From a virus, in IMG/VR virus record IMGVR_UViG_3300031963_000414, positions 1 through 37,700 of that record: a stretch of DNA of 37,700 nucleotides; one strand, given 5' to 3'. Position 1 is the first letter of the stretch. Each line of letters begins with the position of its first letter. Below, one piece after another: positions 1 to 37,700 of this stretch. Under the pieces are notes generated by a model. The model searched no databases and was not told where the DNA came from. It saw nothing but the letters and a program-made list of their open reading frames with translations. Position numbers and translations under genes: made by a program.

Positions 1-92
1 ACTGTTTCGGAGTGGAGGTCATCGGCTAAATTGTGACCTTTAGCTATATTATTACAAATGTCTTTAAATTCACTATTGTAAAATTCCCTCAC
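1..92 (-). CDS. 5' fragment of the sigma-factor-like gene (duplicate of the copy at 37121-37645)
   Basis: The first 30 codons of the sigma-like gene are present here and then run off the window edge. They start with GTG at 90-92, inside the end of the NinG gene. The only difference from the complete copy is codon 24, GAT here and GAC there, both aspartate. This is not an extra gene; it shows that the window ends join. Confidence 0.85.
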   Translation of the reverse strand, partial: MREFYNSEFKDICNNIAKGHNLADDLHSET

Positions 93-147
93 TAAACTTT
101 TTAATTAAGTCCTCCAAAGATAAATAAATTTGTTTACTGCTTAAATT
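1..147. repeat. Terminal direct repeat, left copy (circular-junction overlap)
   Basis: This stretch matches 37554-37700 base for base except at position 21 (A here, G at 37574). The repeat spans the 3' end of the NinG gene and the 5' end of the sigma-like gene, so it sits inside coding sequence rather than in a dedicated terminal region. The simplest reading is that a circular or circularly permuted genome was cut open with 147 bases of overlap. A true short direct terminal repeat is less likely because the two copies differ. Confidence 0.9.
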
Positions 148-444
148 TTTTAACCTGGTTAATTCGTCAAATCGTTCCGTACCTATTTCAGCCTCAAGCT
201 TCAAACCAAACTCGTATTGCCTGCCATAGCTACCAACATTACATCCGTAACATTGGGGTCTAGCGTTATCTTCGTTCCACCTTACCGATTGATGTTTCCT
301 GCTCCAAAAGTGACCGCATTGGATCATTTTAACTTCATATTGTCGTCCGCAAGTGTAACACTCGCAATAACCGTTGTTGCTGAATTTCAACCTAATATAC
401 TTTGAAAATAAAGCATCTAATTTTTTTATGTCTTTTTTGTTCAA
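73..444 (-). CDS. ninG: NinG/Rap-type recombination nuclease
   Basis: The 123-residue protein resembles the lambda NinG (Rap) family, which processes branched recombination intermediates such as Holliday junctions. The N-terminal helix reads KLDALFSKYIRLK, followed by a zinc-binding region with CECYTCG, IQCGHFWSRKH and QCYGCN, the Cys/His layout typical of NinG and HNH-like nucleases. The start codon appears to be TTG at 442-444; no upstream ATG is present and the family fold begins right after it. Its last 20 bases overlap the sigma-like gene once the circle is closed. It probably works with the ERF annealing protein in phage recombination. The family call is firm; the exact substrate is inferred. 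Confidence 0.85.
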   Translation of the reverse strand: MNKKDIKKLDALFSKYIRLKFSNNGYCECYTCGRQYEVKMIQCGHFWSRKHQSVRWNEDNARPQCYGCNVGSYGRQYEFGLKLEAEIGTERFDELTRLKNLSSKQIYLSLEDLIKKFSEGILQ

Positions 445-478
445 ATTTTAACCAATTTAAAGATTAGTTTTTAATCAA

Positions 479-574
479 TAGTTAGGACGGGATTCGAACC
501 CGTGAAGCTCTCGCATGGTTTGCGACTCGGTAACCTCTCCTCCTTATTTTAACACCATATTCCGCCACCTAACT
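479..574 (-). tRNA. tRNA-like gene, unusually long, anticodon unclear
   Basis: On the minus strand a perfect 7-bp acceptor stem (AGTTAGG with CCTAACT) encloses a textbook T arm (ACGGG, loop TTCGAAT, CCCGT). The 5' part, GGTGGCGGAAT, resembles the D arm of leucine tRNAs. The total is 96 nt without an encoded CCA, longer than ordinary class II tRNAs. A hairpin with arms TCGCA and TGCGA follows, but its loop has no U33 and gives no clean anticodon; it may be a long variable arm or an altered anticodon arm. About 20 purine-rich bases between the D arm and this hairpin fit no standard position. It could be a leucine/serine-type tRNA with an insertion, or a decayed tRNA. Confidence 0.6.
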
Positions 575-582
575 ATTTATTA

Positions 583-708
583 TTACTTTTTGAAATATTC
601 AATCAATTCATCTATCTGATCCTTAATCATTAACCCTAAAACATAAACCCAATATCCCAGCAAAATTAGGATTGCCGTTCCAAAAAAGGATATTATTAAA
701 TTTTCCAT
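583..708 (-). CDS. 41-residue single-pass membrane protein
   Basis: This short gene begins ATG at 706-708 and ends TAA at 583-585, just upstream of the tRNA-like gene. The product starts MENLIISFFGTAILILLGYW and continues into a second hydrophobic stretch (VYVLGLMI) before a charged tail rich in Asp, Glu and Lys. That gives one membrane helix at roughly residues 4-27 and a short cytoplasmic tail. It resembles no family I recognise. Position and size would suit a host-interaction or lysis-control peptide, but nothing proves this. The intact frame and tight packing with its neighbours support it as real. Confidence 0.55.
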   Translation of the reverse strand: MENLIISFFGTAILILLGYWVYVLGLMIKDQIDELIEYFKK

Positions 709-721
709 GTTTGCAAAAGTA

Positions 722-865
722 TTACTTTTTTTTATTCCTTAGTTTTTTTAGGTAATTATTTAACGAAGTTAGAAAGTGTTTCCAAAGTATGTACGTGCTA
801 ATTAAACAAGCTGATACTATTACCGCTACAATTAGTAAAGCTATAAGTGATGTTGCTGTTTTCAT
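722..865 (-). CDS. 47-residue single-pass membrane protein
   Basis: The ATG (863-865) overlaps the TGA stop of the upstream gene in an ATGA arrangement, good evidence for translation coupling. The product has a hydrophobic helix at about residues 5-27 (SLIALLIVAVIVSACLISTY and onward) and a strongly basic tail ending in KKLRNKKK, so the tail should face the cytoplasm. A cysteine follows SA in VSAC, but the long preceding helix is not a typical lipoprotein signal. Function is unknown. With the 41-residue gene just downstream it forms a pair of tiny membrane proteins at the end of the replication operon. Confidence 0.6.
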   Translation of the reverse strand: MKTATSLIALLIVAVIVSACLISTYILWKHFLTSLNNYLKKLRNKKK

Positions 866-1056
866 TTGTTTATGTAATCTTTAATATGTTCTAAACTCTT
901 TTTAATTGATTCTATTTTTTGCCTATTGTAACCTAATAAGAAAGCATGAGGTTCTGTTTGTTGTAAATCATTTTCAAACAATTTATGTAATTCAATTGAT
1001 TTTAACAAGTCTGTAATTAAAATCTCAACGGTGTCTAATTTAAAATTGGTCTTCAT
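862..1056 (-). CDS. Hypothetical 64-residue helical protein
   Basis: A small acidic-to-neutral protein with long predicted helices and no cysteines, signal peptide or membrane segment. Its start overlaps the last 17 bases of the primase-helicase gene, and its stop overlaps the start of the next small membrane protein by 4 bases, so it sits in the same transcription unit. I recognise no domain. A role as an accessory factor of replication is suggested only by position. Confidence 0.6.
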   Translation of the reverse strand: MKTNFKLDTVEILITDLLKSIELHKLFENDLQQTEPHAFLLGYNRQKIESIKKSLEHIKDYINK

Positions 1057-2782
1057 TGTATTGGTTTATTATTATGTCGTTTGTGAAATTATGGTTTGGC
1101 TCTATTGTTTGAGTTGGCTTTTTAATCCATGATCCAAATGGGTAGGCTTCGTTTAATTCTTGATACCTGCCGGAGTCTAGTTGATATTGAAACGTACTCA
1201 TTCCGATACCTCCCCAATGGCTAAATTTTACTTTTTGAATATAAACGTGTGTAAGGTTTTGATCGAAGTCACGGTAAACACATAATCCGTTATCAGTTTT
1301 ATTAAAAAAGTTAGCTGATCCGGATATTGAATATAAGTTAGGTACTTCAAATTGTCTCGTCTTATCGTCCTTTTTAATTTTTGTAGGGTGAGCTACTAAA
1401 AAGCAATGAATGTTATTAAACTCACAAAACCTACCTAATTGATCGAGTGCTATTCCAACATACTTAGATTCATTGTCGGTGTATTTATGTTCTAACTTAT
1501 TCCAAGCATCTATAACAAAAAAATCTAGTCCATACCTAGCATGAAGTCGTTTAACGTGAGTAAGTATTGAATCGAGTGTAAAATCATTTTCAGGCTTAAT
1601 AAACCATATTTTTTTATCCAATGCTTCTTTGACTTGGTTTACTTCAAACATAGTCATTCGACCTATACCATTCCACGCTTTACCTGTTATTTTCCTAGCA
1701 AGCTTTGAGAAATGTAATTTTGTAGGTTTATTTTCAGGTGAGTAATAAGCTCCCTTCCAATTATAGTTTACAAATAACCTTAGTATTATTTCATCAAGGA
1801 AATCCGATTTACCGTGGTTTGGTATTCCGGTAATGGTTGTAATGTATCCTTTAACAAACCTAATATACTGATCAAAATTTTTGTGTCCTATTTTTAAACC
1901 TTCATCAAGTCCATTTTGGTAAAGGTCATCTATTTCATTTGAGTAGTCAGATATTGTAAAAGTACCTTCTATGTCAAATTCTTTTGCATCCTGAATAGAC
2001 TCAAGTATTCCCTGTATTCCGTATTTTATTAAACACTCGTTTGCATCCTTGCAATCTTTAAACTCAACCACCTTGCAGCGTTCCTTACCTAACCTTTCGG
2101 ATAGTTCATCTTTAAGTTTACGACCTGGTAAGTCATTGTCTAAACAAAGATAAAATAATGGAGTATTTTGTATGTGATCGGCTACATGGTTTAAGTATTC
2201 TTGGTTTGCGTTTGCTCCGTTTGGTACTGATAAAACATTCTTTTTGCCGGCCTCAAATAAACTTAAAGCATCTATCTCACCTTCAGTAATGAATATAGGT
2301 TCATTAAAGTCTATTAGGTTTAAACCATAAAAAGCAAGCTGCGATCCTTTGTGAAGTTTAAAATGTTTATTACCAGTACGGTATTTAATATTAATTAGTT
2401 GATTATCAACGTCAAAATAATTAAATTGAATAGTATTCATCTCCTTGCCGGCTTGAGGCATAAACTCTAGGCCTTCTGTTATCTTGTAAACTTTTAAGGT
2501 AACTTGTGAAATTTTGCGATCTTCAAACCATTTAACTACTTTATTGCTTAATTCGGTTTTATTTTTCCATTCAGGTTTTATGTAAACCTTTTGCTCCATT
2601 TCTACTTTCAAAAACCCTGACCAGTTGCAATGGTGACATTTCCAAACTTGCTTATCAAGGTTTACGGATAGGCACTTGTCAGACTTCTTTTTTCGGTTCG
2701 GTGAACACTTAGGGCAGGTCGTTTGGTATTCACCGGCTATTTTATTTGATGGTACGTTAATACCGTAGTTTGAGTAGTCCAT
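1040..2782 (-). CDS. Bifunctional DNA primase-helicase
   Basis: This 580-residue protein has the layout of T7 gp4/Twinkle-type replication proteins. An N-terminal zinc ribbon carries Cys23, Cys26, Cys49 and Cys52. A TOPRIM-like primase core follows with EGEIDALSLFEAG and CLDNDLPG. The C-terminal half is a RecA-like DnaB-family helicase with Walker A GIPNHGKS near residue 320 and a Walker B-like strand, DFFVIDAWN. It should prime lagging strands and unwind the fork. The ATG overlaps the stop of the winged-helix initiator gene by one base (TAATG), so the two are translationally coupled. No separate primase, loader or polymerase is visible, so the phage probably relies on the host polymerase. 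Confidence 0.9.
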   Translation of the reverse strand: MDYSNYGINVPSNKIAGEYQTTCPKCSPNRKKKSDKCLSVNLDKQVWKCHHCNWSGFLKVEMEQKVYIKPEWKNKTELSNKVVKWFEDRKISQVTLKVYKITEGLEFMPQAGKEMNTIQFNYFDVDNQLINIKYRTGNKHFKLHKGSQLAFYGLNLIDFNEPIFITEGEIDALSLFEAGKKNVLSVPNGANANQEYLNHVADHIQNTPLFYLCLDNDLPGRKLKDELSERLGKERCKVVEFKDCKDANECLIKYGIQGILESIQDAKEFDIEGTFTISDYSNEIDDLYQNGLDEGLKIGHKNFDQYIRFVKGYITTITGIPNHGKSDFLDEIILRLFVNYNWKGAYYSPENKPTKLHFSKLARKITGKAWNGIGRMTMFEVNQVKEALDKKIWFIKPENDFTLDSILTHVKRLHARYGLDFFVIDAWNKLEHKYTDNESKYVGIALDQLGRFCEFNNIHCFLVAHPTKIKKDDKTRQFEVPNLYSISGSANFFNKTDNGLCVYRDFDQNLTHVYIQKVKFSHWGGIGMSTFQYQLDSGRYQELNEAYPFGSWIKKPTQTIEPNHNFTNDIIINQYNEDQF

Positions 2783-3390
2783 TAGTAAACCATTTGTGAT
2801 TTATTGTTTTGTTCCTTTTCCAACCACTTTTTGCAAGTTAGGTATAAACTAATATAATTTTTATTATTACGGTAATTCTCAATAGAATCTAAAGTACTGT
2901 CGATTTGTTTAATAGTATATTTTTCTTTTAATTTATTTACTTCATCAACAGTAATTGACAAATGATTAAAAGCTCTATAAATATTATTATTATTTTTTTT
3001 ATTAGTACTTGGTTTATTAGTACTTAGTTTATTAGTACTTTGTAGGTGCTGTTTTACCGTTGACGGTTTTACCGTTAACGGTTTTTCAGTAAACGGTATT
3101 TCAGTATACGGTTTATCATAAACAATATGCTCGTATGTAATTTTACCGTTATTATTACTTTTAGTTGATTTAATGTATTTATATTCAGTAAGTTCCTTAA
3201 ATATTTTGTCAAGCTTATCTCTTCCAATATTTAATGAAGCATGCAAAGTAGTTTTATAAATTACCCAATCATGCGGTAAACTTAAAAAATAACTAAGTAA
3301 TCCAACAGCCTCAATACTTAATCCAGAATTAAATATATCGTTTGGAATTACCGTATAATTTTTTACATGTTTTGATTTATAAATTGCCAT
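2782..3390 (-). CDS. Winged-helix replication initiator-like protein
   Basis: The 202-residue product begins with a winged helix-turn-helix domain (about residues 5-95; [18 protein letters not shown] is a typical first helix pair) like those of phage replication-initiation and DnaD-type proteins. A low-complexity linker made of five-residue repeats, P-x-T-E/V-K followed by STNKx, then leads to a helical C-terminal domain. The linker DNA is a set of 15-bp direct repeats, recalling lambda O and similar initiators that carry their own origin inside the gene. It lies directly upstream of the primase-helicase, which it may recruit. The domain call is fairly secure; the initiator role is inferred from context. 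Confidence 0.75.
2999..3043. repeat. Three 15-bp tandem repeats inside the initiator gene
   Basis: The 11-base core TTATTAGTACT recurs at 2999, 3014 and 3029, giving three units with a strict 15-base period. It encodes the STNK-x repeat of the initiator linker. It adjoins a second 15-bp repeat block at 3056-3115. The AT-rich sequence beside it (2980-3000) would be easy to unwind. Confidence 0.8.
3056..3115. repeat. Four 15-bp iterons, probable replication origin
   Basis: Four units of exactly 15 bases start at 3056, 3071, 3086 and 3101. The first two are ACCGTTGACGGTTTT and ACCGTTAACGGTTTT, each containing a CCGTT/AACGG half-palindrome; the next two, TCAGTAAACGGTATT and TCAGTATACGGTTTA, have diverged on one side. 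They encode the pentapeptide P-x-T-E/V-I/K repeat. Tandem iterons inside an initiator gene next to an AT-rich run are the layout of lambda-type origins. Origin function is inferred. Confidence 0.65.
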
Positions 3391-3508
3391 GATTTTTTTT
3401 TAAATAACAAACCCCATCAAATTTTCGGAGTGCAGTCCTACTCATTTAACAGGGTTCAAAGTTTTTTAATTTGTCAGCTTCTGCACAAGCTTTTACAAAA
3501 CTACAAAA
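3391..3508 (-). other. Non-coding gap between the SSB-like and initiator genes
   Basis: These 118 bases hold no convincing gene. On the minus strand a 20-codon stretch continues in frame directly after the TAA of the DUF3127 gene and ends ACAEADKLKNFEPC-stop. It reads like protein but has no start codon, so it may be a relic of a longer gene. An imperfect hairpin AGCTT...AAGCT and T-rich tracts are present. It may serve as a leader for the initiator gene. Confidence 0.4.
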
Positions 3509-3865
3509 TTAAAATGGAATGTCAATATTTTCGTCAGATAAATTTACATTATTTTGTTTTAAAATTTGATTTATTTTATTAGTTGCTTTTTCCATTTCTT
3601 TATCAACATCTTTTATTGAAATATTCCATGCAACTATAGTGTTATAATATTTACCAGCATATTCCCTTCCAGTTAAATTAAATTTAACTCTTATATCATC
3701 ACCAATTTTAAATCTATTTAATTGATTAATATTTTTATTATTAACTTGAAATTGAATTAATTGAGGATAAGTATCATGTGTTTTTATTACAAATTCCTGT
3801 ATTGTAAAATTATCAGTAATTTGTTTTTTTTCATTAATTAAATGAATAGTTCCTGTTGTTTCCAT
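3509..3865 (-). CDS. DUF3127-like OB-fold protein with an SSB-type C-terminal tail
   Basis: The 118-residue protein matches my picture of DUF3127 proteins, small OB-fold-like proteins common in Bacteroidota and their phages and thought to bind single-stranded DNA. It begins TGTIHLINEKKQITDNFTIQ, has a beta-rich core (KIGDDIRVKFNLTGREYAG) and a helical linker. It ends in SDENIDIPF, an acidic stretch plus DIPF, the same tip that bacterial SSB uses to recruit partner proteins. I infer that this is the phage's single-stranded DNA-binding protein. The start overlaps the PAPS-reductase-like gene by 28 bases. Base composition is very AT-rich, like the next two upstream genes. Confidence 0.75.
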   Translation of the reverse strand: METTGTIHLINEKKQITDNFTIQEFVIKTHDTYPQLIQFQVNNKNINQLNRFKIGDDIRVKFNLTGREYAGKYYNTIVAWNISIKDVDKEMEKATNKINQILKQNNVNLSDENIDIPF

Positions 3866-5085
3866 GTGTTTTTATTATTTAAGTTATTATTTAATTTTCT
3901 TTTTTCTTTTATAGATTTCCATTTTTCATATGCTTCAGATTTTGGTTGACTTTGACCTAATCCTTTGCAATAATAGTCATTTCTTAAAATACATCTAGCC
4001 ATTCTTTTCCATGATGGAGCCCAACATTTTATTTCTAAATCATGAGGAGCTTGATCTGGAATTAAATTATAACCTCTTTTTTTCCAACCAACTATAAATT
4101 TTATGAATTTTTCCCTATAATTTTTTTGAGTTTTGACTGGAAGAGATTTTAATAAGTAATTTGTAAATAATTGCCATGTATAATTAGAAGGTTTTGTTAC
4201 ATCATTATAACCATTAATATTTCCTTTTTCTTGAATATATAAACTACCACTATTTACACCGCTAACCCTATTTAATATTTTATACCATGTAGTTGGTTCT
4301 AAAATATGATATAACCACAAACCTCTTTTTTGATCATCACCATAAGGTTGACATAATCTTTGATTACTTAATTTTACTCCAGCCATTGTCATTAAATCAT
4401 AAATTTTATTATGAATTAAATTTTTAAATTTAGAATGAAAAATCCAAATATCTTCCGTTCTCCAATCATAAATAGGATAAATATTATATAAATTTTTAGA
4501 AACTTTTGTAGTCCATTTCCAATTATTTATAGTTAGATTTTTTTTATCTGAAACTATAGCTCTATATCTATGCAAACTTTCATCCGCTCTTATTCCTATA
4601 AATCCAGCAGTTAATTTATCATTTGCATACCATTCACCAAAAATAACCATTAATTCTTCAAATTCCATTTTAGGTATATAAAAATCATATTCTGATAAAT
4701 CATTAGCTTCTTTTGGTTTATTTCTAATCCAAATATCTTTTTTTGATTCATCCCAACATACCCATTTAGGTTCAAAATCACTTACAGCATTTCTTAAAAG
4801 TAATTCACCACAAAACCAATGTAAATCAATATTATCTTTATACATTTCAATCATAGATCTAATATGATTAATTGTATGTTCATATTGAGCTTCTAAATCA
4901 ATTATTAAAATTCCAACTTTAATATTTCTTTTTTTAGCTTCATCCATTACCATGTGCATCATTACTGTACTATCCTTACCACCTGAAAAACTTATATAAA
5001 ATTTTTCAAAAGTGTCAAAAGTTTTTGAAATTCTTTCTTTAGTAGCTTCAAAAACATTTTTATTAATATATTTTTTTATAGCCAT
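3838..5085 (-). CDS. PAPS-reductase-like protein, IbrA type
   Basis: This 415-residue protein carries the PP-loop ATP-pyrophosphatase motif SGGKDST at residues 34-40, as in phosphoadenylylsulfate reductases, sulfate adenylyltransferase subunit 2 and DndC. The downstream architecture, with GIRADESLHRYRA and a DUF3440-like C-terminal half (KRMARCILRNDYYCKGLG), is that of IbrA-type proteins found beside ParB-like IbrB in enterobacterial prophages. Its upstream neighbour, one base away, is such a ParB-like gene. The family chemistry is adenylation of a substrate; the substrate here is unknown. True sulfate assimilation is unlikely in a phage, and nucleic-acid modification or gene regulation are the alternatives. 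The gene is extremely AT-rich (one 60-base line near 4441 has 13 G+C) compared with the Gp157 gene nearby. Confidence 0.8.
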   Translation of the reverse strand: MAIKKYINKNVFEATKERISKTFDTFEKFYISFSGGKDSTVMMHMVMDEAKKRNIKVGILIIDLEAQYEHTINHIRSMIEMYKDNIDLHWFCGELLLRNAVSDFEPKWVCWDESKKDIWIRNKPKEANDLSEYDFYIPKMEFEELMVIFGEWYANDKLTAGFIGIRADESLHRYRAIVSDKKNLTINNWKWTTKVSKNLYNIYPIYDWRTEDIWIFHSKFKNLIHNKIYDLMTMAGVKLSNQRLCQPYGDDQKRGLWLYHILEPTTWYKILNRVSGVNSGSLYIQEKGNINGYNDVTKPSNYTWQLFTNYLLKSLPVKTQKNYREKFIKFIVGWKKRGYNLIPDQAPHDLEIKCWAPSWKRMARCILRNDYYCKGLGQSQPKSEAYEKWKSIKEKRKLNNNLNNKNTWKQQELFI

Positions 5086-5086
5086 T

Positions 5087-6226
5087 TTAATATAGTTCTA
5101 CTTGTCTATTAATACTTAATGCTTGATCCATTGTTAATTCATTTCTATTATTATTTTTTAGCCAAATATTTAAATATTTTAATGCTAATTCATTTGCTTT
5201 TATTTGTTCTTCTTGAGATAATAAATTAAAACCTGAACAAAATATAGAAGGGATACCGGCATGTAAACACACTGATGCTTGTCCTAACCATGCTATTCTA
5301 TTCATAGATTTATTAGTCAAATAATGTTCGCATGAAAATTTCCATTCATTAATTACTTTATTTAATACATTTTCAAATAAATTTAAATCTCTTAAAAAAT
5401 TAGCATAAAAAAATTCACATTGTTCTTTTGTCATACCTTCTTTTTTACTTGAATAAAATCCTGCTTTATGGCATTCCCATTTATCATAAGTGTGATAAAT
5501 TCTATCTTTATCATTTTCATTTGGTATTTTAAATTCATTCATGAATTCTTCATTTATGTCATCAGATATTTCTTCAAAATTATCTACGTAATCAGATGAT
5601 TCCCATGCAGATGAAAAATCATTATCATTAAATATATTTTCTAATCCTGAAATTTGACATAGTCTTAAAACTTCTTCTTCATCCATTCCAAGTTGTTTAG
5701 CAATTCTTTGATTAGTCCAATTTCTATTTTTTAATTCAATTACTATTTCACTCATTGCATTTATTTGATGCTTACCTCTAGCTCTATTATGTCTAATAGT
5801 TGATGCTATCCTGTCATTTTTATCAGATTGTTCTTTTCTAATAGTTACAATTGGTAAAAAATTCATGATTCTTTGATTAATTATCTTTGATTCTTTACCT
5901 ACTCTATTTCTATGGAATCCGTCAATAACTTCAACTTTATTTTTATCAGGATTATCCCATGTTACAATTGGTTGAGTATATCCATCGTTTAAAATAGATA
6001 TTTCAAGCAATTCCATTTCAGGTGGAGCTACTTTATTAGGGTTATAATCGTTAGATGTTACATTTGTTGAAACTTCCCATTTAACATAATCAATTGGTTC
6101 ATTTTTTAGTGGACTTAATAAATGAATTTGGTATCTTAAATCGTTTATATATTTAATTTTATCAATATCATTTAAATTTTGTAAATCATTATTTAATAAT
6201 TCAGTTATTTTATTTAAATTTTCCAT
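5087..6226 (-). CDS. ParB-like nuclease-domain protein, IbrB type
   Basis: The 379-residue protein has a ParB/Srx-fold N-terminal region with the signature VIDGFHRNRVGKES, preceded by the strand that positions target specificity (ILNDGYTQPIVTW). It is followed by a basic stretch (STIRHNRARGKH) and a helix-turn-helix (NQRIAKQLGMDEEEVLRLCQ). This is the IbrB-like partner of the PAPS-reductase-like gene one base downstream. In ParB-fold proteins the GxxR box binds nucleotide. As a pair they may form a complex that modifies or regulates nucleic acid; that role is inference. Composition is very AT-rich and differs sharply from the Gp157 gene directly upstream, which suggests separate acquisition. 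Confidence 0.8.
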   Translation of the reverse strand: MENLNKITELLNNDLQNLNDIDKIKYINDLRYQIHLLSPLKNEPIDYVKWEVSTNVTSNDYNPNKVAPPEMELLEISILNDGYTQPIVTWDNPDKNKVEVIDGFHRNRVGKESKIINQRIMNFLPIVTIRKEQSDKNDRIASTIRHNRARGKHQINAMSEIVIELKNRNWTNQRIAKQLGMDEEEVLRLCQISGLENIFNDNDFSSAWESSDYVDNFEEISDDINEEFMNEFKIPNENDKDRIYHTYDKWECHKAGFYSSKKEGMTKEQCEFFYANFLRDLNLFENVLNKVINEWKFSCEHYLTNKSMNRIAWLGQASVCLHAGIPSIFCSGFNLLSQEEQIKANELALKYLNIWLKNNNRNELTMDQALSINRQVELY

Positions 6227-6227
6227 A

Positions 6228-6716
6228 TTACTTAATTTGTAGGTTATTATTAGTTACTAGCCTAGCTCCTGGTACATCCTTACCTAGCTTTAATGAGTCT
6301 TTAATTAAAGTTTTATCAGGTGACTCGGTTACTTTTAAAGTTTTGTACATGGAAGGTAAAGCGTTTACATCTTCGACCTCAACCGACTCCGATTTACGGA
6401 AGCTTAGTTTTAATGTAGGTGTTTGTACTTTATCCATGCCGAATAGCTCCATAGCTGCCTTAATACGTGTTTTTAAGCGTTCTAAGGCACTTTCACGACT
6501 TCGCTTAATACTTTGTAACCTTTTTATCTCTGCGTCTATTATATAGCACTCAGCGTCTAATTTACGGATAACGTGGCCGTATGCTATTGACTTCGTTTCA
6601 AACTCGGCTAGGGTAATGTCTAAGGCTTGCTCTAGTTCGGGAGTTAACTCACCTTCTAACTCGATTAGTTTGTCGGCTAACTCGATATACTGTTGTTCAA
6701 TTTTAAATAGGTTCAT
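6228..6716 (-). CDS. Siphovirus Gp157-like protein
   Basis: The 162-residue product is mostly a long coiled coil (ELADKLIELEGELTPELEQA and a second helix with IKRLQSIKRSRESALERLKT). It ends in a small C-terminal module, TPTLKLSFRKSESVEV followed by LPSMYKTLKV. This is the layout of the Gp157 family seen next to ERF and RecT-type recombination genes in many siphophages; a role in phage resistance or recombination has been suggested for the family. It lies one base after the ERF gene and has clearly higher G+C (25 of 60 in the line at 6541) than the following ParB-like gene. Confidence 0.8.
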   Translation of the reverse strand: MNLFKIEQQYIELADKLIELEGELTPELEQALDITLAEFETKSIAYGHVIRKLDAECYIIDAEIKRLQSIKRSRESALERLKTRIKAAMELFGMDKVQTPTLKLSFRKSESVEVEDVNALPSMYKTLKVTESPDKTLIKDSLKLGKDVPGARLVTNNNLQIK

Positions 6717-6717
6717 G

Positions 6718-7299
6718 TTATTTGTTTTTTATGATTTGTTCAAAGAAAAATATTTGAGCTTCGTTTAGTTTGTACTTCTTTTGCACTTGTTCAATAGTAC
6801 CGCCTTCTTTAAGGAATTTCTCAACATCGGCAGCTTTTGATTGTGGTAATTCGGGTAAGTCTTTTTTAGGTTGTTCTTTTGTTTCTGTTTTTTTGTTTTC
6901 ATGGTCAGGATCGGACTCTGTTTCATCAATTAGGAATAAACCATTTAAAGCGTATTTACGTGCGTAGCTTGATGCTGTGCCAGTACATTGTTCACTACTC
7001 ATGCCTTTGTGTTCTCCCATTTCAGCAAAGCCAAATATTTCTAATTGGGTAGTTTGGTTGGCAAGGTTTGCAGTAGCTTTTAAAAATAACTTATTACCTA
7101 TTGGTACGATGTCATCAGTCATTGTCAAAACAACATTGTATTTTTTAAGTAATGGTTTAACAGCTTCGAGAATATCCTCGGCTGAACGGTATTTGTATTT
7201 ACCAAATGAATTGTAATTACCCTTAGGTACTTTTAGCTCTGATTGAATTGCAATAAGACTTTCTGAAAGACTAAATTGCTTTGTGTTTGATTTTTCCAT
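6718..7299 (-). CDS. erf: ERF-family single-strand annealing protein
   Basis: This 193-residue protein matches the ERF family (Essential Recombination Function, after phage P22), which anneals complementary single strands. The diagnostic core is present: YRSAEDILEAVKPLLKKY, then a beta hairpin region, then GMSSEQCTGTASSYARKYAL with the GTASSYARKYAL signature and LFLIDETESDPD. The C-terminal part is a charged linker and a small helical module. It is the first gene after a predicted promoter at 7315-7346, so it probably leads the replication and recombination operon running down to about 583. NinG and the SSB-like protein are its likely partners. Confidence 0.9.
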   Translation of the reverse strand: MEKSNTKQFSLSESLIAIQSELKVPKGNYNSFGKYKYRSAEDILEAVKPLLKKYNVVLTMTDDIVPIGNKLFLKATANLANQTTQLEIFGFAEMGEHKGMSSEQCTGTASSYARKYALNGLFLIDETESDPDHENKKTETKEQPKKDLPELPQSKAADVEKFLKEGGTIEQVQKKYKLNEAQIFFFEQIIKNK

Positions 7300-7314
7300 G
7301 TTTGTGATTTTATG

Positions 7315-7346
7315 CGAAGTTATAAATTAATTATGAATTGACAAAA
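7315..7346 (-). promoter_or_regulatory. Predicted Bacteroidota-type promoter of the replication operon
   Basis: On the minus strand TTTTG (7342-7346) is followed after 19 bases by TAACTTCG (7315-7322), close to the TTTG/TAnnTTTG boxes of the Bacteroidota housekeeping sigma factor. The ERF start codon lies 15 bases further on. The promoter at 9522-9551 has the same spacing and shares TTGTCA plus TTATAA 13 bases apart. No transcript evidence is available. Confidence 0.6.
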
Positions 7347-7359
7347 TTATTTATTGTCA
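7339..7359. promoter_or_regulatory. Inverted repeat overlapping the -33 box (possible operator)
   Basis: TGACAA at 7339-7344 and TTGTCA at 7354-7359 form a perfect 6-bp inverted repeat with a 9-base AT-rich spacer. It overlaps the upstream box of the predicted promoter, the usual place for a repressor site. No obvious repressor gene is seen in the window, so the binding protein would be host-encoded or one of the unknown small proteins. Confidence 0.4.
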
Positions 7360-7417
7360 TATTTATTATACGTTAATAAGTATATTTAACTTAATGTAGT
7401 AGTTTTATATTATTATG

Positions 7418-7432
7418 CGCATAGTTTATGCG
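7418..7432. repeat. Short hairpin beyond the cassette boundary
   Basis: CGCATA and TATGCG form a perfect 6-bp stem with a 3-base loop, 11 bases outside the left core site of the cassette. There is no U-run, so it is not an intrinsic terminator. It lies in the otherwise empty 145-base gap between the methyltransferase and ERF genes and could be the remnant of a neighbouring attC. Confidence 0.4.
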
Positions 7433-7444
7433 GGTATAAAGTAG

Positions 7445-8131
7445 TTAGGCGTAATGGCTACGATAAGTTTCCATAAGATAATTTCCCCATTGACTTGACA
7501 TAGCTTGTGCAATGCCTGGAAATGTTTTTGACCTTACCTTGCTTCGTTCATCGCCTTTTAAACTCCTTGCTTCTTTAAACCATAATGGTTGCCTTTTTTT
7601 CTTTCCGGTCTTGCTATCAATCCATTCAAAAAACTCTCCTTTCTCTGTATGTGTTACCACATCATCAAATAAATTAGGTGCTGCATTGTGGTATAATCCT
7701 GGTAAATTTTTCAACCAAAGGCAAGTTGTTTTTTGCGCCTTATCGCCAAAATAATACGGTTGAATTACTTGTGTTGGTGGCATATAAATTTTGCTCATTA
7801 TTCCTACTGGGTTTTCTATTGCTATATGTTTTATTTTGGCTTTTGCAATCGCTAAAAAAAAGTCAATCCCTTGTTGCTGTCTGCCATCTTTTCGCTTTTG
7901 TTCAAACCAAGCTGCACCACTCACAGCTAAATGTGTGCAAGGCGGAAAGGCTATCATAGCATCCCAATTATCATCTATAATGTCAAAAACATTTCCTTGA
8001 TAATGCTTTGCGTTAGGGTTTCTGTTTTCTTGCAAATCGCAACTCCAAGCATCAAATCCCATTGCTTCAAATCTACCTCTAACTTCATCGCTTTCCTCAC
8101 AAGCTATTAAAATTCTTATTCCGTTTTCCAT
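7445..8131 (-). CDS. DNA methyltransferase (probable cytosine type)
   Basis: The 228-residue protein opens with IRILIACEESDEVRGRFEA, a typical AdoMet-binding first strand and loop, followed by an acidic end to the second strand (AWSCDL). It has PPC at residues 63-65 (AFPPCTHLAVSGAAWF) and ENP at 106-108, the positions of the catalytic cysteine motif and the ENV motif of C5-cytosine methyltransferases. Small phage proteins of this form are often labelled DNA cytosine methyltransferase. Short length implies a minimal target-recognition region. It may protect phage DNA from restriction. It stands alone between a hairpin-rich attC-like element upstream and a short non-coding stretch downstream, and looks like an inserted module. 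Confidence 0.75.
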   Translation of the reverse strand: MENGIRILIACEESDEVRGRFEAMGFDAWSCDLQENRNPNAKHYQGNVFDIIDDNWDAMIAFPPCTHLAVSGAAWFEQKRKDGRQQQGIDFFLAIAKAKIKHIAIENPVGIMSKIYMPPTQVIQPYYFGDKAQKTTCLWLKNLPGLYHNAAPNLFDDVVTHTEKGEFFEWIDSKTGKKKRQPLWFKEARSLKGDERSKVRSKTFPGIAQAMSSQWGNYLMETYRSHYA

Positions 8132-8164
8132 ATTTAATTTATCGTTTAATTAACCGCCACATAC

Positions 8165-8250
8165 GCCTAACAGCACATAAGCAAAAGCCCAAATCCAACC
8201 GCACAAAGCCACCGCTATTTGTGCCTTCGCTTATCTGCAAAAAGTTAGCT
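8165..8250 (+). mobile_element. attC-like recombination site
   Basis: On the plus strand GCCTAAC (8165-8171, fits RYYYAAC) and GTTAGCT (8244-8250, one base off GTTRRRY) form the outer arms. Inside them GCACATAAGC pairs with GCTTATCTGC with one mismatch, and further in GCACAAA pairs with TTTGTGC around a 10-base loop. Unpaired bases lie mostly on one side. This nested, imperfectly paired layout of 86 bases is what integron attC sites look like. The hairpins could alternatively act only as an RNA structure after the upstream gene, whose stop codon overlaps the right end. Confidence 0.5.
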
Positions 8251-8551
8251 ACCTATCCCACTTGTAAGGTGTCAAAGCTTTGTAAGTACTGTAAATTGAT
8301 CCTAGCTCGTTTACCCTCCTCCTCCAAAAGAATTTTTCTATTCCGTTCGTTTCTTCGTGCATATCAATAGCGTTAAAAAATAACTTTTCAATTTTACGGA
8401 TGTACTCTAAATTCATTACATCACTTTTCACATTGTACTTAGCCATGATCTTATCAAGGTTGTTAGTGTACTGATCGTTTGTTAACTCACCTTGTATCTC
8501 CTTGCGTGACTTACCGGCAAGGATTAACTGTTCCATTTCGTTTATTGTCAT
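8249..8551 (-). CDS. Hypothetical 100-residue protein
   Basis: The start is placed at ATG 8549-8551, which overlaps the TGA of the preceding small gene as ATGA; a longer frame to 8614 exists but its extra residues run through that neighbour in another frame. The product (MTINEMEQLILAGKSRKEIQ onward) has an N-terminal helix pair that could be a small helix-turn-helix (GKSRKEIQGELTNDQY) and a basic C-terminal half with FFWRRRVNELG. No family is recognised. It is the last gene before the cassette-like methyltransferase, and its stop codon overlaps the attC-like element. Confidence 0.65.
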   Translation of the reverse strand: MTINEMEQLILAGKSRKEIQGELTNDQYTNNLDKIMAKYNVKSDVMNLEYIRKIEKLFFNAIDMHEETNGIEKFFWRRRVNELGSIYSTYKALTPYKWDR

Positions 8552-8721
8552 TGCATTAATTTTTTTAAGTAAATAGCTAGATCTAAAGCTTCTTCGTAAG
8601 CATGCTGTAACCATTCATTTTGTGATAAGTCAGAACGATCAACAGTAGTTCCGTATTCCTTTAAACCTTTTTCTTCTCTTTGTTTTAAGTCGTTAATGAC
8701 TTGTTCTAAAATTTGACTCAT
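8548..8721 (-). CDS. Small MazG-like / phage nucleotide pyrophosphohydrolase-like protein
   Basis: This 57-residue gene runs from ATG at 8719-8721 to TGA at 8548-8550, fitting exactly between its neighbours (one base after the previous stop, ATGA overlap with the next start). The product contains WLQHAYEEALDLAIYLKKLM, a signature helix of phage dATP/dGTP pyrophosphohydrolase-like proteins related to MazG, where the Glu/Glu/Asp residues bind metal. Those enzymes are usually longer and carry a second metal-binding helix, so this version may be minimal, may act as an oligomer, or may have lost activity. Nucleotide-pool cleaning is the family role; activity here is uncertain. Confidence 0.7.
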   Translation of the reverse strand: MSQILEQVINDLKQREEKGLKEYGTTVDRSDLSQNEWLQHAYEEALDLAIYLKKLMQ

Positions 8722-8722
8722 A

Positions 8723-8998
8723 TTAGTTTTTATAGTAACATGCTTTAATGTGGTTTTTATCTAGTAACTCGCAAAACTTTTCAAAGCTCATTTTATATTC
8801 AGTCTCCCATTCCTGGTCATCCGTCCAAATTAATACCGAAGGTTCGCAGCTTAAAATATATTTCGGAGGTTCAAAATGAGGTCTGTAAATAATATCTTTT
8901 AAAAGTCTTTTACCGTTTGGAGTAATAATGACTAGCCTTGCAATTTCATTACTACATAATGTATCCTTTAAAAAGGAGCAGTCTTTAATTAGGTTCAC
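8723..8998 (-). CDS. Hypothetical 91-residue protein
   Basis: A compact protein with several aromatic residues and strands (LARLVIITPNGKRLLKD-like segment near residues 19-35, then PKYILSCEPSVLIWTDDQEW) ending in a helical stretch. There is no signal peptide or membrane helix. It overlaps the upstream gene by 4 bases and ends one base before the MazG-like gene, so it belongs to the operon started at the 9522-9551 promoter. I recognise no family. Confidence 0.6.
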   Translation of the reverse strand: MNLIKDCSFLKDTLCSNEIARLVIITPNGKRLLKDIIYRPHFEPPKYILSCEPSVLIWTDDQEWETEYKMSFEKFCELLDKNHIKACYYKN

Positions 8999-9324
8999 GA
9001 TACTCTTATTACTTTAATGAAGTGTTTTCCTTTGTACTCTTCTTTAACCGTCCTGAATTTCTTACCTGGATTTTTACTTTCGTAGTGGTAAATACTACCG
9101 TAGATACTTGCGTTATTGCTAGGGCTATATTCACGACCGTAGAAAAACTCATTTACTCCTAATGCTTCGAACGGATAAACCTCACGTCCAAACTTTACTC
9201 TAGTTGTTTCTAATGGCATTAATAAAGCTTCATTAATAGCATCTAAAACATATTTAGGTATATCGGGAATAGGTGAGTAATGGTTTTTATACCAATGCTT
9301 TTTAAGCAGTTTTAACGCGTCCAT
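8995..9324 (-). CDS. Hypothetical 109-residue protein
   Basis: The product starts MDALKLLKKHWYKNHYSPIP and is basic and rich in Tyr and Phe, with a mid-region EALGVNEFFYGREYSPSNNA and a C-terminal strand pair KGKHFIKVIRVS. It looks like a soluble small alpha/beta protein. It overlaps both neighbours (23 bases upstream, 4 downstream), consistent with tight translational coupling. No family is recognised; such proteins are common in the early regions of phages of this type. Confidence 0.6.
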   Translation of the reverse strand: MDALKLLKKHWYKNHYSPIPDIPKYVLDAINEALLMPLETTRVKFGREVYPFEALGVNEFFYGREYSPSNNASIYGSIYHYESKNPGKKFRTVKEEYKGKHFIKVIRVS

Positions 9325-9499
9325 GTAGGTTTTCGGTTACAAGTAAATAATCAAATAAACTAGCCCTACGTTCTGCCAAACGTTCCCACTTAATACACTT
9401 TTGGTTTTCGGATAGGTTACTAGCTAACAACTCCGCAATTTGGTCGTCAATTTGGTATATTTGAGACCTGATTTCTCTAATTTGTTGTAAGTATTCCAT
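9302..9499 (-). CDS. Hypothetical 65-residue coiled-coil protein
   Basis: This is the first gene after the predicted promoter at 9522-9551. The product (MEYLQQIREIRSQIYQIDDQ onward) is almost entirely helical with heptad-like spacing of Ile and Leu, so it probably forms a dimeric coiled coil. No domain is recognised. Being promoter-proximal in an operon of small genes, it may be made early, but nothing in the sequence assigns a function. Confidence 0.55.
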   Translation of the reverse strand: MEYLQQIREIRSQIYQIDDQIAELLASNLSENQKCIKWERLAERRASLFDYLLVTENLHGRVKTA

Positions 9500-9521
9500 T
9501 TTTTGTGTTTTTAATTATGCT

Positions 9522-9551
9522 GCAATTTATAACTAATTTATAACATGACAA
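9522..9551 (-). promoter_or_regulatory. Predicted Bacteroidota-type promoter of the small early genes
   Basis: On the minus strand TTG (9549-9551) is followed after 19 bases by TAAATTGC (9522-9529), close to the TTTG/TAnnTTTG pattern. The next start codon is 22 bases downstream. The sequence aligns with the 7315-7346 promoter, including TTGTCA and a TTATAA placed 13 bases after it, so both may share a regulator. Confidence 0.55.
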
Positions 9552-9577
9552 CAAAAAAAAGTAAATTATTTTATAAC

Positions 9578-9901
9578 TTACTGATTTTCAACCTCATTAT
9601 TTTCAGGCTTTTCAAATTGTTTACTATAAACAGGTAACACGTTATCAATAAACCATTGGAAGGAATTGCAACAAATTACATAAGTACCATCAAAGAAATT
9701 AACCTTAGTACCATTGGCTATAAACTCACCCTCATCGTCAAACAAAGGAAAGTCGCAAAAGTCAGCAATAGTCTTCTCGGCAGGATCAAAACAATAGTTA
9801 ACCCTTATCCAACCGTCTTTTTTGTCGGCAAAATACACATTCCCTTCTTCGCCAAAAGCAGCAATATAATGCCTTTCAAATATCCTGAAACAAACCATCA
9901 A
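9578..9901 (-). CDS. Hypothetical 107-residue protein
   Basis: The protein starts MMVCFRIFERHYIAAFGEEG; the start codon overlaps the stop of the metallophosphoesterase gene by 4 bases. It is acidic, with many aromatic residues and a Cys-Cys pair in GTYVICCNSFQWF. It looks like a small soluble beta-rich protein. It is the last gene of the late or lysis transcription unit before the 9522-9551 promoter. No family is recognised. Confidence 0.6.
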   Translation of the reverse strand: MMVCFRIFERHYIAAFGEEGNVYFADKKDGWIRVNYCFDPAEKTIADFCDFPLFDDEGEFIANGTKVNFFDGTYVICCNSFQWFIDNVLPVYSKQFEKPENNEVENQ

Positions 9902-10878
9902 TATATCTTACCTTTAACTATTCTTAAATTCTGTAGGTGATACGTTCCGTCCGTGCTTAAATCCAAGGTTGCAAAACCATGATTCCATTTATTATAAGGC
10001 ATGTATAAAGGTGACGACTCCCCTAAATGGCCAGTTGAGTGAGTAGTTATAACATCGCCTTGTAAGGTTGTTTCTGTATGGCTTGAGGTCTTATGAAAGT
10101 GACCTACTAGAATAGAGTCGCAAGCTTTTAAAAACATCGACCTAGCAGGATTAACACCACCCGATCCACCTGGGAACTCATGACCGTGTAAAATATTTAA
10201 CTTACCGGCTTGTATAATACGCTTATCTCCTACTACAGTAACATGATGTTCACCGCACCTCAACAATACATCAAGTCTAAAGTCCTCACAATCTAGCAAT
10301 TCAGGAGCTTTTACAAACATCCATTTCTCGTATCGTTCGTCGTGATTACCTAACTTAAAAACAATACTACCAAACCACTCACTTACAAGCTCAATAAATA
10401 ACCTAGCCGAATCAAGCTCCTGTTTAAATGATCTTTTGCGTGGATCTTTTTCGTACCGGCTCAACTGATAAAAGTCGATCAAGTCACCGTTAATAAGAAG
10501 GTTTTTATAACCATTGTCTAATCCGTAATTTAAAGCCATTTTAACAGCTTCAGTATCGTGATAGGGTAAATGTATATCCGAAAGGATTAACCACTTACCA
10601 GGGGCTAATTTATAGGGTTCTCGCGTTTCTGCGTAAGACTCAGGGAATTTATCCCAAGGGTTATGACTTGCTTTTTCTTTTTTAACAAAAGATTTATCTA
10701 ATAATTTTTTTAATTCACGTTTACCTTTTTTCCCTGTATAGTATTTTATTATGCTTCTGCAATCCTCAACATCTTTAAATACTTCTTTATTTTCATTATA
10801 AATTTTACTAGCCAATGTTTTGGTAGGAGTACTTGGAAATCTATATAAGTACTTCTTTACAATATTTCCTTTTGTCAT
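9898..10878 (-). CDS. Metallophosphoesterase with an N-terminal HTH-like region
   Basis: The 326-residue protein carries the calcineurin-like phosphoesterase motifs in order: LSDIHLPYHD near residue 98, NGDLIDFYQLS, LGNHDERYEKW, LHGHEFPG and VGHFHKTSS. Together these give the two-metal site. The first 90 residues are separate, with a helix-turn-helix-like FPSTPTKTLASKIYNENKEV and a basic stretch GKKGKRELKKLLDKSF, so the protein may bind nucleic acid. Such enzymes act on phosphodiesters or phosphomonoesters; the substrate is unknown. It follows the holin gene with a one-base overlap. A DNA-directed role is suggested by the N-terminal domain but not shown. Confidence 0.85.
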   Translation of the reverse strand: MTKGNIVKKYLYRFPSTPTKTLASKIYNENKEVFKDVEDCRSIIKYYTGKKGKRELKKLLDKSFVKKEKASHNPWDKFPESYAETREPYKLAPGKWLILSDIHLPYHDTEAVKMALNYGLDNGYKNLLINGDLIDFYQLSRYEKDPRKRSFKQELDSARLFIELVSEWFGSIVFKLGNHDERYEKWMFVKAPELLDCEDFRLDVLLRCGEHHVTVVGDKRIIQAGKLNILHGHEFPGGSGGVNPARSMFLKACDSILVGHFHKTSSHTETTLQGDVITTHSTGHLGESSPLYMPYNKWNHGFATLDLSTDGTYHLQNLRIVKGKIY

Positions 10879-11330
10879 TATTTGCGTTTTATAGCTTGGT
10901 ATTTTTCAACACCTCTCGAACCGAAGTAAGCCACCACGACTGTAATCAATAGTGCTTCCATTAATGTAATATAACTTTCCTTTACTTCAAATTCAATCTT
11001 GCATGAATCTAAAATTATCATTAAAAATAAAAATCCAATCATAGCCAATAAAACAACTGGACGTGAATTTTTACTAAGCCATGAGTCACTAGCCATGTCA
11101 GCACTCCAGCGACCTGTAATGTTGTTTTCTTCTGCCTCTAAAGCCTTTACACTAGCCTCGTACATCCTTGCCTCGTGTTCGTTTACAATCTTTGCCATTT
11201 CAATGGCTGCCTGTTGCTTTTCTTCGGGAGTTTGGATGAACTTGTCAATAGTGTTTCCTAATTGACCGACTAGCTCACCAGTTGAGCCTTTAATCAAATT
11301 ACTAAAAAAGTTTTTAATTGGATTTCCCAT
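10878..11330 (-). CDS. Holin, 3TM family
   Basis: The 150-residue protein fits the three-transmembrane holin family known from phages and gene-transfer agents. The first half is a soluble helical region (TGELVGQLGNTIDKFIQTPE, then a Lys/Glu-rich helix), and a tryptophan-containing link (GRWSADMASDSWLSKNSRP) leads to hydrophobic helices PVVLLAMIGFLFLMIILD and ITLMEALLITVVVAYFGSRG. In this family the hydrophobic part forms membrane lesions that let the endolysin out. It lies two genes after the amidase, as expected for a lysis cassette. Confidence 0.8.
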   Translation of the reverse strand: MGNPIKNFFSNLIKGSTGELVGQLGNTIDKFIQTPEEKQQAAIEMAKIVNEHEARMYEASVKALEAEENNITGRWSADMASDSWLSKNSRPVVLLAMIGFLFLMIILDSCKIEFEVKESYITLMEALLITVVVAYFGSRGVEKYQAIKRK

Positions 11331-11589
11331 CGCTTGTTATTTTTGGAGTTTCGGGCAATATTGCCGACCTATTACCTAATTGTAAGTTAAGGATCATATT
11401 TGAATGTCTTTGAACATCTTGCTCAATCCTTGTTAACCTAGCATTGATAAACTTTTCATCTTCTTTACGGTATAAAACCAATTCTTTAATATCGCTTTTT
11501 AAATTGTAGTATTGAGTGATAAACATTATCGCAATGGTAACAATTTGAATAACATCTTTAATTTCAAACTTTAACCCTGAAGGCTTCAT
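11314..11589 (-). CDS. Small membrane protein of the lysis cassette
   Basis: This 91-residue protein has an N-terminal hydrophobic helix (DVIQIVTIAIMFITQYYNLK) followed by a coiled coil with a charged face (LTRIEQDVQRHSNMILNLQL) and a disordered tail. The layout recalls XhlA-like hemolysin/holin partners and some spanin-like proteins. It lies between amidase and holin, overlapping both, so a lysis role is likely. Whether it is a holin partner, an antiholin or a spanin cannot be told from sequence alone. Confidence 0.65.
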   Translation of the reverse strand: MKPSGLKFEIKDVIQIVTIAIMFITQYYNLKSDIKELVLYRKEDEKFINARLTRIEQDVQRHSNMILNLQLGNRSAILPETPKITSDGKSN

Positions 11590-12299
11590 AAACTTAATAA
11601 TAAATCAATTAATTTAGGATGTGGATACATATCCACTTTTCCCCTTAAAACGTTGGTATGATTCCACAAACCTGGATTTTTACTTACATAAGTAGCATCG
11701 CAAAAATCAAAAGCATCTATCCCTTTTTGTCTTATCATTTCGGGAAGTCCTTTTCTAACATCAATACCATCACGATTAGCAATATATAAAATTAATTCTT
11801 TTAATGTTTCTAATTGCTTATCTGAATAGTTATGCCAAAACTTATGACCTCTAAATGGTTTTTTTAATTCGATCACTTGCTTAGGATCAGCGACTACATT
11901 TACATAGGTTTTACCGTCTTTAATTTGTCCAAAACAACAAACCTCAATTCCTACGCTATTAGAGTGCATAGTACCTCTTCCAGTACCTAAATGCCATCCC
12001 CAACCTCCAGTTGGAAATGCTTGAACTATTACCCCATCGTGAGTAGTATCATTACCTTTTACAGATTGACCTCCCAAAACAAATTCAGTCGCTACTTCTC
12101 CGCGTGTATCTCTACCCCAAGATGAAATAGTATTGAATGGATTTTGCCAGCCTGCAGTGTGGTGCAAAAATAACCATTGCTTTTTGGTTGGCTTATCAAA
12201 ATATTGTCCTTTAGGTAAGTAAAGAGTTTTAATAGTCAAATCACTTACTGATTTTGTCTCGCTTAAATCTGTTGTTGCTTTTCCTTTGTTAAATATCAT
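11586..12299 (-). CDS. N-acetylmuramoyl-L-alanine amidase endolysin
   Basis: The 237-residue product belongs to the Amidase_2/PGRP fold. It shows FLHHTAGWQNPF with the zinc-binding His pair at residues 46-47, then GGWGWHLGTGRGTMHSNSVG with a catalytic-site region, and GHKFWHNYSD. It cuts the bond between MurNAc and the stem peptide to release progeny. There is no signal peptide, so it needs the holin for export. No separate cell-wall-binding domain is obvious. It overlaps both neighbouring genes by 4 bases. Confidence 0.9.
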   Translation of the reverse strand: MIFNKGKATTDLSETKSVSDLTIKTLYLPKGQYFDKPTKKQWLFLHHTAGWQNPFNTISSWGRDTRGEVATEFVLGGQSVKGNDTTHDGVIVQAFPTGGWGWHLGTGRGTMHSNSVGIEVCCFGQIKDGKTYVNVVADPKQVIELKKPFRGHKFWHNYSDKQLETLKELILYIANRDGIDVRKGLPEMIRQKGIDAFDFCDATYVSKNPGLWNHTNVLRGKVDMYPHPKLIDLLLSL

Positions 12300-12514
12300 G
12301 GTATTGGTGGACTTGGTTTAGGTTCGTATGGTGACAATGGTAACTCTAATAAATAAGCGTATTCAGTCAAAGCAATTTCAGCCTCATCCTGTTCACTTAA
12401 AAATAAAAACCATTCATCGTTAATGTCTTGCACAAAATGAAGGAATGTATCTGAGTCGATAAATTGACCTTCTAAATTTTGAGCTACTTCTGGTATTACT
12501 ATTCTTCCTTCCAT
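12296..12514 (-). CDS. Hypothetical 72-residue acidic protein
   Basis: A small acidic protein (MEGRIVIPEVAQNLEGQFID onward) ending in a proline-rich tail, LPLSPYEPKPSPPIP. It is coupled to the upstream LamG-like gene (one-base overlap) and to the amidase downstream. It may be a minor virion or fibre-associated protein. No family is recognised. Confidence 0.6.
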   Translation of the reverse strand: MEGRIVIPEVAQNLEGQFIDSDTFLHFVQDINDEWFLFLSEQDEAEIALTEYAYLLELPLSPYEPKPSPPIP

Positions 12515-13323
12515 TATACGTTTCTACTTAAAGTTGTTTGATAAGTATTTACTGCTGTGTAAAAATTACTACTTTCCGCATCTGTTAAACCATCTCCAAT
12601 ACTTGCAAATGCACATTGTCTTATTGAGTAACTTGCTGGTGTTCCATTTTGATTCTGACAAAGTAATGTCATATTCAAATTTAATAAACTACCACTTGCA
12701 CCTGTGTTAGTAGTTCCTAATTGAGAGCCATTTTTAAATAATTTATGTACATTGGAAGCAGTCCTACTTTGAATATAAAATCCTTGAGAGTTTGTATTAG
12801 TAGCTGTTAATCTTCCTGTTGTTGAATTATATTGGTCACTTATAGCTCCAACACTTGTAAACCTTGTAGCTAATAACCATTGAGTGCCAGCGGCATTTGA
12901 ATTACCAGCATCAATCGAACTATTCTCTAAATTAGTCCTTGAATAAAAAGATAAATGAGTATTATTTAATGTTGATTGAGTGGAAGTATTAAATTGAGTA
13001 TTTGCATATCCACTTGTGCCATTACCAGTCATTCCTGTTGAGCTGTGAGTAACCCCTGTTGCAAAGGTTAAATTATAAGTGCCTGGAGTTTTTAAATTAA
13101 CAGCATGACTTGATGCACTACCTCCAACAATAGGATAAAGTGCTTTTATCTTTGTCCAAATATTGTAAGACTTTAAATCAAGCACTAACTGATTAACCGC
13201 ACTTTTTTGAGTTGAGTCAGTAATCGAAGCGGCTGTAAAAAACGCTTGAGCGTCAGCATCAAAAGCAGCTGCTCCGCCTGTTACTTTAACCCTACCCGGA
13301 CTTATTGCAAATCCTATTAACAT
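12514..13323 (-). CDS. LamG/concanavalin-like virion or fibre protein
   Basis: The 269-residue product is rich in Ser, Thr, Asn and Gly, as tail-fibre and receptor-binding proteins are. The N-terminal part contains a phage-like segment (DADAQAFFTAASITDSTQKS; LVLDLKSYNIWTKIKALYPI) followed by a beta-sandwich-like region with NTHLSFYSRTNLENS and SIRQCAFASIGDGLTDAE. It is the kind of protein found at the ends of fibre operons in Bacteroidota phages and may contact a surface glycan. The exact fold is inferred from pattern. Confidence 0.65.
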   Translation of the reverse strand: MLIGFAISPGRVKVTGGAAAFDADAQAFFTAASITDSTQKSAVNQLVLDLKSYNIWTKIKALYPIVGGSASSHAVNLKTPGTYNLTFATGVTHSSTGMTGNGTSGYANTQFNTSTQSTLNNTHLSFYSRTNLENSSIDAGNSNAAGTQWLLATRFTSVGAISDQYNSTTGRLTATNTNSQGFYIQSRTASNVHKLFKNGSQLGTTNTGASGSLLNLNMTLLCQNQNGTPASYSIRQCAFASIGDGLTDAESSNFYTAVNTYQTTLSRNV

Positions 13324-13325
13324 AA

Positions 13326-13628
13326 CTATTTACCGTAAGTTATTACACCAATACAATCACCGCTTGACATTGTCAAAGCTGAAAAGTAACTACCTTGAGG
13401 GGCTGTTATTAGCATTCCTGCTTTTACAGTCCTACCCGATAAATTTTGTCCGTACATCGCAACCGTACCCAATGCTGAATAAGTTGATCCTGAACTATCC
13501 GTAATTGTTAATGTTGTAAACACCGCATCAGTATTAATCAATAATTGACTAAACCTTTTACCTGTGTGCGCTGTGGTAACTTCACAAAAGAATGTCCCAC
13601 CATTTCCTGCTAATCTATCTAAGCTCAT
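13326..13628 (-). CDS. Small beta-rich virion protein
   Basis: The 100-residue protein alternates short strands and turns (LLINTDAVFTTLTITDSSGS, then VKAGMLITAPQGSYFSAL and GDCIGVITYGK) and has the composition of a structural protein. It lies between two fibre-like genes. A role as a head decoration, stopper or fibre cap would fit, but no family is recognised. Confidence 0.6.
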   Translation of the reverse strand: MSLDRLAGNGGTFFCEVTTAHTGKRFSQLLINTDAVFTTLTITDSSGSTYSALGTVAMYGQNLSGRTVKAGMLITAPQGSYFSALTMSSGDCIGVITYGK

Positions 13629-13633
13629 TTTAT

Positions 13634-13828
13634 TTATTTTTTAAGTTTATAACCGTATCTAATTATGCCTTCAGGATTGTTTATGTCCGTAGCGTAAAAT
13701 TCCTTTGTTTCAAATTCTCCATTCGTATAGTAGTAAATATTATATTTAGGATATTCTACTCCGTCAATATTTACAGGCTCATATTTTATTTCGTATTCGT
13801 ACATCTTATTCAATATAAATTTGTCCAT
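13634..13828 (-). CDS. Hypothetical 64-residue Tyr-rich protein
   Basis: The product (MDKFILNKMYEYEIKYEPVN onward) has 11 or so tyrosines and repeated Tyr/Glu pairs, and looks like a compact beta protein. Its start overlaps the end of the fibre gene by 23 bases, in keeping with translational coupling. It may be a fibre chaperone or a small virion protein. A plus-strand frame across the same bases is a shadow. Confidence 0.5.
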   Translation of the reverse strand: MDKFILNKMYEYEIKYEPVNIDGVEYPKYNIYYYTNGEFETKEFYATDINNPEGIIRYGYKLKK

Positions 13829-14903
13829 AAACCCTCAATCCTGTTGGGTTAGTAACCCATGTAGGAGTAACCCATTTAATATGTGCAAAGTCTCCAGCGT
13901 TTACGTTTATACTCAAATTGTAATTACTAATAATTGTTTGAATACTTGAAAAGTCAGCGTTTGAGACAATTGTAGTGTCTGTAGTATCGTTAAGTCTAAA
14001 TGAAATAGTCGATTGCTCACTTGTTCCTGCCGTGCCTATAAAGTGCATTACAATACCTTTAACTCTACCACTTTTAGGAAAGTATAAACGTAAAGTGTTA
14101 ACTGCTAATGTTTGTAAAGTCGTGCCTATATGACCACCAATAAAATAAGTTGTCGCATCTACTGGATTCGTATTAGTAGCTCCAAATGAAATGTTATAAC
14201 CTAGTAACTGTTTATTTTCGTATCTACTATTACCACTACTCCAAACTACAGCATCATTGTCTATTGGATTAGGTACGTAAACATCGTGAAGCTCTCCTAA
14301 TTCATAACCGTTTTGAATCTTAACGAATATCTTACCATTATTTTGGTGAGCGTATTCTACGTATCCCAAAGCAACAGAATGATTTGGTGCTGTAGGTTTT
14401 ATATTAGTTATTCTACCTGCATTTGTAGCACTTAAATACAATAAGTCACCGTCATTCCAAGTTTCACCCTGTAAGCTACCTGTAGTGTTTATATTTTTAA
14501 TACTTCCGTAAAGCATAATATATCCACTTTGGTTATTGGATATATCTTCGGCAACTATCCCCAAGGTATCGGCTGAGTTTGGATCATTATTTGCTTGAGC
14601 TAAATTAATCTGCAATCTTTGACCTTGTGCGCTTGTAACTTTAACAACTTCGTAATCAGTCTTTAATAAATTTTTACCTGCTCCATTAACAACTAAAGCC
14701 GTTAATTGAGTATCGATTGGTTGATAGTCTAAATCTGCCCATGTATCAGCTCCATTTCCGATTTTAAACCTTGATTGATTTATTTGTACATATTTTGAAT
14801 CGGTTGAAATTGCTACCTCACCATTTAACAAAACAGGATTATTTGCAATCCAGTTAACTTCTCGGTCTTTTCTTAATTGTATTGATCCTGTTAAAATACT
14901 CAT
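13806..14903 (-). CDS. Tail fibre-like protein
   Basis: This 365-residue protein begins with a typical fibre N-terminus, SILTGSIQLRKDREVNWIAN, followed by NPVLLNGEVAISTDSKY and FKIGNGADTWADLDY, a motif shared by many phage fibres (G-x-G-x-x-W-x-x-L-x-Y). The middle region, GDLLYLSATNAGRITNIKPT, and the C-terminal beta-rich domain suggest a trimeric fibre that binds a host receptor. The gene overlaps the tail-terminator-like gene by 4 bases. Family assignment is by pattern only. Confidence 0.75.
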   Translation of the reverse strand: MSILTGSIQLRKDREVNWIANNPVLLNGEVAISTDSKYVQINQSRFKIGNGADTWADLDYQPIDTQLTALVVNGAGKNLLKTDYEVVKVTSAQGQRLQINLAQANNDPNSADTLGIVAEDISNNQSGYIMLYGSIKNINTTGSLQGETWNDGDLLYLSATNAGRITNIKPTAPNHSVALGYVEYAHQNNGKIFVKIQNGYELGELHDVYVPNPIDNDAVVWSSGNSRYENKQLLGYNISFGATNTNPVDATTYFIGGHIGTTLQTLAVNTLRLYFPKSGRVKGIVMHFIGTAGTSEQSTISFRLNDTTDTTIVSNADFSSIQTIISNYNLSINVNAGDFAHIKWVTPTWVTNPTGLRVYGQIYIE

Positions 14904-15526
14904 GTTGCTATAATACTATTTGTATAAACTGTACTTGAAAATGCTGCGTCTATTCCACTAAATTGTAATACCGAATAAGTACCCCCACAAACTACGGTCG
15001 TAATTGTTGAGCTTGTAATCGCATCTATAATAGTAACCACACCACTACTAACTGGCAATGGCGATCCACTACTTCCATAATCAAAACCTAATTGAGGAAT
15101 AGAACACCTATCTTGGTCAAAGAATTGATTAAAGGTTAACGTAAACCTATATCCTGCAATTTCATCGTCACCGTAAGAATACCTAACAGGATCAAAGGTT
15201 ACATTTTGCTGAACTCTTAAATACGGAAAATAAGACTGTGATAAAAAGTGAGCTACCAAATCAAGTCCCACCCTTTGCATGTCACTATAAACCTCTGCCC
15301 AATTAGTAAAGCCTTTTGTTAACCTATCAACTAAAAATATCTCAAAGCTTACTTGCGTTACATCGTCAACTATTGATGTAGGGTTAACATCCACATACAT
15401 CAATGGGTAATTAGTAACACCACTAGAGGCTAGATCATACAACTCACCACTACCAAAATTATTAATCTGATAGTGAGCGTTTGCAAAATCGTTAAGACTT
15501 TTTATTATTTGGTTTATCGTTGTCAT
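14900..15526 (-). CDS. Tail terminator/completion-like protein
   Basis: The 208-residue protein has a helix-rich start (INQIIKSLNDFANAHYQINN) and an alpha/beta core with YPLMYVDVNPTSIVDD and VSFEIFLVDRLTKG, then YRFTLTFNQFFDQDRC. This pattern is common in Bacteroidota siphophages next to the connector gene and resembles tail-terminator proteins that cap the tail at the head-proximal end. The last 60 residues are a Ser/Thr-rich extension. The role is inferred from position and shape. Confidence 0.6.
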   Translation of the reverse strand: MTTINQIIKSLNDFANAHYQINNFGSGELYDLASSGVTNYPLMYVDVNPTSIVDDVTQVSFEIFLVDRLTKGFTNWAEVYSDMQRVGLDLVAHFLSQSYFPYLRVQQNVTFDPVRYSYGDDEIAGYRFTLTFNQFFDQDRCSIPQLGFDYGSSGSPLPVSSGVVTIIDAITSSTITTVVCGGTYSVLQFSGIDAAFSSTVYTNSIIAT

Positions 15527-15611
15527 TTAATTTATTTAGGTATTCTTTTAACTTTTTAATCTTATCAAAGTTTTGACTACCTTTTTTAACTCCTCGTTTT
15601 ATATCGCTCAT
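15492..15611 (-). CDS. Possible 39-residue basic protein
   Basis: A short frame with ATG at 15609-15611 and TAA at 15492-15494 fills the 59-base gap between the connector and tail-terminator genes, overlapping both. The product starts MSDIKRGVKKGSQNFDKIKK and is strongly basic with a Lys/Asn-rich end. Its overlap with two real genes is long for its size, so it may be a chance frame; the otherwise empty gap is the main argument in its favour. Confidence 0.35.
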   Translation of the reverse strand: MSDIKRGVKKGSQNFDKIKKLKEYLNKLNDNDKPNNKKS

Positions 15612-16170
15612 TATTACGTTGGTTCATAAATTGACTATCCCTACGGTAAAGCCTATTGTCATCTTCTAAATAAATAGCACTTGAAAAGCTATCTAAGTTT
15701 GGAAATATAGTATCTATTTGATCTCCAGGGTTAGTGTATAATGGATAACTAGATTCGTACTCAAGTAAATAATTAATTAACCTTCTTGTATGGTATTGTG
15801 CTTTATGCTTTACAAACTCCATTAAACGATCTAAATCATTTGCTCCGATCGTTGTTGAGTTATCGCTGTTTTTAGTAACGATATTCTTATTCGTAAACTT
15901 AAACGTAAGGAACGGAGCAGCTTCATAAATTACCCACCATTTAAGGGCAGGTATTATGTAAGTGTCTAACAATGTAGTGTTTAATGCTGTTAAATTGTTA
16001 TTGTCTATTTGACTAACTAATTCATCGTATAAACCACTTCCGATATATTCCCGTATGTGAATTTCTTGAGCTTCTTTAATTGATACAAGCAAATATTTTT
16101 CGTCCACGTTTTCATCTACGAATGTGAACTCTTTAATATAAGTTGCATTTATGAAATAAATATCTGCCAT
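15586..16170 (-). CDS. Head-tail connector-like protein, DUF6712 type
   Basis: The 194-residue product is helical with conserved-looking segments YLLVSIKEAQEIHIREYIGS, LDTYIIPALKWWVIYEAAPF and the basic LMEFVKHKAQYHTRRLINYL. This is what I know as the DUF6712 family, found directly after portal genes in Bacteroidota phages and thought to be a head-completion adaptor. It lies one base after the portal gene. The function follows from context. Confidence 0.65.
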   Translation of the reverse strand: MADIYFINATYIKEFTFVDENVDEKYLLVSIKEAQEIHIREYIGSGLYDELVSQIDNNNLTALNTTLLDTYIIPALKWWVIYEAAPFLTFKFTNKNIVTKNSDNSTTIGANDLDRLMEFVKHKAQYHTRRLINYLLEYESSYPLYTNPGDQIDTIFPNLDSFSSAIYLEDDNRLYRRDSQFMNQRNNERYKTRS

Positions 16171-16171
16171 T

Positions 16172-17968
16172 TTATTTTTTTCTTACTACTCTTTGCAACC
16201 AAGCATGTCTGCAATAGTCTCTTGTTATGTCCGTACCTTTTTGTCTCCAATAACCTCCGCGATGTTCCCAAACATCCCATCCTACTTCTGCGCTAATTGA
16301 GTTAATGTCCTCACGTGAGTAAAGTAAATTAGCTTTAACTAATTCTTCACAAAATGGTCGGCTACTTTTTAAAAGTATCGCACCACTTACAGACGGATTA
16401 AGTCCGTATGAATACATTACCTCAACCTTACTAACTGGCTTTTCTTCTAATATAGTTTCAGCCTTTTCAGTTATCACTCTATTCTCACCTTCTAACTCAA
16501 TAGCCCCATCGTCAATCATTTTACTTAAAGCCTTTTCAACCGCTTCGACTTCCATCTTCAAAGCCTTTGCAATTTCTTTAGCTTCTAAACTAGGCGACTC
16601 TTTTAATATCTCTAAAATTTGTTTCCACTTTTTACGATAGTCTTCAGCAAATAAGTCATTTACAAATTCGTAAGTATCGGCAGCCTTACCGTACTTTTTA
16701 AATACGTCAAGTGCTTTTAACTCACTTTCATTAATACTAAACTTAGTTGAATCAGCTTCTTCTTGAATAGGCTTATAACCTGCCATTTCTCTAAGCTCAT
16801 TCTTAGTTAAGATTTGAACTAAAGTATTTTCAGTTAACTGATTTGTGATAGGCTCAACTTCTTTAAGCTTTATTTTAACTGGACTTCTTTTATATTCAAA
16901 TAGCTTATTAAAGAATTTTTCAATCTCTAATTGGTGTGGATCAACGTAAACGTTTTTGAATAGCTCGTAGGCTTCAATCAATTCATTCCTACCACCTAAT
17001 TGCCCTGCAGTCTTTACACCCATTAACATAGGGTTAACTACCTTATGTCCGATGAATAACTCCTCTTGAACCGTCTTATTTAAAATATCAAACTGCTTGT
17101 CAAAGTCAGTAGCTTGTAACCTTTCAACACTTGGCGCATTCTCCTTAGTTTGGTTAAACATAACCAATAAAGAGTTAGCAGCATCCGTGCCTGTATATTG
17201 GTTTTGTAGCTTGTCGTAAATATCTTGCTTTTCTTCTTCCGTAGGTCTGCCGTTATTAAAGCTTACAATAGTACCGGCATTGAAATTACTTTTAATACCA
17301 TTAAGCCAAAAGTTAGAAATTTCATATTCCATTTCGGCATAAGGAATAGCACTCACGTATTCAGGTAAAGGATAGTATTTAATACCTGGACGATACATTT
17401 TAGAACACATTACCTGCCTACCTGTTCCGTTTTCAGGATCAAATTTAGGGATATATTCTAACTTTGTTTTTTCCTCACTTTGTACCGTTTGCGACCAATC
17501 ATTCGAATACCAATAACCTTCTTCGCTCTTATCCATACGGATTGAATTATAATCCATGTGGTAGTATTCAAAATCATTTCCGGCCTTATTCCAAATGATC
17601 TCCAAATAATAACCTCCGTAAATAAGACGATCCATCGTACACTTATAAACAATATCCGAAATAGTCTCACCGTATTTATTGGCTTGTTTTAAATAGTCTA
17701 ATCTAATTGAGCGACTTGTGGTATTCGTTCCTTCGTCCTTTACAGTAACCCCATTTCCCGCGATATAAAAGGCTTTTGAGGTAACAATAGCGTTATGCTT
17801 GCTTGATCGGTTAAATAGCTTTAAAAGGTAGCCAGGATAGTTATTTTTATATTCTTTGTCATCCGCACCGTAAATGATCCAATCCTTATTTTTTTCTTCT
17901 TTAAATACAGGTACTTTTGAAGCGTTAAACTTCAATACCATTAACATATTATTAAGCCCCTGCTCCAT
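16172..17968 (-). CDS. Portal protein with internal winged-helix-like and C-terminal extra domains
   Basis: The 598-residue protein has a phage portal core in its first 440 residues: GYLLKLFNRSSKHNAIVTSK, the long crown and clip region, and the late helix with GGRNELIEAYELFKNVYVDP. Residues 446-507 look like a winged helix-turn-helix (ILKESPSLEAKEIAKALKME, AVEKALSKMIDDGAIEL). The last 75 residues form another module with RPFCEELVKANLLYSREDIN, EHRGGYWR and CRHAWLQRVVRKK, similar to the C-terminal piece of MuF-type minor capsid proteins. Portals form the dodecameric gate for DNA packaging. The extra domains may grip DNA or couple to a minor head protein that is otherwise missing here. The start overlaps the upstream gene by 17 bases. 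Confidence 0.8.
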   Translation of the reverse strand: MEQGLNNMLMVLKFNASKVPVFKEEKNKDWIIYGADDKEYKNNYPGYLLKLFNRSSKHNAIVTSKAFYIAGNGVTVKDEGTNTTSRSIRLDYLKQANKYGETISDIVYKCTMDRLIYGGYYLEIIWNKAGNDFEYYHMDYNSIRMDKSEEGYWYSNDWSQTVQSEEKTKLEYIPKFDPENGTGRQVMCSKMYRPGIKYYPLPEYVSAIPYAEMEYEISNFWLNGIKSNFNAGTIVSFNNGRPTEEEKQDIYDKLQNQYTGTDAANSLLVMFNQTKENAPSVERLQATDFDKQFDILNKTVQEELFIGHKVVNPMLMGVKTAGQLGGRNELIEAYELFKNVYVDPHQLEIEKFFNKLFEYKRSPVKIKLKEVEPITNQLTENTLVQILTKNELREMAGYKPIQEEADSTKFSINESELKALDVFKKYGKAADTYEFVNDLFAEDYRKKWKQILEILKESPSLEAKEIAKALKMEVEAVEKALSKMIDDGAIELEGENRVITEKAETILEEKPVSKVEVMYSYGLNPSVSGAILLKSSRPFCEELVKANLLYSREDINSISAEVGWDVWEHRGGYWRQKGTDITRDYCRHAWLQRVVRKK

Positions 17969-18338
17969 ACGTCTTTATTGTTTGGGTTTTAACATACTGC
18001 TTTTTTTGAATAGTTGGCGTTCCTTTAACATAAACCATTCCCACCTCTAAAGGTAATAAATTATCACATAAAGCAGGATTAGTGTTTGAATTACTTAATT
18101 GTTCAAATACTTTGTAATCCCACTCACCTTCTTCGGTTAAATTTACAGTCGTACCCTCGATAATATTAAACTGATTAAACCTATCAGGAAATCCACTTAC
18201 ATCACTTGCTACAAACCTAATCGGGGTTTTTTCAACCTTGTTAGTGAACTCCAACAAATAATATGGATTTGTCAATGTCTGTTTCTCTTTTACAGTTACT
18301 ACAAACTTGTTCGCTTGACCTTTATTTATTACTTGCAT
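17952..18338 (-). CDS. Hypothetical 128-residue beta-rich virion protein
   Basis: The product begins MQVINKGQANKFVVTVKEKQ and shows alternating strands (YYLLEFTNKVEKTPIRFVAS; then LTEEGEWDYKVFEQ), an immunoglobulin-like pattern. It ends GAGA. It is the first gene after a terminator and the conserved 20-bp element at 18343, and overlaps the portal gene by 17 bases. A tail or head decoration role would fit. The family is familiar from Bacteroidota phages, but I cannot name its function. Confidence 0.6.
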   Translation of the reverse strand: MQVINKGQANKFVVTVKEKQTLTNPYYLLEFTNKVEKTPIRFVASDVSGFPDRFNQFNIIEGTTVNLTEEGEWDYKVFEQLSNSNTNPALCDNLLPLEVGMVYVKGTPTIQKKQYVKTQTIKTYGAGA

Positions 18339-18342
18339 ACTT

Positions 18343-18362
18343 TAAGAACTATTTTTTTTAAA
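18343..18362 (-). promoter_or_regulatory. Conserved element before the portal operon
   Basis: On the minus strand these bases read TTTAAAAAAAATAGTTCTTA and end 4 nt before the ATG of the next gene. Exactly the same 20 bases stand 4 nt before the tail-chaperone gene at 30079-30098, and a 12-base core recurs at 20719-20734. Both exact copies lie just downstream of a terminator. It is probably part of a late promoter or a shared translation leader. Confidence 0.65.
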
Positions 18363-18373
18363 ATGGCTATATT

Positions 18374-18390
18374 GGTTACAATTTGTAACC
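18374..18390. promoter_or_regulatory. 17-bp palindrome, possible operator
   Basis: GGTTACAATTTGTAACC has perfect 8-bp arms around a single central base. It sits between the terminator at 18401-18427 and the conserved element at 18343-18362, so it could bind a regulator of the portal operon. The other exact copy of the element has TTACAA and GTTACC in a similar place but no full palindrome. Confidence 0.45.
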
Positions 18391-18400
18391 ATTTATAAAT

Positions 18401-18427
18401 AACAAAAGGCAGCCTTACAGGGCTGCC
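18401..18427 (-). terminator. Intrinsic terminator after the tail-tube-like gene
   Basis: On the minus strand GGCAGCC, a 6-base loop and GGCTGCC form a perfect 7-bp stem followed by TTTTGTT. It ends the capsid/tail-tube transcript ahead of the portal operon. Confidence 0.8.
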
Positions 18428-18453
18428 AATTGAACGCAAACTATGGAAATACA

Positions 18454-18969
18454 CTAAAGAAGTGCCGCGATAATTCCTGAGTTAACTGTGTTTGCAGGAT
18501 CAGGCTCATTAACAACCAATGTTAACATCGAACCGTTTTTGTCACCCATTGCTTTTCCAGTTGACTCACTTACTGTGGTTACATCCATCCCTCTAGTCTC
18601 ACCTAGTAACCAATATGTACCTTCTGTAGATTTAACAATCGCTAATATTCTATTTTGAACTAATAGCTTAATAATGTTTCTATTTTTAGCACTCATTTTG
18701 AAAATATCAAAAGTCAAAGTCTGTGCTGAAAAATAAGACTGATTTTCTTTGCTGAATGTTTGCTCTTGAGTAAATGTCGCATTTTCAGGTCTTACTTTGT
18801 ACTCAAAAAATTTCTTACCTGCTACCATTGTGATACCAGATACAATCCCCGAGCTTGCAGTAATAGATGAAACATTCTCAAATTCAGCCAAGTAAATAGT
18901 GTCAATACCACCTGCAACTCCTTTGCAGTCAAGTGATATACCTTCGATTATAACGCAATTTGCTGGCAT
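18454..18969 (-). CDS. Probable major tail (tube) protein
   Basis: The 171-residue protein starts MPANCVIIEGISLDCKGVAG and has a beta-rich body with FEYKVRPENATFTQEQTFSK and YWLLGETRGMDVTTVSESTG, then SMLTLVVNEPDP. It follows the major capsid gene and is bracketed by two intrinsic terminators, an arrangement typical of abundantly made virion proteins. Tube proteins have this length and fold pattern. A head-decoration protein is the main alternative; the sequence alone does not decide. Confidence 0.55.
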   Translation of the reverse strand: MPANCVIIEGISLDCKGVAGGIDTIYLAEFENVSSITASSGIVSGITMVAGKKFFEYKVRPENATFTQEQTFSKENQSYFSAQTLTFDIFKMSAKNRNIIKLLVQNRILAIVKSTEGTYWLLGETRGMDVTTVSESTGKAMGDKNGSMLTLVVNEPDPANTVNSGIIAALL

Positions 18970-18983
18970 AATTTTTTTATTTT

Positions 18984-19010
18984 AAAAGGGCGGATTTTAC
19001 ACCGCCCCTT
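18984..19010 (-). terminator. Intrinsic terminator after the major capsid gene
   Basis: On the minus strand GGGCGG, an 8-base loop and CCGCCC form a GC-rich stem followed by TTTTAAAATAAAAAAATT. It stands 9 bases after the capsid stop codon. No promoter fits between it and the next gene, so some read-through is needed for that gene. Confidence 0.8.
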
Positions 19011-19019
19011 GATTAATTA

Positions 19020-19988
19020 TTAAGTGTTTTTGTATTGAGCTACCGCTGTGAAATCGTGAACTGCTACTCCGATACGACCTGCTAAGAAGAACTTTAATTT
19101 TCTTGAAGTCTTATCAAAGAATACATCGAAGTCAGTTAAGTCGTTTTCTTGGTCGAATCCGAATACAAAGTTTTCTTTGTCAAATGCGATCATACGATCG
19201 TTAACTGCACTTGGAAGAACACCAGTCTCAACGATGTCGTTATCGTTATTTAAAGCTTGAATACCTACAACTTTCACGTTAGAACCAGGGTAAATCAATT
19301 CCATTGTGTTGTTTTCTCTTGCACCTGGAATGTAGTGATACAAGTTATCAGCCCAAAGTTTTTGCAATAACACACGGAAATTTTCCATACCCATTGCTAA
19401 TACTGGATTCTTACCCAATACTCTTGAAGGTATTTTTTGGAAGATCATTTCTTCAACGATACCTCTAACAGTCGAAGTAGTAACATCCGTCTGAGTAGTT
19501 GCTGCTTGAGCAGTTCCTGCTGTATCAATTAAAGAAATATAACCATTCATTAACTTCAACCAAGTTGAGTTAGTGTAAGTAGTTTTACCTTGGAACAAAG
19601 TACGTGCTACGTTCTTAGCAATGTAAGCTAATTTACGATTAACGATTCTGTCAAGTAATTCAGTTGTTTCAGGTTTAGCTCCACCTGGCAAATATGCTTG
19701 AGTGAAATAAGCTTCAAGATCCTTCAAACAAATATGTTCTTCAACTGAAAAGTCAACAGTTGACAAAGTTGTTTGAGTGATGCTTGTAGTACCTGATGAA
19801 GTAGGGTTACAACCGTTACCAGTTTGAGCCGGAGCAGTTGAGTCAAATACTGGGATTTTAGCAGAGCTTTTGATACCCGGTACTTTTGTAAGTAAGTCTG
19901 TTGAGCTGTCACCTAGTAGGGCAGTCTCGAATATCGGAGCAGTCATTTCATAACTGTAGGCCGATAATGATCCTAATGATAGTGCCAT
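19020..19988 (-). CDS. Major capsid protein
   Basis: The 322-residue protein has features of phage major capsid proteins of the HK97-like fold as seen in Bacteroidota phages. It starts MALSLGSLSAYSYEMTAPIF, has an N-terminal arm region, a spine-helix-like ETTELLDRIVNRKLAYIAKN, and a C-terminal DVFFDKTSRKLKFFLAGRIG. It is preceded by protease and scaffold-like genes and followed by a strong terminator, the usual context of the most abundant virion protein. Neither a clear delta domain nor a cleavage site is visible. The call rests on context and overall pattern. Confidence 0.8.
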   Translation of the reverse strand: MALSLGSLSAYSYEMTAPIFETALLGDSSTDLLTKVPGIKSSAKIPVFDSTAPAQTGNGCNPTSSGTTSITQTTLSTVDFSVEEHICLKDLEAYFTQAYLPGGAKPETTELLDRIVNRKLAYIAKNVARTLFQGKTTYTNSTWLKLMNGYISLIDTAGTAQAATTQTDVTTSTVRGIVEEMIFQKIPSRVLGKNPVLAMGMENFRVLLQKLWADNLYHYIPGARENNTMELIYPGSNVKVVGIQALNNDNDIVETGVLPSAVNDRMIAFDKENFVFGFDQENDLTDFDVFFDKTSRKLKFFLAGRIGVAVHDFTAVAQYKNT

Positions 19989-20009
19989 TTTTTTATTGTT
20001 TTTAAATTA

Positions 20010-20705
20010 TTATAATCCGAACTGTTTTCTAAAATTCGCTTTTACATCTTCAGCGTTTACAAATTCTTTTCTTTTTGCGATAGGCTCCACCGAAGGCTCA
20101 CTGCCTATTTTCTCAATAAGTGCAAATTGTGATTGCTGTTGATTTAATATTTTCTCAAATGAAATAGTTAAATTTCTAAGTGACTTGCTAGTTTCTTCTT
20201 GGTTAGTCATTGAACCTTCCATCTTTGCCACGATCTCCGCAATAACTGCTTTTAAGTTTTCAATTTCAGTTTTTAAAACTTCCATTTCACTTGCATGATC
20301 AGGGGCAGGCATTTCTTCAACAGGCATTTCATCTGCCATTGGCTCGTCCTTTTTCTCTTCTTCACCGCTTGCAACTTCACCTTCAGGCTGTTCAGTCTCT
20401 TCAACTTCAGGGGATTCCATTTCTGTAACGTAACCGGCTGCTACCGTGATCTTTACTGGCTTTTCGTCAACCATAATTTCATACTCGCCATCCATTAACG
20501 GAGCCATAGTGCCATCGGTATCTACCACATCAATTTTAGCACCAATTGCTAAATCAATATCAGTTTTAACGATAGTACCGTCCCCTAATTTATAGTCATT
20601 GAATTTTTGAGCTATGCCAAACATTGACTTAAACTCTAATGTCGCAAGCTCTAACTCTTGCTTAATGGCTTCATATTCAGCCTTAAATTTTTCTCTTAAA
20701 CTCAT
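20010..20705 (-). CDS. Scaffold-like protein
   Basis: The 231-residue protein has an N-terminal helix (REKFKAEYEAIKQELELATL), a small beta region (IDLAIGAKIDVVDTDGTMAP), then a long Glu/Pro-rich acidic stretch (residues about 98-140), a coiled coil with TEIENLKAVIAEIVAKMEGS and a basic C-terminus. Such acidic, helical proteins directly upstream of the capsid gene act as capsid scaffolds. It is preceded by the core of the late element at 20719-20734. The N-terminal beta region may remain in the virion. The assignment is by position and composition. Confidence 0.7.
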   Translation of the reverse strand: MSLREKFKAEYEAIKQELELATLEFKSMFGIAQKFNDYKLGDGTIVKTDIDLAIGAKIDVVDTDGTMAPLMDGEYEIMVDEKPVKITVAAGYVTEMESPEVEETEQPEGEVASGEEEKKDEPMADEMPVEEMPAPDHASEMEVLKTEIENLKAVIAEIVAKMEGSMTNQEETSKSLRNLTISFEKILNQQQSQFALIEKIGSEPSVEPIAKRKEFVNAEDVKANFRKQFGL

Positions 20706-20718
20706 GGTAGTATTTTTT

Positions 20719-20734
20719 AAAGAACTATTTTATA
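20719..20734 (-). promoter_or_regulatory. Third, diverged copy of the AAAATAGTTCTT element
   Basis: The minus strand holds AAAATAGTTCTTT, which shares a 12-base core with the two exact 20-bp elements at 18343 and 30079. It overlaps the stop codon of the protease gene and lies 13 bases before the ATG of the scaffold-like gene, so it could start a capsid-specific transcript. Confidence 0.5.
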
Positions 20735-21770
20735 ACATATTGGCTAATTTATTGCGAAGTCGTTTAAACCGCTCCATTAAGGCTTCTATTTGCGTTTCTT
20801 CTTTTTCTACTATAAATTGGTGTTCAAATATACCCTCAACACTAAAACCTCTTATTTCACCGTTTTTTACCTTAGTCCAAACTTCGGGATTTTCAACTTT
20901 GTAAAAACCAAACCAACTGCCATCGGGTAAACTTTCATAACCTTTTGGAGGCATGACTCCTATTTTACGATCAATGATAAAATCGTTAAACATAAACACA
21001 CCTTCAACCTTTTGGTTAGGATCGTGCATTAAGTTTACATTTTTATTATTTTGTTGGTAGTGGTATTTAATACATATTTGTTCGATTGTTTTACGGTCGA
21101 ATAAAACGTAGTATTGACCTAGCTTTTTATCCTCACGGTAAATTGGAAGGTCGGCAATCATTAATGGCCCGGCTAAAACTCTTTTCTCTTCATCGTGGAT
21201 TTGCATTTCGTTTTTATGTTCTTCCTTCCAAACCGAATAACAAATGGCTGCGGCTTGCTCTTGATCTTTACCTTCGTCAATTAAAGTAGAAATACAACGT
21301 GGTATAAATTCATTTTCACGTTCACCTTTTGAAGGTTTGACAAATTTTTCTTTGTCGATTTGTTCTAATTTTCTTTGCGCCCACTCAATCCCTGCGTCAC
21401 CTCCCCAAGCTAACCACATTAACCTACCACATCCATCTCCTAATTCTTTTTTAGAATTTTCTCTATGCCTTTCAAAAGCTGCCATCCTTGCAATGGTATC
21501 GCGTGTTATTGGTTCTCTATTTGCAAGTTGATTAGCACGTGCTTTACCTACTGCCGTTCCACAATCACCCCAACCATTTTCTTCTGCCCACCTTAAAGCT
21601 ATTTTAGCATTTTCACTAGCCTGTTTCGGATAATCAGTATAACTTTCAAATTCTTGATTCTTAAAAGCTACCCAGTTTTTAAGTATTGCAGGGTCATCGA
21701 CTAAAGCCACATAGTCCACTCCGCTTGTTTCTTCTTCGTTTATTACGAGTCTGTAAATTGGTAAATTCAT
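20730..21770 (-). CDS. Prohead protease, XkdF-like, with a large insertion
   Basis: The 346-residue protein ends in an XkdF-like serine protease domain: VLAGPLMIADLPIYREDKKL, then the catalytic His249 in NVNLMHDPNQK and Ser310 in RGFSVEGIFEH. Its N-terminal MNLPIYRLVINEEETSGVDY and VALVDDPAI belong to the same domain. Between the two, residues 45-185 form an inserted region with two modules, one holding KARANQLANREPITRDTIAR and AWGGDAGIEWAQRKLEQIDK, the other CISTLIDEGKDQEQAAAICY. These recur in phage head proteins as separate pieces. The protease should cleave the scaffold during head maturation. Confidence 0.8.
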   Translation of the reverse strand: MNLPIYRLVINEEETSGVDYVALVDDPAILKNWVAFKNQEFESYTDYPKQASENAKIALRWAEENGWGDCGTAVGKARANQLANREPITRDTIARMAAFERHRENSKKELGDGCGRLMWLAWGGDAGIEWAQRKLEQIDKEKFVKPSKGERENEFIPRCISTLIDEGKDQEQAAAICYSVWKEEHKNEMQIHDEEKRVLAGPLMIADLPIYREDKKLGQYYVLFDRKTIEQICIKYHYQQNNKNVNLMHDPNQKVEGVFMFNDFIIDRKIGVMPPKGYESLPDGSWFGFYKVENPEVWTKVKNGEIRGFSVEGIFEHQFIVEKEETQIEALMERFKRLRNKLANML

Positions 21771-21772
21771 TT

Positions 21773-23905
21773 TTAATTTATTTTAGATCGTTCTTCTATT
21801 CTGTTTACTTGTTGATTAACATTTGCTAATTCAGTTTGTACTACAACCGCCTTTAATGGTTTATTATTATTACCTTGGTTTTGTAATTGCTCAATATTAG
21901 TTGAGGTATTACCAACCGGACTAATATTAGGCGCACCTCCACCACTTACTCCACCACTACCTACATTAACACCTCCACCACCATCACCTCCGGGAGCTTT
22001 TGCAAGTAATGCTTTTGCCTTTGCTACGTTTGCTGCAATGGTTGCAAATCCACTAGCTAAACCTGCTGCTAACACCGTACCATAAACAACTGGAGCAGCG
22101 GGGCCGGGTACAGTCGAAGCTGCTTTCTTTGCGTTCTGAAATGCTGCAGGAATCATTGTACTAATTGCATTACCTGAGTCAATCGCTAACTGTGCCAACG
22201 CAAATGCTTTTTGAACTTTTGCAGCCCTATCTGAATTTTTAATAAACAAACTTGTTATCGTTTGCATATCGTTTAATCCGTTTTGCCTTAAATAGGTTAG
22301 TGCGTCTTGATATGCTTTTTCGCCTTCCGTTTCACGGTTGCGTATTTCATCCATTTTAGCAGCGTGTTCTAATTGGATCTTTTGCCTTTCCTCGTTATTA
22401 AGTTGAGTGTTTGACATTAAGGCTTCAAACCTTCTATATTCAAAATCTAACTCATCCTGTAAACTTAATTCACGCTTATTCTTTTTTTCTAACTCCTCGT
22501 TATCAATTTGAGCTAAAGTAGTTTTTATCCTTTCGTCTTCTTCTTTTAATCTTTTTTGCCTTTCTTCTTCGGCTTTCTTTTTACGTTCTTCTTCGTATTT
22601 ATCAGTTATTGCTTTTGTGTCATCCTGATATTTAATTTCTAACTCTTTTAATACTTGATCTTTTAATTCTTTGTTAGCTTTTGAGTTTTTAATACTTTCC
22701 TGTTCGGCTTCGTATGCAATCCTTAACTTTTCTTTTTCTTCTTTTTCTAACTCATCAATATTTTCAGCTCTTAACTCTTTTAATTTTCTTTGTAATTCCT
22801 GTTCAGCTTTTAACTTTTCTTCGGCTGCTTGCTTGGCTGCATCGCTACCCTTTTGTGCTGCATCTTTGTCTATTTGCTGAATAGCTAATTGAAATCCTGC
22901 TCTATCGTTTTTTAATTTCTCGATAGCTTTTAAATTTGTTTGTCTAGTTTCTTCTGCTTTTTTTGCTTCTTCTTCAGGATCAAATAAAAAACTTGCTCCC
23001 TTATCTAGTAACTTACTAAACCCTTCAGCTAATCCAAAATTCTTACCAATTGCCTTACCTACTAAATCAATGGTCTCTAATAATACCCTTGTTGGAGTGG
23101 TAAGAAATTCAAGTATTCCGACTAATATTTCTTTGTTTCTTTTTGCGGCTGCTATTTGAGCTTTTGCGGTAATGTCATTTTGAACCATTTGAGCTTCGGT
23201 GGCAGCAATAACCGAATCCGTTTGCTTTATCTTCATGTTCAAAATATCCTTTTCGGACTTACCTTGAAGCTTTAAGATATTTTCCTGCCCTCCTATTGTG
23301 TTTAATTTATCTTGCTCCGCTTTTAAATTGGCATTAGCTTGCTCGTTTAATTTCTTTTGTTCATCACTTACACCGCTAACCGCTTCTTTAATATCATCCC
23401 AATAAGCTACAATAGTACCCAATGCAACAACTATTAAACCAATACCAGTTGCGCTAATAGCTCCTTTAATAGCTTTAAAAGCATTTACCGCAACCGTTTT
23501 TAAATTACCAAAGGCATTGCCTAAATCTTCTAATTGCGCTACTCCTTGAGCTATTGCCATAGCAGATTGGACTTTTAAAAGTGCTTTTTCAACATCTTCA
23601 CTTTCAGTACCAAATAAAGCCATTGCACCTTGAGCGGCTGCAAAACCTCCAGCAATTGCCGATCCTACCTTTGCAAATGCTTCAAATTTACCTGCTCCTG
23701 TGGATGATTTTATCGCATCGTTTAAGTCATCTATTTCATCCTTTACATTCGCAAGTTGTTGTAACTTTTGTTTATAAGCATCCGTACCCGCTGCTACGTT
23801 ATCAAGGTCTTTTTGTAAATCTTTAAATTCTTGTTTTAGAGTACGTAAAGATTTAGCACCCTCACCAATGTTTACACCTACGTTTATATTTGCTTGTTCT
23901 GCCAT
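21773..23905 (-). CDS. Tail tape measure protein
   Basis: The 710-residue protein begins with coiled coil (EGAKSLRTLKQEFKDLQKDL), has a hydrophobic region with likely membrane-inserting helices (FAKVGSAIAGGFAAAQGAMA; ISATGIGLIVVALGTIVAYW), a long charged coiled coil of Glu/Lys/Arg repeats at about residues 370-540, and a glycine-rich tail. This is the layout of siphovirus tape measures, which set tail length and enter the host envelope. By the usual 0.15 nm per residue it implies a tail of about 105 nm. It lies after the tail-tip genes and before the head genes, an unusual order. Plus-strand frames here are shadows. Confidence 0.9.
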   Translation of the reverse strand: MAEQANINVGVNIGEGAKSLRTLKQEFKDLQKDLDNVAAGTDAYKQKLQQLANVKDEIDDLNDAIKSSTGAGKFEAFAKVGSAIAGGFAAAQGAMALFGTESEDVEKALLKVQSAMAIAQGVAQLEDLGNAFGNLKTVAVNAFKAIKGAISATGIGLIVVALGTIVAYWDDIKEAVSGVSDEQKKLNEQANANLKAEQDKLNTIGGQENILKLQGKSEKDILNMKIKQTDSVIAATEAQMVQNDITAKAQIAAAKRNKEILVGILEFLTTPTRVLLETIDLVGKAIGKNFGLAEGFSKLLDKGASFLFDPEEEAKKAEETRQTNLKAIEKLKNDRAGFQLAIQQIDKDAAQKGSDAAKQAAEEKLKAEQELQRKLKELRAENIDELEKEEKEKLRIAYEAEQESIKNSKANKELKDQVLKELEIKYQDDTKAITDKYEEERKKKAEEERQKRLKEEDERIKTTLAQIDNEELEKKNKRELSLQDELDFEYRRFEALMSNTQLNNEERQKIQLEHAAKMDEIRNRETEGEKAYQDALTYLRQNGLNDMQTITSLFIKNSDRAAKVQKAFALAQLAIDSGNAISTMIPAAFQNAKKAASTVPGPAAPVVYGTVLAAGLASGFATIAANVAKAKALLAKAPGGDGGGGVNVGSGGVSGGGAPNISPVGNTSTNIEQLQNQGNNNKPLKAVVVQTELANVNQQVNRIEERSKIN

Positions 23906-23907
23906 TA

Positions 23908-24645
23908 TTATAATTTTTCTATTACCATTACTGTTCCTGCTTTTAAGGTTACTGCTGTATTAACCTCGCTCCTAAATTGTAATTGTGCTGTGCCTGTGTT
24001 TGCGTTTGTATTAATTAATCCAGTTGCAAATACTGGAATGATTGCATTATTTGCAGGCGTTCCACTTGTTACCGCGTAGCTAGTCGCATCTATAACCTGT
24101 GATCCACCTGTTATCGTTCCACCAGTTCCAAGTTGGTGATAAAATTGTAACCAAACATTTGTAACCGTTGAGCTAACATCAAAAGCAAATCCAACTCCTG
24201 CCGTACTTGCTGCTGAACTTATAGCACCGTAAATATGTACTCGATAAGTTGAGTTAGCTTCATAAGTAAATACAAATCCACTTACGTTATTCATGTTTTG
24301 ATTTGCTCCTGTAGTCAAATCATTTGCTAACTTAACATCTATTGTATAATTGTTTAATTTATTGTTCCAGGTTGTTTTTTCGGAATCGGTTACAAATCGG
24401 TGCGTGCTATCTTCTGTAACTTTAGTAGCTGCGACATCGTTAATCTTTGCGTTTGTTACTGCTAAATTATCAATTGTCCAAGTCGCACCTGATCCACTTA
24501 CGGTAATATCTCCTTTGTCACCGTCATCAATACCACCACCACCACCAGCTGCCCACTCTAATTTAGTTTCATTTGAAACACGAAGAAATTTACCACTATT
24601 TCCAGCTTTTGAAGGTATAAATTTATAACTCATATTATGTGCCAA
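23908..24645 (-). CDS. Tail fibre/tip-associated protein
   Basis: The 245-residue product has a short N-terminal domain ([20 protein letters not shown]), a glycine hinge AAGGGGG, a fibre-like segment ([40 protein letters not shown]) and a beta-sandwich-like C-terminus. The hinge plus collagen-poor fibre motifs point to a trimeric side or tip fibre. It overlaps the large tail-tip gene by 16 bases. The role is inferred from motifs and place. Confidence 0.7.
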
Positions 24646-27494
24646 TTACTACCATCCGATACTATTGTAATCGAATCGTATTGAGTGTTTATTACATTTG
24701 TTGTTGCTCCGTCAATTGTTTGCGTGCTATATCCGTCAACCGTTACCGTGTTAGCACTTGCATCTACTTTTTTAATATAAAATATTTTACCCATTTCATC
24801 CTTTGTACTTGCAACCAATCCACTATCGGGAAGTGTTATCGTTATATTTCCGCCTGTTGCGTTTACCAATAAAATAGTATCGTACCAATCGGTTGTATAA
24901 TTTGCAGTAATTGATTTTACCCTAACTCCCGAGGCTGTGTCTTTTATTGGTAAGCTATTAATATAAACCGCTCCCGAACGATCAATGGTCGTACCACTTG
25001 AAGCTAATACTACCGTGTTGTTTGTTCCTGGTAATACACTTACTCCGCTGCTACTTAATACGCTTATGTTTTGCGTGCCACCTCCAACATAAATATCAGT
25101 ACCGTTGACCTTTGCACCTATTGCACTACTATCTATAAAAACATTGTAACCTAATGTTTCACTTCCAAACGTATTACCAACTCTTTGCGTATTATACCAA
25201 CCTTTTACTTCGTCCTCTAAAATACCACCTCCAACATTTGCAGCATTCGTAGGAACGAAATCAGGATATTCAATAAGCTTTATAAATTCGCATTTAGTAA
25301 CTGACATTTGATTAGGGTTGTAATCAAATACTCGATTCAACCTCCAATAGTCACCTTCGAAATAATAAAAGTTTTTAAAGTCAAGTTTTAAAATATCCAA
25401 AGGAGTTAAATAAAAATATCCTGTAAATATTTTACTGTTAATGTCGCTTATCTCTTGAACAAACTTTTTCCAATACTTATTAAATAAATTATTATTTGAG
25501 TATGCGTTTGTAGTGTAAAAAACCTCAATAGGTGAACCAAAGTTTAAATCTAAAGTAGGGTTTAATGGATCATCCAAATGACCAACGTAGGGATAAGTAG
25601 TGTAACTTACTCCTAATGGATTAGCTATATCAGTTATTGTGTAAGGGTTGGCAGTTGTTTTAACACCTCCGTAATAAAGTATTCTAATATTAGCAGCCTT
25701 GGGTTGAGGTTGACCGTTATTATCTACTACAAATATTTTCGGAATGATCCTATCAATACCTAAATAGTCAGCTATCGGAGTAGGTGAAAATATTAATTCA
25801 GTTTTAACCTCTTGTTTTAAAAAGTCATTTTCAATATCAAAACTTTTGTAACCGTAATTTTGGTTAAACTTTTTCTTATAAATGTCATTATAGTAATCAC
25901 CGTCATCCTTGTATTGAAACGTGTAAACCCTACTCTCTAGGTCTCCCATTGGCTTAGTCTCGTAAGCCTTAGAGTAATCAAGTTTATAAGACCAATCTAA
26001 AGTAGTGCCACCACTTGAAGCGTAGTAATCGTCACGCGGTTCAATTATTAATTTGTTTGTTTGTATCGGATCATTATCTACATACAAATTAAACATTTTA
26101 AATATTGAACTTAAAAAGTCAGTTTGTTTTATTGTTTCCGGTAATACCTGATTCATTAACAACGTATCTCCTTCGGTTACCGAGGTATCGTTTAATTTAA
26201 TTTCAAAAAAACAATCAGTTGTTAAATTTATATTTATCGAACCTCCGTTTGCATAAGGACTTACTATCCCACCGTTTGAACTATAATGTAAATAAACATA
26301 ATCACCTGCATTCAATTGATGTATTGCGTTTATTTTATAAACATAAGTTGAGCTTGACGAACCTGTAACTATTGCAGTTGGTACTGTTATTCCTATAGTA
26401 CCAGGACTAAATGTGGTTGATGTTGATAATAATATTTGACCTAATCCTATTGCATTACCTCCTACTTTTCTAATAGCTAATGATCCTAAAGCAGCACTTG
26501 CGCCACCTAAAATAAAATCATTATTTACAGTATTATTGTGTTTTACATTTATTGAAACATTAAAAGTAATATTATAGGTAGCTGCTTTTGGAGCTGTAAA
26601 TCTATAAAGTGATGTATTGTAATTATTACCAGCATCATTATTTGGTAATGTGCTATCGTCATCAAAAGCTAGCGTTTGAGTAAATCCTGATCCTGGAGTC
26701 CTTGTTATTGTTATCTGCGTTGAGTTACTAGCCCTTGATTGTCTATTTTGTATTTGAGTATCTGATAACTTTAACGTAGTAGATGTGTAAGGTACGTTTA
26801 ACCTTTTAAAAAAAGTTGAGTTAAAAAAGTTACTAGAATATTGAAACCCTGCTTGGTTAAATATTTTGTCTATTATCGTTTTAACATAAACTGCCGGGAA
26901 AAAGTGTTTAACATCAAACGTACTTCCATTGGTAAAGCCATAATCAATTAAAGGATAAAGATAACCCTCACCAGTCGGATTTCCACTACTAAAGTTTACA
27001 TAAGTTGATCCGTTTTTAATTATGCTAGTATCCCAACTATTAACCTGGTTAGTCTTATTGTAAGTATGGTCGTATTCTGACAAGTCAAGATTTGACAATT
27101 TACTTTCACCTAGCGTGGTAAAAATATTTGCTAGGTTACCGTAAAAACTCATTTCATATTCTACCTTGCCATTTACATTAACTATATTGTCAAGCTTTGC
27201 AAATCCTTTGAATACCTCGTTACCGTCTTGTAATACTAAAACATCCGCTTTTAAATTAGGGTTATAAGTAGGGTTAAAATTAGTATTACCTGAACTTATC
27301 AAGCTTACCCCAATATCCCAAATATGTGAAAACAAAACATTATTTGAAGCCGTGCCAGGTAAAGTTACCGTCTTACTAAAATTAGTGTTTCTCTTTTGTG
27401 GTTCTCTAATATCCGCAATAGCATAATTTAAAGGAATACTTATGTCCTCACTTAAATCTACTTGCGTGTTATTAATAAATATTTCGGTTACCAT
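24630..27494 (-). CDS. Large tail-tip (central tail) protein
   Basis: The 954-residue protein is the largest in the genome. Its N-terminus ([58 protein letters not shown]) looks like a hub domain seen in tail-tip proteins of Bacteroidota phages. A long beta-rich middle follows, then a segment [20 protein letters not shown], and a C-terminal fibre-like end with [17 protein letters not shown] repeated in related fibres. It probably forms the tip that contacts the cell. No peptidoglycan-hydrolase motif is visible. Confidence 0.75.
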
Positions 27495-28732
27495 TTTTGA
27501 ACTTTTGAATTGAACGAAGGAGCAAACTCAAAATCGTATTGAAACAAGCCATCCCTTGCGTGAGTCTTTTTAGTGTACGAATCAGTTTTTAAATTAACCG
27601 GTACGCATAAATTTCTACTTGTATCTACTACCCTAACATCCTTACTCCTAAACATATTTTCTACAAACTTACTTTCGTCTTCAGTCATCCACCCGGTGTA
27701 AACTTTTAAAGTATAGTTTATGTCGTTATTAAATTGTGCGGTGCTTCGTTCAATAGGGTTAAAACCGTAACTTGTGCCACTCCAAACATAATTTGACTTT
27801 TTAAATTGCGATCTGTTATAAGAGTAGTTTTCTACATAACCACCGTAACAATTAAACGAATCATAACCTCCCCACTGATTGAGATATGTTATTCTTACAT
27901 ATTCTGTCCTGTTACAATTGTTATCTAGTATAAAAGTTTTCTTTTTGCTTGTTACTGTTAAATCACTCATGCAAGTGTAAACAGTATATTTAACCGTGTT
28001 ACTATCAATTATAGGTAAACTACCAACACTTAAATAAGACTGGTTTAAATTACGTGCGCCACAATAAACTCTTACTCTTTTCTTTGCTCTTGTGTTGGAA
28101 GGGTATTGATCGTTTTTAAATGCGTATGTAGTAACCGTTCCTGTATTATCGGTTACATCAACACCAATATAAAAAGTATCTGCTGTATTATCTTGGTAAA
28201 AATCAAGTACAAAGTCATCGTTTATAGTTAAATGAAAATTGTTACCATCCGATAAAAATTGAAAATTAGTGTTTTTAATATTAGTCGGATCGTACTCATA
28301 ATAATTAAAAGAAGCATCGTTCCTTCCAGCATCAATTACAAACTCATCTAGGCTTGCACTTATTGCGTATTTATTTAGTGAGCTGCTTAGGTTTTGATAA
28401 GTAACTATTCCACTACTTGCTCCGTATTCCTCACCCCACCTAACATCGTATTCGACTATTGAATTAGGACACGTTACCACTCCAGTTGAGTTTGGAATCC
28501 AAACATCCAAATCAAAATAATCTTGTAACACTCCTTGCAAGTCAAAAGCTGAATAGCCATTTGTAGGGTGAGCAGGTTTTTTTAACCTCACATAGTCAGG
28601 TGAGTTGTTAACGTAAACATCCGCTACATATTTAAAATTAGGCTGCGTTTTATTTGTTGAGTCTAAAGTATAAAGTATTTTGTTGTAGCCTAATGCAGGG
28701 CTATCCGCTGACTGATTAACTGTTATTGCCAT
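27488..28732 (-). CDS. Distal tail-like protein
   Basis: The 414-residue protein starts MAITVNQSADSPALGYNKIL and contains repeated beta-strand segments (YVADVYVNNSPDYVRLKKPA; YVRITYLNQWGGYDSFNCYG) and a late LKVYTGWMTEDESKFVENMF. This arrangement is shared by tail proteins immediately upstream of the tail-tip hub in Bacteroidota siphophages. It overlaps the next gene by 7 bases. Placement between the neck-like and tip genes supports a distal-tail adaptor. Confidence 0.65.
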   Translation of the reverse strand: MAITVNQSADSPALGYNKILYTLDSTNKTQPNFKYVADVYVNNSPDYVRLKKPAHPTNGYSAFDLQGVLQDYFDLDVWIPNSTGVVTCPNSIVEYDVRWGEEYGASSGIVTYQNLSSSLNKYAISASLDEFVIDAGRNDASFNYYEYDPTNIKNTNFQFLSDGNNFHLTINDDFVLDFYQDNTADTFYIGVDVTDNTGTVTTYAFKNDQYPSNTRAKKRVRVYCGARNLNQSYLSVGSLPIIDSNTVKYTVYTCMSDLTVTSKKKTFILDNNCNRTEYVRITYLNQWGGYDSFNCYGGYVENYSYNRSQFKKSNYVWSGTSYGFNPIERSTAQFNNDINYTLKVYTGWMTEDESKFVENMFRSKDVRVVDTSRNLCVPVNLKTDSYTKKTHARDGLFQYDFEFAPSFNSKVQKW

Positions 28733-29324
28733 TTAACTTATCCGTTTCTGTAGTTATAAAAAATTGCATATCCTTTCCTAGTGCTTTGCTTATTTCCTGA
28801 CTAATAAATTTATTTAACCTTTCGTTATTCTTACCAGTTACATCGGTTAACCATTTATTACCCTTCGTTCCCTTCTTTAAAATATTAGTTGCTATTGCGT
28901 AACTCAATGATCTAGCCTGTTGTTTATTACTAGCAACTGAACTAAAAGCTTGAGCCTTGCCAGGACTTATCACCCACTTATAAATATTTGGTTGTAATTT
29001 ATTGCGCTTATCTTTTGAGAATCCTTCAGCTTTGCGACCTTTATCAGCATCGTTACCGTAAGCGTTGTAATTAATATTTATACTTACTCTATCCCTTGTT
29101 TGTTCGTCGGGAGTTGCTAAAATACTTTGACTTAGTGATCCTGTAGCGTTTGCTTTTTTCTCTTTTAGACTATCTTGTAATTCAGCTATAACCGCAGCAA
29201 CCGATCGAGCTAATGTGTCAAATAAATTAGTAAATGGCAAAAGATCTTCTTGCTTTTTGGCAATATCTTTTAAGGCTTGAATATTGCCTTTGTACTTGCT
29301 TGCATTACTAATATTTAGTGCCAC
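28716..29324 (-). CDS. Neck/tail-completion-like protein (HK97 gp10-like)
   Basis: The 202-residue basic protein begins with MALNISNASKYKGNIQALKD and contains NLFDTLARSVAAVIAELQDS, a paired beta region (RVSININYNAYGNDADKGRK) and a C-terminal helix LNKFISQEISKALGKDMQFF. This resembles gp10-type tail-completion proteins. It overlaps the frameshift ORF of the chaperone pair by 17 bases. The function is inferred. Confidence 0.5.
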   Translation of the reverse strand: MALNISNASKYKGNIQALKDIAKKQEDLLPFTNLFDTLARSVAAVIAELQDSLKEKKANATGSLSQSILATPDEQTRDRVSININYNAYGNDADKGRKAEGFSKDKRNKLQPNIYKWVISPGKAQAFSSVASNKQQARSLSYAIATNILKKGTKGNKWLTDVTGKNNERLNKFISQEISKALGKDMQFFITTETDKLNGNNS

Positions 29325-29586
29325 GGTTCAATTTATTCCTTAATTGTTCTAAATGCTTTTCCTTGTCTTTAAAATATGCCAACGTATTTAAAAATTCAAT
29401 CACTCCCATATTCAAAAAATAATCCCACTTTGTCCTATCTGAATTACTCAATGAGTCTAAAACATTATACCATCCCCATGCTGCCAGTCCTCCTTGCTTA
29501 ATTGGTTCACCTTCTCCGCTATCTCCTTCATTGTCTTGTTCAAATAATCGGGGATATTTTCCATTAATTTGATTAAGAGATTGCAA
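29308..29586 (-). CDS. Tail assembly chaperone, frameshift extension (T part)
   Basis: This frame has no ATG start; the first possible start is TTG at 29584-29586, inside a run of nine T residues on the minus strand. It lies in the -1 frame relative to the upstream chaperone gene and overlaps it by 130 bases. Slippage on T-TTT-TTT would join residues 1-163 of the upstream protein to this 92-residue frame, giving a product of about 255 residues. The sequence (QGGLAAWGWYNVLDSLSNSD; FLNMGVIEFLNTLAYFKDKE) fits the C-terminal part of tail assembly chaperones. Its lone translation from TTG is the alternative. Confidence 0.75.
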   Translation of the reverse strand: MQSLNQINGKYPRLFEQDNEGDSGEGEPIKQGGLAAWGWYNVLDSLSNSDRTKWDYFLNMGVIEFLNTLAYFKDKEKHLEQLRNKLNRGTKY

Positions 29587-30074
29587 AAAAAAAGTGCTAA
29601 AGGATAAATTTGTTGTACGTTTGCACGTTTCAAAATATCCACTTTCTCCTCATAAGTCAAACCTACTTTTTTCTTAAATATCCACCAACCTCTATAAGGA
29701 GTTAAATATAAAGCTGCTAGGCTAGGTGTATTAATTATTATGTTTTCCTTTTCCTTAGTTAACTCAATTGAGCTAATGTACTCCCCTGCCGTGATCTTGC
29801 GAATATCCAATGTAGGTTTCCAAGTGTAACCTCCTAATTTAAAAGACTTGGGATAAGTAGCTTGAGGAAAGTCATTAATAAAACTAATTTGCTTTTGAAA
29901 ACTTACCCAATCATCAAGCGTTAAATCTTCTACTTGATTGATAGTAAGTCCACTAAGTATGCTGAATATCCTAATTGACTTATCAATCGGTTCTATACTT
30001 TCATCTTGAGCTATATCGTAAATCTCGATAAACTGCTCAATACTTATTTCATTCCAGCTTTTAGGTAAATTCAT
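29457..30074 (-). CDS. Tail assembly chaperone (G part)
   Basis: The 205-residue protein starts MNLPKSWNEISIEQFIEIYD at ATG 30072-30074. An upstream extension to 30122 is rejected because it would run through the conserved element and into the terminator. The fold is helical, with DLTLDDWVSFQKQISFINDF and GWWIFKKKVGLTYEEKVDIL. Chaperones of this type bind the tape measure before tube polymerisation. The 3' part contains the slippery run and overlaps the -1-frame extension. The short form here and the longer fused form are expected at a fixed ratio. Confidence 0.75.
   Translation of the reverse strand: MNLPKSWNEISIEQFIEIYDIAQDESIEPIDKSIRIFSILSGLTINQVEDLTLDDWVSFQKQISFINDFPQATYPKSFKLGGYTWKPTLDIRKITAGEYISSIELTKEKENIIINTPSLAALYLTPYRGWWIFKKKVGLTYEEKVDILKRANVQQIYPLALFFCNLLIKLMENIPDYLNKTMKEIAEKVNQLSKEDWQHGDGIMF
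29585..29593 (-). promoter_or_regulatory. Programmed -1 frameshift slippery run
   Basis: Nine T residues on the minus strand are read CTT TTT TTT TGC in the chaperone frame. Shifting back by one base gives TTG CAA, the start of the overlapping frame. T-TTT-TTT is a canonical slippery heptamer, and the location is where siphophages fuse their G and T chaperones. Confidence 0.7.
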
Positions 30075-30078
30075 AATA

Positions 30079-30098
30079 TAAGAACTATTTTTTTTAAA
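30079..30098 (-). promoter_or_regulatory. Conserved element before the tail operon
   Basis: The 20 bases read TTTAAAAAAAATAGTTCTTA on the minus strand and end 4 nt before the tail-chaperone ATG, identical to the element at 18343-18362 in sequence and distance. The terminator at 30119-30146 is 20 bases upstream, so transcription must restart here if the terminator works. Confidence 0.65.
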
Positions 30099-30118
30099 TT
30101 GGTAACTAACTACTTGTA

Positions 30119-30146
30119 ACAAAAAAGGCTAACTTTCGTTAACCTT
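30119..30146 (-). terminator. Intrinsic terminator after the terminase gene
   Basis: On the minus strand AAGGTTAAC, a GAAA tetraloop and GTTAGCCTT pair over 9 bp (one G-U), followed by TTTT. It lies 49 bases after the terminase stop codon and closes the glycan/packaging transcript. Confidence 0.85.
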
Positions 30147-30195
30147 CCTTGCTCACAAAACATACAAACATGAAAAACATAAACAAATATAATAA

Positions 30196-31401
30196 TTATA
30201 GCAACATGTACCGTCCACCTTTTGCAAAATCTTTGTAAGCCTGGTAACAAATAGCCGTTGCCATTACCCCGTCATCGTGAAATCCTGCCGGAGCTGAATA
30301 TTTAACCGATCTACTTTTTGGGTTATATTCAAAGCTAAACACTTCAAATTCTTTACGTAACCAATCGAGGTCTAAAATACTTACCTCTTTGTTTTGACTA
30401 GCCACCAACAAACTTTCTATAATATCGTTTTTGCTTTTGGAGGTGGTTACAAATGGGTGTATATTACAAATCCCACTCATATCGTTTCTAAGCGACTCTA
30501 AAACAATATCACCAATTGAGTTAACCTCGACATACACATCAGGTCGAAAGTCTCGTAAAATCGTTTTAACGTGGTTTAGGATAGTAGCCCACTCCATTTG
30601 TCGCCATCGTTCACAAAATACCATTTGACCTTTATCATTCATTATGGTTAGTACCGTGTAATCGTCTGCCCTGCCTAAGTCTAAACCAGCGACTAACCTA
30701 GATGTACGCTCACCTGTGCCAATTGGAATATTAGAAAATAAATGATAACCTCCGTCTACAAACTCGGCTAGATATTCCTGTTTAAATATAATTTCAGGTA
30801 AGGTATATTTTGCATCGTCTATTTCACTAGGTTGTATTATAGGATTATCGTAGCTAGTCATGGTAAATGACTTGTACTGTGGATTAATTCCGTCCATTTG
30901 GTGCATCGTGTAAAAATGGTTTTTACCTTTTGGAGTGGATATTAAAAGTACCTTTTTACCTTTAACTAAAACCGTAGCTCTTAAAACTTCCGTCCATGCT
31001 TCGGCCTGCATAAATGCGAACTCGTCACAAACCAAGTAATCAAAAGTAAACCCTCGAATATTGTCGTACCTTTCAGCCGAAAAAAATTGAATAGTCGATC
31101 CGGTAACGTATTCGAGTAATAAGTCGCTTTGATTAACCGTTTTGTAAATTTCAGGTCGTTTAGCAAAGGCTTTGTAAATATCCTGAAATACTTTTTTGCT
31201 TTGCTTATAAACAGGACTTACCCATGCACATTTAACATTCTTATTGTTTAACGCCCAATAAAGAAGTTGATTCGCTGCCAATAACGTTTTACCAAACTGC
31301 CTACCAATGTTTAAAACATAGTATTTGTAAGGTTCGTTATTGATCGAGTAATGTATCTTCTCCTGATTCGAATGTGGTGTGTATAGTATCGCTCTTGCCA
31401 A
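30196..31401 (-). CDS. terL: Terminase large subunit
   Basis: The 401-residue protein carries Walker A GRQFGKT at residues 33-39, Walker B with acidic pair Asp126/Glu127 in YLVCDEFA, and a coupling motif in LLISTPKG. The nuclease half has GLDLGRADDYT, VEVNSIGD and HDDGVMA, the acidic residues expected for the RNase H-like metal site. It powers and terminates DNA packaging through the portal. It overlaps the small-subunit-like gene by 65 bases. Length is at the short end for the family but all motifs are present. Headful packaging would fit the circularly permuted assembly. Confidence 0.95.
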   Translation of the reverse strand: MARAILYTPHSNQEKIHYSINNEPYKYYVLNIGRQFGKTLLAANQLLYWALNNKNVKCAWVSPVYKQSKKVFQDIYKAFAKRPEIYKTVNQSDLLLEYVTGSTIQFFSAERYDNIRGFTFDYLVCDEFAFMQAEAWTEVLRATVLVKGKKVLLISTPKGKNHFYTMHQMDGINPQYKSFTMTSYDNPIIQPSEIDDAKYTLPEIIFKQEYLAEFVDGGYHLFSNIPIGTGERTSRLVAGLDLGRADDYTVLTIMNDKGQMVFCERWRQMEWATILNHVKTILRDFRPDVYVEVNSIGDIVLESLRNDMSGICNIHPFVTTSKSKNDIIESLLVASQNKEVSILDLDWLRKEFEVFSFEYNPKSRSVKYSAPAGFHDDGVMATAICYQAYKDFAKGGRYMLL

Positions 31402-31744
31402 AATCTGCTGTGAATTTCATGTTACCCCTAATCTCTATATTATTTTGCTCAATATAACCCCTTTTCTTGCCCTTACACTTTAAATAAAATATAGTTGATA
31501 GTGGATTGCCTTTTGCTATTTGTTTATGTAAATGAGTCTCTACAAAGTCAATAGCTACATTCTCAATTTCCTTAACCCTTGCCCGATATTCTTTATCGGT
31601 TTTCATCCAAACATAATGATTGCCCCTGCTTAAATTTGCTATCTTACAAGCGGATGTGACTATACCTAAACTTTTCTCTAAGGCTTCTAATAGTTTAAGT
31701 TTATTTTCAATTGTTTTTTGTAATTCTGCTTTTTCTATATTCAT
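31337..31744 (-). CDS. Terminase small subunit-like protein
   Basis: The 135-residue protein has an N-terminal helix-turn-helix region (LEALEKSLGIVTSACKIANL; SRGNHYVWMKTDKEYRARVK) and a helical middle (FVETHLHKQIAKGNPLSTIF; KCKGKKRGYI), the layout of small terminase subunits with homeodomain-like DNA-binding ends. It directly precedes and overlaps the large subunit. It should recognise the packaging site and load the large subunit. Confidence 0.75.
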   Translation of the reverse strand: MNIEKAELQKTIENKLKLLEALEKSLGIVTSACKIANLSRGNHYVWMKTDKEYRARVKEIENVAIDFVETHLHKQIAKGNPLSTIFYLKCKGKKRGYIEQNNIEIRGNMKFTADFGKSDTIHTTFESGEDTLLDQ

Positions 31745-32250
31745 AAATTAATACTTAAATATGCTCCGTCGTATTCTCTATCTAGTAACTCTTGTATTTC
31801 ATTCTCAGCTTTTTGCACGTCTTCAGGTGTTCTAAAAGTTATCTTTATAGTGTTTTCTTTTAATGGTTCTGTTTCTAAATTAACATCCGATTCAATCGGT
31901 AAGTCTAAACCCCACTCTTGCAACTCCATAGCATCCCACTCGTTAGCCAGTTGCTCCCAATCCCACTCACCAAATCCTAAGTTATCTTTTATAATAAATT
32001 CCTTTTGTTGCTCCGGTGTTAAATGTGAACCGTCTATTATTGGAACTTGAGTTAATCCTGCCTCTATGCAAGCCCTTAGTCGCATGTTGCCACCTAGCAC
32101 TTCCATGTTTTCATTTACAACAATTGGACGAAGCTCTAACATTTGTGGAAAACTACGTATCGAGTTAACCAACTGCTCAAATTTATTATCTCGAATAAAT
32201 CTAGGGTTGTTTGGGTTAGGTTTTATTTTACGTACATCTTCAAATCTCAT
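31741..32250 (-). CDS. ParB-domain protein upstream of the terminases
   Basis: The 169-residue protein is a ParB/Srx-fold domain with IKPNPNNPRFIRDNKFEQLV, then LRPIVVNENMEVLGGNMRLR (the G-x-x-R box) and VPIIDGSHLTPEQQKEFI. A helix-rich C-terminal tail follows with an acidic linker. Such proteins commonly sit next to phage terminases and may act in packaging-site recognition or in modification of DNA ends. It is unrelated in detail to the ParB-like protein at 5087-6226. It overlaps the small terminase by 4 bases. Confidence 0.8.
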   Translation of the reverse strand: MRFEDVRKIKPNPNNPRFIRDNKFEQLVNSIRSFPQMLELRPIVVNENMEVLGGNMRLRACIEAGLTQVPIIDGSHLTPEQQKEFIIKDNLGFGEWDWEQLANEWDAMELQEWGLDLPIESDVNLETEPLKENTIKITFRTPEDVQKAENEIQELLDREYDGAYLSINL

Positions 32251-32458
32251 TTCTCTCTTTTAAAAAGTCATGTAAAAAATTATACATCGCTGTAATACAT
32301 CCACCACAAAACATATTCACGTGACCGTAATTTAAACCCTCAGCTACTCCCTTATAAAAAAACGGATCACCTGGACTTATGCCTAATTCCTTCCAATGCT
32401 TTATCGCATCCTTGTTAGCAATTAGTTTTTTAAGCGAGGTATCGAATAAGTCGGACAT
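32240..32458 (-). CDS. Hypothetical 72-residue protein
   Basis: The product (MSDLFDTSLKKLIANKDAIK, then HVNMFCGGCITAMYNFLHDF) has a Cys-Gly-Gly-Cys motif that could bind metal or form a disulfide. It overlaps both neighbouring genes. No family is recognised; the conserved place between the membrane protein and ParB-like gene is all the context there is. Confidence 0.5.
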   Translation of the reverse strand: MSDLFDTSLKKLIANKDAIKHWKELGISPGDPFFYKGVAEGLNYGHVNMFCGGCITAMYNFLHDFLKERNEI

Positions 32459-32669
32459 AAATAAAGTCGGTTAGTGAGGTTAATAATGCGAGTACACAAG
32501 CCATGCCAAACGAACTAATAAGGTGATTTGTCAGGTAAAGATCGGTAAATAATGTGATCCAAAAAGCTAGGCATAACGAACAAGTGAATGGTTTACGTTT
32601 AAGTAAACTTACCCCCTGGCTCAATTGACTAACTAACAAAGCAACTGCTATAATTTTAATGTATATCAT
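32430..32669 (-). CDS. Small membrane protein with a CxxC motif
   Basis: The 79-residue protein is placed at the ATG at 32667-32669, one base after the glycosyltransferase stop; a longer frame to 32741 overlaps that gene by 71 bases and adds unlikely sequence. It has hydrophobic helices at both ends (MIYIKIIAVALLVSQLSQGV; ISSFGMACVLALLTSLTDFI) and a middle FTCSLCLAFWI. It could be an envelope-associated factor. No family is recognised with confidence. Confidence 0.55.
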   Translation of the reverse strand: MIYIKIIAVALLVSQLSQGVSLLKRKPFTCSLCLAFWITLFTDLYLTNHLISSFGMACVLALLTSLTDFIYVRLIRYLA

Positions 32670-32670
32670 A

Positions 32671-33327
32671 TTAATATCCTTGAGATAAAAAACATAAAGT
32701 ATCTGCGTGTGGTAAGTGACCTGGGTGATTAGTGTAAGCAAAAAAAGTATTGTTAGGGTGCAACGGTTTAACTTTATTCTTTGCTAGTATTATACTCATA
32801 GCCGACTGATCGTGTCTATGGTCTGCCCAGTCACCGTCAAAACATTCGGGTATTGCTGAATCGTAAAATTGTTTAAACATCTTCTTACACTTTTTATCCT
32901 TAAAATTAAAAGCCATTAAGCAAGCCATAATCATTGGATGTTGATTTGCGGTTTTACGTGCCATTCTCATTTTCTTTAGGCAAATGTCATTTGTATAGCT
33001 ACCAATTGTAAAACCAATATTGTCAAAAAAAGCATTACCGTGTTGTTTTACATGATCTATAAAGTGAGTAAAGTCTTTTACTGCATAAATAGCCGAATCA
33101 AACCAAATGACAATATCGTAACCCATTTTGCGGACTTTATCAATTGACTTTACTTTGAAGGCATACGGTAACTCTTGATGAGTAGGTGATTTTATTTCAG
33201 CATAGTTTCTAAATTGGTAGTAATCTTCCATTGGAAAGTTAACATCCATTAAAGACTGCCTTTGTCTATTGCCTGCTAAAATATACCGTTCTTTGTTATC
33301 GTAAAAAGTAACTATTGCAACTCTCAT
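32671..33327 (-). CDS. Glycosyltransferase-like protein (GT-A type)
   Basis: The 218-residue protein begins MRVAIVTFYDNKERYILAGN and has IVIWFDSAIYAVKDFTHFID, where FDSA sits at the place of the metal-binding DxD motif in GT-A enzymes. Later PECFDGDWADHRHDQSAMSI carries a possible catalytic acidic cluster. It is the last member of the glycan block, before a small membrane protein. Donor and acceptor are unknown. Confidence 0.65.
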   Translation of the reverse strand: MRVAIVTFYDNKERYILAGNRQRQSLMDVNFPMEDYYQFRNYAEIKSPTHQELPYAFKVKSIDKVRKMGYDIVIWFDSAIYAVKDFTHFIDHVKQHGNAFFDNIGFTIGSYTNDICLKKMRMARKTANQHPMIMACLMAFNFKDKKCKKMFKQFYDSAIPECFDGDWADHRHDQSAMSIILAKNKVKPLHPNNTFFAYTNHPGHLPHADTLCFLSQGY

Positions 33328-33905
33328 GAATAAAGCTTATTATAATTCAAATATCTATAATCGTATATTGGTTTGTCTATTACGTATTCCGTTTGAATAA
33401 GTTTTGACTCTTTAAGTCTCATGCAAAAGTCATAGTCTTCTTGATTTGACTTATTTGGGAATCCAATCTTTAAAGCTATTGAACGCTTCATTGGTGTAAT
33501 GTGATTAGGAGGTCTATGAAATACCTCATAACCTAGTGAATGATCCGCACAATAATCTAAGTCCTTACTAATAAACCAACGTGTATTTTTTTGACCGTTT
33601 TCACTCCACATTCCATTAATAGCAAATGAATCAGGATTGTATTTAATCCCTTGCATAATATCCTTTAATGCCGTTTCACTTACCCAGTCATCGTCATCTA
33701 TAAACCAAACATATCTACCTACTGATTTACTTAAAAGTAAGTTTCTTTTTTCTCCGGTTGTAATTGACCCCACCGGTGAGCTATCCCAAAGTATCTCTAT
33801 TTCGTTACCTTCTATTTCTTCGGCTTGGTTCATTAAGTAAGTTAGTAACTCCGTAAACACTTGCTCACGTTGTGGTACTGTTGGAATTAACACGCTTAAC
33901 TTCAT
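33324..33905 (-). CDS. Family 2 glycosyltransferase
   Basis: The 193-residue protein has a clear GT2 fold: KLSVLIPTVPQREQVFTELL, then GEKRNLLLSKSVGRYVWFID with the DxD metal site in IDDDDWVSETAL, and later NQEDYDFCMRLKESKL with the catalytic Glu-Asp. It should transfer a sugar from a nucleotide donor. It overlaps its two neighbours by 4 bases. There is no membrane segment, so it may act on a soluble protein or a nucleic acid. It is short for the family but complete in motifs. Confidence 0.85.
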   Translation of the reverse strand: MKLSVLIPTVPQREQVFTELLTYLMNQAEEIEGNEIEILWDSSPVGSITTGEKRNLLLSKSVGRYVWFIDDDDWVSETALKDIMQGIKYNPDSFAINGMWSENGQKNTRWFISKDLDYCADHSLGYEVFHRPPNHITPMKRSIALKIGFPNKSNQEDYDFCMRLKESKLIQTEYVIDKPIYDYRYLNYNKLYS

Positions 33906-34510
33906 AAACCCATTATTAAATTTTCATTGTTAATGTGAATCAATTTAAAACCAAATGACTTAATGTAATCGACATACAAATTAGTATTCCTTCCATTGTG
34001 TTCTATACATATCAACTTACATTCAACTGCTTTTAAGTCTATTTGTTTTAATATACAAAGGTCGTAACCTTCAGCATCTATTGTTATAAAGTCGAACCTA
34101 TCATAACTGCAAAATTCTAAAAAGGTTTTAAACTTGTAGCTTGTTACTTCAATCTTTTTCCACGTAGTAGTATTTTTCCACTTTTCAAAGTCCTCAACAG
34201 ATGCCGTGCTAACCAATGAAGTGTCGCCTTGGTTTAAGTGACTGCCTGAATCAAAGAACTCAATCTCCCCATCCGTATCGGTAATGGCACACAAGTGAGT
34301 AGCTACATTATAATTGACTTCGTATAAATCGTCTAACTTGTTAAACGTAATCGGACTTGGTTCAACTAAGTCAGCAGTCCATCCCAATTCAATCAACCTA
34401 CGTGAATTACTTAAAGTCAATCCATCGTTAGCTCCAATGTCTAACAAATGACCTTTAAAGTCACCGAAAAAGTCTGTTATTATTTTTTCCTCGTTATTTT
34501 GTGAGTACAT
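33902..34510 (-). CDS. FkbM-family methyltransferase
   Basis: The 202-residue protein matches FkbM methyltransferases: HLLDIGANDGLTLSNSRRLI (AdoMet loop GANDG), WTADLVEPSPITFNKLDDLY (acidic end of strand 2), and FDFITIDAEGYDLCILKQID followed by LICIEHNG. Such enzymes O-methylate sugars in surface glycans or natural products. Standing among glycosyltransferases, it likely caps or decorates the phage-made glycan. It overlaps the next gene by one base. Confidence 0.85.
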   Translation of the reverse strand: MYSQNNEEKIITDFFGDFKGHLLDIGANDGLTLSNSRRLIELGWTADLVEPSPITFNKLDDLYEVNYNVATHLCAITDTDGEIEFFDSGSHLNQGDTSLVSTASVEDFEKWKNTTTWKKIEVTSYKFKTFLEFCSYDRFDFITIDAEGYDLCILKQIDLKAVECKLICIEHNGRNTNLYVDYIKSFGFKLIHINNENLIMGL

Positions 34511-34785
34511 TATAATTCATTAATATATTTTATAAATAATTCATCTCTAGTCAATATGACACTATTTGGAAATTCACCTGTGTGTTTTATAAAATTATCA
34601 TTTTTTCTTATATATCTATTATTTTGAATCCAATCATAAAATTCAAATAATTTAATTTTCTCTATTTTTTTAGCTTTTTCAAGTGCTTCAATTGCATCAG
34701 TTCCATTTGTTGTATAACTATTTATGTAATTATTTTCACCATAAATCTCAGTAAATAACCATTCTACAGCTGTATTTTTTTTCAT
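34510..34785 (-). CDS. Hypothetical 91-residue protein in the glycan block
   Basis: The product begins MKKNTAVEWLFTEIYGENNY. Its opening, with TAVEWL and later ALEKAKKIEK, is shared by many small phage proteins of unknown function. It is soluble and Asn/Lys/Ile-rich, and its DNA is more AT-rich than the flanking glycosyltransferase genes, so it may be a late insertion. It overlaps the downstream FkbM gene by one base. Confidence 0.65.
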   Translation of the reverse strand: MKKNTAVEWLFTEIYGENNYINSYTTNGTDAIEALEKAKKIEKIKLFEFYDWIQNNRYIRKNDNFIKHTGEFPNSVILTRDELFIKYINEL

Positions 34786-34895
34786 TAATTTAATATTGAA
34801 TTAAACACTAAAGTCTCTTCCTGATTTTTAATTATATACACATCAAACTGGTAAATTAAACCTGAGTGCCTTTCTCTTGTGGTAAGTGTTTCCAT
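34785..34895 (-). CDS. Possible 36-residue protein
   Basis: A short frame with ATG at 34893-34895 overlaps the last 53 bases of the upstream glycosyltransferase gene in another frame and ends TAATG, overlapping the start of the next gene. The product is METLTTRERHSGLIYQFDVY followed by IIKNQEETLVFNSILN. The gap it fills has no other gene and the coupled stop/start is suggestive, but the size and the overlap leave it doubtful. A longer version starting at 34991 would be even more overlapped and is unlikely. Confidence 0.35.
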   Translation of the reverse strand: METLTTRERHSGLIYQFDVYIIKNQEETLVFNSILN

Positions 34896-35499
34896 CTGTG
34901 GTGTAAAAAGATTCAGTGTGTTTATATTGTAAATCCATAGCAACCCCGGTATTGTTTGGGTGGTCGTGGTAAAATATTCGCTTATCCACATATTTATATT
35001 CGTTTAAAATTTTAGCTACATCCGTTTGTTCATTATCGCACCAAAGTGAAATGTAACTCGGATGGTAAATATACCCAAATTTTTTGTAATACTCCCTGTG
35101 CATAATAGCCATTGTGACTAATCTCTCATTAGCAAACCCATCCGGCAAATGCAGTAAACCTTTGAAGTCTTTGAACTCCTCAAGTATTTGCAAGTCAAAG
35201 CCGGGTTCGGTAAATACCATGTCATCCGACATATTGAGTAACACATCCCAATCATAACTAATTAATTTAATATCCCTATTGATAGCGTGTATTTTTGATT
35301 TACTCGTTCCGTACACTACGCTAATATTACCGTACTTATTTTGGTACTCGGATAGTTTTATTTTATCAATAGTCGTATCGTCTTCATCCAAGGTTAGTAG
35401 GATATGATAGTCACCCTTGGCTAGTTTACGGATGTTTTTTAAACAAGCCATAAGTTTGTTAAAACGTGACCTTGTGGCAAATTTAATTAGCAGTTTCAT
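34843..35499 (-). CDS. Glycosyltransferase-like protein
   Basis: The 218-residue product begins MKLLIKFATRSRFNKLMACL and has ILLTLDEDDTTIDKIKLSEY and DVLLNMSDDMVFTEPGFDLQ, GT-A-like positions with acidic metal-site residues (SDD), then HLPDGFANERLVTMAIMHRE. It resembles glycosyltransferase family 2-like phage proteins. It overlaps its upstream neighbour by 17 bases. The substrate is unknown. Confidence 0.65.
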   Translation of the reverse strand: MKLLIKFATRSRFNKLMACLKNIRKLAKGDYHILLTLDEDDTTIDKIKLSEYQNKYGNISVVYGTSKSKIHAINRDIKLISYDWDVLLNMSDDMVFTEPGFDLQILEEFKDFKGLLHLPDGFANERLVTMAIMHREYYKKFGYIYHPSYISLWCDNEQTDVAKILNEYKYVDKRIFYHDHPNNTGVAMDLQYKHTESFYTTDGNTYHKRKALRFNLPV

Positions 35500-36094
35500 T
35501 TAGGAATATATTTCTGTTTATGTTTATTGACTCAATAGCTTCTTGAGGTGTTAAGGTCGGTTTAGCCTTTATCCCTTCAAACTCCCCATCCAAGTCCAAG
35601 CTATGTATTAATTTATTCGTTCCTTTTAAAGTCATGTAAAGATATTCGGTTAATCCGAATTTGTGTATTCTGTGAGAATATCCTGCGTGTTCAAAACCAT
35701 ATCTACCGTATTCACCGAAATAACCTACCTTAGAGAATACTGCATTAGTTAGATACATAAACACGCCACTGCAATTATTATAAGCAGCGTAATCGTCCGT
35801 TTCAAAATATTTATCATAATAATCATTCATGTACAATAAATGGTTTAAATTAGACATGATAAAAGGATCCGTCCAATTGTCGGCAATTGGGAAGCAGTCA
35901 TCGTCAAATAGGAATATGTGATAGCAATCTTGCAAAGCTTTAAGGCATTCGTTCTTTGCCTGACTTACATTCGGGATGTCCTTTGCAACGTGAAGCTTAT
36001 AATCTTTTGGACTAAATTTGTCCAATTGTTTCATAAACAACTCAAATACTTGAGGTCGATTAAAGGTTGTTACTCCGATGCCAATTGATTGCAT
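35483..36094 (-). CDS. Family 2-like glycosyltransferase
   Basis: The 203-residue protein has SIGIGVTTFNRPQVFELFMK, the first-strand motif of GT2 enzymes, followed by SQAKNECLKALQDCYHIFLF and DDDCFPIADNWTDPFIMS with the metal-binding DDD. A C-terminal region GEYGRYGFEHAGYSHRIHKF carries the acidic residue usually used as the base. It overlaps the upstream glycosyltransferase gene by 25 bases. No signal or membrane segment is present. Confidence 0.8.
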   Translation of the reverse strand: MQSIGIGVTTFNRPQVFELFMKQLDKFSPKDYKLHVAKDIPNVSQAKNECLKALQDCYHIFLFDDDCFPIADNWTDPFIMSNLNHLLYMNDYYDKYFETDDYAAYNNCSGVFMYLTNAVFSKVGYFGEYGRYGFEHAGYSHRIHKFGLTEYLYMTLKGTNKLIHSLDLDGEFEGIKAKPTLTPQEAIESININRNIFLNETAN

Positions 36095-37176
36095 ACTTGT
36101 TCGCGTGTCTTATTAACTTTTTGCAAGTCAAAGTTAGTCAAAATATATTCATGCAACAAATTAGCCATGTCCTCACGGTAACTTTTATCGGTTAACTTTT
36201 TAACAGCGTGGTAAAAATCAATTGGTTTATTTGCATACTCAACTCCAGGTATATTTTTATAAGGCTTTACGTTTGAAGCAATCACCGCACATTTCTTTGC
36301 TCCGGCCTCAACTATCTTTAACTCACTCTTACAAGCGTTAAACTCATTAGCTACCAAAGGAACTAAAGCAACATCCAAATGATCGTACATGTGACCGTAG
36401 GTGTTAACTGGCATAGCCCAAAGTCTTCTATATTTTTGGTGAAACGAGTAATGTTCCTGCGTTTGTAAATTAGTCTTTAGATAGTCGGTATATTCCCGAT
36501 CAAGTGAGTTATAATTGTCAGTCATCATGTTTTCAATAAACTGATAATGACCTCGGCTTTGTGTATTGTAACCTCCTAACAATAACTGTACGTTTAATTT
36601 TTCATGTATTAACTTACAAGGTTGGTTTAATATCTTTGAGTCCTCCGTATGATGTACTCCGCAAACGTAACCGAACCTAACCAATGGATGTTCTAATTTA
36701 GGACTGCTCCATTGCCTTTCCCTCATATCAACGCAATTAGGCACAACGTAAACCTGTTTATTATGCTTGCGTATGTGACTAGCTAATTGTTCGGTAGTAG
36801 TAAACACTGCGTCCGATAACCTTATAGCTTCGATAGTTTGTTTGGCTACTGAATGTATTTTATATTTAAAATATTCAGAATGGTTTTCGGGTAACATCCA
36901 AAAGTCATCTATCTCAAATATTACTTTGATACCCTTTTGATGTAATGAGTCTATAATATGCTTAGTGTTTCCTTTAAGTGAAACAATACGCTGAAATACT
37001 ACTATCTTAATATTTGATAGATCCATGTCTAGGTTTATACCGTTTGCGGTAATTACCTTCATGCCTTTATTCATTAAGTCAAGGAATGGAATAAGCATAC
37101 GGTGATGCCATAAGCCCCCTTCATGGTTGCGAATAAGTAGTATCATATTTTTCTTTAAGGTATTTAATATAGTCAC
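36070..37176 (-). CDS. GT-B fold glycosyltransferase (GT4-like)
   Basis: The 368-residue protein shows two Rossmann-like halves typical of GT-B enzymes: MILLIRNHEGGLWHHRMLIP, then VIFEIDDFWMLPENHSEYFK and VFTTTEQLASHIRKHNKQVY with VVPNCVDM in the first half, and YDHLDVALVPLVANEFNACK, SELKIVEAGAKKCAVIASNV in the second, the donor-binding E-x7-E-like helix region. The start could be the ATG at 37176 or the one at 37149; the latter gives less overlap with the sigma-like gene. It begins the glycan block and may attach the first sugar. Confidence 0.85.
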   Translation of the reverse strand: MTILNTLKKNMILLIRNHEGGLWHHRMLIPFLDLMNKGMKVITANGINLDMDLSNIKIVVFQRIVSLKGNTKHIIDSLHQKGIKVIFEIDDFWMLPENHSEYFKYKIHSVAKQTIEAIRLSDAVFTTTEQLASHIRKHNKQVYVVPNCVDMRERQWSSPKLEHPLVRFGYVCGVHHTEDSKILNQPCKLIHEKLNVQLLLGGYNTQSRGHYQFIENMMTDNYNSLDREYTDYLKTNLQTQEHYSFHQKYRRLWAMPVNTYGHMYDHLDVALVPLVANEFNACKSELKIVEAGAKKCAVIASNVKPYKNIPGVEYANKPIDFYHAVKKLTDKSYREDMANLLHEYILTNFDLQKVNKTREQVCNQLASE

Positions 37177-37645
37177 GTATGTCTTTGCTTATTGTAGGTC
37201 TAGGGATGTTGAGCTTTTTGGATAAGGCACGCTCACTCCCTTCTTCGATGTAAAGTGAAAGTAATCGTTTACGATACCATTCATCTTCGCTATCGGTTTT
37301 ATATTCGTAGGTCTCTGCTTCAATCCATTGCAGTAAAGACTCCTTTTCGAAATTATAAACTTCTGTTTCTTTTTCAATTCCTGATAATTCCACGTTGGCA
37401 ACCTTACCCCACTTTCGGTAGTTGTGATCGTAAGCTTTTTTGAATTTATCACTATTCCAAATCTTTAAAGCAACGGCGGTAAAGAAATAAACTTTATTCT
37501 TAATTGATTGAATGTCAAGGTTATTGTTAGTGCTTTTTTCAAAAATCCAAATGACTGTTTCGGAGTGGAGGTCGTCGGCTAAATTGTGACCTTTAGCTAT
37601 ATTATTACAAATGTCTTTAAATTCACTATTGTAAAATTCCCTCAC
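37121..37645 (-). CDS. Sigma-70-like (ECF-like) transcription factor
   Basis: The 174-residue protein starts at GTG (37643-37645); an in-frame stop 13 bases upstream leaves no earlier start. Residues 8-70 resemble sigma region 2 (EFKDICNNIAKGHNLADDLH then YFFTAVALKIWNSDKFKKAY). The last 50 residues hold a region-4-like helix-turn-helix (LLSLYIEEGSERALSKKLNI followed by PRPTISKDIRDYIKYLKEKY). It probably directs RNA polymerase to late promoters, possibly the 20-bp elements at 18343 and 30079. It could instead be a phage transcription regulator related to sigma factors. It overlaps the NinG gene by 20 bases on the closed circle. Confidence 0.65.
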   Translation of the reverse strand: MREFYNSEFKDICNNIAKGHNLADDLHSETVIWIFEKSTNNNLDIQSIKNKVYFFTAVALKIWNSDKFKKAYDHNYRKWGKVANVELSGIEKETEVYNFEKESLLQWIEAETYEYKTDSEDEWYRKRLLSLYIEEGSERALSKKLNIPRPTISKDIRDYIKYLKEKYDTTYSQP

Positions 37646-37700
37646 TAAACTTTTTAATTAAGTCCTCCAAAGATAAATAAATTTGTTTACTGCTTAAATT
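37554..37700. repeat. Terminal direct repeat, right copy (circular-junction overlap)
   Basis: Matches 1-147 with one difference (G at 37574, A at 21). Joining at this overlap restores an uninterrupted NinG gene and a full sigma-like gene. Confidence 0.9.

Follow-up and report, generated by a model that had tools for sequence, protein, structure and literature searches.

A methyltransferase gene in a cassette-like unit

The window, that is, the whole stretch of DNA analyzed (positions 1–37,700 of the IMG/VR virus record IMGVR_UViG_3300031963_000414), is a 37.7-kb virus contig that encodes a terminase, a portal protein and further phage genes. A gene for a compact DNA methyltransferase of 228 amino acids (7445–8131, minus strand) sits in it between an unnamed phage gene (8249–8614) and a gene for an Erf-like single-strand annealing protein (6718–7299; PF04404, E 6e-34), both also on the minus strand. 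The enzyme matches the PHROG 757 DNA methyltransferases (E 1e-58), a family of small stand-alone enzymes present in many phages, and nothing was found for it in Pfam, NCBIfam or PDB sequence searches. The methyltransferase motifs PPC and ENP are invariant, and the structure model (pLDDT 73) gave DNMT1 and DNMT2 as weak top matches in the PDB (TM 0.3–0.4). Family, motifs and weak fold match suggest that the cargo is probably a small C5-cytosine DNA methyltransferase, which may plausibly shield the phage DNA from host restriction. Elsewhere in the window, a PAPS-reductase/DUF3440 gene lies beside a ParB-like gene, forming an IbrA/IbrB-like pair (3838–6226), and the C-terminal part (446–499) of the portal protein (16172–17968) matches MarR-type and Ren-like families.

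The methyltransferase gene fills most of a predicted excisable cassette of 800 bp (7445–8244). On the plus strand, the unit is opened by a core site, GTTAGGC (7444–7450), which contains the stop codon of the gene, and closed by an attC-like site (8165–8250), identified by folding, a covariance model (R1) and a generic hairpin scan. Between the gene and this site lies the 5' leader of the gene (8132–8161, minus strand). The attC-like site consists of the core GCCTAAC (8165–8171), a 1-nt spacer, one hairpin arm (GCACATAAGC, 8173–8182), a loop, the second arm (GCTTATCTGC, 8229–8238), a 5-nt spacer and the outer right core GTTAGCT (8244–8250). A first-pass annotation, made from the sequence alone, had described an integron-cassette-like unit bracketed by a 10-bp inverted repeat, with an opening GTTRRRY core, an RYYYAAC core and a closing hairpin, and all of these elements are present in the window sequence, the repeat being GTTAGGCGTA (7444–7453) and TACGCCTAAC (8162–8171). 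The outer GTTRRRY core, which it called almost perfect, has one mismatch; otherwise, the cores and the complementary ends are those of an integron gene cassette. Immediately to the left of 7444, on the erf side, we found a feature that the annotation had lacked, a 26-bp attI-like site (TAGTTTATGCGGGTATAAAGTAG|TTA, 7422–7447, plus strand). The attI profiles described below place the predicted crossover between 7444 (G) and 7445 (T), the G|TT position at which cassettes enter an attI; the crossover itself is deduced from the TAAC junctions.

Folding of the bottom strand, which had been proposed as a check, gave the expected result. The minus (gene) strand folds better, with −16.6 kcal/mol (z −3.8, matched by none of 200 shuffles), as compared with −10.6 kcal/mol (z −1.9) for the plus strand. 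The site thus forms a single-strand hairpin in silico, as attC sites do, with spacers of 1 and 5 nt in contrast to the 5 and 6 nt of the R388 attC. The covariance model matched 8168–8247 with 102 bits, a score that is not independent because the window copy is part of the model, and the generic hairpin scan gave 13.9. The hairpin had no match in Rfam. Taken by itself, the 10-bp inverted repeat has no significance, as the window contains 122 perfect repeats of this kind spaced 300–1500 nt apart. The significance of the unit comes from comparison with other loci, namely from exact boundaries in unrelated phages, complementary cassette ends and exact junctions.

In a canonical array the genes read away from attI and each attC follows its gene, whereas the window gene is antisense. 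An assignment of the hairpin to the upstream neighbor was dropped, since array starts, the attI position and the folding strand fit the opposite orientation. A transposon or an IS200/IS605-type end was likewise rejected, as the units contain differing genes, have complementary ends that also vary, and lack a transposase.

Recurrence of the cassette and its hairpin in other viruses

The closest homologues of the enzyme are encoded in two unrelated phages, L003 (97% identical protein) and L004 (96%). The cassette DNA, including the leader, is conserved in both at 92–94% identity, and apart from a few bases this identity begins and ends at the core sites, the left end of the alignment falling on the core at 7444–7450. 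The same unit thus lies between unrelated flanks in three phages. In L003, a change in one core is matched in the other (GTTATGCG and CGCATAAC). A second cassette precedes this unit in L003, and in a close relative, L135, different cassettes occupy the same place. Only these closest homologues of the window enzyme are cassette-borne; the more distant PHROG 757 members examined (94% identity or less) lack cores and are ordinary genes within the usual gene order of phages. Searches of GenBank phage records returned no DNA-level relative of the cassette or the hairpin. A phage with the same cassette (L134) encodes a Mom-like-looking protein beside a ParB-like gene (2627–3475).

Relatives without the cassette were also found. 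In the sister phages L175–L178, the two flanking genes, erf and a homologue 53% identical to the product of 8249–8614, are 86 nt apart with no cassette between them. The search for an empty site in related phages was in this respect successful; the gene order fits, but the sequence has diverged too far to give the exact junction. In L258, the same phage from a different sample, the contig breaks exactly at the insertion point (..CTAACG), as variable cassette content would cause. These data indicate that the methyltransferase cassette is a mobile unit.

The exact pattern of one hairpin arm occurred in 92 viral stretches, of which about 85 are real copies, as against 2 of 11.3 million GTDB contigs, and hardly any of 85,000 host genomes contain this attC type. 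Integrase genes are missing from nearly all of the hairpin-bearing records, and the claim that the window record has none was confirmed. At 46 of 61 testable sites, the cassette start (the first 9 or more bases) recurs as its reverse complement about 250–1350 nt further on (control 4.2%), and in integrase-bearing phages a complementary cassette end was found at 157 of 220 sites (control 6.6%). Twenty-two locus pairs are alike up to TAAC and unrelated beyond, which places the crossover at TAA|C, or G|TTA on the other strand; G|TT is the integron crossover. Altogether, 331 observed cassettes fell into 264 families, several of which are common to phages with and without an integrase. The annotation had named one finding as refuting, the hairpin lying next to unrelated genes with no cores; the neighbors do differ from phage to phage, and the cores are present. 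With cores, exact boundaries in unrelated phages and complementary ends, a discrete cassette-like unit, as originally proposed, is well supported.

Gene direction was then related to the 5/1 spacer asymmetry of the hairpin. The ratio was 58:3 in hosts and 2:107 in phages (Fisher p 4e-39). The gene does run against the cassette direction, as had been stated, but this orientation, which had been called uncommon, is the rule in these phages (107/109). Since the hairpin scanner selects for complementarity, site counts are soft; the results on orientation, side and cassette ends are independent of that selection.

Integrases and attI sites linked to the arrays

In two of the viral contigs with the hairpin, L138 and L147, the array is followed directly by a gene for a tyrosine recombinase of 265 or 277 amino acids. 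Relatives of the L138 enzyme were present in 84 viral stretches, many of them in phages of more than 100 kb. Among 74 viral integrase loci scanned, 59 had attC-like sites upstream, with 205 sites upstream and 1 downstream, and 203 of the 205 share one orientation. The density of upstream sites was 0.50/kb, as compared to 0.017/kb in control phage loci, and a conserved TAACTATTATATATA lies just ahead of the phage integrase gene. In addition, a 246-kb viral record (L164) has about ten attC-like sites within 5 kb (1–4984) and two tyrosine recombinases elsewhere in the phage.

A Bacteroidota MAG (G051) gave 27 matches to the covariance model, and 58 of the 87 genomes of its family have matches, often as chromosomal clusters; the designation of this family as host derives from two MAG contigs. 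A tyrosine recombinase of about 380 amino acids (360–390) adjoins the host arrays and was found in 55 of the 87 genomes. In 23 host integrase regions, all 26 attC-like sites lay downstream and none upstream in 187 kb, with many contigs ending a few hundred bases downstream, and a conserved attI (AnTTTATnGCGnnTATAAGnTAG|TTA) was located about 90 nt past the integrase stop codon. A contig of 3.3 kb (L255, 1–3258), assigned by binning to a Chitinophagales MAG, carries a small array of cassettes, the cargo of which includes an HNH-like gene, beside genes that may be of phage origin.

We found that the window site ranks first among 515 GTTA sites on an attI profile built from 19 host integrase-linked sites (19.6 versus 12.8 for the next), and second among the 515 on an independent profile from 44 phage integrase-linked sites, the host profile fitting better. 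Among other integrase-less phage insertions, 16 of 25 fall within the top 2% on the host profile.

An integron integrase is defined by the IntI-specific insertion near patch III (PMC9668308). The linked phage and host integrases keep the catalytic residues, lack this insertion and score under the IntI family cut-off. In the integrase tree, IntI is set apart, and the phage and host forms are joined with moderate support only. An IntI-type integrase was detected in 1 of the 87 family genomes (L325; 443 bits, with an in-frame TGA), and no attC-like site lies near it on its short piece.

Origin of the cassette and relation to integrons

The comparison of loci thus shows that the unit boundaries are exact, that exchange occurs at TAA|C, that relatives without the cassette exist, that a cassette pool is common to different phages, that the attI sites are similar and that, elsewhere, integrases are linked to arrays. 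We consider it very likely that the window contains a one-cassette, integrase-less integron-like locus, consisting of an attI-like site, a reversed methyltransferase cassette and an attC, which would have been filled by a recombinase acting in trans. We infer that recombination takes place between a circular cassette and the G|TT of the attI-like site, with the gene strand in single-stranded form as the presumable substrate. The reaction would be catalyzed by enzymes of the linked type, supplied either by the host, relatives of which carry a version of 360–390 amino acids together with attI and arrays, or by a co-infecting phage encoding the 265–277-amino-acid version. In this orientation the methyltransferase gene is transcribed together with the surrounding phage genes, and this may be the reason for the opposite gene direction in phage and host cassettes.

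The first-pass annotation had instead favored capture from a host integron. An ordinary IntI-type cassette taken from a host chromosomal integron would account for the attC-like fold and the cores; the P12002L_attC2 site of a Bacteroidota phage was recombined by IntI1 (PMC9892861), and one family genome does carry an IntI gene. Nevertheless, the host family has almost no IntI even though two-thirds of its genomes (58/87) have attC matches, the integrases linked to the arrays lack the IntI insertion, and the hairpin is almost exclusively viral (about 85 viral contigs against the two in GTDB). Moreover, host arrays of the same class carry their genes in the opposite direction, and the cassette pool is common to phages that encode their own integrase beside the array. 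Simple capture from a host integron is not borne out by these data, and we regard an IntI-type origin as improbable. Still less probable is phage mosaicism, in which the unit would have been moved without a site-specific recombinase, either by phage annealing proteins or by homologous recombination at the conserved hairpins. The hairpins are indeed conserved, phages are mosaic and the window cassette adjoins erf, but the junctions are exact although the flanks share no homology beyond TAAC, both cassette ends covary, and the arrays flank an integrase and its conserved attI on one side. It is highly unlikely that the hairpin represents a terminator or an intergenic repeat that resembles cores by chance, for although the 10-bp repeat by itself is not unusual, this reading is contradicted by the exact boundaries, complementary ends and TAAC junctions, and Rfam gave no match.

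Integrons are regarded as bacterial platforms defined by IntI. With the chromosomal integrons of this kind, e.g., those of Vibrio and Treponema, the system described here shares an integrase, attI, attC arrays, complementary cassette ends and the G|TT junction. It behaves as an integron does, yet falls outside the IntI definition, as the window has no integrase and the linked integrases elsewhere, in which the IntI insertion was tested for, lack it; it is thus not a member of the IntI integrons. In Treponema, the integrase points toward attI (PMC3607928), as in most of the host loci here. According to the comparison, many such viruses have in common with their likely hosts what appears to be a little-described integron-like machinery, sometimes with its own recombinase, by which genes would be traded between otherwise unrelated viruses. 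We think it likely that Bacteroidota and their phages have a separate class of integron, characterized by a Xer-like integrase that lacks the IntI insertion, by attI and attC types of its own, and by a pool of reversed phage cassettes that phages with and without an integrase exchange. In a literature search with most subscription papers and preprints outside its reach, neither a non-IntI class nor a reversed phage pool was found described. If this is correct, viruses run their own gene-capture system with a different recombinase, gathering small anti-defence and other genes, and search tools that require IntI would miss such systems. The origin of new cassettes, the need for the IntI insertion in single-strand attC recombination, and the way in which gene direction keeps host and phage pools apart would become testable questions.

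Phage cassettes with methyltransferases, among others in Polaribacter phage P12002L, are already known from Qi et al. 2023 (PMC9892861), where some were also tested with IntI1. Those phage CALINs and cassettes likewise comprise integrase-less attC-like sites in Bacteroidota phages with methyltransferase cargo. A CALIN has at least two attC sites without an integrase, whereas the window has one attC; L003 has two. That survey dealt with clusters of at least two attC and with IntI-type integrases (PMC9892861). Here, in contrast, we found a near-uniform attC family across unrelated phages, in which the gene direction is as a rule reversed, and in many phages the arrays are linked to an attI and an integrase of non-IntI type. 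In our own scan, the P12002L sites showed the same spacer asymmetry and gene direction as the window family.
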